A DNA stretch of 64,000 nucleotides, from positions 1-64,000 of the forward strand of contig PHBE01000015.1 in NCBI GenBank assembly GCA_002841885.1, written 5' to 3'. Shown one piece after another: positions 1-64,000 of the stretch. Within the stretch, counting starts at the first letter, position 1; each line of letters starts with the position of its first letter. The notes beneath the pieces are model-generated. The model was not told where the DNA came from, ran no database searches, and worked only from the letters and a program-made list of their open reading frames with translations. The stretch is from Deltaproteobacteria bacterium HGW-Deltaproteobacteria-18 (GTDB lineage Bacteria; Desulfobacterota; Desulfovibrionia; Desulfovibrionales; Desulfomicrobiaceae). The position numbers and the translations under genes were made by a program.

Positions 1-349
1 CTTCGTCATTCTCTGCTCCCTAATCATTTGCGTTTGAAGGGGTCGGGGCTAGCAGAGTTCCCACCTAAAGGCTTGTGCAAATTTCTGGGGCCACTTCTGT
101 CGAAGGGGGGACTAGCAAAGGCATCGCAGCTAATTCTTCAAAATCAATCAAATTTAGCTATTTAAGTACAAAATCATTTCGTAATTTATGACCTACATTC
201 TTGACCCCGCAGAATCAAGCAAAAAGTAAGCGCTCAATCGAGCCCATTTTCCAATAATTTCAAACCATGATATGAAAGGGCGTGCTGTTCATGCCCGCAA
301 AGTGTTGACGGGACGTGCGGTTAGCAGATCTCCACCCGAAACTGCCAGT
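1..349. other. Non-coding left edge
   Basis: No convincing gene is seen here. Bases 1-97 would be host sequence left of the island and 114-349 the first island bases beyond the 3' end of the hybrid kinase gene. There is no clear terminator hairpin with a U-run. The only notable element is the att-like repeat at 98-113 and its weak copy near 36-57. Confidence 0.5.
98..113 (+). repeat. Left attachment-site repeat of the island
   Basis: The 16 bases TGTCGAAGGGGGGACT are identical, and in the same orientation, to 23121-23136 in the tRNA-Leu gene. On the minus strand the repeat covers the discriminator base, the 3' acceptor strand and part of the T arm. The CCA at the tRNA end is not repeated here. 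A degenerate relative (GAAGGGGTCGGGGCTAGCAGAG, split as GAAGGGG and GGGGCTAGCAGAG) lies at about 36-57 and may be an older or arm-type site. Confidence 0.8.
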
Positions 350-2137
350 CTAATGCTGTCGATACTGCTCAATTAGCTTCAAGGCATCGTTCAATGCCGT
401 CATCGCAACAGGCTTTGCAAGGTGTTCGGTCATACCGGCCACAAGAAATCTTTCCCTGTCACCGACGAGAGCATAACCAGTCATGGCGACAATCGGGATA
501 TTCGGGTCAAATTTTCCCGAAGTATCCGTCCGGATGCGCCGAGTAGCCTCAAGTCCATCCATGATCGGCATCTGCACATCCATGAGAACACCGTCGAAAA
601 CATTGTTGCGCATGGCTTCAAGCGCCTGTCTTCCGTCATCGGCAGTAATGACGGAGTGCCTCATCTTCTTGAGCAACAGCTTCGTGCCGAGCTGATTTAC
701 CTCGTCATCCTCGACAAGGAGAATGCGTAAGGGCTTGACCACGGCGCAACCATGAATTTCGCCTGTTTCGGCCACCTCTGTAGTTTGTTCCGGCAATCCG
801 AGAGCAAGCGTCAGGTACACGCTCGTCCCTTGTCCTTCCATGCTGTCAAAAGTCAGGGTTCCTCCCATGGACGCAACAAGTTTTTTTGTGATGGCCAGCC
901 CCAGACCCGCGCCTTGAAACTGGCGGACTAAGGTATCGCCGACTTGCGTGAATGGCTCACACACGACATTAATCTTGGCATCAGCAATGCCAACGCCTGT
1001 ATCGCTGACAATAAAAAGCAGGCAGACCTTGTCAGCCAAGATCGGAGGTAAGACCCAAACCTCGACTCGGACTTCCCCTCGCGAGGTGAACTTGACGGCG
1101 TTGCCGACAAGATTAAACAGAATCTGACGGATGCGTACCTCATCACCGATTACCCGGACGGGAACATTTTTTCCGACTTCGATGTGTATCGGCAAGTTCT
1201 TGCTCAAGCTGATTGGCTCAAAACTTTCCTGCAAGGCCCCGAATGTTTCGGACAGCGAAAACACCTGCTTGTTCAAGGGCATGCGGCCCGCCTCGATTCG
1301 CGCAAGATCCAGAATGTCGCTCAGAAGTCGCGCCAATCTGTTGCCTGAACGGACGGCCATATCGATGAACTTGTCCTGCTCCTCATCGAGCGACGTTGTC
1401 TGCATCAGATGCAACATCCCTAAAAGGCCGTTTAGGGGCGTACGTATCTCATGGCTCATGTTGGCCAGAAATTCGGACTTGGCTCTGTTGGCGTCCTCGG
1501 CGCCGCTCTTCGCGGCTAGCAAGGCCGCCTCGGCCTGCTTCCTCTCGGAGACGTCGGTCACGACAATCCGGCAAACAGGCTCGGCCACATCGCCACGCGA
1601 GAGGGTCGCCCTCAGATGCGCCCAGAACACCGTTCCGTCATTTTTCAGCATCCGCTGTTCCCATTCCTGCGGATTCCCGGACGCAAAGAGTTTTCCGAGG
1701 TTCAGGTAATAGCGGTTCTGGTCTTCCTCATGGATGAATTTGCTGAATCGGGCATTCAGGAGCGTGACGTTGACGACTCCGAAAAGCGCGGCGGCAGTCT
1801 GGTTGGATTGGAGAATGAGCCCTTTTTGACTGACAGTGCAATAACCCACCGGGGCCCGGTCGTAGAGGTCGAAATATCGTTCGTGGGCTGCGGACAGTTG
1901 TTCTCTTGCCTGGAGCAATTCCTGATGCTGCATTTCCAGTTCAACCTGGTGCACTTGGAGATTGTGCAAAAGGCCGGACATTTCCGTGGGCGTCATGCCC
2001 CCAGGATTTGCCAGCGATTTGGCCGTCCTTCCCTCGACAACCGCCTCGGCTTGCGCCCGGAAGGCATTCGTAAGGTACAAGCACTCATCTGACGAGGGTT
2101 TGTACCCATCAGGACTGCCCTTTTTTTCGCTCGTCAT
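350..2137 (-). CDS. Cytoplasmic PAS hybrid histidine kinase with receiver domain
   Basis: This is a 595-residue hybrid sensor kinase with no membrane segment. It has an N-terminal helical stretch, a PAS domain (about 83-198), a HisKA domain with the phospho-accepting His229 in [12 protein letters not shown], an HATPase domain (N box [10 protein letters not shown] boxes DTGVGI and GAGLGL) and a C-terminal receiver with Asp520 in [12 protein letters not shown]. The ATG at 2137 is chosen because GGAGGAG sits about 8 bases upstream; a longer frame to 2158 lacks this. It overlaps the end of the CheB-CheR fusion gene by 29 bases, so the two are surely co-transcribed and probably work in one pathway. 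No output gene is adjacent, so the target is unknown. Confidence 0.9.
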
Positions 2138-5100
2138 GGCGTTTCTCCTCCGGATCACATTCCCCAGCCTCTCGCTCGATGGTCGCTATCGCATACCATT
2201 TCCCTTTCGCATCCACTAGGGGCGTCGCCGAGAGGATGGCTACCTCGACCGTTCCGGATTTGGCCAGAAGGCGACTTTTATATGGCTTCGAACAACGTTT
2301 ATGACACAATTTTCTCATCCAGGCCATCAAATCTTCGCGTTGTTCCGGCGAAAACCGCTCGGACGTGTTCATCCTCAGAGCCTCTTCCTCGCTCCACCCG
2401 TAAGTCCTCTCTGCGCCGGGATTCCAGGCCAGGATGCGTCCATCCAGAGCCTGCACGATCATGGCATCCGACGCATCATGGACGAGCGTTGCCAGGCGAA
2501 GTTGCGCGTTGGCTTTTTTCAGTTTGTCTTCCATCTGTTTCATTTCCGTCATGTCCACGAAGGTCAGCACCGCCCCCTCGATCACGTTGCCAAGGGTACG
2601 GTATGGCCTTATGCGCATCGAGAACCACCTGCCGTCCAGGGACTGGACCCTTTCCTCCTTGACTGTCAGTTTATCAAGCACCGATGTCACATCCTTAACC
2701 ATGTCATTGTAATCGACCAGGTTGGAGACAATGTGGGCCACGGGCCTGCCGACGTCGCTATCGATCAGGTTGATGATTTCTCGTGCGGTGGGCGTAAAGC
2801 GCAGGATGCGCAGTTTGTGATCGACGAAAATCGTGGCGATACCGCTGCCGGCCAGCAGATTGTTCATGTCGTCATTGAGCCGCGTCAAATCCCCCACCTT
2901 GGCGTTCAGTTCGGCGTTGACCGTAGCCAGCTCTTCGTTGACCGATTGCAGTTCCTCCTTGGAGGTCTCCATCTCTTCGTTAGTGGATTGCAACTCTTCG
3001 TTTACGGACTGCATTTCCTCGTTGGATGACTTGAGCTCCTCGTTGGCGCTCTCGAGTTCCTCGCGCGTAGCCTGGAGATATTCGTCCTTACCTCTTAACT
3101 CGTCCATGAGCGCGGCAATGCGCTTTTCCGCATGAATCTCGGCAGAGGTGCCACAAGCCTCCAGGGAGGATGCCTCAGCAACACAGGCCTCGACATCCTG
3201 AAATTCTTCGAACACGACCAGATAAAGCGGGGCGGCGGTCTCGCCTTGGTCGTCCTCGACCGGACAGACAGTCAGGTTGACGGAAGTGAAGTGCCCGTTT
3301 GTCTTGACGCGCACTCCGGGAGTGCGAACCGTCTCCCGCGTGGCCACAGCCTTGTGCAATGCCATGGTCAGGCTTTGACGCAGGCCTTCCCGAGCCATTC
3401 TAATAATATTGCTGATGCCGACCTCGCCCGGCGCCAACTCCAGATACAGACCTGTCCGTCCGTGCTGGTAGAAAATGTCTCCGCGATCGTCGACCAGTAC
3501 TCCTGAAAGCTCGATCATCTGTAAAATACCGCGTTCCGTCAGATTGCGCAGAGATTTTTTCGCAGTAAGGGCCATCGTGTCCGACGGACAAGGTGCGGAG
3601 ATATTACAGGCCTTTACCTGCCCTGCGATCTGCCCGACGTTCATGCGGGGCAGGGCAAAAACGTCGTTCTTGCGCTGGTAGAGCTTCATCTTGCGGTCCA
3701 GGATGGCAAAGAGGTTGAGAAAATCGCCAATGCCCTCGGATGTGCCCAGAAAAAGCATGCCGCTGGGGTTCAGAGCATAATGGAACAGTGGTATGAGCCT
3801 TTTTTGCAGCGAAGTACCGAAGTAGATCATGAGGTTTCGGCAACTGATCAGGTCCAGTTTTGAGAAGGGCGGGTCCTTTATGACGTCCTGTTCGGAAAAG
3901 ATCAGCATATCGCGCAGGCCCTTGTGAACGCGGTAGGCGACGCCGGCGTGTTCCCGCGTAAAAAAGCGCGTCAGGCGTTCCGGCGACATGTCCGAGACAA
4001 TGGTGACCGGATAGAGTCCTGTGCGGGCGATAGCGATCGCCTGACTGTCGATGTCCGTGGCGAAGATCTGCACCGGCATGCTCTGCTTGAGCGCGTCCAT
4101 GCGCTCTTGCAGAAGAATGGCGATGCTGTAGGCTTCCTCGCCGGTCGAGCAACCGCAAACCCAGACGCGAATGGTTCGGCCAGCCTGAGGCTTGCCGGCA
4201 AATATCTGGGGGATGGCCTGCTCTTCAAGCGCCCGGAAGGCTTCCGGGTCGCGAAAGAAGTTGGTCACTCCTATGAGCAGGTCACGAAACAGTGCATCGG
4301 CCTCGCCGTGCGTTTTCTGCATGTACTGAACGTAGGCGTCGACCGTTTCCATATGAGTCACGGCCATGCGCCGTTCGATTCGCCGCCAGACCGTACTTGG
4401 CTTGTAACCTGAAAAATCGTGACCGGTACTGGAACGCAGCAGGACGTAGATTTGTTGCAGCAGGCCCTCCGCGTCCCCGACCGTATCGGCAAGGCGGGCC
4501 CCTGGCATCAAGCAAGTGCGCGCGGAATAGGAAAGGATCTGTTCGGCCATTCTGTCAGGCGTCAACACAAAATCAACCAGACCCGTCGCAATGGCGCAGG
4601 CAGGCATGCCGTCAAACTCGGTCGATTCGGGTAGTTGCGCTATGACCATGCCACCCTCCGCCTTGATGGTGCGCAGACCGTGCGAGCCATCGCTCCCCGT
4701 TCCAGAAAGCACTATTCCGATGGCTCGGGAACGCATGTCGAGGGCCAGGGACTGGAAAAAAAAGTCGATGGGCAGACGGTGGCCGCGCGGTGCCTGGGGC
4801 TTGAACAATTGCAGCGCGCCGTTCATAACTCCCATGTCATAACCCGGAGGAATAATGTAAACGCAACCAGGTTGAACGACCATGCCGTCTTCGACTTCAT
4901 AAACCTGCATGCGCGTGTAGCGGCTGACAAGATCAGTCAGGATGCTCTTGTTGTCCGGAGACAGATGCTGAACGAGCACAAAGGCCATGTCGGGGTTGGC
5001 GCCGGGTGGCATGCCGGAAAAAAAAGCCTCAAACGCTGCCAGACCCCCAGCCGAGGCGCCGATGCCTACCACGGGAAATGATTTCGGCGAAGATTCCGGG

Positions 5101-5195
5101 AAATCCCCCGCCACGTCGGGAGATGTGACGGTCCCCTGATCCGTGGCGTTCTTTTTGGTCGCCTTTGAAGTGGACTTTTTCTTGCTTGTGTTCAT
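2109..5195 (-). CDS. CheB-CheR methylesterase/methyltransferase fusion with coiled coil and PAS
   Basis: This 1028-residue protein starts with a CheB methylesterase domain carrying Ser in GIGASAGG, His in LVQHLSP and Asp in [12 protein letters not shown] CheR methyltransferase domain follows (SAM motif CSTGEEAYS, later CRNLMIYF). A long Glu/Asn/Ser-rich coiled coil of repeated SxNEELxS units then leads to two PAS-type domains. There is no CheB receiver domain, so the esterase may be controlled by the PAS part or the partner kinase. Such fusions are known in non-classical chemosensory or stress-signalling systems. The ATG at 5195 has GAGGAT upstream; the longer frame begins with GTG at 5240 without a ribosome site. 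No chemoreceptor gene is nearby. Confidence 0.9.
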
Positions 5196-5521
5196 GCGGC
5201 TGGCATCCTCGCAATGGATGAAGGTCGAACAGGAAGTCACTAAAGTTTCACGGCGCGATGGTCACAACGAAAATACCCATGTGAGACAGGTGAATCGTTC
5301 GGAAAAAAACTGTACCCACTTAGTGGGATCAACGCCATCGGATGGCGCCAAAAAACTTGACCGCCAAATAAAAACACTCATTTTAATCGTCACCCATCCG
5401 CAGGGTCACGGTCAAGGGAAAGTGCCCTATTGTGCAAGAAATTTTAAATATAACGTTCCTTGACGTTGGGATTTTTCCTTTTAGAAGGTAATTATTGGGA
5501 AGAGCAACCTTGGAGGAACTC
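5196..5521. other. Divergent intergenic control region
   Basis: The gap separates the minus-strand CheB-CheR fusion from the plus-strand copper-type operon. It holds two perfect inverted repeats (5315-5327 and 5333-5347) and an AT-rich stretch before the ribosome site GGAGG at 5512-5516. I could not assign a confident -35/-10 or sigma-54 promoter. Confidence 0.5.
5315..5347. promoter_or_regulatory. Paired perfect inverted repeats, possible operator
   Basis: CCCACT-T-AGTGGG (5315-5327) and CGCCATC-G-GATGGCG (5333-5347) are both perfect palindromes around one central base. Their centres, 5321 and 5340, are 19 bp apart, close to two helical turns. They stand in the divergent region upstream of the copper-type operon. 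An operator pair for a dimeric regulator is an inference. The second repeat, followed by CCAAAAAA, is not a typical terminator on either strand. Confidence 0.45.
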
Positions 5522-5836
5522 ATGACCCGATTCACGAAAACACTTGTGTTTTTGTTCATTGCGGCCTTGCCGGTGCACGCTGGTCAGGTGACAAAGACGC
5601 ATGCAGATGACTGGGGCCGGAATTCTTCCCTAAACTTCGAATCTGTTTTCGAGAGTTATCAGCCTTACCGCCACCAATCAGTAGCTCCCTGGAGGCAGTC
5701 CAACAAACGAGTAGGGAAAGTGGGCGGGTGGAGCTCCTATGCGCGGGAAGCGGCGGAACCGGAAGATGCCGAAGCTCCCCCTCGATCCAGCCCTGTAGCG
5801 TCGCAGCCGGCGCATGATCACGGGAGCGCGCCATGA
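5522..5836 (+). CDS. Small exported protein of unknown function, first gene of copper operon
   Basis: This 104-residue protein has a clear Sec signal peptide (KTLVFLFIAALPVHA, cleavage before GQ). The mature part is short, polar and rich in Ser, Pro, Glu and Arg, with a His-containing tail (AHDHGSAP). No cysteine is present and I recognise no domain. GGAGG at 5512-5516 supports the ATG at 5522. The stop overlaps the start of the TolC-type gene (ATGA), so translation is coupled and the protein probably serves the same metal or efflux function. Its family is unknown to me. Confidence 0.75.
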   Translation: MTRFTKTLVFLFIAALPVHAGQVTKTHADDWGRNSSLNFESVFESYQPYRHQSVAPWRQSNKRVGKVGGWSSYAREAAEPEDAEAPPRSSPVASQPAHDHGSAP

Positions 5837-7260
5837 ACATGATGACAGCCCTATGCAAGGGATGTGCGCTTCTTGTCCTACTGGGCGGCCTGGCCGGTTG
5901 CGCCACATTTGACTTCGATCAGTCCGTGGCCAGGACCAACACCCAGGCCGCAGGCTTCACCCACGGCCAGCTCGCACTGGCCCGCGACACCGCGCAACGT
6001 GACGCCATGGCCCTGCGGGCGTCCGAACAGCTGTCCAAACCGTTGAGCGAACCGGCCGCAGTGCAGCTGGCCCTGGTGAACAGCCCCTCGTTTCAAGCCC
6101 TGCTGGCCCGGAATTGGGCAAACGCGGCCGATGCGGCCCAGTCGGGACGCTTGGAAAACCCTATCTTCTCCATCGAGCGTCTCCATGTTCTGTCTGAGGT
6201 CGAATTCGGCCGGCTTCTGAGCGTCGGACTGCTTGATCTGCTGACCTTTCCAGTGCGTCAGGCCGTGGCGAAATCGCGCGTTGCGGCCGAAGAACACAGG
6301 CTGACCCGCGATGTGGTGCGGCAGGTCACCGAGGTGCGCGGGGCCTGGGTGCGGGCCGTGGCCGCAAACGAGCGTCTCGGCTATGCGCGGCAGGTCTTTG
6401 CTGCCGCCGAGGCCTCTGCCGAACTGGCTCGCCGCATGCAGCAGGTTGGCAATTTTAACACCATCGAACGGGTCAGGCAGCAGGGCTTCTACGCCGACGC
6501 GGCCACGCAGCTCGCCCTGGCCCGGCACGCCCTGACTGCCCGCCAGGAGGAACTTATCCGCCAGCTAGGCCTCTCCGAATCCCAGGTCCCCCTGCTCATG
6601 CTGCCTGCTCGCCTGCCTGATCTGCCGGACTCCGCGCGCCAACCGGAGGACGTGAGCTCGGCGGCGCGGGCGGGCAACCTTGATGTGCGCCTGGCACAGG
6701 CCGAATTCGAGGCTGCGGCCAAGGCCCAAGGGCTCGGCCGCGTGACCAGCCTGGTCGATGTGGAGGCGGGACTGCGTCACAACACGGTGTTTGACAACGA
6801 CTCCGGGGACCGGGCCACCGGACGCGGTTACGAGCTGGACGTGACCCTGCCTCTGTTCGACTGGGGCGGCATGAAACGCGAGGCCATGAACGCGCGCACC
6901 CTGGCCGCCGGCCATGAGCTCGAAGCCGCCCTGCGCGGGTCTGGGTCCCGGCTGCGGGAAGGCTACTCGGCGTACCGCACCGCCCACGACATCGCCCGTC
7001 ACTACCGGGAGGAGATCATCCCCCTACAGCAGGTCTTGGCCGAGGAAAACGTGTACCGTTACAACGCCATGCTCATCGGGGTTTTCGAATTGCTGGCCGA
7101 CGCCAGGGAGCGGATCCGCGTGGTGCAGACCGGGATTGACACCCTGGAGGGGTTTTGGCTGGCCGACGCGGCCCTTGAGGCCGTGATCATGGGCACCGAG
7201 GGCGGCGGCGAACTTGCGGGACCCGCGCCGCAAGGGGAGGCCCGCGATGCCGGACACTGA
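5833..7260 (+). CDS. TolC-family outer-membrane efflux lipoprotein
   Basis: This 475-residue protein resembles outer-membrane efflux proteins of the CusC/NodT class. It has a signal peptide ending in a lipobox (LAGC) at about residue 22. The body is Ala/Arg-rich alpha-helical sequence in two related halves, with features such as LALVNSPSFQALLA and LDVTLPLFDWGG that are usual for the family. It would form a trimeric channel in the outer membrane. No membrane-fusion or RND pump gene is in the window, so it either borrows an inner-membrane partner or serves an unusual export task with the downstream copper proteins. It overlaps the preceding stop by 4 bases. Confidence 0.88.
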   Translation: MNMMTALCKGCALLVLLGGLAGCATFDFDQSVARTNTQAAGFTHGQLALARDTAQRDAMALRASEQLSKPLSEPAAVQLALVNSPSFQALLARNWANAADAAQSGRLENPIFSIERLHVLSEVEFGRLLSVGLLDLLTFPVRQAVAKSRVAAEEHRLTRDVVRQVTEVRGAWVRAVAANERLGYARQVFAAAEASAELARRMQQVGNFNTIERVRQQGFYADAATQLALARHALTARQEELIRQLGLSESQVPLLMLPARLPDLPDSARQPEDVSSAARAGNLDVRLAQAEFEAAAKAQGLGRVTSLVDVEAGLRHNTVFDNDSGDRATGRGYELDVTLPLFDWGGMKREAMNARTLAAGHELEAALRGSGSRLREGYSAYRTAHDIARHYREEIIPLQQVLAEENVYRYNAMLIGVFELLADARERIRVVQTGIDTLEGFWLADAALEAVIMGTEGGGELAGPAPQGEARDAGH

Positions 7261-7291
7261 TTTTTTTTGCGGACGAGACAGCGAGGTCAAC

Positions 7292-8704
7292 ATGAATTCC
7301 AGAAGACGATTTTTGCAGACGGCGGGACTGGCGGGCGGAGCCCTGGCCGCGTCGGCCGTGACCCGCGTCGCCCTGGCCGGGCTGCCGGAGGCTGTTGTTC
7401 AGAATTCTCCGGAGACCATGCCGCCTTTGCACCCTCCGACGGGTCCCCCCTACAATCCAGTGGTGACCTTGAACGGCTGGACTCTGCCTTGGCGCATGAA
7501 CAAGGGCGTCAAGGAGTTCCACCTCGTGGCCGAGCCCGTAGTGCGCGAACTGGCTCCTGGCCTCAAGGCCCATCTCTGGGGGTACAACGGACAGAGTCCG
7601 GGGCCGACCATCGAGGTAGTGGAAGGCGACCGCTTGCGCATCTTCGTGACCAACAGGCTGCCCGAGCACACCAGCATCCACTGGCACGGCCAGCGCCTGC
7701 CCAATGGCATGGACGGCGTCTCTGGCCTGACCCAGCCTGCGATCCAGCCGGGCAAGACCTTCGTGTACGAGTTCGTGGCCCGTCGACCCGGCACCTTCAT
7801 GTACCATCCGCACGCCGACGAGATGACGCAGATGGCCATGGGTATGATGGGATCTTGGGTCACGCATCCCAAGGCGAAGCACCCCCTGATCGACGAGGTG
7901 GACCGCGATTTCGTCTTTCTCCTGAACGCCTATGACATCGATCCGGGGAGCTATACGCCCAGGATCATGACCATGCTCGACTTCAACCTGTGGAGCTGGA
8001 ACAGCCGGATTTTTCCGGGCATCGACTCCCTGAACGTGCGCCTGAATGACAAGGTCCGCGTCCGCATCGGCAACCTGACCATGACCAATCATCCGATGCA
8101 TCTGCACGGGCATGAGTTTCTGGTCACTGGTACGGACGGCGGCCCCACCCCCAGGGGCACGCGCTGGTACGAGGTCACCACTGACGTGGCCGTGGGTCAG
8201 ATGCGGCAAATCGAATTCGTGGCCGACGAGGAGGGCGATTGGGCCTTCCATTGCCACAAGAGCCACCACACCATGAACGCCATGGGGCACGACGTACCGA
8301 CCATGATCGGCGTGGACCACACCGGCCTTGCGCGCAAGATTACGTCCCTGATCCCGGACTACATGGTCATGGGCGAGCGCGGCATGGCCGACATGACCGA
8401 GATGGAGATGCCGCTGCCGGACAATTCCATCCCCATGATGACCGGCCGCGGGCCTTTCGGGAGCGTCGAGATGGGCGGCATGTTCAGCGTGGTCAAGGTG
8501 CGCCGGAACCAGAAGCGAGGCGATTATTCAAACCCCGAGTGGTTCAGGCACCCGCCCGGAACGCAGGCCTATGAATTCGGCGGTACCTTGGCCGAGCCGG
8601 CAAGGGACTTTTCTCCCGGCGGCCTGTCCATGCCCAGGGAGCAGGAACCCGGCGACGGGATCGAGCTTAAAGTACGCAAACCCGGACATACCGGCCACGA
8701 ATAA
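7292..8704 (+). CDS. Tat-exported multicopper oxidase
   Basis: This 470-residue multicopper oxidase carries a twin-arginine signal (SRRRFLQTAG). Copper-ligand motifs are IHWHGQ, YHPHADE, NHPMHLHGHEF and FHCHKSHHTM, which together make the type 1 site and the trinuclear cluster. It would oxidise Cu(I) or another substrate in the periplasm with oxygen as acceptor. The later part is Met-rich (MTEMEMPLP), as in copper-tolerance oxidases. The ATG at 7292 with GAGG upstream fits the Tat signal; an ATG at 7247 with AGGGGAGG is the alternative and would add 15 residues. A laccase-type enzyme is notable in an otherwise anaerobe-like genome. Confidence 0.9.
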   Translation: MNSRRRFLQTAGLAGGALAASAVTRVALAGLPEAVVQNSPETMPPLHPPTGPPYNPVVTLNGWTLPWRMNKGVKEFHLVAEPVVRELAPGLKAHLWGYNGQSPGPTIEVVEGDRLRIFVTNRLPEHTSIHWHGQRLPNGMDGVSGLTQPAIQPGKTFVYEFVARRPGTFMYHPHADEMTQMAMGMMGSWVTHPKAKHPLIDEVDRDFVFLLNAYDIDPGSYTPRIMTMLDFNLWSWNSRIFPGIDSLNVRLNDKVRVRIGNLTMTNHPMHLHGHEFLVTGTDGGPTPRGTRWYEVTTDVAVGQMRQIEFVADEEGDWAFHCHKSHHTMNAMGHDVPTMIGVDHTGLARKITSLIPDYMVMGERGMADMTEMEMPLPDNSIPMMTGRGPFGSVEMGGMFSVVKVRRNQKRGDYSNPEWFRHPPGTQAYEFGGTLAEPARDFSPGGLSMPREQEPGDGIELKVRKPGHTGHE

Positions 8705-8714
8705 GGAGGCGACC

Positions 8715-9194
8715 ATGATTATGCTGCGAGCGGCCCTGATCCTGTTGTTCTGCGCGGACATAGCCTGGAGTCACGGCACGGAGCACGAACCGGCCACGCC
8801 CGTCCTGCGAGAACAGCAGGAATGGGGAATCGCGGGCGACGCGTCCGCCGTGACCCGGACCGTGGCGGTGCGCATGCTCGACACCATGCGCTTCGTGCCG
8901 GATGAAATCGAGGTGCGACTGGGCGAGACCGTGCGTTTTGTCGTCAGGAACGAAGGCCTCATGATGCACGAGTTCGTCATCGGCACGCAGTCCGGAAACA
9001 AGGCGCACGCGGCGCTCATGCTCAAATATCCGAACATGGAGCATGAGGCGGCGCACATGGCGCATGTCGCGCCGGGCGGGGAAGGCGAGGTCGTCTGGCA
9101 TTTCAACCGGCCAGGAGAGTTCGAGTTTGCCTGCCTCATTACCGGGCATTATCAGGCGGGCATGATCGGAATCATCCGTGTTGCCGGGAAATGA
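8715..9194 (+). CDS. Periplasmic cupredoxin
   Basis: This 159-residue protein has an N-terminal signal peptide ending near WSHG and a C-terminal cupredoxin fold. Type 1 copper ligands are visible: His in LMMHEFVIG, then Cys, His and Met in CLITGHYQAGM. It is likely an electron or copper carrier for the multicopper oxidase, whose gene ends 10 bases upstream. AAGGAGG precedes the ATG at 8715. Similar cupredoxin genes accompany multicopper oxidase and TolC-type genes in bacterial copper-resistance clusters, which supports the assignment. Confidence 0.87.
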   Translation: MIMLRAALILLFCADIAWSHGTEHEPATPVLREQQEWGIAGDASAVTRTVAVRMLDTMRFVPDEIEVRLGETVRFVVRNEGLMMHEFVIGTQSGNKAHAALMLKYPNMEHEAAHMAHVAPGGEGEVVWHFNRPGEFEFACLITGHYQAGMIGIIRVAGK

Positions 9195-9229
9195 CCCGTT
9201 TTCAAATTCTCTGATCCAGGAGGAATGCC

Positions 9230-9568
9230 ATGCGTAGATATGTGTGCTTCATGCTCATGATTTTGTGCGTTTTTTCGTTCTTTGTGCCCGTGAGATTCGC
9301 GTCTTCCCAAGTGCTGGAAGAGCCCGCCCTCGTGGTGGCGCAAAGCGATATGACGCGGGGCGACGTCAGAAGGATCGACAAGGAAAACAAGAAGATAACC
9401 ATCCGACACGAGGAAATCAGGGACTTGAATATGCCGCCCATGACCATGGTCTTCCAGGTCAGAGACGCGGCGCTGCTGGACAAAGTCCGCATCGGAGACA
9501 AGGTCCGGTTCCGAGCCGTCGAAGAGGGCGGGGCACTCATGATTACCGACATGGAAAAAGATTTCTGA
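9230..9568 (+). CDS. CusF-like periplasmic copper-binding protein
   Basis: This 112-residue exported protein has a signal peptide up to about residue 27 and a small beta-barrel of the CusF type. The metal motif reads IRHEEIRDLNMPPMTMVF: the His and the two Met ligands of CusF are in place, while the capping Trp of E. coli CusF is replaced by Met in NMPPMTM. The protein probably delivers or buffers Cu(I)/Ag(I) in the periplasm. GGAGG lies upstream of the ATG. It closes the plus-strand copper operon and faces the regulator gene convergently. Confidence 0.85.
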   Translation: MRRYVCFMLMILCVFSFFVPVRFASSQVLEEPALVVAQSDMTRGDVRRIDKENKKITIRHEEIRDLNMPPMTMVFQVRDAALLDKVRIGDKVRFRAVEEGGALMITDMEKDF

Positions 9569-9608
9569 TCCTGGCTGGGCGCCTGTACGGGAAAACCATG
9601 GAGAATTA

Positions 9609-10967
9609 TCACTCTCCGTACTTGGTCAGCTTCGCGTGCAGGGTCTTGCGCGTGATGCCCAGCCGCCTAGCTGCCTCGCTCTTGTTCCCGTCGGCTGCGC
9701 CCATGGCGCCGAGTATGGCCAGCCGCTCCAGCTCCTCAAGCGTCATGTTGGAAAAACCGCCGTCCGGACGCCCGCATTCGCCGCCGGCTCCGGACAGTTG
9801 TGGGGGCAGGTCCCTTTCGCTGATGTATTCCCCCAGCGCCAAAACCACTGCCCGCTCTACGGCGTTCTCCAGTTCGCGGACATTGCCGGGCCAGGAGTGC
9901 TTGAGCATCCTGTCCATGGCCTCAGGAGTGAAACCTTTGGCTTGCTTGCCGTTTTTCTCGGCGAACTTTCTCAGAAAATGCGCGGCCAAGAGCGGAATGT
10001 CCTCCTCGCGCTCGCGCAGAGGCGGCAGGGCCAGGGCGACCACGTTCAGACGGTAATAGAGATCCTGACGGAAGCGCCCCGCCTCCACCTCGGCCACGAG
10101 GTCGCGGTTGGTGGCGGCCACGATGCGCACATCGACTTTAATGGTCTGGTCCCCGCCCACGCGCTGAATTTCGCGTTCCTGAATGACGCGCAGGAGCTTG
10201 ACCTGCATGGACAAGGGCATCTCCCCGATCTCGTCCAGAAAGATAGTCCCCTTGTCCGCCGCCAAAAAGCGCCCCTCCCGCCGCCGGTCGGCCCCGGTGA
10301 AGGCGCCCTTCTCATGACCGAAAAGCTCGGATTCGAGCAGGGTTTCGGTCAGGGCCGCACAGTTCACGGCGACGTAGGGCCCTTTGCGGCGTGGACTGTT
10401 GGTGTGGACGGCCCTGGCAATGAGTTCCTTGCCCGTGCCCGACTCACCAGTGACCATGATCGTGGCCTCGGATGGGGCGATGGTGGCCAGCATCTCCATG
10501 AGCCGCTGCATGGCTGGACTCTGGCCGATGATCCCGCCAGAATCGAAAGATGCGGACAGGGTCTGGCGCAGAGCCTTGTTTTCGTCGCGCAGAGCCGCAT
10601 GGTCCAAGGCCCGATCCAGGGTCAGGCGCAGGTCGTCGAAATCCAGAGGTTTGGTCAGGTAGTCGTAGGCCCCGGCCTTGATGGCCTCCACGGCTGTTTC
10701 CACATTGGAATAGGCGGTCATGATCAGGATGGGGATGGCCGGATTGTAGACCTTGATTTCCTTCAATGCCTCGATGCCGGAGATTCCGGCCATGCGCACA
10801 TCCATGAGAATGAGGTCGAAGGCCCGCTCCCGGCAGAGGGACACGGCCGATTCCCCGCTCTCGATCTCATGCGGGACGTAGCCCCAATCGGCCAGCAGGG
10901 TGCGAAGCATGCCCCGATGGCCGGAATCGTCATCAACTATGAGGATGGTGATCTTGGATGGTTTCAT
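9609..10967 (-). CDS. Sigma-54-dependent response regulator, ZraR/NtrC type
   Basis: This 452-residue protein has a receiver domain with Asp56 (LILMDVRM), an AAA+ domain (Walker A GESGTGKE, the sigma-54 contact loop GAFTGA, Walker B TIFLDEIGE) and a Fis-type helix-turn-helix at the C terminus (KSEAARRLGITRKTLHAKL). It activates RNA polymerase with sigma-54. Its gene overlaps the kinase gene by 4 bases. A -24/-12 promoter at 12875-12889, in front of the SHOCT and ZraP-like genes, is the obvious target. A role in the copper operon is possible but I found no sigma-54 promoter there. Confidence 0.92.
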   Translation of the reverse strand: MKPSKITILIVDDDSGHRGMLRTLLADWGYVPHEIESGESAVSLCRERAFDLILMDVRMAGISGIEALKEIKVYNPAIPILIMTAYSNVETAVEAIKAGAYDYLTKPLDFDDLRLTLDRALDHAALRDENKALRQTLSASFDSGGIIGQSPAMQRLMEMLATIAPSEATIMVTGESGTGKELIARAVHTNSPRRKGPYVAVNCAALTETLLESELFGHEKGAFTGADRRREGRFLAADKGTIFLDEIGEMPLSMQVKLLRVIQEREIQRVGGDQTIKVDVRIVAATNRDLVAEVEAGRFRQDLYYRLNVVALALPPLREREEDIPLLAAHFLRKFAEKNGKQAKGFTPEAMDRMLKHSWPGNVRELENAVERAVVLALGEYISERDLPPQLSGAGGECGRPDGGFSNMTLEELERLAILGAMGAADGNKSEAARRLGITRKTLHAKLTKYGE

Positions 10968-12721
10968 GGCCGCCCCCCGGTCGTGGGTAGTAGTAGGGTG
11001 AAAATCGTGCCCTGACCCACCACGCTTTCCACCTTGATCTCGCCGCCGTGGGCTTCGATGATGCGGTGCACGATGGCCAAACCCAGCCCCGTGCCAGAAC
11101 TTTTGGTCGTGAAATAGGGGTTGAAAATGTCCGGCACAAGTTCCGCGACCATGCCGTGGCCCGTGTCCGTGATGCGCAGAACCACGACCCCGGCTTCCGG
11201 CGCCGAGACCACCGAGATCTCCAGCGTCCCGCCCTGGTCCATGGCCTGCACGGCATTGAGGAACAGATTGAGCAGCGCCTGGGTAAAACGTTCGGGGTCT
11301 AGCGGGACGCGCGGTAAAGCCTCTTCCTGCTCGAAACGCACCGCAATGCCCTTGGCCGTCACGTCGGCGCGGACCAGACGCAAGGCACGCTCCACGACCT
11401 GGGCCAGATCTTCGTCGCGCAGTTTCATCTCGCCGGGCCGGGCGAACTCCAGCAGCTCCGAAACCACGCGGTTCAGGCGGTCCGTTTCCTGGATCATGGC
11501 CCGCGCCGCGTCCTTGTCCTGCCCCTGAACCTTGCCAGCGAGATAGGTGGCAAAACCCTTGATGGAGCTGAGTGGATTTCTGATCTCGTGGGCCACCCCG
11601 GCGGCCAGGTTACCTAGGGCCGTCAGGCGCTCGTTGCGCCGGACCTGCCCCTGCAGGCGGCGAATTTCGGCCAAATCACGCAGCAAAAAGAGATAGCCCA
11701 AGAAGTCACCGTCGTTCGTGACGATTCGGGACGCGCCCAGATTGACAGGGACCCGTTTGCCCGGTCCCGCGACGAGAGTCACTTCACGTTCCGGCACCGT
11801 GCCCTTGTCTGCCAACTCGGCCATGATCCCGGCCCAGTCCACGCCACCAAAACCTCCCAGAAGCATGCCCGGTAAGGTTTCTTTGTCCAACCCAAAGAGA
11901 GCCGACGCGCCTCCGTTGGACAGGACCACCCGACCATCGGGGTCGGTGCTGAGCAGCCCCAGGGGCAGACACCTCACCACTTCCGAGGCAAAGGCCTGGG
12001 TATCCCGCAACTGACGCCGGGAGAGACGGTAATGCTGGGCCCAGAAAAGCGAGGCAAAGCCGCCCAATCCAATGAGCAGCACGAGTGCCGTGACCAACAC
12101 GCTGGTGTGCAGTTCGTCAGCCACCGCCTCCTCCAGGGGACGCACATCCAGGCCGACAAAAATGACAGACGGATCATGGTCGCCCCCGCCTTGCGCCTGA
12201 GATTGCATGCCCATCACGCCCATACCCCCGATGCGGGGCGGGCACCACATGGAGTGATGCACCCCCGGCAGAGGCACAAATTTTTTATACACCTCGTAAA
12301 CCCTCCCGCCTTCCATCTCCTGAAAATGCCCCTGCTTCTCTTCACTCAAGGTCCGGGCGGACATGACCTCCGGGGGATGAAAAGCCGACCCGACCCGGGC
12401 CGCGTCGCTGTGGGCCAGGACAAGCCCTTTGGCATCGGTCACGGTCAGATAGATGATGCCGTGCTGTTTGGCCGTCTCCTCCACCAAAGACTGAAAATAG
12501 CCCGCGCTGCCTTGCATGCCCATGCCTATGCGGGTTCCGGCCTCCAGCGCCCAGAACAGGGCCTCGGCGTGCTCCAGATAATTCTGGACCATGTGCTCCT
12601 TCTCGCGCTGGACGTTGCGCACCGCAAAGACCGACACCGCCAGTCCAAGAATAACTGTCATCCCCGCCACTAACCACGGATTTGCCCGTGCACTCTTCGG
12701 GCTGTCTGCTTGCATGTTCAT
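10964..12721 (-). CDS. Membrane sensor histidine kinase, ZraS type
   Basis: This 585-residue kinase has two membrane segments (about 16-36 and 207-229) around a periplasmic sensor domain. The sensor is rich in potential metal ligands close to the second membrane segment (HHSMWCPP, then MGVMGMQ and a His-Asp tail). A PAS domain follows in the cytoplasm, then HisKA with His in GVAHEIRNPLSS and an HATPase domain. Architecture and neighbours match the Zn/Pb-responsive ZraS family; which metal is sensed here is open. The ATG at 12721 is preferred because GAGAGG lies 7 bases upstream; the longer frame begins with TTG. Confidence 0.9.
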   Translation of the reverse strand: MNMQADSPKSARANPWLVAGMTVILGLAVSVFAVRNVQREKEHMVQNYLEHAEALFWALEAGTRIGMGMQGSAGYFQSLVEETAKQHGIIYLTVTDAKGLVLAHSDAARVGSAFHPPEVMSARTLSEEKQGHFQEMEGGRVYEVYKKFVPLPGVHHSMWCPPRIGGMGVMGMQSQAQGGGDHDPSVIFVGLDVRPLEEAVADELHTSVLVTALVLLIGLGGFASLFWAQHYRLSRRQLRDTQAFASEVVRCLPLGLLSTDPDGRVVLSNGGASALFGLDKETLPGMLLGGFGGVDWAGIMAELADKGTVPEREVTLVAGPGKRVPVNLGASRIVTNDGDFLGYLFLLRDLAEIRRLQGQVRRNERLTALGNLAAGVAHEIRNPLSSIKGFATYLAGKVQGQDKDAARAMIQETDRLNRVVSELLEFARPGEMKLRDEDLAQVVERALRLVRADVTAKGIAVRFEQEEALPRVPLDPERFTQALLNLFLNAVQAMDQGGTLEISVVSAPEAGVVVLRITDTGHGMVAELVPDIFNPYFTTKSSGTGLGLAIVHRIIEAHGGEIKVESVVGQGTIFTLLLPTTGGRP

Positions 12722-12785
12722 GAATGACCTCTCGACCAACCTGTAACCGTTTTACCCACATTGTCCAGAGCGCTGTCACATCTTT

Positions 12786-12801
12786 ACCCGCATCCGCGGG
12801 T
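12786..12801. promoter_or_regulatory. Inverted repeat, candidate enhancer site for the sigma-54 regulator
   Basis: ACCCGC-ATCC-GCGGGT is a perfect 6-4-6 palindrome about 75-90 bp upstream of the -24 element at 12876. That distance suits an upstream activator site for an NtrC-type protein. The assignment rests on position and symmetry only. Confidence 0.45.
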
Positions 12802-12874
12802 GCTCACTCATCGCGACCCCATTGGGACCAAATTAAATCAATAAATTTCAGATAGATAAAAAGTGCGCGGCTCC

Positions 12875-12890
12875 TGGCATGTTCCTTGCC
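12875..12890 (+). promoter_or_regulatory. Sigma-54 (-24/-12) promoter
   Basis: TGGCATGTTCCTTGCC matches the sigma-54 consensus TGGCAC-N5-TTGC, with GG at 12876-12877 and GC at 12888-12889, exactly 10 bases between them. It faces the SHOCT and ZraP-like genes, and the sigma-54 activator gene is divergent next door, as in the E. coli zraP/zraSR arrangement. Confidence 0.8.
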
Positions 12891-12934
12891 AATGTGTAAC
12901 TGAATATCGACGAAATAAATGTGGAGGAGACGTC

Positions 12935-13165
12935 ATGTGGAACTGCGGAACGTACCCCTGGCTTGGAGGGTGGATGATGGGGCACTCCCTGTGGGGCATC
13001 CTGCTCCTGGCGGGACTAGGCACTCTGATCTGGACGATGCTCAGGAGTCGGCGCGATGGAAACTCCGCCGCCGATAGGTTCGATTCACTGGAAATTTTGA
13101 AATTGAGGCTTGCCAAGGGCGAAATTACCGTCGAAGAATATAACACCCTTAAATCGATACTCTAA
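12935..13165 (+). CDS. Small membrane protein with SHOCT domain
   Basis: This 76-residue protein has a Trp/Gly/Met-rich start (MWNCGTYPWLGGWMMGH), one membrane helix (WGILLLAGLGTLIWTML) and a C-terminal SHOCT motif (ILKLRLAKGEITVEEYNTLK). SHOCT motifs are short oligomerisation modules found in many small envelope proteins. GGAGGA lies just upstream of the ATG. It follows the sigma-54 promoter and precedes the ZraP-like gene, so it is probably induced under the same metal or envelope stress. Its exact function is unknown. Confidence 0.82.
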   Translation: MWNCGTYPWLGGWMMGHSLWGILLLAGLGTLIWTMLRSRRDGNSAADRFDSLEILKLRLAKGEITVEEYNTLKSIL

Positions 13166-13263
13166 CTGGCAGTTATTCGGATGTCCGATCAAATCGCTGA
13201 CTATACTTTGTTGTTTTGAATGCGGATATAGAATAATCCATAAACATCTAAAAGGAGAATCTA

Positions 13264-13791
13264 ATGAAAACTTACCGTAACGCCTTTGCCACACTTCTTA
13301 CTCTGGCTTTTGTCACCGCCTTCGTCGGCCTTGCATCCGCTCAAGGGATGATGGACGGCATGGGAAACATGACTCCGGAAAAGCACGCCACAATGCAGAA
13401 GATGCGCTCGGATTTCGCGACGGCCACGGCTGACTTGAACAAGCAGGTTTTCGCCAAGGAATCCGAACTCAACGCCATACTGTACGGTGAAAAAGTCGAC
13501 GACAAGAAGGTCGAGGCACTGACTACCGAGATTAACGCCTTGAACGCCAAGATCTATGCCGAACAAGTCAAGATGCATAAGCAAATGGCCAAGGAAGGTA
13601 TTGTACCCATGAGCGGCAAGGGCATGATGGATGGCAAGGGATGCCCCATGATGGGCGGCAAAGGAATGGGCGGTGGAATGGGCATGATGGGAGGCAAGGG
13701 CATGATGGGAGGAATGCAGCACGGCGCGAATAATGACACAGCCGGGCAAGGTCCGGTAGACCATAACGCCCACACTCCGGCCAACCAGTAA
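13264..13791 (+). CDS. ZraP-like periplasmic metal-binding chaperone
   Basis: This 175-residue protein has a signal peptide (cleavage after LASA), a helical Spy/CpxP/ZraP-type core with the pattern MQKMRSDFATATADLNKQ, and a Met/Gly/Lys-rich tail of repeated GGKGMMGG-like units plus His residues. ZraP family proteins bind zinc and copper and protect periplasmic proteins. AAAGGAG precedes the ATG. It lies about 100 bases after the SHOCT gene with a strong terminator downstream, so the two form one unit driven by the sigma-54 promoter. The tail length and its single Cys are unusual. Confidence 0.82.
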   Translation: MKTYRNAFATLLTLAFVTAFVGLASAQGMMDGMGNMTPEKHATMQKMRSDFATATADLNKQVFAKESELNAILYGEKVDDKKVEALTTEINALNAKIYAEQVKMHKQMAKEGIVPMSGKGMMDGKGCPMMGGKGMGGGMGMMGGKGMMGGMQHGANNDTAGQGPVDHNAHTPANQ

Positions 13792-13839
13792 TCCCCTCCA
13801 CGCTGACGCTTAAAAAGGCGTAAGAATCTCGACAATTTC

Positions 13840-13875
13840 CCTCCAAGATTTCAGGATCTTGGAGGATTCTTTTGT
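13840..13875 (+). terminator. Rho-independent terminator after ZraP-like gene
   Basis: A perfect 10-bp stem, CCTCCAAGAT (13840-13849) with ATCTTGGAGG (13856-13865), has a 6-base loop and is followed by ATTCTTTTG. It closes the SHOCT/ZraP-like unit. Confidence 0.88.
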
Positions 13876-14486
13876 CTCGCTTGTGTAATGCTCACCCAAA
13901 TCCCGACTGGCGATCTTGTCCATCTTTGACGGGGACAGAGAACCAACAATTGCAGGATACATGCGGCTCCAATGAAGGTCCGCATACTCAAACGGATCTC
14001 GCTGCGACCAATTCGCCCAGAGTATGGTTCAACAAACACATAACTGAAGTAATAGACATTGACTTGAGGTAAAGATGTGAACCTGGCCGACCACGCTTAC
14101 GTGCGCCAGAAGGTCGTCGAGGCGTGAGATTAGGAAGGGATTTGAGTTGACCTAGGTCGTTTTTGAGGGCGTTGTTGGGTGCTCCATGCAGTGCTTCCAC
14201 ATGGGTGTAGAGCAACTCTCTTTTTCCTTGCGCATTTCGCCCGCGCCGACGGTGATCTGGACAAAAACATCCTCAATGCTTGGCTTGATCAGACTACTGG
14301 CAAACCCCCGTCCTAATCGGGGGTTTGCTTTTGAAGATATCTGACTGTGTGATATTCCGATAAGGATAATTTCCGTGAAGTTGCTATTTGGAGACTGACT
14401 AGCGTTTGGAATGCTGGGCGCACCACAACAAAATGCCATCAAAGCCTCCGACTTCGGTGGCACACAAATCATCTTAATTTAAAAAA
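13876..14486. other. Non-coding scrap region with gene debris
   Basis: No intact gene is seen. A minus-strand frame (14152-14472) contains SSLIKPSIEDVFVQIT, which resembles the C-terminal signature of ABC-transporter ATPases (PSxEDVF), so it may be a gene remnant; upstream parts are missing. A second frame near 13988-14215 carries an Arg-rich segment I cannot place. A strong hairpin terminator lies at 14300-14332. Confidence 0.4.
14300..14332 (+). terminator. Orphan rho-independent terminator
   Basis: An 11-bp stem GCAAACCCCCG (14300-14310) with CGGGGGTTTGC (14318-14328), a 7-base loop and a TTTT tail. No intact plus-strand gene lies before it, so it may be left over from a lost gene or end an unseen small RNA. 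Confidence 0.75.
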
Positions 14487-15167
14487 CTACAAAACTCTTT
14501 TAAACTCTGAATACTCACCCTCGGTATTCAAATTGACCTTAACTTGCTTTTCAGATCGATTGCGCCAAAACCATCCATGTTTTCCATCGAAAGCAGCAGT
14601 GATTGTACCTTCTGATTTTGCGATGTTTTTTCCTTTACCGTATCCATGGTAAAAGTCCTTCGGGGCGTTTACTGGATCTCCATGCACATCGACATTGACG
14701 GGACCATCTGACTGCCACTTGTACGAAACAGAAGCACCTTTATTCATCGTCAATTTTATCTCCGCTCCTTGCCCCGGATCAAAGATTATACTGATTTCAT
14801 CCTTCGCGATGCTGGCGTCTGCGGCAACAGGAGACGATTCTGACTGCTCATGAACGATGACATCCTTCTCACTCGCATAAAGTTCTTGAACCGCTTCGAC
14901 TTCAGAATCAGACATTACAGGCGCATTTTCCATGGCTGCCACGATTTCTTTTTCCGCCCTCATTTCCTCAGCCAAAGCCATTTTGACCCGCCCCATGTCA
15001 GTCAATCCCAGCACTTCACCTGCACCTGTGGGGTCAATGCCGTATTCAGCAGGCAATACTGTGGTTATAAGCAGCAGTGTCGCAACAATAATTGCAACAA
15101 CTGTAGAGCGAATCAACTGTCCTGATGTCGGCAAATCATTGCTGCCTGGCATATTCGCATTATACAT
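14487..15167 (-). CDS. Membrane-anchored protein next to HupE/UreJ gene
   Basis: This 226-residue protein has one N-terminal membrane anchor (VVAIIVATLLLITTVLP) and a large periplasmic part. The C-terminal half contains a beta-rich stretch with His and Trp residues (YKWQSDGPVNVDVHGDP, HGWFWRNRS). Similar single-anchor proteins sit next to HupE/UreJ-type genes in other proteobacteria, but no function is established that I know of. AAGGAG lies 7 bases before the ATG. It is the last gene of a three-gene minus-strand unit and starts 14 bases after the HupE stop. Confidence 0.72.
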   Translation of the reverse strand: MYNANMPGSNDLPTSGQLIRSTVVAIIVATLLLITTVLPAEYGIDPTGAGEVLGLTDMGRVKMALAEEMRAEKEIVAAMENAPVMSDSEVEAVQELYASEKDVIVHEQSESSPVAADASIAKDEISIIFDPGQGAEIKLTMNKGASVSYKWQSDGPVNVDVHGDPVNAPKDFYHGYGKGKNIAKSEGTITAAFDGKHGWFWRNRSEKQVKVNLNTEGEYSEFKRVL

Positions 15168-15181
15168 ACATTAACTCCTTA

Positions 15182-15916
15182 TTATGCTACGAAGAAGAAT
15201 CCTGTCATTTGGTATCCCACAAGCATGAAACCAGCGGTCATCAATGCGACATTGGCGAAATAGGCATGTCTTGTGAAACTTGATGTTCCGCGCCAGTATC
15301 CCATGACAATGAGTATCCCGCTCAAAGCCAACAGTTGCCCAATCTCAACGCCGACATTGAACGCGACGAGATTGGCCAGCAGGCCGTCTGGAGACACCTC
15401 GAACTCCTGGATCTTCGTCGCCAAGCCAAACCCGTGGAACAAACCGAACACGACTGTCGCAACCTTGGTATCCGGCTGAAACCCGAACCAGCGACGAAAA
15501 GCGCCGAGATTATCGAGCGCCTTGTAGACCACCGACAAACCGATGATGGCATCGATGAGATACGCGCTCACGTTCACACCCATAAATACGCCCGCCAGCA
15601 ACGTTGAAGAATGCCCAATCGCAAACAGGCTGACATATATTCCTATATCCTTGAGACGATAGAGGAAGAAAATAACTCCAATCAGAAACAAAAGGTGGTC
15701 ATAACCCGTCACCATGTGCTTGGCGCCGAGATATATAAAAGGAAAGAGCTGCACCCCGCTGATCGCCTGGATGTATCCCTTGTCCCCCGTCGCAACGCCA
15801 TGGGCAAAAACATCAGCGCTAACAAGTGACAAACACAATAGAGCCAGAAATGGTAACCGCACATTCTTAAAATAGCGCAGCAACACATCTCTGCCAGAAG
15901 CAAAGATATGATACAT
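15182..15916 (-). CDS. HupE/UreJ-2 family membrane protein
   Basis: This 244-residue protein has a leader-like helix followed by six or so membrane helices. The family motif is plain: GYDHLLFLIGVIFFL, then FAIGHSSTLLAG and VFGLFHGFGLA, giving conserved His/Asp residues within the membrane. HupE and UreJ members are linked to nickel uptake, while this second subgroup is uncharacterised and may carry another metal. AGGAT precedes the ATG. The His-rich small protein upstream and the anchored protein downstream suggest a metal-transport unit. No hydrogenase or urease gene is near. Confidence 0.85.
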   Translation of the reverse strand: MYHIFASGRDVLLRYFKNVRLPFLALLCLSLVSADVFAHGVATGDKGYIQAISGVQLFPFIYLGAKHMVTGYDHLLFLIGVIFFLYRLKDIGIYVSLFAIGHSSTLLAGVFMGVNVSAYLIDAIIGLSVVYKALDNLGAFRRWFGFQPDTKVATVVFGLFHGFGLATKIQEFEVSPDGLLANLVAFNVGVEIGQLLALSGILIVMGYWRGTSSFTRHAYFANVALMTAGFMLVGYQMTGFFFVA

Positions 15917-15966
15917 AGAAAATCCTACATTAAAGTTTAACTTCTAAAATTTTGAAGAAACTCGAA

Positions 15967-16260
15967 CTAAAGACAGAGTTCTGGAGGGCGATCTATCGAA
16001 GAAGTCAGTGTTGATTTATAAAGAGAAAAATAATTGTCGATTATAGAAAGATGAAACATCTCAAAAATGGAATCAACATTCAGAAAATCAGAAAATTTGC
16101 CAAAATGATCAAAATGAACATGACTGGAATCGCCAAAATGCGAATGGGTAGTTACAAAATGAAAGCCATTATCATGCTGATGACCCACTGCGGTGAGCAG
16201 CATCATAAATACGACAATCACAATCAGACATGACACGTTAAGCTGGAAGCGAAAAAACAT
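15967..16260 (-). CDS. Small His-rich membrane-anchored protein
   Basis: This is a 97-residue frame with an N-terminal hydrophobic helix (VSCLIVIVVFMMLLTAVG), then a His/Asp/Phe-rich segment (HQHDNGFHFVTTHSHFGD, SSHVHFDHFG) that could bind metal ions. It ends 50 bases before the HupE-type gene and is probably its partner. The start is uncertain: the first ATG is at 16260, a TTG at 16308 would add 16 residues, and neither has a good ribosome site. The composition argues for a real gene, but I know no family. Confidence 0.5.
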   Translation of the reverse strand: MFFRFQLNVSCLIVIVVFMMLLTAVGHQHDNGFHFVTTHSHFGDSSHVHFDHFGKFSDFLNVDSIFEMFHLSIIDNYFSLYKSTLTSSIDRPPELCL

Positions 16261-16435
16261 TTGAACCAGATATATTACAAGGCATATTGTTAAATAAAAG
16301 ACTTTCAAATAGGGCCAACAATCAATGTTTTTGCTACCTAGCTGTGCTCCTTTGGAAAATCAAGACCGCCTGCCCAAGGCTTTGCCAACCAAAGTCCCCA
16401 ACAGGTCCATTTAATGGAGGTCTCAATAGCGATAC

Positions 16436-16624
16436 TTGACGACTTGTCATACGGTCGATGTGCTTCAGGAAGCCTTTCATCGCTTTGCCCATCCTGAAAT
16501 CGTTAACAAAGATCAAGGCAGTCACTTTCCAGCGATCGAATTTGTATCGGCTGTCACAAACAAACTGAGCCACTTCTCTCACGCCAGCTTTACGTCTCGC
16601 GAATATTCGAATAAGCATTTTTAA
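16436..16624 (+). pseudogene. IS3-family transposase remnant
   Basis: A short frame contains LQEAFHRFAHPEIVNKDQGS, which matches the integrase core of IS3-type transposases (usual form PEIxNTDQGSQF, with the catalytic Asp). The N-terminal part and the rest of the core are missing, and no inverted repeats or intact element ends are visible. It lies directly upstream of the selenoprotein gene. Confidence 0.6.
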
Positions 16625-16645
16625 AACAGCAACTTGGAGGTAAAC

Positions 16646-16966
16646 ATGCAAATACTCATCATACTTTCTAGCAGTGACCCGGAGGTCAAGTGGAATGCTG
16701 TCCGATTCGGCAACTTTCTCCTGACAGAGGGTGAGGACGTAACCATCTTTTTGAATGGTCCGGCCGTGAACCTCTACTCTGGAAATTCGTCGACTTTTCC
16801 AATTAACGAACAGGCCAAACTTTTCTCCTTGAGCGAAGGCATCTTGGCAGCTTGAGGGAAGTGCATGGGCGTCCACGGTGTGGATGCAATTGAACATGGT
16901 ACGCTTTCGAACATGAAATTTCTGTACGAGCAAGTGAAGTTGGCTGACAGAATCATCAACTTTTAG
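16646..16966 (+). CDS. DsrE-family selenoprotein (in-frame TGA as selenocysteine)
   Basis: The frame from 16646 meets TGA at 16853-16855, but the reading frame continues with coherent DsrE-like sequence to a TAG at 16964-16966, giving 106 residues with Sec70. Before the TGA: MQILIILSSSDPEVKWNAVR, a DsrE/TusD-type start. After it: GKCMGVHGVDAIEHGTLSN and a helical end. The redox motif reads U-G-K-C (Sec70, Cys73), where Cys-containing relatives are expected to have CGKC. A hairpin with a GGU loop follows the TGA. GGAGG precedes the ATG. DsrE-like selenoproteins have been reported in deltaproteobacteria. Likely role: sulfur or thiol-disulfide chemistry in the cytoplasm. Confidence 0.83.
16862..16888 (+). 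promoter_or_regulatory. SECIS-like hairpin after the Sec codon
   Basis: TCCAC (16872-16876) pairs with GTGGA (16880-16884) around a GGT loop, extended by TGCA (16862-16865) with TGCA (16885-16888) and a 6-base bulge. The loop starts 22 bases after the TGA. In E. coli fdhF the loop GGUCU lies about 19 bases after UGA, and SelB needs G and U in the loop. Position and loop fit a bacterial SECIS; folding energy was not computed. Confidence 0.65.
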
Positions 16967-17235
16967 TTGCGATAAACGAAACGACCTCTCTCACCCCGAA
17001 ACCCGTTAAAAATTCGGGAAGTTACTTTTTTAATAGGAAGCCTCAACATGACCACGGGCTTGTCCTTTAACAGTTCGGAAGACCACTCATCGACATGTTC
17101 GGGGTCCTTCCAGACAGCCCCATGAATGCCGGAAGAACCGGACTCCCGATCGCCTTTACGGCGAACATCGAGCAAGGTGACGCCAGAAGCGCCCATAAGC
17201 ATTTTCAATTCCTGAGCAGTCAGCGTATCGGCCAT
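16963..17235 (-). pseudogene. Truncated rhodanese-like protein
   Basis: The frame starts like a rhodanese domain: MADTLTAQELKMLMGASG, then VTLLDVRRKGDRE and HVDEWSSELLKDKPVVM. The active-site loop (usually YCxxGxxS) should come next, but instead the sequence changes to an unrelated tail (LRLPIKKVTSRIFNG) and ends after 90 residues. The catalytic Cys is absent, so the protein is probably inactive. GAGGAA supports the ATG at 17235. It converges with the selenoprotein gene, overlapping its stop by 4 bases; a rhodanese and DsrE pair is functionally sensible, so this may be what is left of a sulfur-transfer locus. Confidence 0.6.
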
Positions 17236-17287
17236 GTGAGATTCCTCTAATTTATTGATTTCGCGCCGGAAACGGCTTCCGGCGCGA

Positions 17288-17683
17288 GTTATTTTCAACC
17301 ATGCCCGCGAATACTACAACAACGATTTCTTCGTGACCAGCCTTGGACTTGGACGCGTGCATTCCGACAAGAGCCTGCGGCAACGGCTTCAACGGATCGC
17401 TCTGGAAACGGATCTCGGCGCGCAGTTGCCTCGGTGCTCGGTCAGACTGTGTAAGAAGAACGAAATGCAGCCTAGGATCATCGCGATGACCAGGAATGAC
17501 AACAATAAGGTGCGCTTGGTGTGCCTTGATATCGACGTCAGCAATTTCGACAACACCGACATGGCGAAGGAAGGTGCCAGCGCCACATACGACAAAAAGT
17601 TCGGCTTCGATCTGATCTTCGCCCATCTTGGAGGCGGCTGGATGGTCAAACGGCAAGCCGAACAAACTCCACAAACGGCATAG
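17288..17683 (+). pseudogene. IS1380-family transposase remnant
   Basis: The plus-strand frame contains REYYNNDFFVTSLGLGRVHS, DKSLRQRLQRIALET and, later, VCLDIDVSNFDNTDMAKEGA, the hallmarks of IS1380-type transposases (VDIDVSPFDN with the first catalytic Asp). The frame stops after about 130 codons of what should be over 400, so the element is broken. Element ends were not found. Together with the IS3 fragment it marks a site of repeated insertion. Confidence 0.75.
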
Positions 17684-17758
17684 TTGATAGCAGCACGGAT
17701 AAACAGCCAAAAACTGTGTTGATAACCTGAGGAATTTTGAATTATCAGTACGTTTGCC

Positions 17759-17788
17759 TTGACCTCTATGATATGATGACAGTATATA
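17759..17788 (+). promoter_or_regulatory. Candidate promoter of the serine recombinase gene
   Basis: TTGACC (17759-17764) and TATATA (17783-17788) are 18 bases apart, about 45 bases before the ATG. Imperfect inverted repeats, GTTTGCCTT (17752-17760) and AAAGACAAAC just after the -10, flank the promoter and could be recombinase binding sites, as resolvases often repress their own genes. Confidence 0.5.
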
Positions 17789-17834
17789 TGGCCCAACAAA
17801 GACAAACTCAACCCATCACCCAGAGGTCATCACC

Positions 17835-18416
17835 ATGTCTCACATCGCCTACGTTCGAGTCAGCACAACAGATCAGAATACCGATCGTCAGCTTGCCGAC
17901 TCCGGCATTCAGTTTGACAAGATATTTACCGACAAGACCAGCGGCAAAAGCACTGACCGCCCGCAACTCCAGGCTTGCCTTGAATATCTGAGGGAAGGTG
18001 ACACGCTCCACGTTCACTCAATCGACCGCTTTGCCCGCAGTCTCAAGGATCTTCAGACGCTCGTTGACCAGCTTATGGTCAAGGGTGTGAAGGTGCAGTT
18101 CCACAAGGAAAATCTAGTATTCGATGAAGGATCAAACAACCCTATGAACAAGCTCATGTTTCAGATAATGGGCGCTTTTGCGGAGTTTGAGCGGTCGGTA
18201 ATTCTTGAACGACAGCGGGAAGGAATTGAACGTGCCAAGGAGAAGGGCGTGTACAGTCACGGGAAGGGTGGCAGAAAGAAAACCGTAGACCGTGACTTGG
18301 TCCGCAAACTGCGTGTTGAGGATTTGAGCCTGCGCAAGATAGCTGAGCAGGTTGGGTGCAGCCTCTATACCGTGCAGCGGATCTTATCCGGCGATCAGCC
18401 CAGGGAATCCCGCTAA
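17835..18416 (+). CDS. Serine recombinase (resolvase/invertase family)
   Basis: This 193-residue protein is a complete small serine recombinase. The catalytic Ser10 is in AYVRVSTTDQ, other active-site parts are SIDRFARSL and the long E helix (FAEFERSVILERQREGIERA), and a helix-turn-helix closes the protein (SLRKIAEQVGCSLYTVQRIL). It would resolve cointegrates or invert DNA segments. AGAGG lies upstream of the ATG. There is no transposase gene intact beside it, so it may belong to the island itself, or to a lost transposon or plasmid. Confidence 0.93.
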   Translation: MSHIAYVRVSTTDQNTDRQLADSGIQFDKIFTDKTSGKSTDRPQLQACLEYLREGDTLHVHSIDRFARSLKDLQTLVDQLMVKGVKVQFHKENLVFDEGSNNPMNKLMFQIMGAFAEFERSVILERQREGIERAKEKGVYSHGKGGRKKTVDRDLVRKLRVEDLSLRKIAEQVGCSLYTVQRILSGDQPRESR

Positions 18417-18799
18417 CACTAGCACATAATCCAAGGCCAGAGCTTCACGTCCTGGCGATTTCGGAGCGAGTCAACCTGGATCAACTCCCGGCAAAGCCTC
18501 ACATGTGCCACCCATATTTTCAGGCCACCCAATTAAAATAAAAAACCTATTAAAACTATATTAATTGGCATCAATTAAGACCCAGAAAACGCAGTTCTGT
18601 GTTACAAAAAAAATATTTTAAAAAAAAATTATTACATTATTTTAGCAAGTTAAAAACAAAAGTTCGGCCATCTCGGACGCGCATTTTTTATTTTTACGAA
18701 AAAAAATCGTATATATATTATATGAGTTTTCGAAATTCCAGCCCGGCAATGTCCGGGCTTTTTTTGTTCATTAACTTTAAACCATAGGAAAAATTTATC
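18417..18799. other. AT-rich intergenic region
   Basis: After the recombinase gene the sequence turns strongly AT-rich (runs of A and T around 18540-18720). It contains a terminator hairpin at 18740-18765 and then the ribosome site of the next small gene. No coding frame with plausible composition is seen. Confidence 0.5.
18740..18765 (+). terminator. Rho-independent terminator
   Basis: AGCCCGG (18740-18746) pairs with CCGGGCT (18753-18759) with a 6-base loop and a run of seven T. It stops plus-strand transcripts just before the small gene at 18800, or acts as a leader attenuator for it. Confidence 0.85.
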
Positions 18800-19012
18800 A
18801 TGAAGACAATCAAATCTTTCACACTCAGCCATGAAAGCATCCGGTATTTAGCGGAACGCTCCGCCATGACAGGCCAGTCACGATCAACGATCCTCGACGG
18901 AATCATCAATGAGTATGCCCAGCAGGCATACAAAGCTTTCGTGGCGGACGTTCGCCGCCAGATTGATGAAATCTGCCCTGACCGGGAGGTTGCGACCAAT
19001 GGCCAGGAGTAA
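18800..19012 (+). CDS. Small protein, possibly ribbon-helix-helix type
   Basis: This 70-residue protein begins MKTIKSFTLSHESIRYLAER and continues SRSTILDGIINEYAQQAY, a beta strand followed by two helices as in small Arc/CopG-like DNA-binding proteins. The assignment is by shape only. AGGAAA precedes the ATG. Its stop overlaps the next gene, so the two are co-translated. It is likely part of the island's own regulation or replication set. Confidence 0.6.
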   Translation: MKTIKSFTLSHESIRYLAERSAMTGQSRSTILDGIINEYAQQAYKAFVADVRRQIDEICPDREVATNGQE

Positions 19013-19271
19013 GCGCCGCATCGGCTCCGCACTCCGGTTGCAGCAGGAACTAGAAGCGTTGTTCTTCCAGGCCGTGGAGGCCGGAGATTTGAAAGCATCC
19101 GGCTATTTGGCTCAAATTTGGGTTTCTTGCGAAAATCACGCGAAAGAAGAAAGGGCGCAGAAAAAGAGTCAGAAGACATCAATTGACCAATTATGCAAAA
19201 TTCTTTCAGAAGGCAGAAAAGAACTTTTAAAAAAAATGAGTAACAATGAGGGTGAAGACAATGAAATATAA
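18999..19271 (+). CDS. Small basic protein of unknown function
   Basis: This 90-residue protein starts MARSKRRIGSALRLQQELEA and is charged and helical, with a Lys/Ser-rich second half. I recognise no family. GGGAGG lies 9 bases before the ATG at 18999, and the gene overlaps both neighbours by about a dozen bases, a pattern of tight translational coupling. It is an island gene of unknown role. Confidence 0.55.
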   Translation: MARSKRRIGSALRLQQELEALFFQAVEAGDLKASGYLAQIWVSCENHAKEERAQKKSQKTSIDQLCKILSEGRKELLKKMSNNEGEDNEI

Positions 19272-19716
19272 AAATGATGATACAGTGACAATATCAAAGC
19301 AAATTATTGATGCAATAACTAGAGATAAATTAGCAAGCGAAATCACAAGTCATGAAAGATGCAAAAATTTAAACAATCTTGAATATGCGATTAATTACTT
19401 TATCAACGATTATCATTACACCTGGAATGAAGAAAAGAAGCAGTTTTGCACCCACCTCCGGGAGGGCGAAATTGCTATCCCAGATGGCCGCACGGTCCAT
19501 GAGCACCTTGACGGACTTCTGTCCGATCCAAAGACGGCGTGCCTCTTGGCCACCAGAGCCGAGGTCGAGCGGTACGAGAGACCCAAGTGCAATCCCTGGA
19601 TCAAGGGCGCGGACTTTTCTCTGAAGAAGCAAGCTGCCGTCTTGAAGCACGAACCTGAGCTGGCCAAACGGTGGCGGCATGAGGGCACGACCATCAATGC
19701 CGAGGTGCCCAAGTAA
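19261..19716 (+). CDS. Unknown island protein
   Basis: This 151-residue protein has no recognised domain. Its first half is Asn/Ile/Lys-rich and AT-rich in DNA (NNLEYAINYFINDYHYTWN), while the second half is much more GC-rich (LREGEIAIPDGRTVHEHLDG onward), so the gene may be a fusion of two sources. GAGGGTGAAG precedes the ATG at 19261; an ATG at 19246 is the alternative. It continues the small-gene unit from 18800. Confidence 0.5.
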   Translation: MKYKNDDTVTISKQIIDAITRDKLASEITSHERCKNLNNLEYAINYFINDYHYTWNEEKKQFCTHLREGEIAIPDGRTVHEHLDGLLSDPKTACLLATRAEVERYERPKCNPWIKGADFSLKKQAAVLKHEPELAKRWRHEGTTINAEVPK

Positions 19717-19878
19717 CATTTCCGCCGAAAAATGACGGTGAAAAGTGAGCTGGCGGCGACGAAAATTCAGTGCAGCCCACCTGCCAGCGAAGAACAGGCG
19801 TAGCTTCCGGGATTTCTGACGGAAGCTGCGCTTTAGTAGAATAATTATATATATGCTAACCAAGAGAAAACTGAAAGA

Positions 19879-20382
19879 ATGAAAAAAACTCTTAAAAATC
19901 GAATCAAACAAATGACCGAACATGCTGCCGAATTGATACCATCACCGTTAGCTTTTCTTTTTTATACAGAAAATGACTCAGACATTAGCCAAGATGAAAT
20001 GCACGCTTGTCTCGAAGAATTACAGAGAAAAATTCATTCAGACGGAAATCATTTCGGATTCATCGCTATAACGGATGAAACAGAGCATGGTTTTCATTAT
20101 CATGTGATATGCTTTGTATCATCCAGATCGTATGGTAATTCTTTCAGGTTTGGAAGTATGCTCAATAAAGTTTGGAATGAATCCTTACCCGGAAAATTAT
20201 ATCCTTTCTGGCCTGATAATCCAATGTATCGGTTAAGCACTCAAATGGAAGCATTCCTTGAGCGTTGTAACTATTTCAGCAACCCACATAAGAGCCAAAT
20301 TCCAAAATCACTTGAGCACTCCAAGAAACGCTACTGGTCAAGCCATCTATCCAGCCTTTCAACAAAAAGGAAGGCGGCATGA
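19879..20382 (+). CDS. YagK/inovirus Gp2-like protein, possible HUH replication protein
   Basis: This 167-residue protein has an early segment FGFIAITDETEHGFHYHVIC, where HYH with flanking hydrophobic residues resembles the metal-binding HUH-type motif. It goes on with a YxxK-like later part (ERCNYFSNPHKSQIPKSLEH, then RYWSSHL). The order and spacing resemble the YagK/YfjJ or inovirus Gp2 family found in E. coli prophages and satellites. The family's activity is not proven, though a rolling-circle replication role has been suggested by its motifs. It lies amid the small island genes. Confidence 0.5.
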   Translation: MKKTLKNRIKQMTEHAAELIPSPLAFLFYTENDSDISQDEMHACLEELQRKIHSDGNHFGFIAITDETEHGFHYHVICFVSSRSYGNSFRFGSMLNKVWNESLPGKLYPFWPDNPMYRLSTQMEAFLERCNYFSNPHKSQIPKSLEHSKKRYWSSHLSSLSTKRKAA

Positions 20383-20462
20383 GAAGAGCAGGAGCCCCGA
20401 CCGAAGGGAGGGCTCCCCTCAGACCGTAGGGAAGAGTTGCATTCACTCAGCCACAAAAAGGT

Positions 20463-20708
20463 TTACAAGTTGACTGCATCGAAGCCTGTATGAAATCCGA
20501 TCAAATCGCCATTTTCTACACCGACCATCTTCTTTTCTGGCTCCTGGCCTACATCAAGCCATAGAGTGCATTTTTCGTAATCAGAAATGCAAGTTATAAT
20601 CAACCGTAAGCGCTCCATATATTCAGGCAATACATTTGATCCATATTTACAGCAGAAAGGCTCATAGTGGTCATTCTGTGCAAAATAAAGGCATCCTGGC
20701 CAGGACAT
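20463..20708 (-). CDS. Small unknown protein, opposite strand
   Basis: This 81-residue frame reads MSWPGCLYFAQNDHYEPFCC and later LRLIITCISDYEKCTLWLDV. It has four Cys in the first half and more after, plus aromatic residues, which is not typical of chance frames. AGGAG sits 8 bases before the ATG at 20708; the longer frame to 20741 lacks a better signal. No family is recognised. Confidence 0.45.
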   Translation of the reverse strand: MSWPGCLYFAQNDHYEPFCCKYGSNVLPEYMERLRLIITCISDYEKCTLWLDVGQEPEKKMVGVENGDLIGFHTGFDAVNL

Positions 20709-20817
20709 GATACAGGCTCCTGAGCGGGACACCCCCTCCAATCAACAAAAAGTCAGTAATGAGGGCTAGTCGATGACTGGCTTGTTCGATATGTTACTAG
20801 TAACAGGAGACTGAACC

Positions 20818-21099
20818 ATGGCCATGACATGCGCAGAACGACAGCGAGAGCGCCGAAAGAGATTGAAGAAAGAAGGCGATAAGGAGATCCTTGTCCGACT
20901 GGATAAGGACCAGCTAGAAGCATTGAAGGCATTTTGCGCCAAGCACGGTGTGACCGTCAGTCATGCAGTTGGTATCGCTATCGAAAAAAGCTTCTTCAAA
21001 CCTCGTAAAGCTAGGAAAGTTGAGGAGCTCACTGTCTACGCCGACGAGATAGTCTACATAGTTGATGAAGATAGAGTTTGCAGACGAATTGGTGACTAG
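20818..21099 (+). CDS. Small regulator-like protein of mobile elements
   Basis: This 93-residue protein starts MAMTCAERQRERRKRLKKEG, then has a strand-helix-helix unit (KEILVRLDKDQLEALKAFCA, KHGVTVSHAVGIAIEKSFF). The AERQRxxRxRLKxEG start followed by such a unit is common in small ribbon-helix-helix type proteins carried on integrative elements. CAGGAG lies 9 bases before the ATG. It may regulate integrase or excision, but this is inferred from position. Confidence 0.6.
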   Translation: MAMTCAERQRERRKRLKKEGDKEILVRLDKDQLEALKAFCAKHGVTVSHAVGIAIEKSFFKPRKARKVEELTVYADEIVYIVDEDRVCRRIGD

Positions 21100-21128
21100 T
21101 AACGGGATTTCGATTTCTAAACTTTCCG

Positions 21129-22976
21129 TTACTTTTTACCTTTGGCCCATGGGCTCATCGCCAGGTCTCTCAGGGCCGGGACACTCAAATGAAAATCCAG
21201 TAGCCCGATTCCATTATCCAGTTTGAAATCCAGGCCAAAACTATCCGAATAGCTGCCGTGAATTTGGGAAACCCCGGCTCCATCAGCGGCATCGTGCCCT
21301 GTAATTTCACACCGGACTTCAACGCCAACACCCAAATCCCGCAGTCGGTCAACCACAGTGTTCCTGAAACAGTGAAAATCCAGTTTATCACCGTCCGTTT
21401 CGCCTTCAACACGGCCTACACCAACTGACCGCCGCAATTTCATGAATCTATCAGTCAGCTTGTATTGCGATCGCCACTGAAATTTGTATTCTGAGCTGTT
21501 CACCTTCTTGTTCGCTGAAAGGCTTTCCTTGAACAAAAAATCATCTGGCTCGAATCTTTTTACAAAATCAAGAAACCCCAACTGCACCAAGAAAGGATGA
21601 AGCGGAATTGGTCGATAGGAGTCCTTTGATTTCAAGTTTTTGACGCTAGTGTCGGTCAAATCAATGTATAAAACACCAGCACGGCCTTTCATCGGGCTAG
21701 ATGATTTCCTGAGCGTGTACACGTCCAGACGCTCAGGTGTGGCTTTTATGTCCTTTGCCCTCAGGGTCAATATCTCACCCATACGCATTCCACTAAACAA
21801 GGCGATCAATGGCCCCCAGAAATCGCCGGGCCTTTTTGCAGACCACCTCATATATATGTCCGGCTCAAACAATGCCCTGAGTTCATCCAAACTGTAAGCT
21901 CGTGTTGGTGTTCCACCCGCCATGCTCACGGTATACTCAAGATCCGAAGCTTTGCCCGACAGTTTTTTGCGAATGGCGGATGCTGTATCCGCTGAAAGAT
22001 ATCCGTGCTCATGGCACCACCCCACGAACCGCCGTACATCCTCGCACCGCTTACGCTGCGTTCCCGGACTCAGAGGCTTATCAACCTTCACCGCTGGCCC
22101 GTAGTCGGTCAGTGGGCGGGTCAAATTACACAAATCAAGCCCCGTAGGAATATACTGAAGCCGAACAATGTACGCCGTGATATCCTCAAGCCTCAAGACA
22201 TCCATGGGTTTGTCCTGCCCCACGATCAAGGCCATTTCGCGCAACCCATGGCGTTTATCACGACTTCCGTTTTTCCCGGTCTTTCCGGCGCTGACAATGC
22301 CGTCGTCCAATTCTTTCAAGTGGGCTTCAACGGCGTTTGACAGCGAGATTTTTGGCGGTACCGCTTGCGTGTCCAGTTCCGGAACTGGTGACGTCATTGG
22401 AACAGACTTCATTACTTCAGGCCGGTAAAGAAAATCGCCGCGATCGATCTTGTCCAACCTCACCTTCACGGCTTCACGCGACGCCCGAAGCAGCTTGTAC
22501 GACAGGCGATGATATTCAGGGCTCGCTCTATCCAGATCAACGCCGAGTTCCGTGATAATTTCTTCCATGGTTTCAGCCACCAGGAAAATATCATTGACGG
22601 CCAGAGATTCTTCAATTTCACCAAGCCGATCCGCCACGCCGTCAGACATGTAGTCAGAATAGCGCCGAAGTTGGGCGGGCTTCAGCGTCAGAAGCTCCGC
22701 CTCGGCTTCGATCATCCACTGACCTAATTTTATTCGCAAAATTTCATCGAATCGAGATTCGAGATTACCACTGTCTCCATCCATCGATTTCCAAACTCCC
22801 GCTAACTTCGCATTAAGATAGCCAACCTTCACCCGTGCCTCACGAGCATATGGCGTTCGAAGGCTCCGGCGGATTTCCTTCCGCCCTACCACCGCCTGCA
22901 ACCGCTCCGGGACGACTGCCCGCCAGTACAACATACCTCCGACACGGACCATGCACGAACCGTATGAAAAACCCAT
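21129..22976 (-). CDS. Tyrosine-type site-specific integrase of the island
   Basis: This 615-residue protein has an N-terminal arm-binding part (MVRVGGMLYWRAVVPERLQ, then RKEIRRSLRTPYAREARVKV), a middle region, and a C-terminal catalytic domain. The Arg lies in FSGMRMGEILTLRAKDI, the HxxR box is HCFRNTVVDRL, then comes the His of ITGHDAADGAG, and the nucleophile Tyr in HGSYSDSFG. GGAG 5 bases before the ATG at 22976 sets the start; the longer frame begins with TTG. It is longer than phage lambda-type integrases and adjoins the tRNA-Leu gene it presumably uses as attachment site. Confidence 0.93.
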   Translation of the reverse strand: MGFSYGSCMVRVGGMLYWRAVVPERLQAVVGRKEIRRSLRTPYAREARVKVGYLNAKLAGVWKSMDGDSGNLESRFDEILRIKLGQWMIEAEAELLTLKPAQLRRYSDYMSDGVADRLGEIEESLAVNDIFLVAETMEEIITELGVDLDRASPEYHRLSYKLLRASREAVKVRLDKIDRGDFLYRPEVMKSVPMTSPVPELDTQAVPPKISLSNAVEAHLKELDDGIVSAGKTGKNGSRDKRHGLREMALIVGQDKPMDVLRLEDITAYIVRLQYIPTGLDLCNLTRPLTDYGPAVKVDKPLSPGTQRKRCEDVRRFVGWCHEHGYLSADTASAIRKKLSGKASDLEYTVSMAGGTPTRAYSLDELRALFEPDIYMRWSAKRPGDFWGPLIALFSGMRMGEILTLRAKDIKATPERLDVYTLRKSSSPMKGRAGVLYIDLTDTSVKNLKSKDSYRPIPLHPFLVQLGFLDFVKRFEPDDFLFKESLSANKKVNSSEYKFQWRSQYKLTDRFMKLRRSVGVGRVEGETDGDKLDFHCFRNTVVDRLRDLGVGVEVRCEITGHDAADGAGVSQIHGSYSDSFGLDFKLDNGIGLLDFHLSVPALRDLAMSPWAKGKK

Positions 22977-23070
22977 ACCTTCTCCAAACTGTATCAGCAA
23001 ATTGTATCAGCCGGAGAAAATGTCCTAAAATCACGATTTTCAACCCTTCCATTATGCCGCGAAGGCCAAT

Positions 23071-23106
23071 AAAAGAAAAAGGGTTTCGCCCAGTTAGGCG
23101 AAACCC
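23071..23106 (-). terminator. Terminator of tRNA-Leu gene
   Basis: On the minus strand GGGTTTCGCC pairs with GGCGAAACCC (23081-23090 with 23097-23106), loop TAACTG, then TTTTTCTTTT. It lies between the tRNA 3' end and the integrase start, that is, on the island side of the repeat, so the island appears to supply a terminator for the interrupted tRNA locus. Confidence 0.9.
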
Positions 23107-23117
23107 TCAATTCTTCT

Positions 23118-23202
23118 TGGTGTCGAAGGGGGGACTCGAACCCCCACGGGAAATCCCACTACCCCCTCAAGATAGCGTGTCTACCAATTCCACCACTTCG
23201 AC
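23118..23202 (-). tRNA. tRNA-Leu (anticodon GAG)
   Basis: The minus strand folds as a tRNA: acceptor strands GTCGAAG and CTTCGAC, a D arm with GGAATTGGTAGACAC, an anticodon stem CTATC with GGTAG around loop TTGAGGG (anticodon GAG), a long variable arm as in Leu tRNAs, a T arm with GGTTCGAGTCC, discriminator A and encoded CCA. The gene is intact; its 3' end holds the island repeat. Confidence 0.96.
23121..23136 (+). repeat. Right attachment-site repeat, in the tRNA-Leu gene
   Basis: Identical to 98-113. It spans the discriminator position, the 3' acceptor strand and part of the T arm of tRNA-Leu, the usual target segment of tyrosine integrases. The integrase start lies 145 bases away. Confidence 0.8.
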
Positions 23203-23287
23203 ATCTAAGCATTCAAATTTGCGTACTAATCTCGCAAACCGGAGAAACAGTCTTTAGCGATGCTCCACTGGTTTGTCCAGCATTTTT

Positions 23288-23632
23288 TTACTGATTTTTT
23301 TCCTGACCTGCAGATTCTTCTGCAGGGGCCGTGGGGACTCCGGCGGGGGCTGTGGGAGTCTGGGTCACGGGCATGTCGATCACAATGGATTCCTTGGGGG
23401 AAGTGTGCTTCTGCGTGCTGACGTACGTGAAAATGATGGAGGTGAGGAAAAACACGGTCGCCGCTCCGGCAGTCAACTTGCTGAGCAAATTGCCGGCGCC
23501 GGTGGAACCGAAAACGGAACCTCCGCCACCACCGAAGATTATCCCCATGCCCTCTTTGCCGGATTGCAGCAGTACGAGGACGACAAGGGTGACACAGGCA
23601 ATTACATGTATGGTAATCATCAGGGAGTTCAA
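23288..23632 (-). CDS. secG: Preprotein translocase subunit SecG
   Basis: This 114-residue protein matches SecG, the small subunit of the SecYEG channel. It has two membrane helices (IHVIACVTLVVLVLLQSG and AATVFFLTSIIFTYV) around the conserved GGGGGSVFGSTGAGNLLSKLT loop region, and a Pro/Thr/Glu-rich tail. A TTG start at 23632 is chosen because AGGAGG lies 8 bases upstream, while the ATG at 23620 would be 20 bases away. It follows tpiA closely on the same strand, an arrangement common in many bacteria. Confidence 0.95.
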   Translation of the reverse strand: MNSLMITIHVIACVTLVVLVLLQSGKEGMGIIFGGGGGSVFGSTGAGNLLSKLTAGAATVFFLTSIIFTYVSTQKHTSPKESIVIDMPVTQTPTAPAGVPTAPAEESAGQEKNQ

Positions 23633-23648
23633 AAAAATACCTCCTAAA

Positions 23649-24404
23649 TTATGCGAGCACGATCTGGCTGAAACTGTCCGCTTTGAGACTTGCGCCGCCT
23701 ACCAGCACTCCGTCCACATTGTCAAGGCGGATGATGGCTGCGGCGTTGTCAGGCTTGACGGAACCGCCATAGAGAATGCGGATTTTGGCGCCCTCACCGG
23801 GCAGCAACGATTCGAGTTTGGAACGCACCAAGGCATGCGCAGCCAGGATTTCGTCCGGTCCGGCGACATCGCCCGTGCCGATGGCCCAGACAGGCTCATA
23901 AGCGACGGCCAGATTTTCGGCCGTGGCGGTGGACAGCACGTCGGCCAGCCCGCTCTCGAGCTGACGGACCAGGACTTCCTCGATTTGCCCCAGCCGCCGC
24001 TGAACGCTGGTCTCACCGATACAGAGGATCATCTTCAGCCCGGCTTCCAGTCCAAAGGCCACCTTCCGCCCGATCAGCTCATCCATCTCTCCCAGAACGT
24101 GTCTGCGCTCGGAGTGTCCGGCCAGGGCGTAAGTGCAGCCCAGATCCAGAAGCTGTTCCGGCGCGACTTCACCGGTGTAGGCGCCCTGGGCGGCGGGATA
24201 GAAATTCTGGGCTCCGGAAAGGCAGCCTTCTTTCCCGGCCAGGATGGGACACACCGAATGCATCATGGTAAACGGCGGGCAGACCAGCACTTCCCTGTCC
24301 TTGGGCAGCTTGTCGAGCAGGGAGACCAGCTCTCTGGCCGTGGCCACGCCCTCTTCCACCGTCTTGTACATCTTCCAGTTGGCGGCCATGAGCAGTTTCT
24401 TCAT
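23649..24404 (-). CDS. tpiA: Triosephosphate isomerase
   Basis: This 251-residue enzyme interconverts dihydroxyacetone phosphate and glyceraldehyde 3-phosphate. Conserved parts are AANWKMYKT (substrate Lys), YALAGHSERR (His), VAYEPVWAIGTG (catalytic Glu) and RILYGGSVKPDN plus GVLVGGASL (phosphate site). The ATG at 24404 has GGAGAA upstream and overlaps the pgk stop (ATGA), so the two are translationally coupled. The run pgk-tpiA-secG is a frequent bacterial operon. Confidence 0.97.
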   Translation of the reverse strand: MKKLLMAANWKMYKTVEEGVATARELVSLLDKLPKDREVLVCPPFTMMHSVCPILAGKEGCLSGAQNFYPAAQGAYTGEVAPEQLLDLGCTYALAGHSERRHVLGEMDELIGRKVAFGLEAGLKMILCIGETSVQRRLGQIEEVLVRQLESGLADVLSTATAENLAVAYEPVWAIGTGDVAGPDEILAAHALVRSKLESLLPGEGAKIRILYGGSVKPDNAAAIIRLDNVDGVLVGGASLKADSFSQIVLA

Positions 24405-25582
24405 GACTTGTTCTCCAGTGCGGTGAAGGCAGGCAGTTCCTTGCCTTCCAAAAATTCCAGGAACGAGCCGCCGCCGGTGGAGATGAAGGAGAACTTGTCC
24501 GTCATGCCCATCTGCTCCACGATGACGTTGGTGTCGCCGCCGCCGAGAATGGTCATGCCGGAGATGGCTCCCACCACTCTGCACAGGTTGATGGAACCCT
24601 GGGCAAAGGCCGGATTCTCGAAAGCGCCCATGGGACCGTTCCAGATCACGGTACCGGCGTTCTTGATGACCTCCGCAAAAAGCGTGTGCGAGGCGGGGCC
24701 CGTATCCAGGATCATCTCGTCGGCGGGGATGTCCTGATAGGTGCGCACGCCGGATGCGATGCCGCCCTTGGGGTCGGTGCCGAGAATGAAATCCACGGGC
24801 AAATAGAATTTGACGCCCTTTTCCCGCGCCTCGACCATGATGGCCATGGCCTCTTCCAGCAGGTCGTCCTCCACGAGCGAGGTCCCGACCTCAAAACCCT
24901 GGGCCTTGCGGAAGGTGTTGGCCATGGCGCCGCCGACGATCATGGAGTCGACCTCTTCCAGGAGCGCCTTGAGGATGCCGAGTTTCGAGGAAACCTTGGC
25001 ACCGCCGATGATGGCGACAAAGGGACGGGCCGGATTCTCCAGGGCCTCGCCCAGGTACTGCCATTCCTTCTTGAGCAGGAGGCCGCCGCAGCAATCCTTG
25101 ATGAATTCCGTAACTCCGACCACGGAGGCATGCGCACGATGGGAAGCGCCGAACGCGTCATTGACGTAGACATCTCCCAGCTTTGCCAGCTCCCGGCTGA
25201 AATCGGGGTCGTTCTTTGTCTCGCCGGGGTGGAAGCGCAGGTTTTCGAGCAGCAGGACCTCGCCGGCCTTGAGCTCTTCGGCCATGGCCTGAACCTCGGG
25301 GCCGATGCAGTCCGGAGCCATGCGCACCTCGCGCCCGAGCAACTCCGCCAGGCGCACGGCCACGGGCTTGAGGGAAAATTCCGGTGCCGGGACGCCCTTG
25401 GGCCTGCCGAGATGGGAACAGATGACCAGCGATGCGCCATTGTCCAGAGCCAGCTTCAGGGTCGGCAGACTCTGCTTGATGCGGTTGTCGTCGACAATGG
25501 TCTCGCCTTTGAGGGGCACGTTGTAATCGACACGCATGAGGACACGTTTGCCGCTCACGTTCAGTTCATCCAGAAATCGCAT
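24401..25582 (-). CDS. pgk: Phosphoglycerate kinase
   Basis: This 393-residue enzyme transfers phosphate between 1,3-bisphosphoglycerate and ADP. Conserved parts are RVDYNVPLKG, SHLGRPKG, LLENLRFHPGE, FGASHRAHAS, GGAKVSSKLG and, near the end, GGGDTNVIVEQMG. The ATG at 25582 is preceded by GGGAGGAAG; the frame extends further upstream without a better start. It serves gluconeogenesis or glycolysis with tpiA. No gap gene is in the window. Confidence 0.97.
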   Translation of the reverse strand: MRFLDELNVSGKRVLMRVDYNVPLKGETIVDDNRIKQSLPTLKLALDNGASLVICSHLGRPKGVPAPEFSLKPVAVRLAELLGREVRMAPDCIGPEVQAMAEELKAGEVLLLENLRFHPGETKNDPDFSRELAKLGDVYVNDAFGASHRAHASVVGVTEFIKDCCGGLLLKKEWQYLGEALENPARPFVAIIGGAKVSSKLGILKALLEEVDSMIVGGAMANTFRKAQGFEVGTSLVEDDLLEEAMAIMVEAREKGVKFYLPVDFILGTDPKGGIASGVRTYQDIPADEMILDTGPASHTLFAEVIKNAGTVIWNGPMGAFENPAFAQGSINLCRVVGAISGMTILGGGDTNVIVEQMGMTDKFSFISTGGGSFLEFLEGKELPAFTALENKS

Positions 25583-25790
25583 ATGATCTTCCTCCCATGG
25601 AGCTTTGGCTTTGATGATCGCGAACATGTGCCCGCTCTGTCTTTCGTAAGTGAATCAGCAAAAAATGACAATGCCCGGCCCAAACCAGACCGGGCTTGAA
25701 TACTAATATCCGCTTGATCCCGGCTCTCAAAGTACGCACAATGAATGCATTATTTTCTACCCGCGACCAAGCAGCTGAAAGGACGCCACT

Positions 25791-26228
25791 ATGCAAAAAA
25801 TCCGTATATCCCCCATGTCCGTAAACGATCACGCGGCGGCGATGGCGCTGTGGCGAGACACCGCCGGCATCGGTCTTTCCGAAGCCGACGAGGAAGCGGC
25901 CATACAGTCCTATCTGCAGCGCAACCCGGGTCTGAGCCAGTGCGCCTGGGCCGACGGGCTTCTGGTCGGCACGGTCCTGGCCGGTCATGACGGACGCAGG
26001 GGCTACCTGCATCACCTCTGCGTGCGCGACGACTTCAGGCACCAGGGCATCGGACGTCAACTGATCACAAATGCTCTTGAAGGACTTGGCGCGCTGGGCC
26101 TGGAAAAGGCTCACGCCTTTCTTTTCACGGACAACGAAACGGGTCGCAGGTTCTGGGAAGGGATCGGTTGGACATGGCGCACCGACATCGGAGTCGTATC
26201 CGTAAACGTAGGGGAGGTGCTGAAATGA
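25791..26228 (+). CDS. GNAT-family acetyltransferase
   Basis: This 145-residue protein shows the GNAT fold: the acetyl-CoA motif RDDFRHQGIGRQLIT and a later FTDNETGRRFWEGIGW, resembling YpeA-type enzymes. The substrate is unknown. AAAGGACG precedes the ATG. Its stop overlaps the start of the M20 peptidase gene, so the two products may act on related N-acyl or amino-group substrates, but that is only inferred from coupling. Confidence 0.9.
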   Translation: MQKIRISPMSVNDHAAAMALWRDTAGIGLSEADEEAAIQSYLQRNPGLSQCAWADGLLVGTVLAGHDGRRGYLHHLCVRDDFRHQGIGRQLITNALEGLGALGLEKAHAFLFTDNETGRRFWEGIGWTWRTDIGVVSVNVGEVLK

Positions 26229-27379
26229 GCAGGGATCTCCTGGCCCGCAGCCGCGAACAACTGGAGCATGTGCGCGCCATCCGCCGCGAACTGCACCGCT
26301 TCCCCGAGGTGGGGACGCAGCTTCCACGGACGAGGGCGCTGGTGCTGCGTGAACTTGGCAAGCTGGATCTGAGCGTGCGCGAAGACGTGGGCGGCGGGAT
26401 CGTCGCCGATCTCGACGGCCCTGCGGGAAGCCCGCGCATCGCCCTGCGGGCGGACATGGATGCCCTGCCGATCCAGGAAGAATCCGGGCTTGAATTCTCA
26501 TCCCAGATCGCAGGTCAGGGACACATGTGCGGTCATGACGCCCACACGGCCATGCTTCTGGGCGCAGCTCGACTGTTGTCAAGCCGGAGAGGATCACTAC
26601 GGGCCGGAGCACGCTTTCTCTTCCAGCCCAACGAGGAATTTCAGCCCGGCGGAGCCAGGGCCATGACAGAGGCCGGATGCCTGGATGGCGTAAACGAAGT
26701 CTACGGCCTGCACGTCTGGCCCGGACAACCAACCGGCTGGTTCGGCACACGCAAGGGGCCGCTCATGGCCCGGCCGGACGTCTTTTCCATCACGATCACG
26801 GGCAAGGGCGGTCACGCCTCGGCCCCGCATCAGTGCGAAGATCCGATTCTTGCAGCAAGCCATCTGGTCACCGCCCTGCAGGGCATCATCTCCCGCCGGG
26901 TCGCGCCGCATGAACGGGCGGTCCTGAGCGTGACCCGCTTCGAGGCAGGAAACAGCTACAATACCATCCCGGACAAGGCGTTTTTGCAAGGGACAGTGCG
27001 CGCCATTACGGCACAGACCGGCAATTTCGTGCAGGCGCAAATGCAGAAACTTGTAGGCAATCTGGCGCAAGGCATGGGCGTGAAGGCTGAGCTTGATTAC
27101 GTGCGCGGGTTCCCGGTGGTGGTGAACGACGCCGCGAGCACGGCCAGAGCCGTGGATTTGCTGCGCAGCATCTCGGACAACGTGGAGGATGAGATAGAGC
27201 CGGTCATGGCGGGAGAGGACTTCTCGTACTACCTGGAGCACGTTCCGGGCTGCTTCGTCTTCATGGGTTGCGGAGCCTGCGCCGCGGACGGACGGGGTGG
27301 GCTGCACAACGCCTGTTTCCGCCTGGACGAGGATTGCCTCCCCTGGGGAGTCGCGGCCCTGGCCTCGTTGGTCCCGTAG
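26225..27379 (+). CDS. M20-family amidohydrolase/aminoacylase
   Basis: This 384-residue metallohydrolase belongs to the M20 (HipO/IAA-amino acid hydrolase-like) family. Metal-binding parts are RADMDALPIQEE, MCGHDAHTAMLLGAA and a QPNEE segment (usually QPAEE), with GLHVWPGQP and SAPHQCEDPI further on. It removes acyl groups from amino acids or similar amides. GGGGAGG lies upstream of the ATG, and the gene overlaps the GNAT gene by 4 bases. The exact substrate cannot be told. Confidence 0.92.
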   Translation: MSRDLLARSREQLEHVRAIRRELHRFPEVGTQLPRTRALVLRELGKLDLSVREDVGGGIVADLDGPAGSPRIALRADMDALPIQEESGLEFSSQIAGQGHMCGHDAHTAMLLGAARLLSSRRGSLRAGARFLFQPNEEFQPGGARAMTEAGCLDGVNEVYGLHVWPGQPTGWFGTRKGPLMARPDVFSITITGKGGHASAPHQCEDPILAASHLVTALQGIISRRVAPHERAVLSVTRFEAGNSYNTIPDKAFLQGTVRAITAQTGNFVQAQMQKLVGNLAQGMGVKAELDYVRGFPVVVNDAASTARAVDLLRSISDNVEDEIEPVMAGEDFSYYLEHVPGCFVFMGCGACAADGRGGLHNACFRLDEDCLPWGVAALASLVP

Positions 27380-27407
27380 GGGCGACCCTGCGTGGTCGCC
27401 CTTCTTC
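27380..27407 (+). terminator. Likely terminator after M20 gene
   Basis: GGGCGACC pairs with GGTCGCCC (27380-27387 and 27394-27401), loop CTGCGT, followed by a weak T-rich TTCTTC. It begins right after the stop codon. Confidence 0.6.
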
Positions 27408-27411
27408 AGCC

Positions 27412-27738
27412 CTACGGTTGCTCGTAGAAGACGTACGTCGAAAATTCCGAAACCTCGAAATAGACCTTCTTTTCATTCGCACCGGGCAGGCCATCCAGAT
27501 TCGCATCGGCGATGCCGTATCCGAAACGGTATCCCCGGGCCTGGCTGTCGGAGGTGCCGTAGGCCGTGGAGAGCTTGTCTATCTTGACAAAACGGCGCAC
27601 CAGCTTGTCTCCGGAATATACCTCAAGCACCCCGTTGGTGCCGGTCCAGTTCTGGATGGTCCGGCCGAGCTGGTTCTGGGCTTCCTGCGTACAACCGAAA
27701 AGACCGACCAGCAGTAACGCGAACAGTAGCTTCTTCAT
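27412..27738 (-). CDS. Small lipoprotein of unknown function
   Basis: This 108-residue protein has a lipoprotein signal (MKKLLFALLLVGLFGC, Cys16). The mature part is beta-rich (GVLEVYSGDKLVRRFVKIDK, then GYRFGYGIADANLDG) with no cysteine. AAAGGAGG precedes the ATG. It is likely anchored in the membrane. I recognise no family. It lies just downstream of the YgjP-type gene on the same strand. Confidence 0.8.
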   Translation of the reverse strand: MKKLLFALLLVGLFGCTQEAQNQLGRTIQNWTGTNGVLEVYSGDKLVRRFVKIDKLSTAYGTSDSQARGYRFGYGIADANLDGLPGANEKKVYFEVSEFSTYVFYEQP

Positions 27739-27780
27739 CTATTCCTCCTTTCTCTTTGTGTGTCGGGCAGCGGGCATCCA

Positions 27781-28500
27781 TCAGTCCGTTTCCCTCCGAC
27801 GCCACTTGGTCCAGGCCGGAAGGTTTTCCCAGGCGGCCCGCATCTGCCCCTCATGAACGTCGGTGAAAGGATCGAGGGTGCGCAGGGCGGCCTTGAACGC
27901 CGGACCGTGATTGCGGTGCTCCACGTGGCAGAGCTCATGCAGGACGACATTGCGCACCAGGGGGGAAGACAGGAAAAGCAGCTTGGCGTTCAGACTGATC
28001 GTGAGCCGCGCCGAGCAACTGCCCCAGCGCCCGCCCTGATTGCGGATCTGGACGCCGCCGATGGACACGCCGTGACGTGCGGCCAGCTCACGGCAAAAAG
28101 GGACCAGATGCGTCTTGCCCAGGCCCACCAGCCACATCTGCAGCAAGGTGGCGCCAGCTCCAATATTACCGGAGGGCAAAAAAACGCTCAGGCCTTCCTC
28201 CCCGACATGCAGTTCGGCGCGAGAGCCTTCCTCGTAGCGTATCGGAAATCGGCGGTCCAGAAAATCCAACCGGACGTCATCCGGAAGCGGGTTCTGCCCA
28301 GGAGCCTCCCCCCTGTCGGCGAGCTCGCCTAATCGCTCAAGAAGCCAGTCTCGATGACGATCCAGGATGGAAGGCACTTCGGAAGCCGAGACGCGGTATG
28401 GCAGCACAACCTCGATCCCCCGGCAGGAACGCATTTTGAGCCAGACCTTGCGGGCGCGGGAACTGCGGACAACTGTGACGGGTATGGATTGCCAGTGCAT
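27781..28500 (-). CDS. YgjP-type metal-dependent hydrolase (DUF45)
   Basis: This 239-residue protein has the zinc-binding motif VLHELCHVEHRNHGPAFK (HELCH, followed by His) of the YgjP/WLM-like metallopeptidase group, and upstream the typical WGSCSARLTISLNAKLLFL. The start ATG at 28500 has no strong ribosome site, but it matches the usual length of the family. Its substrate is unknown. It stands just behind the terminator of the PEP-synthase-type gene. Confidence 0.9.
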   Translation of the reverse strand: MHWQSIPVTVVRSSRARKVWLKMRSCRGIEVVLPYRVSASEVPSILDRHRDWLLERLGELADRGEAPGQNPLPDDVRLDFLDRRFPIRYEEGSRAELHVGEEGLSVFLPSGNIGAGATLLQMWLVGLGKTHLVPFCRELAARHGVSIGGVQIRNQGGRWGSCSARLTISLNAKLLFLSSPLVRNVVLHELCHVEHRNHGPAFKAALRTLDPFTDVHEGQMRAAWENLPAWTKWRRRETD

Positions 28501-28505
28501 GAATG

Positions 28506-28529
28506 AAAAAGGGCGGCTTGAAGCCGCCC
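28506..28529 (-). terminator. Terminator of the PEP-synthase-type gene
   Basis: On the minus strand GGGCGGC pairs with GCCGCCC (28511-28517 with 28523-28529), loop TTCAA, then a run of five T at 28506-28510. It lies between the gene end and the next start. Confidence 0.9.
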
Positions 28530-28534
28530 CCGTT

Positions 28535-31500
28535 TTACCAGATGTTTTCGCGTTGAGTCGCCAGGGCTTTGATCTGTTCGTCAAAGTTCGAGAATCCGGC
28601 CTGATGCAGGGCATCAAGGACAGTGGTTTCCCAATCCCAGTTGGAATAGATGACCGGCTTGTGGAAGATGCTGCGGAAGGAAGCCAGCTCCTGACGGTAA
28701 AAGTCCTCCTTCACGCTGCCCAGATTGGACTGCAACTGCTCGAGCAGACGGGCCAGTTCCCCTTCATACCAGTCCATGAGATCGGGACCGGAGGTGTTCT
28801 TCTTGAGGATGTGCTCGTAGCGGTTTTCGGCCAGGAGCATGTGCAGGCGTTCCAAGTGCTGCTCCTGAAGCCATGCGCCAAGTCCCGCGAGCGGGATGTT
28901 CTCGGCCTCGACTTCGGCCACGTCGAACTTGGTCTGCTGATAGGTGTCCGGCACGACGGAAGCCGAGACAATGCCGGCGATGCACACGAGGCCGCGGATG
29001 ATCTTGGAGTTTGACACGCCCTGTCCGCAGAACCCGACCTTCTTGCCGAACTTCTGCCCGGTGAAGATGGTGGTCAGAATAGCCCATACCACGGCCGGGT
29101 CTTCCTCGTCATAGATGTGGCGCAGACGAGCATTGTCGCGGTCCGTGCCGAGCACGAGCTGGGTCATGTCGTTGGAGCCGATGGAGAACCCGTCGAATTC
29201 CTTGATGAATTCCTTGGCCAGCACGGCATTGCTCGGAATCTCGGACATGAGGATGATCTTGAGGCCCGAGTCGCCGGAGTGGATGTTGTGCACCTGGCCC
29301 AGATAACGCTTCATGGAGCGCGCCTCTTCCAGGGTGCGCACGAAAGGCAGCATCAGATGCAGATTGGAGCCGCCGAATGCGCCGCGCGCCAGCTTGAAGG
29401 CCTCCAGCTCCCAGTCATGGATATTGCGGGACACGCCGCGATACCCGAGCATGGGGTTGTCTTCATGGCCCTCGAAGAGCAGACCGCCGAGCAGATTTCG
29501 ATATTCGTTGGTCTTGTAGTCGGTGGTTCGGTAGACGATGGTCTTGCCGTGAAAGGCCATGGAGAAGAGCGCCAGGCCCTGGGCCAGGCTCTGGATGTAG
29601 AGTTCCTTGCCGCTGCGATAGCCGCGGGACTTGAGGAGTTCCTGTATCTTCTCGGGCAGGGTGCGGACGTTGTCCATCTCCTGTTGCAGACCGACCTTCT
29701 TGGCCACATCTTCACGCATGGCCGAGATCTTCTCCATGGTGCTGACGATGGCCGGATCGCGTTCGATGCGGGCCACGTCCTTGGTGATGGAGTCCTGAAT
29801 TTCCAGACGGCGGCGCTGAGACTGCGGGTCGGGCCCAAGAAGCTCCAGCTCATCGGTATAACCCATGATGACCGCGACATGGTCCCTTAAATTGTGCGAG
29901 GTCTTGAGCACTTCAAAACGCTGGGTGGCAAACTCCAGATGCTCGTCGAGCTTCTTGTCCAGCTCGCGCAGCTGACGATGGATGGCCAGAACCTCATCGG
30001 TGCCCTTGGCGCCTTCCCTCTCGGTCAGCTCTTCCATCTTGCGGGCCAGGCCAGTGACGATGCCGACATGGCTGCGCAACTTGATGTCCAGCGAGATGAT
30101 GCCTGCGGCCATCTGCTCGAAAACGATCTTGGTCAGGTCGTTCTCGAGAAATTCGACCTTGGTGCCGACCACGGACTCCAGGGTCCCCAGATCGTAGGCT
30201 TCAAGGGCCAAGGGATGCACGCCGATGTTGCCGAGCATGAACTCCGCACGCAGCAGGCCCACTTCGAAATCGGGCACATCGCGAAGCCGGGACAAAAACA
30301 GGGACTGCCCCACGTCGGCCAGAATGAGACCGACCTTGGTCTTGGTAGCCGGCAGCTTGCTCACATCGATCTCGCCGCCCACGTCGACGAGCGGCAGCAG
30401 GCCTCGGTAAACCTTGCCCCGGGAGCCGTCCACGGTCACCTCGTGGTTGTCCAGGGTGCGCAGTTTCTCCAGGCGCTTGATGCCGATGACCGCCGGAATG
30501 CCAAGCTCGCGCGAGGTAATGGCTGCATGGCTGGTGTCGCCACCGGCGTCGGCCATGATGGCCGCTGCGATGCGCATGCCGGGCACCATGTCAGGGTCGG
30601 TGCGCTCGGCGGCCAGGATGTTGCCCTTGTTGATCTTGTTCAGTTCCAGGGCGGAGCGCAGGTAGCGAACCAGACCCTGGCCGGCGCCACGGGACGCACC
30701 GTTGCCTTCGAGCAGCACTTCGGCTTGCTTGGCGGCGTCGGGATCGACTTCCTTGCGGCGCATGAAAATGGTGTGCGGGTGGTGCTCAAGGTCTTCGTTC
30801 CAGCGGGTCTCGGGACGGGCCTGCACGAACCAGAGACGATCCCACTGGTCGATGCAGAACTCCGAGTCCATGATCATGCCGCCGTAACCCTTGCTGATGC
30901 AGCGCACGCCCTTGGCCACGGATTCAGCCTGGGCCAGAGACAGGGACCAGCGATAGGCCATGTCCTCGGCCACGGCCTCGACCTTGGTGCCACGTCCGGA
31001 TTCCTTGTAGACGATGCGCTTGTCCTTGCAGCCCATGTAGCGGATGACGATCTCCTGACCGTCCTCGCGCTGGAACACGTAGAACTTGTCGGGCGTGACC
31101 AGGCCGCTGACCACCGCTTCGCCCAGACCGTAGCTGGCGTCGATGGAAACGAGATCCTGGCGCGCGGTGCCCCGGCATCCGGTGGAGGTATCGGCGGAGA
31201 AGGCCGTACCGGAAATGACCGGGTTGATCATGCGCATGATGCACACGGACAGGGAGGTGTTCTCGATGGCCCACTCCTGCTTGGCCTTGACGCCGATGGA
31301 GTCGTCGCCGGTCTGCTCGGCCTTGGCCACGGCATCGAGGATGGCCTCGCGCCGGTATGTCATGGAGCGCAGGTTGTAGGCGGAGGCGCAGTCCCAGTGA
31401 TAGGCCTGCACGACATAGTTTTCGCCGACAATGTTCAGATAGGTATCCTGCAATCCGGCAAAGGCCTTCTTGCGGCTGTCCTCGCCGGCCGCCGAAGAAC

Positions 31501-32128
31501 GCACGGCCACCGGCTCGTTCTCAAGGCCCGCCTCCTTGCAGATCTCGAGGTAGGCTCCGCGCACGGCGTCAGCCACGTCCTTGGGAAGCTCCACGGACAG
31601 GATGGCGGCCTGCACGAGCACGGATCTCTTGCGCAGCTGATCGATGCCCTCGGGCGAAACGGCGAACCCTTCAACCACGTTGTTGATGAAGGTGCGCAGA
31701 CGGATCAGGGTGCCCTCCTGCTTCTTGGCGGCCTCCTTCACGTCCAGGGCAATCTTGCGAACGAACTTCTGCAGAAATTCCGAATCCTTGTTGATCTCGG
31801 CGTCGGTCCAGTCCATGGAATCGTACGCCTTGTCCACCGAAGTGCGGACCAGGGCGGCGTTGACCTTTGTCTCATCGAGAAGCTTATGGAAGGCGATGGA
31901 GGAGATGGCCCTGAATTGCGGAGCCCGGATGCCTTCAATGGTGCTGATGATGGCAGTGTTGTAATTCTTGCCGCCGACCAGCAGTTCGGCATCTTCGCCA
32001 ATCGTCACGATGTCCTTGCCGGTCAGGACGAGCTGCTTTTGAATCTGCTCTACCACGGCAGGAGGTGTAGCGACCTCCGTGGACGTATCGGCTTTCTTCT
32101 TGGAACTCTTCTTGTCGCTCTCAGCCAT
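28535..32128 (-). CDS. ppsA: PEP synthase/pyruvate phosphate dikinase-type enzyme, extended
   Basis: This 1197-residue protein has the parts of PEP synthase: an N-terminal ATP-grasp-like part (EPVAVRSSAAGEDS), a phosphohistidine domain with GGDTSHAAITSRELGIPAVI and a C-terminal PEP-binding barrel with IGSNDMTQLVLGTDRDN and VGFCGQG. It makes PEP from pyruvate and ATP. E. coli PpsA has 792 residues; the extra length is an N-terminal charged region, a central insertion with helical, possibly coiled-coil sequence, and a C-terminal helical extension. GGAGGAG precedes the ATG at 32128. With pyruvate carboxylase next door, it points to gluconeogenic use of pyruvate. Confidence 0.88.
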   Translation of the reverse strand: MAESDKKSSKKKADTSTEVATPPAVVEQIQKQLVLTGKDIVTIGEDAELLVGGKNYNTAIISTIEGIRAPQFRAISSIAFHKLLDETKVNAALVRTSVDKAYDSMDWTDAEINKDSEFLQKFVRKIALDVKEAAKKQEGTLIRLRTFINNVVEGFAVSPEGIDQLRKRSVLVQAAILSVELPKDVADAVRGAYLEICKEAGLENEPVAVRSSAAGEDSRKKAFAGLQDTYLNIVGENYVVQAYHWDCASAYNLRSMTYRREAILDAVAKAEQTGDDSIGVKAKQEWAIENTSLSVCIMRMINPVISGTAFSADTSTGCRGTARQDLVSIDASYGLGEAVVSGLVTPDKFYVFQREDGQEIVIRYMGCKDKRIVYKESGRGTKVEAVAEDMAYRWSLSLAQAESVAKGVRCISKGYGGMIMDSEFCIDQWDRLWFVQARPETRWNEDLEHHPHTIFMRRKEVDPDAAKQAEVLLEGNGASRGAGQGLVRYLRSALELNKINKGNILAAERTDPDMVPGMRIAAAIMADAGGDTSHAAITSRELGIPAVIGIKRLEKLRTLDNHEVTVDGSRGKVYRGLLPLVDVGGEIDVSKLPATKTKVGLILADVGQSLFLSRLRDVPDFEVGLLRAEFMLGNIGVHPLALEAYDLGTLESVVGTKVEFLENDLTKIVFEQMAAGIISLDIKLRSHVGIVTGLARKMEELTEREGAKGTDEVLAIHRQLRELDKKLDEHLEFATQRFEVLKTSHNLRDHVAVIMGYTDELELLGPDPQSQRRRLEIQDSITKDVARIERDPAIVSTMEKISAMREDVAKKVGLQQEMDNVRTLPEKIQELLKSRGYRSGKELYIQSLAQGLALFSMAFHGKTIVYRTTDYKTNEYRNLLGGLLFEGHEDNPMLGYRGVSRNIHDWELEAFKLARGAFGGSNLHLMLPFVRTLEEARSMKRYLGQVHNIHSGDSGLKIILMSEIPSNAVLAKEFIKEFDGFSIGSNDMTQLVLGTDRDNARLRHIYDEEDPAVVWAILTTIFTGQKFGKKVGFCGQGVSNSKIIRGLVCIAGIVSASVVPDTYQQTKFDVAEVEAENIPLAGLGAWLQEQHLERLHMLLAENRYEHILKKNTSGPDLMDWYEGELARLLEQLQSNLGSVKEDFYRQELASFRSIFHKPVIYSNWDWETTVLDALHQAGFSNFDEQIKALATQRENIW

Positions 32129-32272
32129 CTTCTCCTCCTCTTTCGTGCGCAAATCGAAAATCAAATGTGATCGCCCTGAAAAAAACTGGGCTTGGGGTAC
32201 ATGCCGACGCGTCAGTGCGTCAACAAACCTGAACCTTCATGACACGAAAAAAATATATGCAAAAGTTCTTGA

Positions 32273-32299
32273 CAGAAAAGAACAGGCCTTGCGGCCTGT
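32273..32299 (-). terminator. Terminator of pyruvate carboxylase gene
   Basis: On the minus strand ACAGGCC pairs with GGCCTGT (32282-32288 with 32293-32299) around a GCAA loop, followed by TTCTTTTC. It overlaps the stop region of the gene. Confidence 0.75.
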
Positions 32300-35200
32300 C
32301 ATACCTTCTGACCGCAAGACGGGCAGAACTTGAAATCATCTCTGGTCACCGGAGCCGAACAGGTCGGACATTTCCGGGGCGCAGGCACGAGTTCGACCAG
32401 AAGCTCCCCTTCCTTGACCGGAACCATCTTCTTGTCTTCCTGATAATCGGCAAACTTGAGCACGCGCCCGACCATGCCGTCCACCGGCGCAAGAATGGAT
32501 TTTTCCTGCTTCATGATGGAAATATTGAAAAGTTCCTCTCCCTTCTTGACCATGTCGCCGGGCTTGACGTGCACGACCCACAGGTCGCCGCTGGACGGCG
32601 AACCGACATGATACGGATTGCGGGCATCGGCCATTTCCAGACCGGAGTCGTCTTTGCCCGAAGCCTCCGCCACCTTGACCTGCATGGAAAAGGATTCGGA
32701 ATCAAGCGTATAGGAGACAAGGCTCATGCCGTGGTCGTCCGGGCGCGAGATATGCTGCAGGGTCAGGACATGATGCTTGCCCTGGCTGTCCTTGAACATG
32801 ACTTCGTCGCCGGCCTTGAGGCCCTCGAACCAGACATGCAGGGGCAAGCGGTTGCAGTCGCCGTATTTGCCCACGAACTTGATGGTGTTCAGGGCGTCGC
32901 CCGGATGGCTCAGGTACATGATCAGTTCCTCGTCCGTGGGAATCCGCCCGATGTGCTCGGCCAGGCTCTGCTGCTCCTTGGACACGTCGATGTCCAGCAG
33001 CATCGTCAGAGGGGAGGATTCAACGCGACGGGAAATGGCGTCCCGGTATTCGGGGCCGAAGGCGGACTCGTAGACCCAATCCGGCGGAAAACCCAGGGGC
33101 AGACGTCCGAACTTGCCCAGAAGCAGATCACGGAATGCGTCATTGGCATCCTCATAGATCTTCAGGCGCTCGGCCCGGGTTTCTTCGGTGAGCATCTCCT
33201 CGGGCAGGGTCACTACCTGTTCGAGCACCGTCAGGAGCCTGCGCACGCCACGGCGTCCGCCGCGCTTGTATGCGCCTGTCACAGCCAGAAATGCGGTATT
33301 CCAGGTGATCTGGGAACCCGGAGTGACGTCGTGGTAACGCACGATTTTGCGGATTCCGGCCAGGAATTTGAGCATGAACGGCAGCAGATGGATGTAGCCC
33401 TGCTTCATGGCCCCTTCCTGGGACGAAGATGTCGCGCCGCCGGGCATGCCGTGCTCGATGACATCGTAGTCGATACCCTGGAAGTGCGGAGCGGTGTAGC
33501 GGTCGTAATAGGGCATGATCTGCTTGAGCACGAAGCCGGTGGTCCGGATCATGTCTTTATTGAGATTGGTTTTGAGACCAAGTTCCTCGATGTAGGCTGC
33601 CGTGGAGAGCACCTCGCCCTGGCCGTACCAGCGCACCGAGGCGCCGATGGCCGTGTCCACGATGTGCGCCCCGGCCTTGGCTGCTGCGGCCACGGCGGGA
33701 ACAAAGAGACCGTCGGTGTAGTGGCGATGCGCATGGACGATCAGTTCGGGATAGCTCTTGCGGATGGATGTCACCAACTCGGTCATGAACACCGGGGGAC
33801 AGACCCCGGCCATGTCCTTGAGACCCAGAATGATGAGTCGCTCGGCCTTCTTCTTGGAACAGCCCGCCACCTGGGCGGTCATGTCGAGGATCTCCTGCAC
33901 CACGCCCAGATAATGGGGCACGTCAAAGCCCTTGGCATAGGACAGGGAGATGGCCGGTTCCCAGATATTCTTTTTCGAATTCAGGGCCACTTCGGCGAAG
34001 GGGCGCATATTTTCAATATGATTGAGAAAATCAAAACAGCGGATGACATCGTAATGCTCGCAGACCATCTCGCCGGTGCGGCGCATGATGTTGCGCGGCT
34101 GCGGCTTGTAGCCGAGCACGTTGGTGGAGCGGATGAGAATCTGCTTCAGGGTCTTGGGCGCGAACTCGTTCCATTCCCGGCCTTCCGAGAAGGGGTAGGT
34201 CATGTTGGCAAGCATGGCGACATGAAAATGCGCCCCACCGCCGTTCTCCAGCGAGAAGAACCCGCAATTGTCGAGATAGGGGCCGATGATGCGGTCTTCG
34301 GCCAGCCGGAAGCGATTGCCCGAGTTGGACTGGGTGATGTCGCGGGTGGTTGTGTCCGAAAAATGGACATGATCGGAATCACGGATGTAGGCGAGGGTCG
34401 CATCCCTGTCTCCACGCGGATAGGGATATTCGTAATATTCAGGCTCGATGCCCGGCAGCGAGGGCTTGAAGGCATCCATGCGTTTGCCCTCTCTGGTCCG
34501 GTACTCGCCGAGCTTGACGTGCGGATTGTACCCATGAGCGGAAATTTCAGCCACCAGCCGCGAAAGGCGCACGGCCTCGGACTCCTTGTCCATGTAGATC
34601 ATGAGCTCCGGAGCGCTGGCCACGAACTTCGTATCGTACTCTCCGGCGCGGAAGCGGGGATGCGCTATGATCTGACGATGGAAGTGGATAGTGGTCTTGA
34701 TCCCGCCGATGATATACTCATCCAGGGCCCGCTCCATGATTCCCAGCACCTTGCCCCACTGCGGACCGTAGGCGATCAGGAGAGACGCGGCCGAATCGTA
34801 CTGGGAAGGAAACTCGTAGCCGCCGCAAACGCATGAATCCACGCGCACCCCGGGACCGCCCGGAGACATGTAACGGGTGATGCGCCCTGCGTTGGGCGAG
34901 AAATTGTTCTGCGGATCTTCGCAGTTGACGCGGACCTGGATGGCATGGCTCTTGGGCTTGCAGTTCTCCTCGGTCAGGCGCAGCTTGGCACCGAAAGCCA
35001 CTGCAATCTGCTCTTCCACAAGGTCGATGCCATAGCGGCATTCGGTGATGCCGTGCTCGACCTGCAGACGGGTATTGACTTCGATGAGATAGGCGCGCCC
35101 CTCGGCATCGACCAAAAACTCCACGGTGCACAGGGAATGGTATCCCACTGCGTTCACCAGCTGGCGCGAGTAGTCCTTGAGCTTCGCACGCAGCTCCTCG

Positions 35201-35991
35201 GTCATGCCCGGCCAGGGGGAGGGAGTGATTTCGACCAGCTTCTGGTGATTGCGCTGCACGGTGCAGTCGCGTTCGTCGAAAGCGAAGACATTGCCGTACT
35301 TGTCGGCTATGACCTGAATCTCGATATGCCTGATGGAGGTCAGCAGACGCTCCACGTACAGACGCGGATTGCCGAAAGATGCCTGGGCCAGGGTCGAGGC
35401 CTTGATGAAGGCGTCGGCCAATTGATCCTGGCTGAACACTTCGTAGATGCCTCGTCCGCCACCGCCGCCCTCGGCTTTGAGCATGACCGGCAAGCCTATT
35501 TCGGTGGCCACGACCTTGGCCTCCTCCACGGAAACGGCCCCCTCCGAGCCCGGAACCACTGGGATTCCCAGCTTCTGGGCCAGGGTGCGAACCTGAACCT
35601 TGTTGCCCAGCAGGCGCATGGCCTCAGACGTGGGCCCGATGAAAATGATTCCGGCAGCGGCGCATTTCGAAGGAAAGGAATCGTCCTCGGAGGCGAAGCC
35701 CCACCCGGGATGGATGGCCGCAACGCCCCGGGCCTTGGCCATGGAGATTATCTTGTCAATATCCAGATATGCACGCGGATTCTCTCCGAGATGAAGAAGC
35801 GCATGGGCGCCGGAAGTAAAGGGTGCTGTCTTGTCCACGTCCGTGGCCGTGATCATGGGCACGCCCTGAAAAACTTCCTTGATGGAACGAACGATTCTTC
35901 TGGCGGGAATGCCGCGATTGGCGACAAGAATCTTTTTGCCCCGGATGTCCAGGGTCACTTCTTCAAAACTGCGAGGAGTCTGCGAAGACAT
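32299..35991 (-). CDS. pyc: Pyruvate carboxylase with C-terminal zinc ribbon
   Basis: This 1230-residue biotin enzyme carboxylates pyruvate to oxaloacetate. It has a biotin carboxylase part (KILVANRGIPARR, GGGGGRGIYEV, HIEIQVIADKYGNV, YLIEVNTRLQVEH), a carboxyltransferase barrel (GGAHFHVAMLAN, VHAHRHYTDGLFVP) and a biotinyl domain whose target Lys is in SIMKQEKSI, where the usual form is AMKM. Beyond it lies a two-CxxC zinc ribbon (CPTCSAPV, FCPSCGQKV) that I have not seen as a standard part of this enzyme. GGAGAA precedes the ATG at 35991. The biotin ligase gene is directly upstream. Confidence 0.93.
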   Translation of the reverse strand: MSSQTPRSFEEVTLDIRGKKILVANRGIPARRIVRSIKEVFQGVPMITATDVDKTAPFTSGAHALLHLGENPRAYLDIDKIISMAKARGVAAIHPGWGFASEDDSFPSKCAAAGIIFIGPTSEAMRLLGNKVQVRTLAQKLGIPVVPGSEGAVSVEEAKVVATEIGLPVMLKAEGGGGGRGIYEVFSQDQLADAFIKASTLAQASFGNPRLYVERLLTSIRHIEIQVIADKYGNVFAFDERDCTVQRNHQKLVEITPSPWPGMTEELRAKLKDYSRQLVNAVGYHSLCTVEFLVDAEGRAYLIEVNTRLQVEHGITECRYGIDLVEEQIAVAFGAKLRLTEENCKPKSHAIQVRVNCEDPQNNFSPNAGRITRYMSPGGPGVRVDSCVCGGYEFPSQYDSAASLLIAYGPQWGKVLGIMERALDEYIIGGIKTTIHFHRQIIAHPRFRAGEYDTKFVASAPELMIYMDKESEAVRLSRLVAEISAHGYNPHVKLGEYRTREGKRMDAFKPSLPGIEPEYYEYPYPRGDRDATLAYIRDSDHVHFSDTTTRDITQSNSGNRFRLAEDRIIGPYLDNCGFFSLENGGGAHFHVAMLANMTYPFSEGREWNEFAPKTLKQILIRSTNVLGYKPQPRNIMRRTGEMVCEHYDVIRCFDFLNHIENMRPFAEVALNSKKNIWEPAISLSYAKGFDVPHYLGVVQEILDMTAQVAGCSKKKAERLIILGLKDMAGVCPPVFMTELVTSIRKSYPELIVHAHRHYTDGLFVPAVAAAAKAGAHIVDTAIGASVRWYGQGEVLSTAAYIEELGLKTNLNKDMIRTTGFVLKQIMPYYDRYTAPHFQGIDYDVIEHGMPGGATSSSQEGAMKQGYIHLLPFMLKFLAGIRKIVRYHDVTPGSQITWNTAFLAVTGAYKRGGRRGVRRLLTVLEQVVTLPEEMLTEETRAERLKIYEDANDAFRDLLLGKFGRLPLGFPPDWVYESAFGPEYRDAISRRVESSPLTMLLDIDVSKEQQSLAEHIGRIPTDEELIMYLSHPGDALNTIKFVGKYGDCNRLPLHVWFEGLKAGDEVMFKDSQGKHHVLTLQHISRPDDHGMSLVSYTLDSESFSMQVKVAEASGKDDSGLEMADARNPYHVGSPSSGDLWVVHVKPGDMVKKGEELFNISIMKQEKSILAPVDGMVGRVLKFADYQEDKKMVPVKEGELLVELVPAPRKCPTCSAPVTRDDFKFCPSCGQKV

Positions 35992-36008
35992 ATATTTCTC
36001 CGTATTCG

Positions 36009-36857
36009 TTATGTTTGACCTTCCACCCACCCCTCGGGTCGCAGCGAACCGGAATGCAAAATCCGCCTTTCGCCGTCTGCGAGAAGGATGATGCCGCCAT
36101 CCGGGCTTAGCCCCGCATACGTCCCAGAAACCGATGATCGATTGTCCGAAACGCGCACCAGTGACCCAAGATAGGCTAGAACAGGCTCAATTAACTGGGA
36201 AAACTCCAGAGGGGTCGAATCAGAAAGTTCAGCAGTATAACGGAGCCGACCAAAATTCACAAGCCGTAACCACAGGCCAAAAATGGACATCCCCTGCAAG
36301 AGCCCGCCCAGACTCGCCGCGACGCAGGCATGATCACGGCGCAGATCAGCGTCCTCGGGGCACGAGGCAATGTTGAGCCCTATCCCGGCCAGGAGCACCT
36401 CCCCCCTCTCCTCGATCAGGATTCCGCCGATCTTGCGGTCGTGCAGCAGAATATCATTCGGCCATTTGAGCCGCACCGGCAGCCCGAGATCGCGCAGCCC
36501 CAGGCACAGGATCCCGCCGACCAACACGGAGAGCATGTTCTGCCACGGGCCCGGAGGCATGGGCAGTCGCCAGGCCGCGAACAGGTTGCCAGGCTGGGAA
36601 ATCCACGTCCGCCTCATCTGCCCCCTGCCGGCCCACTGCCTGGTGGCCAGCACCGAATCCCACGGGGCAAGACAGCCCTGCTCGGCCAGGTGCCGCGCCA
36701 CGTCGAGCGCCGAAGTGCAGGGCCCGCAAAGATAAACGCGCGCACCCGGCAGATCCGGACAGGGCTCGCCTGGGCCAAGGATCAGGGGTGCGTCATCGTG
36801 TGCGGCGGAAAATGCGTCCGTGACGCCGACAATATCAGGAGTCCAGAGGATGGGCAT
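36009..36857 (-). CDS. birA: Biotin-protein ligase, no DNA-binding domain
   Basis: This 282-residue protein is a BirA-type ligase that attaches biotin to carrier lysines via biotinyl-AMP. Motifs are ATRQWAGRGQMRRTW (biotin/ATP loop, usual GRGR), LKWPNDILL and KIGGILIE. No N-terminal helix-turn-helix is present, so it should not repress biotin genes; the N-terminal 80 residues are of uncertain fold. It ends 17 bases before pyruvate carboxylase, its obvious substrate. The ribosome site before the ATG is weak. Confidence 0.92.
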   Translation of the reverse strand: MPILWTPDIVGVTDAFSAAHDDAPLILGPGEPCPDLPGARVYLCGPCTSALDVARHLAEQGCLAPWDSVLATRQWAGRGQMRRTWISQPGNLFAAWRLPMPPGPWQNMLSVLVGGILCLGLRDLGLPVRLKWPNDILLHDRKIGGILIEERGEVLLAGIGLNIASCPEDADLRRDHACVAASLGGLLQGMSIFGLWLRLVNFGRLRYTAELSDSTPLEFSQLIEPVLAYLGSLVRVSDNRSSVSGTYAGLSPDGGIILLADGERRILHSGSLRPEGWVEGQT

Positions 36858-36881
36858 GGGCTTTTACCGGTACGGCGCGAA

Positions 36882-38159
36882 TCAGGAACTACCCTTCTGT
36901 TTTTTCAGCATGAGCAGCCGCTTGAGGTCGGATTTGTTTCCCGCCCGATAAACCTGCGCAGGCTGGGGCCGGACCGGAGCTGGACGGGGCGCCATGGGCC
37001 GCGGGGCCTCTTCGCGGGGCGGATCCTGTTCGACAGCTGCGGCGATGGGCGCGGGTTCCGGTTCAAACGTACGCTCCGGAGGAGCAGGTGTGGGCGGAGC
37101 GGACGCCACCGGAACGGTACGAGGCGGCGTCGTGGAAGGCGCAGCAGGAGCGGCCACGGCACGCGGGGCCGGACGTGGCGGAGAAGCCGGAGCGGCCACG
37201 GGCACGGGACGTGGAACCGGGAGAGGCGGCCGGGCAATGGATGCTGCCGCGCCGGACCCCGCAACGCCCGGGACAGGAGTCTGCGCGTAGCTGAAACCCG
37301 TGGGAGTCAGCGGAGAGGAACCGGGCACAGGCTGGTAGAAAATGGAGCGCATGTAGCGTTTGGGTTCGAACATGCCCGTCACCCCGGTCAGGGACTCGGT
37401 GGATCCGATTACCAGGGAGCCGTCGGGTTCCAGCACGGACGCAATTTTCTCGAAAACCATTTTTTTGTCAGCAGGAGTAAAATATATCGCCACGTTACGA
37501 CAAAAAACAATGTCAAATTTGCCCAGCCCCGCAAACGGCTTCATCAGATTGAACTTCTTGAACACGGCCATGGCCCGGATCTCGTCCTTGATCTTCCAGC
37601 CATCGCCCATGAGGGAAAAATATTTGTTCAACGTCTGCTGCGGCAGGCCTCGTTCTATCTCGAACTTGTTGTATTTTCCGTAGCTTGCCTTGGTCACGGC
37701 GTCATCGGAGATATCGGTGCCAAGGATGGATATCTGAAAATTGCTCAAGTTGCCCAAGGCTTCGCGCAGGGCGATGGCGATGCTGTAGACTTCCTGTCCG
37801 GTGGAGCAGGCCGCGCTCCAGATGCGGATGGGTATGTTGCGTCCCGAAGCCGATTTCGAACGGGCGTCGATGAGGTCCGGCAGGATCTTGTGCTTGAAAA
37901 CCTCAAAGGGCGACGCGTCGCGAAAAAATAGGGTCTCGTTGGTGGTGATGGCGTTGACGATCTCTTTTTCCATGTTGCCGCTGCGATCGGCCTTGGCCTT
38001 GGCGTGCAGATCCAGATACGAGGTGCAGCCATACTGCTGCATCATGGATTTGAGCCGGGTCTCGACCAGATAGGTCTTGGTCGAGTCCAGGGCCACTCCG
38101 CAAATGGAGTAGATGTACTTGGAAAGTACGTTGAATTCGTCTGCGGTGATTGTCGTCAT
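36882..38159 (-). CDS. cheR: Chemotaxis protein methyltransferase CheR, with Pro-rich tail
   Basis: This 425-residue protein methylates chemoreceptor glutamates with SAM. The N-terminal CheR domain covers about 1-275: TTNETLFFRD, RIWSAACSTGQEVYSIA and CRNVAIYFT. The tail is a long Pro/Ala-rich linker (VPRPVPVAAPASPPRPAPRA) ending in a short basic helix (AGNKSDLKRLLMLKKQKG), possibly a docking peptide for receptors or CheB. It is the last che gene of the operon. Gene order after it (birA, pyc) suggests the transcript may continue. Confidence 0.95.
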   Translation of the reverse strand: MTTITADEFNVLSKYIYSICGVALDSTKTYLVETRLKSMMQQYGCTSYLDLHAKAKADRSGNMEKEIVNAITTNETLFFRDASPFEVFKHKILPDLIDARSKSASGRNIPIRIWSAACSTGQEVYSIAIALREALGNLSNFQISILGTDISDDAVTKASYGKYNKFEIERGLPQQTLNKYFSLMGDGWKIKDEIRAMAVFKKFNLMKPFAGLGKFDIVFCRNVAIYFTPADKKMVFEKIASVLEPDGSLVIGSTESLTGVTGMFEPKRYMRSIFYQPVPGSSPLTPTGFSYAQTPVPGVAGSGAAASIARPPLPVPRPVPVAAPASPPRPAPRAVAAPAAPSTTPPRTVPVASAPPTPAPPERTFEPEPAPIAAAVEQDPPREEAPRPMAPRPAPVRPQPAQVYRAGNKSDLKRLLMLKKQKGSS

Positions 38160-38187
38160 AATGCCGCCACTGTTGGAATTGGCATGG

Positions 38188-39261
38188 CTAACGCACCGTA
38201 CGGATGATCTCGGAAGCGATCATCTGCAAAGGTGAGATAACATCCACGACACCGGCTTCGACGGCGATCTTGGGCATGCCGTAGACCACGCAGGACTCCT
38301 CGTCCTGACCGATGGTCACGGCCCCGAAACTCTTGAGCACCTTAAGCCCCAAGGTCCCGTCGCCGCCCATGCCGGTCATGATCACGCCGGTGGACAAGGC
38401 GCCATACTCGCGCGCCACGGAGCGAAACATGTAATCCGCGGCCGGCTTGCAGTTGTTCTCGGGCGGATCGTCTGTGATCTGGATGATCTTCGTCCCGACG
38501 GTGCTCGAAGCCACGCGCATGTGCTTGCCGCCAGGTGCGATGTAGATCACGTCGGGGCGCACGACCTCGTTGTTCTCGGCTTCCCGGACCTCATACTGGC
38601 ATTTGGAGTCCAGGCTCTCGGCCAATGACTTGGTGAAGACAGGCGGCATATGCTGGACCACGAAAATGGGCACCCCGAGTTTCGGGAGCTGCGGCAGCAT
38701 CTTGGTCAGGGCATTGGGTCCGCCGGTGGAAATGCCGATGGCAACGGCCTTGGACTTTCCTGCGCGCCGGGACGAAGCCAGCACGGACGGAGCGGCCGGA
38801 ACCGGGGCGGCACCACCCGTCGGCCTGTGCTTCTGCTTGAGCAGGGCCCGAAGCTCGACCCGCTTCGCAAAAGCCTTCACCCTCGGCTGAATGGCGCTCC
38901 GAAGCATCTGCACATTTTCCTGCATGACCTCGGCGTCCGGCTTGGCGATAAAATCGAAAGCTCCGAGCTCCAGCGCGCGCATGGTGATGTCGCTGCCCCG
39001 CTTGGTCAGGGTGGAGAGCATGATCACGCCCACATCGGGAAAGCTCTTCTGAATCTCCTGCAAGGTTTCGAGGCCGTTCATAACCGGCATTTCCACGTCC
39101 AGCGTGATCAGGTCCGGCTTCAGGGACGCAATTCGGGTCAAGGCAATCTTGCCGTTATTGGCGGTGCCGACCACTTCTATCCCGGGGATCTCGGCAAGAA
39201 TGTCGCCCACCACCTTGCGATACATGATGGTATCGTCCACAACCAGAACACGCAGATTCAT
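38188..39261 (-). CDS. cheB: Chemotaxis response regulator methylesterase CheB
   Basis: This 357-residue protein has a receiver domain (VLVVDDTIMYRK, phospho-acceptor Asp55 in LITLDVEMPVMNG) and a CheB catalytic domain with Ser in GISTGGPNAL, His in VVQHMPPVF and Asp in IMTGMGGDGTLG. It demethylates and deamidates chemoreceptors when phosphorylated by CheA. AGGAG lies just before the ATG at 39261, so the longer upstream frame is not used. It sits between cheW and cheR. Confidence 0.96.
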   Translation of the reverse strand: MNLRVLVVDDTIMYRKVVGDILAEIPGIEVVGTANNGKIALTRIASLKPDLITLDVEMPVMNGLETLQEIQKSFPDVGVIMLSTLTKRGSDITMRALELGAFDFIAKPDAEVMQENVQMLRSAIQPRVKAFAKRVELRALLKQKHRPTGGAAPVPAAPSVLASSRRAGKSKAVAIGISTGGPNALTKMLPQLPKLGVPIFVVQHMPPVFTKSLAESLDSKCQYEVREAENNEVVRPDVIYIAPGGKHMRVASSTVGTKIIQITDDPPENNCKPAADYMFRSVAREYGALSTGVIMTGMGGDGTLGLKVLKSFGAVTIGQDEESCVVYGMPKIAVEAGVVDVISPLQMIASEIIRTVR

Positions 39262-39284
39262 CCAGACTCCTAGATATAAAGGAC

Positions 39285-39734
39285 TTAATCGTCGGACAGC
39301 ACTTCGCCGACGTCGAGCACGGCGATGAGATCCCGGGAAGACTTGAGCACGCCACGAAAATACTTTCCCTTGACCCCCTTTATGTTGGAGGGGGTCGGCT
39401 CCACATCTTCCCATTTGGACGTGACCACGTCGGTGATGCGGTCCACCAGCAGGCCGATGTTCTCATCGCGGGAATTGACGATGATGATGCGGCTGGTCTC
39501 CGTGGTTTTCGACGGGGCCAAGCCCAGCTTGCGACCCAGGTCGATGATGGTCACGATCCTGCCGCGCAGGTTCATGATGCCAAGTACGTAGGACGGCGCC
39601 TGTGGCACTTTGGTCATCTCCATCTGCCGGTTCATTTCCTGAATGAGATTGATGTCGATCCCGCACAGGGCCGAACCTACGTAAAAGCAGGACAGCTGCA
39701 AGGCACCCGTCTTTTCTTTGGCCTGCTGTTTCAT
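39285..39734 (-). CDS. cheW: Chemotaxis coupling protein CheW
   Basis: This 149-residue protein is a plain CheW: CGIDINLIQEMNRQMEMTKV, LGIMNLRGRIVTIIDLGRKL and IGLLVDRITDVV are family landmarks. It couples receptors to CheA. The gene lies between cheA and cheB in the same direction. ATG at 39734 follows AAGGAG. Confidence 0.96.
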   Translation of the reverse strand: MKQQAKEKTGALQLSCFYVGSALCGIDINLIQEMNRQMEMTKVPQAPSYVLGIMNLRGRIVTIIDLGRKLGLAPSKTTETSRIIIVNSRDENIGLLVDRITDVVTSKWEDVEPTPSNIKGVKGKYFRGVLKSSRDLIAVLDVGEVLSDD

Positions 39735-39838
39735 GCAATTCTCCTTGAAAGAGCTCTAGGCGTCACTCATGCACCGCACACGCATTTTTAAGATTGAGGC
39801 CGTCTCGCGGATTTTGGGGCCGCCCGCATCCGTGACCG

Positions 39839-42800
39839 TCAGGAGGCATAACGCTTCAGCCACTCGTAGATGGACTGCAGGAGGCGCTCCTTGTCCAGCT
39901 TTACTTGGTAATCGTCAATACCCACGGCCTTGCCGCGCGCCACATCCTCGTCCCCGGCCAGGGAGGTCAGGGCCACGATGGGCATCATGGAGAAACGCTT
40001 GTCCTGGCGGATGCGCCGGGAAAGTTCGAATCCATCCATGTTCGGCATCTCGATATCGGTGACCACGAGGTCGAACTTGTCGGGCTCGGCGTCGAGCATG
40101 CTCCAGGCCACCGCTCCGTCCTCGGCCACATCGACCATGTATCCGTCTTCCTCGATGAACTTTTTGACCTGGTTACGGAAGAAATCCGAATCCTCCACCA
40201 GAAGCAGGTGCGGAACGCCCACATCGCCCGCGTCATCTGCGATCTCGATGCTCCCGCGCACCGCGAACCAGTCAGGCTGAACAGTCTGGATGAGTTCATA
40301 GATGTCGACAATGAGCGTAGTGTTCTCGCCGATGACTGCCGAACCGCTGATGCCGGGCTGTTTGAGGGTGAAGCTGTCAATGGAGACCTGCGCCTCGATG
40401 GCGTCCACCGGAGGCTTGGCCAGCAGACCGATCTCGTGACCGGCCATGAGGAAGACTATGACGATGATCTCCCCGGAAATGTCCAGCATATTGACGTTGG
40501 TCGCCTGATCCAGTGAGAAGACGGGCAGGGTCCCGCCACGGTATTTGATGACCCGCCGTCCGCCGACCTCTTCAATCTCTGCGGCATCGATGAGCTCCAC
40601 CCGGGCCACGAGGTCAAGGGGCACGGCGCAGTACTCATGCGGCGTGTTGCGGAAGACAAAGAGGGAGAGTTTTTCCTGCCCTGTGGCCGCCTCGGCCTCC
40701 TTGGGCGCCTGCAAGGCTTCCCGGGCCACGCTCAGGCTCAGGTCGCCCAGGCGACCAAGGCCCGCAACGTCGAGAATGAGCGCGACATGCCCGTCGCCCA
40801 TGATGGTTGCGCCCGCATAACCCTGGCATTCCTTGAAGTGCCGGCCCAGGGGCTTGACCACGATCTCGACCGAGTCGTGAAGCTGATCGACCACCAGGCC
40901 GTAACGGAACTGTCCGGCCGAAACCACGACGAGGTTGACGTCGGCCGAGGCGCACCCGGATTCCTTTATTTCTCCCAGGCTCCGGTCGCCGCGCAGGATC
41001 TCGCCGACCAGCTTGGAGGCCTCGCAGGAATCGACGTCAAGGCCGAGCACATTGGAAAGATACAAAAGCGGAATGAGCTCCCCGCGCAGCAGGAGCACTT
41101 CGGCATCGCCCACCAGTTCCACCCGCTCCGTGATCTGATCCACGGGTATGCGCAGCAGTTCGTCAACGTTGACCTGAGGAATGGCGTAGCGTTCCTGACC
41201 CACGGATACGAGCAGGCTGGGGATGATGGCCAAAGTCAGCGGCAGCTTGATGCGAATGGTCGTGCCCTTGCCCCGCTCGGTTTCGATATCGACCTGACCG
41301 CCAAGCTGGTCCAGATTGGATTTGACCACGTCCATGCCCACGCCGCGTCCGGAGACATCCGTCACCTGCTCGGCCGTGGACAGGCCGGGAAGGAATATCA
41401 GGTTGGCCTTCTCCTTGTCGGACATGGACTTGGCCTGATCCGGAGAGATGAGGCCACGGCTCAGGGCCTTGGCCACGATCTTTTCGGTGTCGAGCCCGCC
41501 ACCGTCGTCCACGATCTCGATGATGACCTGGCCGGCTTCATGGTAGGCCTTGAGCACGATGGTGCCCATGGCCGGCTTGCCCGCCTTGACGCGCACATCG
41601 GGCATTTCGATTCCGTGGTCCGCGGAATTGCGCACCAGATGGGTCAGCGGATCGCCAAGGCCCTCTATGATGGTCTTGTCCAGCTCGACGTCGTTGCCTT
41701 CGAGCTGCAGATCCATCTCCTTGCCCAGAGTTCGGGCCAGATCCCGGACCACGCGCGGAAACTTGTTGAAAATGTTGCCCACGGTCTGCATGCGGGTCAG
41801 CATGATCGTTTCCTGCAGTTCGGACGTGACCAGGTCGATGCGCTGTCCGGCCACCTCGATCTGGTGGATGGCGCCGGAAGAAATGGCCTGCATGAGCTGA
41901 TTGCGGCTCAAAACCAGTTCTCCGGCCAGGTTCATCAGGTCCTCGAGCAGGCTGACATGAACTCGCAGGGAGTCGGGCTGGGCGATGGCGGATTTGGGAG
42001 CTTTTGGATCAGGCTTGCGTCCCGCATCTTCATCGGTCGCCGCTGGAGGCTCGGGACGAGGGGCCGGAGCCGCAGGTTTGGGCGCAGGCGCAGGCTCGGT
42101 CAAAGCCGAAGCCAGCGTCTCTCCGCTGAAGAGCTCCGAGATCAGGGAATCAGTCCGGTCCTCGGTGGGCGTTTGCGGGGTCTGGTCCAGAAGCTCCTGG
42201 GCAAAATCGGCCGCCGGGGCCGGTGAATCGGAGGGCAAGTCGACGCTCAGGGTGGTTATGAACTCGCCTCCCAAATCCAGAAGAGCGGGCATGATGTCGT
42301 CCTCGATGATGGAGCCAAAAAGGACGAAGAAGGGAATGCGATTGGAAAAGTCATCATCCTCCAGGGTTCCTACGGCTTCGAAATCGACCTTCAGGTCGAG
42401 AATCACACCCGTGGCGTCCATGCCTTTCAAAATATCGAAGAACGTCTTGTTCTTGCGTTGCACGTCATGGATCAGATCGAACTCGAGGAGATACAGATTC
42501 TTCCCCCCCTTCCTGTTCTGAAGCAGATCAAACTCCGCAACCTCGAAGACGAGGCGTCCCCGGCGATCCCTGACCTCGACCAGCCGGTCCACGGAAGCCT
42601 TCTCCTCGCCTTCCAGATTGGCCGAAGCCGCCGCCGTCAGGGCCGCGACGTGATCGTCGATGTACGCGTCGTTGCTCTCGGCCACGTTGGAGATCAGATC
42701 GCGCAGCTTGTCGAAGGCCAAGAGGACGATGTTGACCACTTCGGGTTCAGGGACAAGCTCGCGATTGCGGACCATGTCCAGGATGTTCTCGATCTTGTGT

Positions 42801-43000
42801 CCCAGGTCCTTGATTTTGATCAGACCGAGAAACCCCGCGCCCCCCTTGATGGAATGCGCCGCGCGAAAGACCTTGTTGACCAGCTCCACATCGATATCGG
42901 CGCCCGCCTGTTCGATAGCCAGCAAATCGTTCTCGATATCCCCGAGGTGCTCGGCTGCTTCTTCCACGTACATTTGGAGAGTTTCGTCATCCATCATCAT
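39839..43000 (-). CDS. cheA: Chemotaxis histidine kinase CheA with extra CheW and receiver domains
   Basis: This 1053-residue hybrid kinase starts with an Hpt domain (His49 in RAAHSIKGGAGFLG). A middle region without a clear P2 domain, a Pro/Ala linker, the dimerisation and HATPase domains (VRNSADHGIEMP, GRGVGMDVVKSNLDQLGG), a CheW-like domain, a second CheW-like domain with LDVAG-type strands, and a C-terminal receiver (LLLVEDSDFFRNQV, VVTDIEMPNMDGFEL) follow. E. coli CheA has 654 residues and lacks the last two. The receiver may act as phosphate sink or a target for the kinase itself. GGAG precedes the ATG. Confidence 0.95.
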   Translation of the reverse strand: MMMDDETLQMYVEEAAEHLGDIENDLLAIEQAGADIDVELVNKVFRAAHSIKGGAGFLGLIKIKDLGHKIENILDMVRNRELVPEPEVVNIVLLAFDKLRDLISNVAESNDAYIDDHVAALTAAASANLEGEEKASVDRLVEVRDRRGRLVFEVAEFDLLQNRKGGKNLYLLEFDLIHDVQRKNKTFFDILKGMDATGVILDLKVDFEAVGTLEDDDFSNRIPFFVLFGSIIEDDIMPALLDLGGEFITTLSVDLPSDSPAPAADFAQELLDQTPQTPTEDRTDSLISELFSGETLASALTEPAPAPKPAAPAPRPEPPAATDEDAGRKPDPKAPKSAIAQPDSLRVHVSLLEDLMNLAGELVLSRNQLMQAISSGAIHQIEVAGQRIDLVTSELQETIMLTRMQTVGNIFNKFPRVVRDLARTLGKEMDLQLEGNDVELDKTIIEGLGDPLTHLVRNSADHGIEMPDVRVKAGKPAMGTIVLKAYHEAGQVIIEIVDDGGGLDTEKIVAKALSRGLISPDQAKSMSDKEKANLIFLPGLSTAEQVTDVSGRGVGMDVVKSNLDQLGGQVDIETERGKGTTIRIKLPLTLAIIPSLLVSVGQERYAIPQVNVDELLRIPVDQITERVELVGDAEVLLLRGELIPLLYLSNVLGLDVDSCEASKLVGEILRGDRSLGEIKESGCASADVNLVVVSAGQFRYGLVVDQLHDSVEIVVKPLGRHFKECQGYAGATIMGDGHVALILDVAGLGRLGDLSLSVAREALQAPKEAEAATGQEKLSLFVFRNTPHEYCAVPLDLVARVELIDAAEIEEVGGRRVIKYRGGTLPVFSLDQATNVNMLDISGEIIVIVFLMAGHEIGLLAKPPVDAIEAQVSIDSFTLKQPGISGSAVIGENTTLIVDIYELIQTVQPDWFAVRGSIEIADDAGDVGVPHLLLVEDSDFFRNQVKKFIEEDGYMVDVAEDGAVAWSMLDAEPDKFDLVVTDIEMPNMDGFELSRRIRQDKRFSMMPIVALTSLAGDEDVARGKAVGIDDYQVKLDKERLLQSIYEWLKRYAS

Positions 43001-43201
43001 TGTGCGAACTCCATATGGATTTCAATTTGTGAGGCCTTCTTCCGCGCCCGCAAGCGGCGGTCCCAAAGCGCCAGGGCTTTCGCCAGCGCTCCTGATCTGA
43101 AAAAAACGGTCGTGAATCCTCTTTCGGCCCTGCGCGCCCGCCTCGGTAAACACGGTCAAAAGCTCATGAGCCATAATGGCGAGCGTTTGCCGCCGGCCGC
43201 A

Positions 43202-43504
43202 TCAGGAATCCAGGTTCAGATGCTGATCAAGGCGCATAGACTTGAAAAGTTTGATTATATTCTCGGAAGCATTGACAATGATCAGCTTCCCGCCTTTTTT
43301 CTTCATGGAATTGTGCGTTGCTATGATGACTCCGATGCCGATGGAGTCCATCATTCCCGCGCCGGCCAGATCGAGGCGCAGTTCCGCCGGAGACTCGGCC
43401 AGCAACGAGGCCAGCTCCTGCTTGAACTCCGGGACAATGGAGGACACGAGGTCCTGTCCCGGGGTGATGGTGGCAATACTTCCTTCGCGGACGATAGCAG
43501 ACAT
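43202..43504 (-). CDS. STAS-domain protein, anti-sigma-factor-antagonist type
   Basis: This 100-residue protein is a single STAS domain: IVREGSIATITPGQDLVSSI, then LRLDLAGAGMMDSIGIGVII with the Ser typical of phosphorylatable antagonists (DSxGxG), and KLIIVNASENI. AAGGAGC precedes the ATG. As the first gene of the chemotaxis operon it may link CheA or a serine kinase to receptor or regulator binding; such STAS genes occur in several non-enteric che operons. The partner kinase is not in the window. Confidence 0.92.
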   Translation of the reverse strand: MSAIVREGSIATITPGQDLVSSIVPEFKQELASLLAESPAELRLDLAGAGMMDSIGIGVIIATHNSMKKKGGKLIIVNASENIIKLFKSMRLDQHLNLDS

Positions 43505-43817
43505 AGACGGCTCCTTAAGACAAAAATCATGGCTTGGAAGACCTTCTTACACAGGGGTCCGTACGATATCAATGTACATCACTGGCAATAATTTGCAACA
43601 AATACTGATCGTTGCTCCAGATTTTTCGCATATGAGGCCTATTCGTCCTACATAATGTCCTACTCTGCCAGCATAAATGACGTTTTCCAGGCGCGCGGGG
43701 AATATCCGCTTTGCCCTTGTCAACATTATGGTTTTCTGGAAAATATAACATTCTTTGTCGCTCACCATCGAAAAAGCGTGGATGCGCACAACCCGTTACC
43801 CAAGTGAAAATTCGCCG
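43505..43817. other. Divergent intergenic region
   Basis: This gap separates the chemotaxis operon from the REC-PAS-GGDEF-EAL gene. I see no convincing sigma-70, sigma-28 or sigma-54 promoter and no strong hairpin. A TTG or ATG start for the plus-strand gene at 43755 or 43782 would shorten it. Confidence 0.4.
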
Positions 43818-45941
43818 ATGACCTCCACCCAGCACGCGCCGACCACCCAATCATCCGCCACGCCCCGCATCCTGCTGGTCGAAGACAACGCCATTGTCGC
43901 CTTCGACATGCAGCAGCGCCTGCAAAAGCTCGGCTACCAGGTCCAGGGCATCATCAAATCCGGCGAAGAGGCCATTGCCTCCGTATCACGGCAGGCTCCG
44001 TCACTGATCCTCATGGACATCTTTCTCGATGGACGCATCGACGGCATCGAGGCGGCCAAGGCCATTCTCGAGACCACGCAGATCCCCATCATCTTCCTGA
44101 CCGGTCATGATGACGAAGAGACCCTTAACCGCGCCAAGATCACCGAAACCTTCGGGTACATCATAAAGCCCGCCGAATCCCGGGATCTGCACGTCGCCAT
44201 CGAGATCGCGCTCTACAAGCATGCCGCAGCCCTGGCGCTGCAAAAAAGCGAACAGCAGTACCGGCTTCTATTCGACTCCATGCTGAACGGCTTCGCCCTG
44301 CACGAGGTAGTGACCGACAATGCCGATAAACCCAGGGACCTGCTTTTCCTCGACGTCAACCCGGCCTTTGCCAGCTTCTTCGGCCTGCCCGCAAAAGACA
44401 TCGTCGGGCGCAGTTTGCGCGAAATCTCGGAAAAGGTTGAGCCGTACTGGATCGACATCCTCGCCAAAACCGCCATGACCCGGGAGTCGATCCGTTTCGA
44501 TAGCTTCGCGGGATTCGTGGACAAGCATTTCTCCGTCGTCGCCTTCAGCCCCCAGCCCCGGCAGGTCGCCGCCATATTCGAGGACACCACCAGACGCAAG
44601 GATGCCGAAAAGCATCTGCAGCACAGGACCTTCCATGACGCTCTGACCAACCTGCCAAACCGCGCCCTGTGCCTTGACCGCATCCAGCAGGGCATGGAGC
44701 GCAGCCAGGTGCGCGACGACTACCTTTTTGCCGTCGTGCAGATCGACATCGACCGCTTCAAGGACGTCAACGACAGCCTCGGGCATCTTGTCGGCGACCA
44801 GCTGCTTCAGGCCATCGGCCGTATCCTGCTCGATACCGTGTCCGCCGTGGACACGGTGGCGCGCCTGGGCGATGACGAGTTCGTGGTCCTGCTGGAGGAA
44901 TTGCCCTCCAGGAAGGCGGGCACGGCCACCATAAAAAAAATCAAGTCCGCCCTGAACCGCACCCTGGACATCGAGAACCACCCCATCCACATCAGCGCAT
45001 GTTTCGGAGCCATCTTCGGACCCAACGAATACACCTTGCCCGAGTACTTTCTGCAGGGAGCCAACATCGCCCTGCGCCACGCCCAGGAACAGGGTCTGGA
45101 CCAGCTACGGTTTTACGCGCCGGAGATGCAGGACAAGGCGCTCAAAAAACTGGATACGGAAACCCGGCTGCGCAACGCTATCAGCGAAAACGAGTTCTTT
45201 CTGGCCCTGCAGCCGATCTTCTCGATCAATCAGAGCCCGACCTTGAGCGGCTTCGAAGCCCTGCTGCGCTGGAAACCCAGGGACAAGGACTGGGTTCCCC
45301 CCAGCGAGTTCATCCCCATTGCCGAACAGACCGGACTCATCCTGCCCATCGGACAGTGGGTACTGGAACAGTCCTGCATGGTGCTGCGCTCCTGGGCCGA
45401 AAAATATCCGGAGCACCCGCTTAGCGTGTCCGTCAACCTGTCCGCGCGGCAGTTCTCAGATCCCGACTTGGTGCAGAACCTGTTCAACTGCATCCGCCAC
45501 AACCGCATCAACCCCTCGCAGCTCAAGCTTGAAATCACGGAAAGCGACGTCATGACCAACCCCGAGGCAACGATCCAGAAGCTTCGCATCATGAAGGAGC
45601 TCGGCATGGCCATCCTGGTCGATGATTTTGGCACGGGCTACTCATCCATGAGCTATCTGCAACGATTTCCCATCGACACGCTCAAGATCGACCGCAGCTT
45701 CGTGACCCATCTGGACAAGCACGCCAACCGCGTCATCGTGCGCACCATCATCAATCTGGCCCACAGCCTTGGGCTGTCCGTGGTCGCCGAAGGCATCGAG
45801 ACCGAAGGGCAATATCTGGCGCTCAAGGAGATGGGCTGCGAATACGCCCAGGGCTATCATTTCTCCAGACCCATCCTGCTCGACCAGGTCGACGAGTTCA
45901 TCTGTGGGCATTTCAATAAAACAGGGGCGCTCCCGTCATGA
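43818..45941 (+). CDS. REC-PAS-GGDEF-EAL cyclic-di-GMP protein, probable phosphodiesterase
   Basis: This 707-residue protein has a receiver domain (ILLVEDNAIVAFDM, LILMDIFLDGRIDG), a PAS domain, a GGDEF domain and an EAL domain. The cyclase signature is degenerate (RLGDDEF instead of GGDEF), so this half probably binds GTP or is inactive. The EAL half is intact: FEALLRW, ITESDVM, VDDFGTGYSS and KIDRSFV. It most likely breaks down cyclic di-GMP under control of an unknown kinase. ATG at 43818 is chosen; 43782 is an alternative, and neither has a strong ribosome site. It stands next to chemotaxis genes, so it may affect motility. Confidence 0.93.
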   Translation: MTSTQHAPTTQSSATPRILLVEDNAIVAFDMQQRLQKLGYQVQGIIKSGEEAIASVSRQAPSLILMDIFLDGRIDGIEAAKAILETTQIPIIFLTGHDDEETLNRAKITETFGYIIKPAESRDLHVAIEIALYKHAAALALQKSEQQYRLLFDSMLNGFALHEVVTDNADKPRDLLFLDVNPAFASFFGLPAKDIVGRSLREISEKVEPYWIDILAKTAMTRESIRFDSFAGFVDKHFSVVAFSPQPRQVAAIFEDTTRRKDAEKHLQHRTFHDALTNLPNRALCLDRIQQGMERSQVRDDYLFAVVQIDIDRFKDVNDSLGHLVGDQLLQAIGRILLDTVSAVDTVARLGDDEFVVLLEELPSRKAGTATIKKIKSALNRTLDIENHPIHISACFGAIFGPNEYTLPEYFLQGANIALRHAQEQGLDQLRFYAPEMQDKALKKLDTETRLRNAISENEFFLALQPIFSINQSPTLSGFEALLRWKPRDKDWVPPSEFIPIAEQTGLILPIGQWVLEQSCMVLRSWAEKYPEHPLSVSVNLSARQFSDPDLVQNLFNCIRHNRINPSQLKLEITESDVMTNPEATIQKLRIMKELGMAILVDDFGTGYSSMSYLQRFPIDTLKIDRSFVTHLDKHANRVIVRTIINLAHSLGLSVVAEGIETEGQYLALKEMGCEYAQGYHFSRPILLDQVDEFICGHFNKTGALPS

Positions 45942-45957
45942 AACGGCAACGCCCCTG
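45915..45957 (-). terminator. Terminator of the FAD oxidoreductase unit
   Basis: CAGGGGCG (45922-45929) pairs with CGCCCCTG (45950-45957), with an inner hairpin. On the minus strand it is followed by TTTTATT. It overlaps the 3' end of the convergent gene. Confidence 0.75.
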
Positions 45958-45988
45958 CTGATCGCACACTATCCCGGAATTATTGTTT

Positions 45989-47374
45989 CTATCCCTTGGC
46001 CAGAATGCTCTTGGCCGGGATGAGCCCCGTGGCTGCGGCGGATACGATGTTTCCGGCCACTCCCGGTCCGTCTCCGGCAACGTAAAGCCCCTCGATGGCC
46101 GTCTGCAGGTTCTCGTCGCATTCAACCTGCGTGGCGAAAAACTTGATCTCCGGCGCATACAGGAGCGTTTCGTCGTTGGCCACCCCAGGCACGACCTGGT
46201 TGAGCTTTTCGAGACCCTCCACCAGATTGGCCAGGATGCGCTCGGGCAGGGCCATGGCGATATCCCCGCAAACGACCTTCTTGAGCGTGGGCTCAATGTA
46301 GCTGTTGCGGATGCGGTTCCAGGTGGAACGACGGCCGCGCTTCAGGTCGCCGAAACGTTGCAGGATGGGCTTTCCGCCCCCGATGAGGGTTGCTAGACGG
46401 CCGATGGATTCGCCATAGGCCTGGTTGTCGGTGACGGGCTCGTTCAGGACCACCTTTGACAGAAAGGCAAAGTTGGTATTCTCGCTCTTCTTGTCCATGT
46501 AGGCGTGCCCGTTGACGCAGACGAAATCCTGGTAGTTTTCCTGGGCGATGAAACCGCCGTAGTTGGTGCAGAAGGTGCGGGTCAGGTCGTCGTACTTGGA
46601 GGTGCGGACGAAGAAAGTCGGGTCGTAGATGATGGAGCACAGATCCTGCATGATCTCGTTGTGCACTTCGACGCGCACGCCGACCTCGATGCCGCGCTGG
46701 GTCACGGCCAGGCCGTGGCGCTGCACGAGCTGACCGACCCACTCCGCGCCCACCCTGCCCGGAGCGAGAATGACGTTTTCCGCCAGATACTCGCCCTTGG
46801 CCGTGGTCACGCCGCGCACCCGGCCGCCCTCGACCAGGATGTCGACCACCTCTTCCTTGGTGCGCACGGTCACGCCCCTGGACTTGATGTAATCGACCAT
46901 GCCGGTGATGTGGCCGGGCAGATTGTCGCTGCCGAGGTGCTTCTGCTTGATGACCAGAAGATCGATGCCGAACTTGCGGGCTTCCTTGCGGATGGAACGG
47001 GCCTCGTCGATATTGGTCGGATAGACCTTGCCGTCCATGTTGAAGCGGTTGAAGATGGCCTCGGTTTCATCGATGAGCGCAGTGGCCTTGCCCAGACTCA
47101 TGAACTGGGTCAGATCGGTCTTGCCCAGCTTGGGTATGAAATTGAGCTTGCCGTCGGAAAAGAGCCCGGCTCCGCCCATGCCCGCCAGGATATTGCATGG
47201 CTTGCAGTGGATGCAGTCCTGCTCCTCGGTCATGGGACAGTTGCGGATCAGGGATTCCCGGCCCTTCTCGATCAAAAGCACATCGAGGCTCGCATGCTCG
47301 GCCAGATGGTAGGCCGCAAACAGACCGGCCGGACCGCCGCCGACAATGATCACGTCATGGACTTTCTTCTGCAT
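45989..47374 (-). CDS. FAD-dependent dehydrogenase of unknown substrate
   Basis: This 461-residue flavoprotein has an N-terminal Rossmann motif (DVIIVGGGPAGLFAAYHLAE) and a C-terminal FAD stretch (GLYVAGDGPGVAGNIVSAAA). A Cys-rich loop near the start (NCPMTEEQDCIHCKPCNI) is typical of the uncharacterised COG2509-type dehydrogenases and may hold a cluster or disulfide. GGAAAATAGAG precedes the ATG. It begins 2 bases after the typA stop, so the two are one unit. The substrate is unknown. Confidence 0.9.
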   Translation of the reverse strand: MQKKVHDVIIVGGGPAGLFAAYHLAEHASLDVLLIEKGRESLIRNCPMTEEQDCIHCKPCNILAGMGGAGLFSDGKLNFIPKLGKTDLTQFMSLGKATALIDETEAIFNRFNMDGKVYPTNIDEARSIRKEARKFGIDLLVIKQKHLGSDNLPGHITGMVDYIKSRGVTVRTKEEVVDILVEGGRVRGVTTAKGEYLAENVILAPGRVGAEWVGQLVQRHGLAVTQRGIEVGVRVEVHNEIMQDLCSIIYDPTFFVRTSKYDDLTRTFCTNYGGFIAQENYQDFVCVNGHAYMDKKSENTNFAFLSKVVLNEPVTDNQAYGESIGRLATLIGGGKPILQRFGDLKRGRRSTWNRIRNSYIEPTLKKVVCGDIAMALPERILANLVEGLEKLNQVVPGVANDETLLYAPEIKFFATQVECDENLQTAIEGLYVAGDGPGVAGNIVSAAATGLIPAKSILAKG

Positions 47375-47376
47375 CT

Positions 47377-49218
47377 CTATTTTCCTTCGATCTTCTTCTT
47401 GCGAGCGCCCATGCTGTGCCGCTTCTGGGCCGAGAGCTCGATCTTGCGCAAACGGATGTTCAGGGGAGTGATCTCGACCATCTCGTCGTCGCGGATGAAA
47501 TTGAGCGCCATCTCGAGCGTCATGGGCAATACGGGAGTCAGGATGATGGCTTCATCCTTGCCCGAGGCGCGCATGTTGGTCAGCTTCTTTTCCTTGCAGG
47601 GGTTGATGTCGATGTCGTTGTCGCGATTGTGCTCGCCAACGATCATGCCTTCGTAGACCGCATCGCCGGGGCGCACGAACATCCTGCCGCGCGGCTCCAG
47701 GTTGAAAAGAGCGTACGGCACGGCCTGACCCTGACGGTCGCAGACCAGCGAACCGGAAAAACGGGTCGGAAAATCGCCCCGGTACTCGCCGTATCCGTCG
47801 AACAGGGAGTTCATGATGCCCGTGCCCTTGGTGTCGGTCAAAAATTCGTCCCGATAGCCGATGAGCGCACGTGACGGAACGGAAAATTCCATGCGCACGC
47901 GGCCACTGCCGTTGTTGACCAGATTGAGGAGCTTGCTGCGGCGGATGGACAGCTTCTCCGTGACCACGCCCATGAAGGCCTCATCGCAGTCGACGTAGAC
48001 ATGCTCCATGGGTTCCAGGACCTTGCCGCCGTCCTTCTTGTAGATGACTTCCGGCCGTCCGACACCCAGCTCGAACCCTTCACGGCGCATGGTCTCGATG
48101 ATGATGGCCAGCTGGAATTCGCCACGGCCCTTGACGATCATGGAGTCCTTGTCCTCGCTCTCCTCGACCTGGATGGCCACGTTGGTCAGGGCCTCTTTTT
48201 CGAGACGATCCTTGATCTTGCGCGACTGCACGATCTTGCCCTCGCGTCCGGCAAAGGGCGAGGTGTTGATGGTGAAGCGCATGGAAACGGTGGGTTCGTC
48301 CACGTCGATGCGCTTCAGACGCACCGGGCTCTCCTTCAGGCAGATGGTGTCGCCGATGCTGACCTTGTTCAAACCAGCCATGACCACGATGTCACCCATC
48401 TCGACGGCAGTCTGATCCTTGAGCTGCATTCCTTCGTAGGCCTGGACCTTGGTCGGCCGGAAGGCGAGCTGATCTTTTTCGCCCATGCACAGAAGGTCGG
48501 CCTTTTCCTGCAGCAGGCCGGCCTTGATCTTGCCGATGACAAGACGGCCCAGATAATCCGAATACCCAAGATCCGAGACAAGCATCTGGAAAGGCGCCGC
48601 CGGATCGAAACGGGGGCCGGGAATATGCTCCACAATGAGGTCGAAGAGACAGCCGAGGTCCTTGCCGGGCTCATCGAGCACGGGCGAGGCCACGCCGTCG
48701 CGACCGATGGCGTAGAGCACCGGAAATTCAAGCTGGTCCTCATCGGCGCCAAGGTCGATGAACAGGTCGTAAACTTCGTCCAGAACTTCCTGCGGCCGGG
48801 CATCGGCGCGGTCGATCTTGTTGACCACGACCAGGATGGGCAGGCTCGCGTCCAGGGCTTTCTTGAGCACGAACCGGGTCTGGGGCAGCGGGCCTTCCGA
48901 GGAGTCCACCAGAAGCACCGCGCCGTCGACCATGGACAGGGCGCGTTCCACTTCCCCGCCAAAATCGGCATGGCCGGGAGTGTCGACGATATTGATCTTC
49001 ACGCCTTTCCAGCGCACGGAGCAATTCTTGGCAGCGATGGTGATGCCGCGTTCACGCTCCAAGTCCATGGAATCCATGACGCGGTCGTCCACGGCCTGAT
49101 TGTCCCGGAAAACTCCGGACTGTCGGAACATGACATCCACCAGAGTGGTCTTGCCATGGTCAACGTGTGCTATGATTGCGATATTTCTGATATTGTCATT
49201 CTTCTGCATGGTGGGCAT
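47377..49218 (-). CDS. typA: Ribosome-binding GTPase TypA/BipA
   Basis: This 613-residue translational GTPase has the G motifs [40 protein letters not shown] and an EF-G-like III/V region with a TypA-specific C-terminal domain ([29 protein letters not shown]). It acts in ribosome assembly and stress response. The ATG at 49218 is supported by GAGGAAAAT; the longer frame would run through the terminator hairpin at 49237-49263, so it is unlikely. Confidence 0.97.
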
Positions 49219-49236
49219 ATTTTCCTCGTAGAGCAT

Positions 49237-49263
49237 AAAAAACGGCTTCCTTAACTGAAGCCG
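49237..49263 (-). terminator. Terminator or leader attenuator ahead of typA
   Basis: On the minus strand CGGCTTC pairs with GAAGCCG (49243-49249 with 49257-49263), then TTTTTT at 49237-49242. It lies 19 bases before the typA start, so it either ends the upstream zinc-ribbon gene or controls typA read-through. Confidence 0.8.
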
Positions 49264-49439
49264 ATGTGGAGCTGGTCGCACGGCGCACAACACACGGCGC
49301 ACGACACTATTTTTCCATTACGCGCACCTTTCGGGCGACGTCAAGAAGGAAAGAAACGAAAAAAGCGGATCTTTTTTAAGGGCGCAAATCCGGACAGGCG
49401 GCCGTATGAAGGCAGGCGGCAAGAGAAGAGCCTGGAAGC

Positions 49440-49877
49440 CTACTTGAACATCCCGCAGCGCATGTTGCGGATGGCATCCTTGAACTGAATTTCGGCAGTG
49501 CAGGGCTTCATCAATTTCTGGACATAGCCAAGGCCAAAAGTGGGATGATCAATGACATCGCCGATCTGAAACGTGCGCTCCATGCTGTAGGAAAGAGGCT
49601 TTGCGCAGGGGGTGACCAGCTTTTCCCACTGTTCGAACAGGGCCTGGGCCTGCTTGGTGGAGGCCAGGGCCGCCTTCTTGGGACGCGGTGTGGCGGGCTT
49701 TTTGACCTTGGGCTCGGCAGTGGGAGACACGTAGGCGTGACGTGCGTTACAAACCTTGCACTCGACCTTGGCGATCTTCTCGCCGGACATGACGACCACA
49801 TGATGGTCGGTCACGGTCTTGCATTTCTTGCATTGAGACTCGACGGAACTGCCTGCTTGTATTTGATTTTCTGTCAT
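49440..49877 (-). CDS. Zinc-ribbon protein of unknown function
   Basis: This 145-residue protein has an N-terminal zinc ribbon (CKKCKTVTDHHVVV and ECKVCNARHAYV), a Lys/Pro-rich linker (KVKKPATPRPKKAA) and a C-terminal strand-rich domain (FQIGDVIDHPTFGLGYVQKL) that resembles small Tudor-like folds of nucleic-acid-binding proteins. A role in RNA or DNA binding is an inference. AAAGGATCG precedes the ATG. Its transcript probably stops at the hairpin ahead of typA. Confidence 0.78.
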   Translation of the reverse strand: MTENQIQAGSSVESQCKKCKTVTDHHVVVMSGEKIAKVECKVCNARHAYVSPTAEPKVKKPATPRPKKAALASTKQAQALFEQWEKLVTPCAKPLSYSMERTFQIGDVIDHPTFGLGYVQKLMKPCTAEIQFKDAIRNMRCGMFK

Positions 49878-50034
49878 GATCGATCCTTTAAAGTAACGTT
49901 GCGGGAAAAAAAAGCCACAAGGGAAAGTCCTTGTGGCATGTTCTCTATTTAAGCACTCTACCCGCTTCCCGTGCGCGAGGCAATGGCCGAATTCGCCATT
50001 TTGTCATACACAGTCTTTTCCCGCCTTCGCACCG

Positions 50035-50063
50035 TTGACAGCGCCCGTCTCGCCGCGCATTGT
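50035..50063 (+). promoter_or_regulatory. Candidate promoter for the FMN riboswitch transcript
   Basis: TTGACA (50035-50040) and CATTGT (50058-50063) are 17 bases apart, with the riboswitch starting a few bases later. The -10 is poor, so this is only a suggestion. Confidence 0.4.
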
Positions 50064-50068
50064 GCCCA

Positions 50069-50212
50069 CTTCTCAGGGCGGGGTGCAATTCCCCACCGGC
50101 GGTATCCCGTTTTTTGGCGGGGAGCCCGCGAGCGCTTCCGGGGGTCCGGAAGGTCAGCAGATCCGGTGAGAAGCCGGAGCCGACGGTGACAGTCCGGATG
50201 AAAGAGAAGACG
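50069..50212 (+). ncRNA. FMN riboswitch (RFN element)
   Basis: The region carries the RFN landmarks in order: CTTCTCAGGGCGGGGTGCAA, CCCCACCGGCGGTA, a variable arm, GGTCAGCAGATCCGGTGAGA, GAGCCGACGGTGACAGTC and GGATGAAAGAGAAG. It senses FMN and turns down the following ribB gene. The ribosome site and GTG start come about 70 bases after its end. Confidence 0.95.
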
Positions 50213-50282
50213 GCCGCCGTTCACGGGCGTGAACGGATTTTTGCCGCGCCCTGATTCACGCTCAATTCCAAGGAGAACCAAC

Positions 50283-50939
50283 GTGAATCAGTTTTCAGAG
50301 AATTTTGAAAACACCCCTCCCAGCGTCCGGGTCGAACGCGCCCTTGCGGCCTTGCAACAAGGCCGGGGGGTGCTGGTCACCGACAACGAGAACCGCGAAA
50401 ACGAAGGCGACCTGATCTTCGCCGCCCAGTCCCTGACCGCAGCCCAGATGGCCATGCTCATCCGCGAATGCAGCGGCATTGTCTGCCTCTGCCTGCCCGA
50501 GGACAAGGTCCGCGCCCTGGAACTGGCGCCCATGGTCAGCAACAACTCCAGCCGCTATCAAACCGCGTTTACCGTCTCCATCGAAGCCGCCCAGGGAGTG
50601 ACCACCGGCGTGTCCGCCGCCGACCGCGTGCGCACGGTACAGGCCGCCATCGCCGACGATGCCCGGCCCGCCGATCTGCATCGCCCGGGGCACATCTTCC
50701 CGCTGCGCGCCTGCCCGGGCGGAGTGCTGGAGCGCGAAGGCCACACCGAGGCCACCGTGGACCTCATGCGCCTGGCCGGACTCAAACCCTGCGGCGTGCT
50801 GTGCGAAGTCACCAACGAAGACGGCACCATGGCCCGCATGCCCGAAATCCAGGAGTTCGGCAGACGCCACGACCTTCCCGTGGTGACCATCGACGACATC
50901 AAGGAATACATCCTGGCGTCTGCGCAGGCCGCGAGCTAG
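50283..50939 (+). CDS. ribB: 3,4-dihydroxy-2-butanone 4-phosphate synthase
   Basis: This 218-residue enzyme makes the four-carbon precursor of riboflavin from ribulose 5-phosphate. Conserved parts are [36 protein letters not shown] and [24 protein letters not shown] start at 50283 is preceded by AAGGAGAACC. It is a free RibB, without the GTP cyclohydrolase II half found in fused RibBA, and is controlled by the FMN riboswitch directly upstream. Confidence 0.96.
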
Positions 50940-51181
50940 AACCACGGCAAAAAGTCGTCATTCCCCCGAAGAAGTGCGCCCACGCTTTGATGCATTGAAA
51001 TACGGTGTTATCGCCTGCCCAGGCCAGGCGCACGTCCGCGGAAATGTCTCCTGAAGGAGCTTCACGACTTTGTGCAGATTCCTGACCAGAATACCAGACG
51101 CGGCGCGTCCGACCGACGCGCCGCGCCTGCTTCGCACATCCGGGCTGGACTTTTGCCGCCCGCCTTTGTAGCCGCACGCTC

Positions 51182-51646
51182 ATGACCCCTGCCATAAACG
51201 CCGCAAAAAAAGCCGGAATCACATTCGTCGTTCGTGAATATGACCATGACCCTTCGTGCACTTCCTATGGATTGGAAGCGGCCGAAAAACTCGGCGTCGA
51301 CCCCGGACAGGTCTTCAAGACCCTGGTCGCGGATATGGGCGGAGAGCTGGTTGTGGCCGTAATTCCGGTGGAGAGCATGCTCGGGCTCAAGCATCTGGCC
51401 AAGGCCGCCGGGGCCAAGAAGGCGGCCATGGCCGACCGGACCCTCGTGGAGCGTACCACCGGCTACGTTCTCGGCGGGGTCAGCCCTCTTGGACAGAAAA
51501 AGCGGCTGCGCACCTTCATCGACGACTCGGCCCAGTCTCACCAGGCCATCATGGTCAGCGGAGGACGGCGCGGCCTGGACATCGAACTCGCTCCGGAAGA
51601 CCTGGCCCGTATGACCGGCGCCCGCTTTGCTCCTCTGGCGCAATAG
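51182..51646 (+). CDS. ybaK: Cys-tRNA(Pro)/Cys-tRNA(Cys) deacylase, YbaK/EbsC
   Basis: This 154-residue protein is a YbaK-type editing enzyme that removes cysteine from tRNA-Pro. Landmarks are VREYDHDPSCTSYGLEAAE, VFKTLVADMGGELVVAVIPV, TGYVLGGVSPLGQKKRLRT and ISGG-like MVSGGRRGLDIELAPEDL. The start lacks a strong ribosome site. Alone on the plus strand after ribB. Confidence 0.94.
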   Translation: MTPAINAAKKAGITFVVREYDHDPSCTSYGLEAAEKLGVDPGQVFKTLVADMGGELVVAVIPVESMLGLKHLAKAAGAKKAAMADRTLVERTTGYVLGGVSPLGQKKRLRTFIDDSAQSHQAIMVSGGRRGLDIELAPEDLARMTGARFAPLAQ

Positions 51647-51837
51647 AGCCCGCCCCTGCACATGGTTCCGGACAAACACGATTTTGGAATCGGTCGCGAG
51701 GTTCGCTTTTTTGAGCGAGGCGCATTTCCTCTGACGGCAACTGTCATACAGTACTGCAAGCCTTGACTTATTTCCAGATCCAAGGCTTATAGTACGCGAG
51801 TCAGGGACTACGTAACGAGAGAACACGTCGAGGCGTC

Positions 51838-53556
51838 ATGGCTCATATTCACGACAAAGCGACTCAAGGCAGCATCAGCCAGGCATCTGCCCAGCGCAAG
51901 GACATCCTGCTGCGCATCATTGTGCCCCTGGTTTTGGTCCTGATACTTGGAGCTGCGGGCCTGTTCGCGTTCAGACATGGCCTGCCATGGGTCACAGCCC
52001 TCTTTGCAGTGTTCTTCATAGCGGCCATCCTGCGGTTTGAAGAAATCGGCCTTACCCTTGCGCACTATCCCGCGCATTCGCAGACAAACGCCCGGGCCGA
52101 ACAGATCGTGGGCAAGACGTTGCGGGAACTCCCCGATGAATACCACATTTTCCACAATCTGCATTTCGACGGCAACCGCCTGGATCATGCCGTCATCGGC
52201 CCCAACGGGCTGTTCCTGATCAGGACCCGAAGCCATGTCGGGAATGTCATGGCCGCGGGCGAAGCCCTGCGCCTCAACGGCTGGCCATTCCTGCTGGACA
52301 TGCTGACCCAGTGCTGGAACCTGACCCAAAAACTGACCAGACACCTGGATCTGCAGTACGCCGGAGGAGTGCACCCCTGCCCGGTGCTTTGCTTCAGCCG
52401 GGCCAGCGTCGGCATTGCGGGACCGGTTCGAGGGACGCTGGTGGTCGAGGCAGGAAATCTGGTGCAGGCCATCCTGACCCACGAAGATGCCTTGCCCGCC
52501 GAAAAAATGCATGTATTGATCGACAAGCTGTCCGGGCTGGTGAGTTCCGACACCGGATCTCAACTCCACGGCGAGGATGTACCCCAGGCCAGCCATGCGC
52601 CGAAGGGCCCGGCCGAATCAAGTCGCCCCGTGTGCACCAAATGCCGCCACCAGCCAAGCCGTGAAGAATTGGAGCTCTTCCCCGGCGAGTGTCCCAAATG
52701 CGGTCTCCTCTATTCCTTCAAACCCGATGAATCCCTGTCAGCGCCGCAGGACCCGCCTGCAAAGGGTGCCTGGAAGCCGAGCCTCCTGCATCTGGGAATG
52801 GCCGTTGTGCTCATCGCCGGAAGCGCGGGTTACTTCGCGCACAGACAGGGTCTATTGGGTCTGGAAAAGCCGTTCACCGAGTCGAACCGGATGGCCGACG
52901 CCAAGCCCGAGGCATCCGCTACACCCGGTGTCCCGGTGCAAAACGGCACCTCAGCCTCCGCAATGGCTGAACAACCCGCTCCCGATGGCAACCACACCAC
53001 CCCACCGCAGGCCAAAATCGTTTCACCGGCCCCGGCTCCCGGAAACGGCACGGCAGAAGGCGGGACCGCGTTGCCGGTCTTCTCCCGATCCAATGACGGA
53101 GCCACCCCGCCCACGACCGAGTCGGACCTCGGAACGAACTCGTCCGTCGCCGTTGCGGCGCTTTCGCTTCCAAAAGCCACCGCAGCGAATGCGGAGGCGC
53201 ACCCGAATGCCACTTTGTCAAACACGAACGCAAATTCCGGCGACACGGTCCGGAACTCTACCGCGCCAGGCAAGAAGGATTCGAAGCCAAAATCCGATAC
53301 GGCCAAAGAGGCACCCAAAGCCCCTGAGGGATCGTTCGACAAAGGCAGGCTTGTCGTCACCTCTTCCCGTCCTCTTGTCCTGTGGTTCAGGAACCAGCAG
53401 ACCTACAAGGAGTTCGGTCCCTTCGAGATCAAGGCCAGAAGCGTGAAGGACATCGTCCTGCCCAAGGGCTTCTACAGCGTGGTCTATCTGGAAAACGGGA
53501 AGCGCAGACAGACGACCATGAGTTTCCTGAGCGACCAGGGACAGCTCGAGTTCTAG
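51838..53556 (+). CDS. Membrane protein with NERD-like domain and zinc ribbon
   Basis: This 572-residue protein has two membrane helices near the start (LLRIIVPLVLVLILGAAGLF and LPWVTALFAVFFIAAIL). A NERD-type nuclease-related domain follows (EYHIFHNLHFDGNRLDHAVI, then GPNGLFLIRTRS), then a zinc ribbon (CTKCRHQ, ECPKCGLLY), a third helix and a long Ala/Thr/Ser/Pro-rich linker. It ends with a compact beta domain (GRLVVTSSRPLVLWFRNQQT). Nuclease activity is not assured. GAGG precedes the ATG. The function of the whole is unknown. Confidence 0.75.
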   Translation: MAHIHDKATQGSISQASAQRKDILLRIIVPLVLVLILGAAGLFAFRHGLPWVTALFAVFFIAAILRFEEIGLTLAHYPAHSQTNARAEQIVGKTLRELPDEYHIFHNLHFDGNRLDHAVIGPNGLFLIRTRSHVGNVMAAGEALRLNGWPFLLDMLTQCWNLTQKLTRHLDLQYAGGVHPCPVLCFSRASVGIAGPVRGTLVVEAGNLVQAILTHEDALPAEKMHVLIDKLSGLVSSDTGSQLHGEDVPQASHAPKGPAESSRPVCTKCRHQPSREELELFPGECPKCGLLYSFKPDESLSAPQDPPAKGAWKPSLLHLGMAVVLIAGSAGYFAHRQGLLGLEKPFTESNRMADAKPEASATPGVPVQNGTSASAMAEQPAPDGNHTTPPQAKIVSPAPAPGNGTAEGGTALPVFSRSNDGATPPTTESDLGTNSSVAVAALSLPKATAANAEAHPNATLSNTNANSGDTVRNSTAPGKKDSKPKSDTAKEAPKAPEGSFDKGRLVVTSSRPLVLWFRNQQTYKEFGPFEIKARSVKDIVLPKGFYSVVYLENGKRRQTTMSFLSDQGQLEF

Positions 53557-53619
53557 CCCGGACGCTCCAACGCCCTTCGGGCACAGCCTGGGGCGCGATT
53601 ACGCGCTGCATGAACAAGA

Positions 53620-53667
53620 AAAACCCTGCGTCACGGAAAGAAAGAGTTTACCGTGACGCAGGGTTTT
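53620..53667. terminator. Bidirectional terminator
   Basis: A perfect 17-bp stem pairs 53620-53636 with 53651-53667 (AAAACCCTGCG...CGCAGGGTTTT), with a 14-base A-rich loop. A and T runs on both sides let it stop the NERD gene on the plus strand and the phn operon on the minus strand. Confidence 0.92.
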
Positions 53668-53687
53668 CTGCTTTTCTGCGATGAATG

Positions 53688-54479
53688 CTAGATGATTTTC
53701 TGCCGGATCTTCGTGACCACTATCTCGGCCACGATAACCACGGCAAAGATGCACAGCAGGATGAGTGCGACCTGATTCCAGCGAAAAAGGGCTATGGCCG
53801 TGTCCAGCGCCATGCCAATCCCGCCTGCGCCGACCAGACCGATAACCGCGGATTCACGCACGTTGATGTCCCACCGGAACAGGGTGATCCCCCAGAAGGC
53901 CGGTGATACCTGAGGCCAGTAAGCCTTCAGGAAAATGCTCGGCCAGGGGGCCCCCGCCGCCTTGAGCGCTTCCACCGGCCCCTTGTTGCATTCCTCCAAG
54001 GCCTCGCCCAGAAGCTTGCCGCAAAAACCGATGGACCTGAATCCGATGGCGATGGTTCCGGCCAGGGCGCCGGGACCGAAGACGGCCACGAACAGGATCG
54101 CCCAGACCAGGGTATTGACCGAACGCGAGGAAACGAGGATCAGCCGCGCCAGCCAGTTCAAGGCCGGCACGGGGGTAATGTTGCTCGCGGCCAGAAGCGC
54201 CACGGGCAAAGACATGACCAGAGCCAGAATGGTGCCCATGCCAGCTATGTGCATGCTCTCGACCAGAGCCTGATGCACGCCTTCCCGGTAGTGTCCAATG
54301 TCCGGCGGCCACATTCGGGCGAACATGTCCGCCATCTGGGTCGGGGCATCGTACAAAAACTCCGGGACGATCTGCACAGTGCGCATCGAAACGACCAGGG
54401 CGGTGACCGCAGCCAGATAGATCGCGAACCGGGCCAGACGTTGTGCCGGAGTGAAGCGTTCCCATGTGCGACTAGTCAT
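53688..54479 (-). CDS. phnE: Phosphonate-type ABC transporter permease, second copy
   Basis: This 263-residue permease has about six membrane helices and the EAA-like loop EECNKGPVEALKAAGAPWP. VSRSVNTLVWAILFVAVFGPG-like sequence and VIGLVGAGGIGMALDTAIAL are typical of PhnE. It would pair with the other PhnE to form the channel for phosphonate or a related anion. Its start overlaps the previous stop by 8 bases. It is the last gene of the operon. Confidence 0.93.
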   Translation of the reverse strand: MTSRTWERFTPAQRLARFAIYLAAVTALVVSMRTVQIVPEFLYDAPTQMADMFARMWPPDIGHYREGVHQALVESMHIAGMGTILALVMSLPVALLAASNITPVPALNWLARLILVSSRSVNTLVWAILFVAVFGPGALAGTIAIGFRSIGFCGKLLGEALEECNKGPVEALKAAGAPWPSIFLKAYWPQVSPAFWGITLFRWDINVRESAVIGLVGAGGIGMALDTAIALFRWNQVALILLCIFAVVIVAEIVVTKIRQKII

Positions 54480-55257
54480 TGAACACCGCCTTGACTATGG
54501 ATGCGAGGTATTCGCCGAGCATGACGAGGATGATGATGGAGATGAGGATCGCTGCCAGAAAGTCGTAGTCGAAGCGCTGAAAAGCCGCGAACAGTGTCCC
54601 GCCGATGCCTCCCGCGCCGACAATCCCGACCATGGTCGAATTGCGGATGTTCGCGTCGAACTGGTACGTGGCGAACCCGATGAAGCGATTCAGGACCTGC
54701 GGCAGCACTGCATAAAGGATGACGCTCATGAACGGGGCTCCGGCGGCCCGGCAGGCTTCCACCGGTTTGAGGGAAATCTCCTCGATTGCTTCGGCGAAGA
54801 GCTTGCCGATGAAGCCTATGGACGCGAAAACCAGGGTCAGGATGCCTGCCAGCGGTCCAAATCCCACCGCCTTGACGAACAGGATGGCAAAGATGACCGG
54901 ATGAAAGGAACGGCAGATCGCAATGAGAATGCGCGCCGGCCAGGTCGCCCAGGTCGGCATCAGGTTGCGAGAGGCGGCCAGGCCGATGGGCAGGGAAAAC
55001 GCCACACCGAAAGCCGAGGCGATCACCGCGATTTCAAGCGTCTCCAGCAGGTTGCCCAGCAGCAGCGTCCAGCGCCCGAAATTGGGCGGAATCATGCTGC
55101 CCAGGAATTTTGCGCCATTCTCGAGGCCGATCACGAAACGGTCCAAAGTGATGTCCAGAGACCAGAATGCGAGCACGCAATAGCCTATAACAGCGAGCCA
55201 CCCAAGACGCGCGAGCCAGTTGGGCTTGAAAGCTCTTCTGGTGTTGGCCGCGCTCAT
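54472..55257 (-). CDS. phnE: Phosphonate-type ABC transporter permease, first copy
   Basis: This 261-residue permease is related to the next gene and has the loop [20 protein letters not shown] and the motif [19 protein letters not shown]. Two PhnE subunits in one operon imply a heterodimeric channel. The start overlaps the PhnC stop (ATGA). Both permeases carry the same RxxxPVEAxxAAGAP pattern, showing a gene duplication. Confidence 0.93.
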
Positions 55258-56048
55258 GACAACCAGTCCTCGCCGCCGTAGATCTGCTTGAGATGATCAT
55301 CCGTCAGCTCAGCGGGCGGACCGTCAAACACGATGCTCCCCAGCGACATTCCTATGACCCGGTCGGCAAAGCGCTTGGCCAGGTTGACGTCGTGAATGTT
55401 GATCAGCACCGGGATGTCGTGCGCCTTGGAGAAATCGTTCAGAAGTCCCATGATTTCGACGGAAGTCTTGGGATCAAGTGACGAGGTGGGCTCATCGGCC
55501 ATGATCACATCCGGATTCTGCATCACGGCCCGGGCGATGCCCACGCGCTGACGCTGCCCGCCGGACAGTGCGTCGGCACGCTCCGTGGCGAACTCGGTCA
55601 GGCCGACCATGTCGATCAGCTCGAAGGCCCGATCAATGTCGTGCTGCTCGAACTTGCGCAGCCAGGCCCTCCAGACGGGCACGAAACCGAGTCTGCCGCA
55701 AAGTACGTTCTCGATGACCGAGAGACGTTCCACCAGGTTGAACTCCTGAAAGACCATGCCCACGTGGTGCCGGGCCAGGCGCAATTCCTTGCCCGAAAGC
55801 CGCGTGATTTCGTGTCCGGCCACGGTGATGGTGCCGCTGGTGGGGTCGATGAGCCGGTTGATGCAGCGCAGCAGCGTGCTCTTGCCCGTCCCGGAGGGGC
55901 CGATGATGGCCACCGTGGAACGGCCCCTGACCTCGAAGGAGATGTTTTTGAGAACCGGCTTGCCCGGAACGTAAGCCTTGACCAGATCCTTTACGATCAG
56001 GGAACGGGAGGCATTCCCCCCGTTCCCGTTGTTGCTTGATGACGTCAC
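55254..56048 (-). CDS. phnC: Phosphonate-type ABC transporter ATP-binding protein
   Basis: This 264-residue ATPase has Walker [18 protein letters not shown], the signature [14 protein letters not shown], Walker [13 protein letters not shown] and a switch His in [21 protein letters not shown] start at 56048 is used. It energises the two PhnE permeases and follows phnD directly. Confidence 0.95.
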
Positions 56049-56067
56049 GATAATGCCTTGTATGTGA

Positions 56068-57084
56068 TTACTGCTTCTTTTCTTTCTTTTCCGCGTCCGC
56101 CTTTTCCTTGGCGATCATGGCCCTCAGGCCTTCCTCATTGTAGCTTGCGCCCGTGGCATCGGCGATATCGCGAATGACTGCCCAATCCTTCTGGTAGGTG
56201 ATGGGGAAGAAACGATCCGCGCCGTCAAAGGCCTTCTTCATTTCTTCGGTGTAGCGATAGGAAAAGAACGCTTCCTTGATCTTTTCCACCAGTTCCGGGC
56301 AAAGCTGGCTGGAGTATCCGAAGGATGACGTGGGGAAGCGGGGGCTGGTGTAGATGATCCGCACCGCGCCTTCATCGACGCGACCGGCGCGCAGCATGCG
56401 CTCGTAAACGTCGGAGGCCACGGGAGCGGCGTCGTAGTCGCCATGGACGACACCCAGCACGGACTGGTCGTGCTTGCCGGAGTAGACCACGGTGTAGTCT
56501 TCGTCAGGCACGATGCCCTGGGCGGGGAACAGCGCGCGCGGAGCCAGGTTGCCGGAGTTGGAGGAAGGAGAAGTGTGCGCGACTTTCTTGCCCTTGAGAT
56601 CGGCCATGGTCTGGATGGGACTGTCCTTCTTGACGACCACGATCAGGTTGTAGCCCTGAAATTCCTTTTCATCACCCTTGACGGCGATGGGCACGTAACC
56701 GGCCAGGTTCACTGCAAAGCCGGTGGGCCCGGTGGAGAAGCCGGCAATGTGCAGGCGCCCGGAGCGCATGGCCTCGACCTGAGCCGAATTGGAGTGCACG
56801 GTGTAGTAGATGACGTCCTTGCCCGTTATCTTCTTCATGTGCGCCTGAAAATCGGAAAAAAGATCCTGATACACGGCGGGATCTTCAACCGGCGTGTAGG
56901 TGAAAACCAGGGTTGAAGGATCCTTGCAGTTGCCGGCGGGAGCGTTGTCGGCGACCAGGTCCTTGTCGTTGTCGCAATACATTTTATCCAGAATGCCGCG
57001 GTAGGTACATTCATCCGCGAATCCGGGAACGGCGACGGCCAGGATCATCACCGCGGCCAAAAAGCCCAAGAAACCCTTCTTCAT
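56068..57084 (-). CDS. phnD: Phosphonate-type periplasmic binding protein
   Basis: This 338-residue binding protein has a signal peptide (cleavage near AVPGFA), then the PhnD body: [58 protein letters not shown] and [17 protein letters not shown]. It should bind phosphonates, phosphite or similar. AAGGAGATGATC precedes the ATG at 57084. The tail is Lys/Glu-rich. No C-P lyase or phosphite dehydrogenase gene is in the window, so the true ligand is open. Confidence 0.94.
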
Positions 57085-57475
57085 GATCATCTCCTTGTTA
57101 CAGTGTTCTTTCTGACGAAGCGACTGGTGCACCATCAAATCAAGGCAAAGCCGCTTTAAAAATCCGAGTTGAAAAACAGGCAGCCACACGCCGCCCCCCT
57201 GTTTTCAATTTTCACAACAGAAACAGGATGTTCGTTTTCGACAGAAAAACTTTTCAAAAACGCCCCCTGCAGAATCATCTGCACTGCGTATGAACTTGTG
57301 GGGCCGTCTCGCGTAAGACCCAAATCGTTCTTGCGTCAGGCCGCTCGCGGACACGCATCACGCCTGAGCCCCCTCTTGAAGCCCCCCCCTGTTCCGTCGC
57401 CGAAAACGGTAACCTAATCGTAACATTAGCGCAATGTGAACTCACAGTCGTGTGGCAGGTTTCCGGCAAGAATCG
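57085..57475. other. Long leader region upstream of phnD
   Basis: About 390 bases without a gene. It contains a possible PHO-box-like repeat at 57404-57425 and, at the right end, the terminator of the next unit. Composition is mixed; no open frame is convincing. Confidence 0.5.
57404..57425 (-). promoter_or_regulatory. Possible PHO-box-like direct repeat
   Basis: On the minus strand TGTTACGATTA and GGTTACCGTTT are adjacent 11-mers sharing 7 of 11 bases, similar to the 11-bp repeats bound by PhoB. It lies 320 bases upstream of phnD, in the right orientation. Weak evidence, but phosphate control of this transporter would be expected. Confidence 0.35.
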
Positions 57476-57510
57476 AAAAAAAAGGGCCCCCGGACTTTCG
57501 TCCGAGGGCC
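57476..57510 (-). terminator. Terminator of the flx/hdr unit
   Basis: On the minus strand GGCCCTCGGAC pairs with GTCCGGGGGCC (57485-57495 with 57500-57510, one wobble) around a GAAA tetraloop, followed by eight T. It ends the rubrerythrin-like gene and probably the whole operon. Confidence 0.93.
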
Positions 57511-57534
57511 GACACTGGAGGAGGAAGTGCGTAA

Positions 57535-58011
57535 CTATTTTCTGAGCATTCCGGCCAGGAGGCGCAAATGCGTGCGCTCCTCGTCGATGCAGGCCTGAAT
57601 GTATTTTCTTTCCCCTTCGGGCACGAACTCGCGCATTTCGAGGAAAAACATGATCGTGTCCTTCTCGAATCCCATGGCCGTCTCGATGGCCTCCTCAGGC
57701 GTACCCATGAAGGTCTTGAGATGGTTCACGTCACCCAGGCGAAAAAGGGTGTGCGAATCGAGCAGATACTTGAGGTAATCCACATATTCGTCTTCCTCGG
57801 CCCAGGCCGGGAGTTCGACCTGCCCCACCCGCTCGTAGAGCTTGGCGAAGATCTCACGGTGCTTGGTCTCCTCCTTTGCAAGAAAGGAGAACAGATCCTT
57901 GAGCTTCGGCTCGGTGGTGGTCTCAACCAGACGATTGTAGAAGGCTTCGCCACGAGTCTCGACTTCCTGGGCGGCCAGGAGAATGTCCGTCGCCTTGAAT
58001 ATTCCAGCCAT
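57535..58011 (-). CDS. Rubrerythrin-like ferritin-fold protein
   Basis: This 158-residue protein has a four-helix diiron layout with ExxH-like motifs: EVETRGEAFYNRLVE, LAKEETKHREIFAKLYE, FEKDTIMFFLEMREF and IDEERTHLRLLAGML. No rubredoxin-like Cys4 domain is present. It probably handles peroxide or iron. AGGAGG precedes the ATG. As last gene of the flx/hdr operon it may draw electrons from it, which is inferred from position. Confidence 0.88.
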   Translation of the reverse strand: MAGIFKATDILLAAQEVETRGEAFYNRLVETTTEPKLKDLFSFLAKEETKHREIFAKLYERVGQVELPAWAEEDEYVDYLKYLLDSHTLFRLGDVNHLKTFMGTPEEAIETAMGFEKDTIMFFLEMREFVPEGERKYIQACIDEERTHLRLLAGMLRK

Positions 58012-58019
58012 AAAACCTC

Positions 58020-58850
58020 CTATAATTCCGAGGGCAGCTCTTTGAGCTGGGCGTAGGTGAAGACCGGGCCGTCCATGCACACGTACTTCGTGCCGATGTT
58101 GCAGCGCCCGCAGATGCCCACACCGCACTTCATGCGCTTTTCCAGGGTGGTAAGGATGTTCTCGTCCTCAAAACCCAGTTTCTTGAGGGCCTGCAGGGTG
58201 AACTTGATCATGATCGGCGGCCCGCAGGTGATGGCCACCGTGTTCTTGGGCGAGGGATTGATTTCGAGCAGCACGTTCGGGATGAGGCCGACCTTGTGCT
58301 CCCAGCCCTCGGACGGGTTGTCGATGGTCAGCACGGTGTTCACATCCTTGCGTTCCGTCCACTCCGGCAGTTCTGCCTTGTAGGTCAGGTCGGCGGGGCT
58401 GCGCGCACCGTACAAAAGCGTTATATCACCGTAATCCTTACGGTTATCGAGCATGTAGGTAAACAGGGTCCGCAAGGGCGCCATGCCGATGCCGCCGCCA
58501 ACGAAGACGATGTTCTTGCCTTTCAAGTCCTCCACCGGGAAGGAATTGCCAAGAGGAGCGCGCACGCCGATCTGGTCGCCTGGCTGCAGCTGGTGCAGGC
58601 GGGTCGTGACCTCGCCCACGCGCATGACGCTGAACTGCAGGTAGTCCTTGCGGGTCGGCGAGGAGTTGATGACAAAGGTCGACTCGCCCACGCCAAAGAC
58701 CGAGAGCTGCCCTACCTGTCCGGGCCGGAAGGTGAAGGCCTTCATGCGCTCTTCGTTGTTGATGACGATGCGGAAGGTCTTGATGTTGTGCGTCTCCTGG
58801 ATCACTTCGACAATGGTGGCCATGTCCGGGAGATAGGGATTGGCATTCAT
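58020..58850 (-). CDS. flxA: FlxA-type FAD/NAD(P)-binding reductase subunit
   Basis: This 276-residue protein belongs to the ferredoxin reductase-like group (hydrogenase gamma subunit, dihydroorotate dehydrogenase K type). FAD motif: RPGQVGQLSVFGVGES and later APLGNSFPVEDLKGK; NAD site: VFVGGGIGMAPLRTLF; [2Fe-2S]-type Cys cluster near the end: KCGVGICGRCNIG and YVCMDGPVF. It should oxidise NADH for the Flx-Hdr complex. AGGAG precedes the ATG, which overlaps the FlxB stop. Confidence 0.9.
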   Translation of the reverse strand: MNANPYLPDMATIVEVIQETHNIKTFRIVINNEERMKAFTFRPGQVGQLSVFGVGESTFVINSSPTRKDYLQFSVMRVGEVTTRLHQLQPGDQIGVRAPLGNSFPVEDLKGKNIVFVGGGIGMAPLRTLFTYMLDNRKDYGDITLLYGARSPADLTYKAELPEWTERKDVNTVLTIDNPSEGWEHKVGLIPNVLLEINPSPKNTVAITCGPPIMIKFTLQALKKLGFEDENILTTLEKRMKCGVGICGRCNIGTKYVCMDGPVFTYAQLKELPSEL

Positions 58851-59875
58851 TCGGAGTACTCCTGTGCTGCTTTCACGATCTGCCGGATATCGACTCCGGC
58901 GGGGCACTGCTTGATGCACCGCCCGCATCCGCAACAGGCGATGACGCCCTTGTGCAGATCCGGGTAGTAGCTGAACTTGTGCCCGACACGGTTTTTCAGA
59001 CGATGCGCCTTGGTCGGACGCGGGTTGTGACCGCTGCCTTCCAGGGTGAAGGTATGGGACATGCAATTGTCCCAACTGCGGATGCGCCGGCTTTCAAGGC
59101 CAATATCGTCGTCGGTGATGTTGAAGCAGTAGCAGGTCGGACACATGTAGGTGCAGGCTCCGCAGGAGATGCACTTGGCCGATTGGGCCTGCCAGAAGTC
59201 CATGTCGTCGAAGCGGGCCAGGAGACTGGCCGGGGCCGAGGCATGATCATGGGCCTCGCCCATCATCTCCCTGGCCTTGGCATTCTTGGCATCCGCCTCC
59301 TTGCCTTTGTCGCCCGCGTCCCCGAAAAGGGAGGACTTCATGACTTCCTCGCCGACAGGCGTGACGGAACGCGCCACATACCCTTCCCCGACCAGAGTCA
59401 GAAGCACGTCGGAACCATCTGAATCCGCAGGGCCGCTGCCGACGCTGTGACAGAAGCAGGTCGTCTCGGGGCGGTCGCAGGCCAGCGAAATGAAGACCGT
59501 GTTGTCCCGACGCCGGATGTAATAGGGGTCCTTGGTCTTGTCCGTCTCGTAAACCGGGTTGAAGATAAGCTTGCCTCGCGCACCGCAGGGGCGGCAACCG
59601 ATGACAACGCTCTTACCCTCGGGCAGGGTCTCGGTGATTTCCGGCTTCTTCTCCGGGATTTCGCGCTTGACCGTCAGCAGGGTTTCGGTCTGCGGAAACG
59701 TCGCGGCCTTGGGTGACACCGTCGCCATGCGGGAATGCAGATCCATGGTCATGCCCGGCTGAAAACGACGGAAGGTCACGGTGCCGCAGGTGGCCACCGG
59801 CGCAAGTACGCGGCAGGAGGCGGCCAGTTCCTCGGCCAGTCGGGTGAGGTTCTCTTTTGTTATGAATCGTTCCAT
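58847..59875 (-). CDS. flxB: FlxB-type iron-sulfur subunit
   Basis: This 342-residue protein ends in a two-cluster ferredoxin region: CISCGACTYMCPTCYCFN and CCGCGRCIKQCPAGVD. An N-terminal part (GCRPCGARGKLIF, CDRPETTCFCHS) resembles the beta subunits of sulfhydrogenases and anaerobic sulfite reductase A. It transfers electrons between FlxA and the Hdr part. The gene overlaps flxC by one base. Confidence 0.88.
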   Translation of the reverse strand: MERFITKENLTRLAEELAASCRVLAPVATCGTVTFRRFQPGMTMDLHSRMATVSPKAATFPQTETLLTVKREIPEKKPEITETLPEGKSVVIGCRPCGARGKLIFNPVYETDKTKDPYYIRRRDNTVFISLACDRPETTCFCHSVGSGPADSDGSDVLLTLVGEGYVARSVTPVGEEVMKSSLFGDAGDKGKEADAKNAKAREMMGEAHDHASAPASLLARFDDMDFWQAQSAKCISCGACTYMCPTCYCFNITDDDIGLESRRIRSWDNCMSHTFTLEGSGHNPRPTKAHRLKNRVGHKFSYYPDLHKGVIACCGCGRCIKQCPAGVDIRQIVKAAQEYSE

Positions 59876-60831
59876 TACCAGCCTCGCTCGTTGATGCGCT
59901 CTTCCTCGACCTTGAAGGTCAAGAGAGGCGGGGTCTGTTGCAGAGCCGTGCCAGCCTGCAGTTCAAACACGTCCTTGACCTGCTTGTTCATCCAGCGCCT
60001 AAGCAGCATGAGCGGAATGTCCACGGGACAGGCCCGTTCGCATTCACCGCATTCCGTGCAGCGCCCGGCCAGATGCGAGACATGGACCATCTGGAACATC
60101 ATGTTCTCGGCCGGGGAATTGTCCTGGCTGATCCACAGCGGGTCGCGGCTGGTCGCGATGCAATGGTCGCGGCAGACACACATGGGACAGGCATTGCGGC
60201 AGGCGTAGCAGCGGATGCAGCGGCTCATGGTCTCCTGCCAGAAAGCGAGCTTTTCGGCGTCGCTCTTGGCCTCGAACTCATCCTGGCAGGCCGTGCTCGC
60301 GGCCGGGGCCGGAGTATGGGCGGTGCCTATCAGCACGTCGGAGATGATGGCGTCGGGAGTGGCGCAGGTCAGACATTTGTCGGCCTGCACGTCGGAGAGT
60401 TTGAGGGTCGCGGACTGACCGGCCACGGAGACCTTGAGGTCACCCGCGCCAATCTCCACCGACTCCACGAATCCCGGATCGGCGGGCAGGGCCGCGCGGA
60501 TCTTGCGCTGGCTGACCACGCCGTCGCAACAGAGGCCGAAAATCACGACATCCTCGCGGTTTATCAGCTTTTCGTTCAGGAGCTGGATCACGCTCTTGCT
60601 GTCGCAGCCCTTGACCACCACTCCGATCTTCTTGCCCTTGTACCCGGTCAGGTAGGTGGCCAGGTTGTGCACGGCCAAGGGGCCTATCATAAGCCGGTCA
60701 AGATCCGCCTCGGTGCGGATGAAGAGCGGCGTGGCATGGAGCGGATCATAGCCCTGCTCCCAGCCGATGACGCACTCAAGCTCGCCCAGGTGGCTCTTGA
60801 TGGCATTTTTGAGATCATCCAATTGGGACAT
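59875..60831 (-). CDS. flxC: FlxC-type iron-sulfur subunit
   Basis: This 318-residue protein has an N-terminal coenzyme F420 hydrogenase beta-like part (VIGWEQGYDPL, KGCDSKSVIQL) and a C-terminal pair of [4Fe-4S] sites: CIRCYACRNACPMCVCRD and CTECGECERACPVDIP. It relays electrons within the complex. GGAGGACAT precedes the ATG at 60831, so the longer frame upstream is not used. Cys-rich sequences near DKCLTCATPDA may hold another cluster. Confidence 0.88.
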   Translation of the reverse strand: MSQLDDLKNAIKSHLGELECVIGWEQGYDPLHATPLFIRTEADLDRLMIGPLAVHNLATYLTGYKGKKIGVVVKGCDSKSVIQLLNEKLINREDVVIFGLCCDGVVSQRKIRAALPADPGFVESVEIGAGDLKVSVAGQSATLKLSDVQADKCLTCATPDAIISDVLIGTAHTPAPAASTACQDEFEAKSDAEKLAFWQETMSRCIRCYACRNACPMCVCRDHCIATSRDPLWISQDNSPAENMMFQMVHVSHLAGRCTECGECERACPVDIPLMLLRRWMNKQVKDVFELQAGTALQQTPPLLTFKVEEERINERGW

Positions 60832-60853
60832 ATGTCCTCCTGTTATTGCAAAT

Positions 60854-61345
60854 CTATCCGTGACACGGGCAAGTCTGCCCCTGGCCAGCCTGCACGGCCA
60901 GCGTGTTCCAGTCCGCCTCGGACGCCGGGTTGAAGGTCGGCGCGGGCCCGAGCTCATGGATACGGCGCGTGAACTCCGTGACCACATGCTGCCAGCGCTG
61001 TCCTTCCGACGCCGAAACCCAGGTATATTCGAAACGGCGCGCATCGATGCCTGTTATGGGCAGGAAGCGTTTGAGCATTTCGAGCCTGCGCCGGGCGTAG
61101 AAGTTGCCTTCGGCATAGTGGCAATCCCGGGGGTGACAGCCGGAAACGAGCACTCCGTCCGCGCCGTTCATGAGGGAACGGACGATGAAGAGCGGATCGA
61201 TACGGCCGGAACAGGGTACGCGGATGACGCGCAGATCCGTAGGCTGATTGAAACGGGATACACCCGCCGTGTCCGCGCCGCCGTAGGAGCACCAGTTACA
61301 TAAGAAGCCGACTATTCGTAATTCGCGAACATCTTGGGCGGGCAT
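60854..61345 (-). CDS. flxD: FlxD/MvhD-type iron-sulfur protein
   Basis: This 163-residue protein is of the MvhD type, which docks electron donors on HdrA through a [2Fe-2S] cluster. Landmarks: VGFLCNWCSYGGADTAGVSR, IRVPCSGRIDP and SGCHPRDCHYAEGNFYARRR. The ATG at 61345 lies 34 bases inside the hdrA gene end, with GGAGG upstream. It bridges Flx and Hdr. Confidence 0.93.
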   Translation of the reverse strand: MPAQDVRELRIVGFLCNWCSYGGADTAGVSRFNQPTDLRVIRVPCSGRIDPLFIVRSLMNGADGVLVSGCHPRDCHYAEGNFYARRRLEMLKRFLPITGIDARRFEYTWVSASEGQRWQHVVTEFTRRIHELGPAPTFNPASEADWNTLAVQAGQGQTCPCHG

Positions 61346-63294
61346 AAGGCGTTCACCTCCGCGAGGATCTGGTTATCAGTGAAATGTTCAAGCTGGACGG
61401 CGCCCTGGGGGCAGGTAACCGTGCAGATGCCGCAGCCCTGGCAGACCGTGTCGATGACCTCGGCCTTGGGGTTGCCGAAGCGGTCCTGGACTTCCTTGAT
61501 GGCTCCGAACGGACAGGTCTGAATGCACTTGCCGCAGCCAACGCAGCGGGCCGGATTGACCCTGGAAACTGCCGGATCGGATTCCAGTTCCTTCTTGGAG
61601 AGAAGACCCAGAACCTTGGAAGCGGCGGCGCTGCCCTGACTGACCGAAGCCGGAATGTCTTTCGGACCCTGACAGGCGCCGGCCAGGAATACGCCGGCAG
61701 TATTGGTCTCGACGGGCTTGAGTTTGGGATGACTCTCGACGAAGAAGCCGTACTGATCCGGAGCCACACGCAGCTTCTCGCCCAATTGCACCGCGCCCTT
61801 GGCCGATTCGGCGCCCACGGCCAGCACGACCAGGTCGGCGGGGACCTCCACCTGCGTACCGGCCAGAGTGTCGGCGCCGCGCACGATGAGCTTGTCGCCC
61901 TTGGGATAGATCATGGCCACGCGGCCACGCACATACTGCGCCCCGTACTCCTCCATGGCCCTGCGGACGAACTCGTCGTAGAGCTTACCCGGCGAACGGA
62001 TGTCCATGTAGAAGACATATGACTGGGAATCGGGGATATGGTCCTTGGTCAGGATGGTCTGCTTGGCGGTGTACATGCAGCAGAAGCCTGAACAGTACGG
62101 ACGGTCCACGGACTTGTCGCGCGAACCCACGCACTGGATGAAGACCACGTTTTTGGGCTCCTTGCCGTCGGAGGGCCGCTTGATGTGTCCGCCCGAAGGA
62201 CCGGAAGCCGAAAGCATGCGCTCGTACTGCATGGAGGTGACCACATCCGGGTAGCGGCCTTCACCGTACTGCGGATACTTGTGCCAATCGAAGAGGTCGT
62301 AACCCGTGGCCACGACAATGGCGCCCACATCCACATTGATGAGCTCATCCTTCTGTTCGAAGTCGATGCACTTGACCGGACAGACCTTGGCGCACAGTCC
62401 GCACTTGCCCTTGGTCAACATGATGCACGATTCCGCATTGATGGCCGCTTTCTTGGGGATGGCCTGCGGGAACGGGATGTTGATGGAGGGAGCGTTGCAG
62501 AGATTTTCGTTGAATTTGTCGGGAAACTTGCGGCTGGGGCATTTTTCCACACACAGGCCGCAGCCCGTGCAGTCCTTCCAGTTCACGAAGGTCGCCTTCT
62601 TGCGGATGGTGATCTGGAAGTTGCCAACGTACCCGCCGACAGCTTCGATCTCGGAGCAGGCGTAAAGTGTGATGTTGGGATGCTGGGCGATGTCGACCAT
62701 CTTCGGGCCCAGAACGCAGGATGAGCAGTCCACCGTGGGGAAGGTCTTGTCCAGCTTGGCCATCTTGCCGCCGATGGTCTGCTCGCGCTCGACCATGATG
62801 ACTTCCTGCCCGCCGTCCGCGCAATCGAGCGCCGCCTGGATGCCGGCCACGCCGCCGCCGATGACCAGCACGCGCTTGACCGTCTCGAAGCGTTTGGGGA
62901 TCAGCGGCTTGTCGCGGCGCAGCTTTTCCACGGCCATGCGCACCAGCTCGGCGGCCTTGCCCGTGTTCAGATCCTTTGATTTGCCGATCCAGGAGACATG
63001 CTCGCGGATGTTGGCCATTTCAAACATGTAGCGGTTGAGTCCCGCGCGCTCCACTGTCCGGCGGAAAGTGGGTTCGTGCATGCGCGGGGTACAGGAGGCC
63101 ACGACCACGCCGTCGAGATTCTTGTCCTTGATGGCCTGGATGATGGCGTCCTGCCCGGGCTCGGAACAAGCATACATCGTATCCGTGGAAAAAACCACGT
63201 CCGGGTAGGTCAGGGCCGTGGCCGCAACGGACGGACAGTCCACGGTTCCGGCAATATTGCTGCCGCAATGGCAGATAAAAACACCAATTCGCAT
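61312..63294 (-). CDS. hdrA: HdrA, FAD-containing electron-bifurcating subunit
   Basis: This 660-residue flavoprotein is a heterodisulfide-reductase subunit A homologue. It starts RIGVFICHCGSNIAGTVD, has a Rossmann FAD motif (RVLVIGGGVAGIQAALD), a Cys segment (TVDCSSCVLGPKM), two middle clusters (CTGCGLCVEKCP, CGLCAKVCPVKCI) and two C-terminal [4Fe-4S] clusters (CVGCGKCIQTCPFG, CQGCGICTVTCPQG). HdrA is the site of flavin-based bifurcation, so the complex could couple NADH oxidation to ferredoxin and thiol-disulfide reduction. GGAGGACGCA precedes the ATG at 63294. Confidence 0.95.
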   Translation of the reverse strand: MRIGVFICHCGSNIAGTVDCPSVAATALTYPDVVFSTDTMYACSEPGQDAIIQAIKDKNLDGVVVASCTPRMHEPTFRRTVERAGLNRYMFEMANIREHVSWIGKSKDLNTGKAAELVRMAVEKLRRDKPLIPKRFETVKRVLVIGGGVAGIQAALDCADGGQEVIMVEREQTIGGKMAKLDKTFPTVDCSSCVLGPKMVDIAQHPNITLYACSEIEAVGGYVGNFQITIRKKATFVNWKDCTGCGLCVEKCPSRKFPDKFNENLCNAPSINIPFPQAIPKKAAINAESCIMLTKGKCGLCAKVCPVKCIDFEQKDELINVDVGAIVVATGYDLFDWHKYPQYGEGRYPDVVTSMQYERMLSASGPSGGHIKRPSDGKEPKNVVFIQCVGSRDKSVDRPYCSGFCCMYTAKQTILTKDHIPDSQSYVFYMDIRSPGKLYDEFVRRAMEEYGAQYVRGRVAMIYPKGDKLIVRGADTLAGTQVEVPADLVVLAVGAESAKGAVQLGEKLRVAPDQYGFFVESHPKLKPVETNTAGVFLAGACQGPKDIPASVSQGSAAASKVLGLLSKKELESDPAVSRVNPARCVGCGKCIQTCPFGAIKEVQDRFGNPKAEVIDTVCQGCGICTVTCPQGAVQLEHFTDNQILAEVNALCPPKMFANYE

Positions 63295-63304
63295 TGCGTC
63301 CTCC

Positions 63305-64000
63305 CTACCTGGCCTGCGCCGGTTGTTTGATCTTGCCCAGGGCGAGTCTCGGATCGACACAGAGCTTTTCAAAGCCAAGCTGCGCGCGGTCCAGTCCCAG
63401 AGCATAGCCAAGGAGTTGGGTATAATAGAAAACCGGGATCTTGAATTTCTCGTGCAGGGCGTGATTGATCTGTCCCTGCCGCAGGTCCAGATTCATCTGG
63501 CACAGCGGACAGGCGGTCACGAAGGCGTCGGCGCCCACATCACGCCCGGCGTCCAGCAGCTTGCCCGAAAGCCGGGTCACGATGTCGTTGCGCGGTATGC
63601 CGTAAGACGCACCGCAGCACTCGACCTTGAGTGCAAAAGGCACGACTTCGGCGCCAAGCGCGGCCATAAGGTTGTCCATGGCCATGGGATTTTCGTGGTG
63701 GTCGAAACGCATCAGCTCCGGGGGCCGGTTCATGATGCATCCATAATAACAGGCGATCTTGATTCCGGTCAGAGGCTTGACCACCTTGGACTTGATCAGC
63801 TCAATGTCCACATTCTCGGTCAGCACCTGCAACACGGACTGCGCGTCCACGTTACCGTTGCAGGGCACGTCGAGGAGCGCATTGGCCTTGGTCCGAAACG
63901 CGGGATCTTCCATCTTGTGGGCGGCGGTGCGCAGATTGGTCAGACAGCTGGGACAGGGCGTTGTCACCCGATCCATGCCCATGACCTCGACCTGGGCCAG
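63305..64000 (-). CDS. hdrB: HdrB, CCG-domain disulfide reductase subunit (partial)
   Basis: The last 231 residues of an HdrB-like protein are present; the start lies beyond the window. It has the CCG-type Cys motifs of non-cubane [4Fe-4S] clusters: CPSCLTNLR, KIACYYGCIMNRP, ECCGASYGIP and ACPLCQMNLD. It reduces a disulfide or thiol substrate with electrons from HdrA. An hdrC gene is expected just beyond the edge. It ends 10 bases before hdrA. Confidence 0.93.
   Translation of the reverse strand: MAQVEVMGMDRVTTPCPSCLTNLRTAAHKMEDPAFRTKANALLDVPCNGNVDAQSVLQVLTENVDIELIKSKVVKPLTGIKIACYYGCIMNRPPELMRFDHHENPMAMDNLMAALGAEVVPFALKVECCGASYGIPRNDIVTRLSGKLLDAGRDVGADAFVTACPLCQMNLDLRQGQINHALHEKFKIPVFYYTQLLGYALGLDRAQLGFEKLCVDPRLALGKIKQPAQAR

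Follow-up and report, generated by a model that had tools for sequence, protein, structure and literature searches.

DsrE-like selenoproteins with a UxxC motif were described in 2005 from the Sargasso Sea (PMC1088965), and a 2006 paper lists one in Desulfovibrio vulgaris (PMC1794560). They are taken up again in two reviews (PMC9312934 and PMC13188914), the second of which gives the reference protein WP_014524487.1. In the portions of these four sources available to us, the family is listed by motif only. The literature searched, consisting mostly of papers available without subscription and in part of excerpts, contained no functional experiment on the Sec-DsrE family and no report of a Sec-DsrE gene on a genomic island. 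In the available portion of work on Allochromatium DsrE, sulfur is bound by the cysteine equivalent to TusD Cys78 and transferred to DsrC; the authors suggest that this cysteine forms the superfamily's active site (PMC3397948). YedF, a selenium-linked fusion of SirA and DsrE, shares the DsrE domain and, as far as the text available to us describes it, has CGxC (PMC5322559). The genome paper of D. baculatum refers, in the part available, to studies of the Sec system of this species (PMC3035215).

Here we analysed a stretch of 64,000 nucleotides, referred to as the window, from Deltaproteobacteria bacterium HGW-Deltaproteobacteria-18, whose genome (G000) comprises 3.99 Mb in 37 contigs. A gene in the window (Table 1) is a further member of the already known family of DsrE-like selenoproteins; the initial annotation had taken the family for a known one, and it has been in print since 2005 (PMC1088965, PMC1794560, in the portions consulted). 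Like this gene, the family described in those portions is characterized by Pfam DsrE, UxxC, an in-frame UGA and occurrence in sulfate reducers, and by that description there is no essential difference between the genes. What distinguishes the present case is the presence of two divergent copies in one genome, one of them in a putative tRNA-associated element. In contrast to YedF, the window protein of 106 residues has no SirA domain in Pfam and gives no NCBIfam match.

Table 1. Features of the window around the DsrE-family selenoprotein gene and elsewhere in the same stretch
Feature	Position	Strand	Remarks
16-base exact repeat of 23121-23136	98..113	+	Presumed other end of the element
Probable transposase integrase core (rve) remnant	16436..16624	+	62-aa frame; rve E 0.0019, 18.9 bits, below the cut-off of 32.6
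GGAGG ribosome-binding site	16636..16640	+	5 bases upstream of the ATG, read from the sequence
DsrE-family selenoprotein gene	16646..16966	+	106 codons, TGA as codon 70, stop TAG
TGA, predicted selenocysteine codon 70	16853..16855	+	Sec insertion predicted from homologues, selection and Sec machinery
SECIS-like hairpin	16869..16887	+	8-pair stem 16869-16876/16880-16887, GGU loop 16877-16879
Probable cut-down rhodanese-like gene	16963..17298	-	Rhodanese E 0.11, below cut-off
Serine recombinase	17835..18416	+	Pfam
Tyrosine integrase	21129..23000	-	DUF6538 above cut-off; Phage_integrase E 0.00061, below cut-off
tRNA-Leu (GAG)	23118..23202	-	Presumed attachment site
16-base repeat copy	23121..23136	+	Within the 3' part of tRNA-Leu
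FMN riboswitch	50065..50213	+	108.8 bits

The coordinates of the DsrE gene agree exactly with the sequence, with the ATG at 16646, the TGA at 16853-16855 and the TAG at 16964-16966. It had been claimed that DsrE coding runs past the TGA in the same frame, and both the coordinates and Pfam bear this out. When the TGA is read as U, the product has 106 amino acids with U-G-K-C at residues 70-73, and Pfam DsrE (PF02635, cut-off 22.7 bits) covers residues 1-106 of this read-through product, with Cys written for U, at an E value of 2.7e-6 and 28.0 bits. In a genome-wide search with PF02635, the same gene scored 18.9 bits and fell below the cut-off; of the 8 matches found, 5 exceeded the cut-off and had no stop. 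The model matched 15 of 17 members of the selenoprotein family at E <= 0.01. Elsewhere in the window TGA serves as an ordinary stop, since 6 of the 12 Pfam-supported genes end in it (TAA 5, TAG 1). No sigma-70-like promoter was detected in 16300-17300. The gene is a clean case, in that ordinary gene calling cuts the product at 69 or 73 residues.

Among the window's own genome and 100 relatives, 28 of 101 matched the DsrE gene, at 36 places, and 32 of these places contained exactly one in-frame TGA. The remaining four were partial copies with an added TAA in two genomes (G002 and G009), a distant homologue without a stop and with Cys (G011) and a fragment (G073). The full TGA gene was found in 6 of the 16 genomes of the genus, and the window's own genome holds a second full TGA copy (G000:C27:157-474) with 74% DNA identity to the window copy. 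When 395 genomes, the window's own among them, were sampled across the phylum, 71 matched the gene at E <= 1e-10. In 78 distinct homologous rows, codon 70 was TGA in 61 (four of them partial), Cys in 14 (TGC in 10, TGT in 4), Arg in a single truncated copy and not covered in two; the homologues align past the TGA, with Sec or Cys at this position.

Selection was assessed with 24 rows chosen out of 35, the other 11 being omitted because of indels or as partial, Cys or duplicate rows, and all 24 had TGA at codon 70. Over the 276 pairs, mean pS and pN were 0.595 and 0.231 downstream of the TGA, and 0.607 and 0.163 upstream of it. The excess of pS over pN downstream indicates that the region behind the TGA is translated and under purifying selection. 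If the TGA were an ordinary premature stop in a copy decaying among mobile scraps, one could understand that the neighbouring genes resemble remnants and that truncated copies of the DsrE gene occur in G002 and G009. However, such a pseudogene is extremely improbable in view of a TGA kept at one codon position in 61 rows from across the phylum, the purifying selection behind it, the second full copy in the same genome and the conserved hairpin described below; on the first three of these grounds it was discarded, together with a hidden stop and a sequencing error. The window locus almost certainly encodes, in a single gene, a real selenoprotein with the DsrE/YchN fold and with Sec predicted at the TGA.

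The genome is equipped for selenocysteine insertion. SelA (623.8 bits), SelB (366.5 bits) and SelD (327.1 bits) were all found above their cut-offs, and tRNA-Sec (selC) with anticodon TCA is also present, which completes the selABCD set; the selD gene itself carries one in-frame TGA. Judging from this machinery and from the hairpin, SelB with Sec-tRNA would bind the hairpin behind the UGA, and Sec would be placed at position 70.

The GGU loop of the hairpin begins 22 nt after the TGA. The initial annotation had pointed to such a hairpin at the distance of bacterial SECIS elements, and it proved to be conserved over the homologues, covarying and favoured in Sec genes but not in Cys genes, whereas folding of the window sequence alone departs from shuffles to a moderate degree only (z -2.30 for 43 nt, -2.24 for 40, -1.92 for 58 and -0.99 for 51). 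The convincing evidence is the comparison across homologues rather than the single sequence. Over the 24 rows, 94.3% of stem cells were paired versus 86.0% in shuffles, 12 cells were changed on both sides versus 3.1 (in each case 0 of 500 shuffles was as high) and the covariation score was 0.190 versus 0.069, these covariation counts being inflated by the relatedness of the rows. Pairing fell to 24-53% when the stem partners were slid. By a weaker measure of covariation, both-side changes occurred in 3 of the 8 pairs versus 1.7 in shuffles, with 28 of 500 shuffles as high, and 4 of the 8 pairs never vary in these rows.

The difference between Sec and Cys genes was seen in a synonymous-shuffle test, in which codons were permuted within each gene and the 42 nt behind the TGA were folded. 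The mean z in 60 Sec rows was -1.42, with 63% below -1, while ten folding windows elsewhere in these genes gave values from -0.35 to +0.50 and the same place in 13 Cys rows gave +0.15, with 15% below -1. In 60 of 61 Sec rows, and in 2 of the 13 Cys rows, the bases at +22/+23 after the TGA are GG. They begin the codon over the loop of the hairpin, which encodes Gly in 60/61 Sec and 2/13 Cys rows, so that constraints on protein and RNA are inseparable at this codon; GG was therefore dropped as independent evidence for the hairpin, and the synonymous shuffles are unaffected by this confound. That this Gly accompanies Sec in several clades of Sec genes may itself reflect the RNA signal, as if the requirement for GG in the loop had pulled a Gly into the protein eight residues behind Sec. 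A search of Rfam, which may hold no bacterial SECIS model, gave no match within the DsrE gene at gathering scores.

An AlphaFold2 model of the read-through product, built with 51 rows, had a mean pLDDT of 97.8. The predicted fold continues through the TGA, with strand 66-70 ending at residue 70 and a helix following, and the last predicted strand, 102-105, lies wholly behind it, so a product of 69 residues would be without part of the sheet. When the model was compared with known structures, ten of them reached Z scores from 16.5 to 13.2 and the next row 7.0; rows at Z <= 7.0 were regarded as sharing a common arrangement only. The best fold match was E. coli YchN (1jx7; Z 16.5, 106 residues at 2.0 A). 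It was also the best PDB match by sequence, although with an E value of only 0.011 and 19% identity, and it has C-x-x-C under U-x-x-C, that is, Cys rather than Sec. The fold is further shared with TusD of TusBCD (Z 14.5 to 2d1p_A) and DsrE of DsrEFH (Z 14.3 to 2hy5_A), which we take these two chains to be from their length. A profile alignment set Sec70 on Cys78 of E. coli TusD (probability 85.5%, E 5.6e-6). Unlike DsrE and TusD, the window protein stands as a single gene with Sec for Cys, and it gave no NCBIfam match at E <= 1, including the TusD/DsrE model TIGR03012.

The motif had been called a classic UxxC redox pattern. Although the window copy indeed reads U-G-K-C, this is not a conserved signature, since residue 73 is C in 41 of the 61 Sec rows and L in 11, S in 6, A in 2 and R in 1 (two of the 20 rows lacking Cys73, L035 and L101, are partial). 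Judged by eye, Cys73 is absent in at least five parts of the tree. For this reason we rank a carrier working through one residue over a UxxC reductase, and we give about even credence to the view that the Sec70 protein is a small carrier or transferase of chalcogen, with sulfur or selenium held on its selenolate. Sec70, located where a strand ends and a helix begins, would occupy the place of the sulfur-accepting Cys in TusD and DsrE; its selenolate would hold a sulfur (or selenium) atom and hand it on, and Cys73, where present, would act as an accessory. Against this reading, the second Cys is kept in 41/61 Sec rows and in 13 of the 14 Cys rows, as expected of a redox enzyme. A true selenoprotein acting as an oxidoreductase of the thiol-disulfide type, with a Sec70-Cys73 selenenylsulfide as the UxxC label implies, would fit these counts, with UxxC in the window copy and CxxC in nearly all Cys rows, and the available portions of the reviews also list the family with UxxC (PMC9312934, PMC13188914). 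We nevertheless find an oxidoreductase rather doubtful, because L, S, A or R takes the place of Cys73 in 20 of the 61 Sec rows and the best-studied relatives move sulfur via one Cys (PMC3397948, available portion).

If the carrier reading applies and Sec carries sulfur or selenium here, this would be an unusual use of selenocysteine outside redox catalysis. We extend it only tentatively to the family: Sec-DsrE proteins in general could possibly be one-residue selenolate carriers for sulfur or selenium, rather than UxxC redox enzymes, in which Sec replaces the persulfide Cys of the Tus/Dsr relay, with Sec/Cys swaps and a loop-driven Gly. The comparison provides testable content, namely Sec on the position of the sulfur-relay Cys and an expendable partner Cys. 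Neither the dispensable second Cys nor the match between Sec70 and Cys78 appears in the portions of the family literature consulted.

Gene neighbours were compared by clustering with BLAST the open frames within about 6.5 kb of the gene in 26 loci. The three largest clusters were the DsrE gene itself and shadow frames, followed by clusters of 12 loci (PAS/kinase type, by eye) and 7 loci; one of 6 loci overlaps the DsrE gene, and the others listed comprise 3 loci each. No recurrent partner gene was seen beside the DsrE gene, either in the 26 clustered loci or among 30 of the immediate neighbours at 20 loci. The neighbours differ between loci. No function was read from the BLAST clusters, and operon context was set aside as a guide to function. 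The DsrE gene would stand alone, with its own predicted ribosome-binding site.

On a tree of 70 rows, which has few columns and no inferred root, at least 4 changes between Sec and Cys were counted, gain and loss being indistinguishable. A Cys homologue (L097, 1501-1818) falls within the main Sec clade (99/88) and keeps the outer stem CTTCC...GGAAG. On this unrooted tree of few columns, the stem looks like a SECIS relic left after a change from Sec to Cys. In L106 (2001-2318 and 2439-2750), L108 (2354-2671 and 2001-2318) and L115 (2500-2727 and 2001-2309), a Cys DsrE gene and a Sec DsrE gene lie in tandem, and the Sec copies of the L106 and L115 pairs read U-K-K-A, without the second Cys. One genome (G092) has two Sec-DsrE copies (L069 and L070) that encode identical proteins; each copy lies close to a tRNA-Pro, a pattern suggestive of a segmental duplication.

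The initial annotation had placed the gene on a mobile island. This is well supported by sequence comparison at the end with the tRNA-Leu and the integrase, and weakly at the left border, which depends on a 16-base repeat lying 97 bases from the contig start. Twelve other tRNA-Leu loci of the genus share this flank, and in 11 of them the match to the window stops at 23110-23118, the 3' end of the tRNA; the exception is G002, where it continues to 23068, 50 bases beyond the tRNA end. In four longer stretches, the only similarity beyond the tRNA end lies at 14123-14195 (G009) and at 21745-21821 inside the integrase (G015). Between 13.5 and 23 kb the GC content lies at 45-51%, and from 24 kb onwards it is 58-63%. 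The stretch at 6-12.5 kb, which carries copper-resistance genes, has 60-66% GC, and the element would therefore be composite. In G002 and G009, window positions 98-225 come directly before 16750-17047, giving a DsrE copy without its first third, and in both genomes similarity ends at the same 16-base sequence.

On these sequence comparisons, the DsrE gene likely lies in an element integrated at tRNA-Leu. The family occurs throughout the order, the region has a patchwork structure and the left border is a 16-base match close to the contig start, all of which would also suit an old chromosomal gene with an integrase and a tRNA as unrelated neighbours. We hold this to be unlikely, since similarity ends at the tRNA 3' end in 11/12 loci and, two short pieces aside, in all four longer stretches, GC drops over 13.5-23 kb, and similarity in G002 and G009 breaks off at this same 16-base sequence. 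Taken as a whole, the explanation that combines a DsrE/YchN selenoprotein, Sec70 as carrier and a gene in a tRNA-Leu element appears reasonably probable to us.

The Sec form was not seen on named mobile elements in searches of phages, plasmids and viral contigs. The phage collection gave no match to the DsrE protein at E <= 0.001. The plasmid search returned 5 records, all haloarchaeal and 29-37% identical, of which one was read and has Cys, and one scan of viral contigs returned a single relative, also with Cys.

Several minor observations concern the element and its surroundings. A relative of the serine recombinase with 61% identity begins 180 bp downstream of the DsrE gene in G013, and the rhodanese-like stretch 17048-17290 has 78% DNA identity with L039 8080-8321. 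The copper-resistance set at 5833-13791 comprises an outer-membrane efflux protein, a multicopper oxidase, a cupredoxin, a CusF-like protein, a sigma-54 response regulator and a kinase, and a Metal_resist protein. Small open frames occupy 18800-20382 between the serine recombinase and the integrase, and the one scanned, at 18800-19012, had no Pfam match at E <= 1e-4. The truncated Sec-DsrE genes at the element's left edge in G002 and G009 lie at L064 6698-7128 and L065 ~7084-7514; ARAGORN found no tRNA in these loci, and beyond the edge both carry a gene that resembles, as judged by eye, hydroxylamine reductase. Finally, a 21-base stretch (16557-16577 and L058 77-97, 95% alike) occurs upstream of both DsrE copies of the genome, with a shorter piece of it at window position 90, just before the left 16-base repeat; this stretch is perhaps the end of an insertion sequence.
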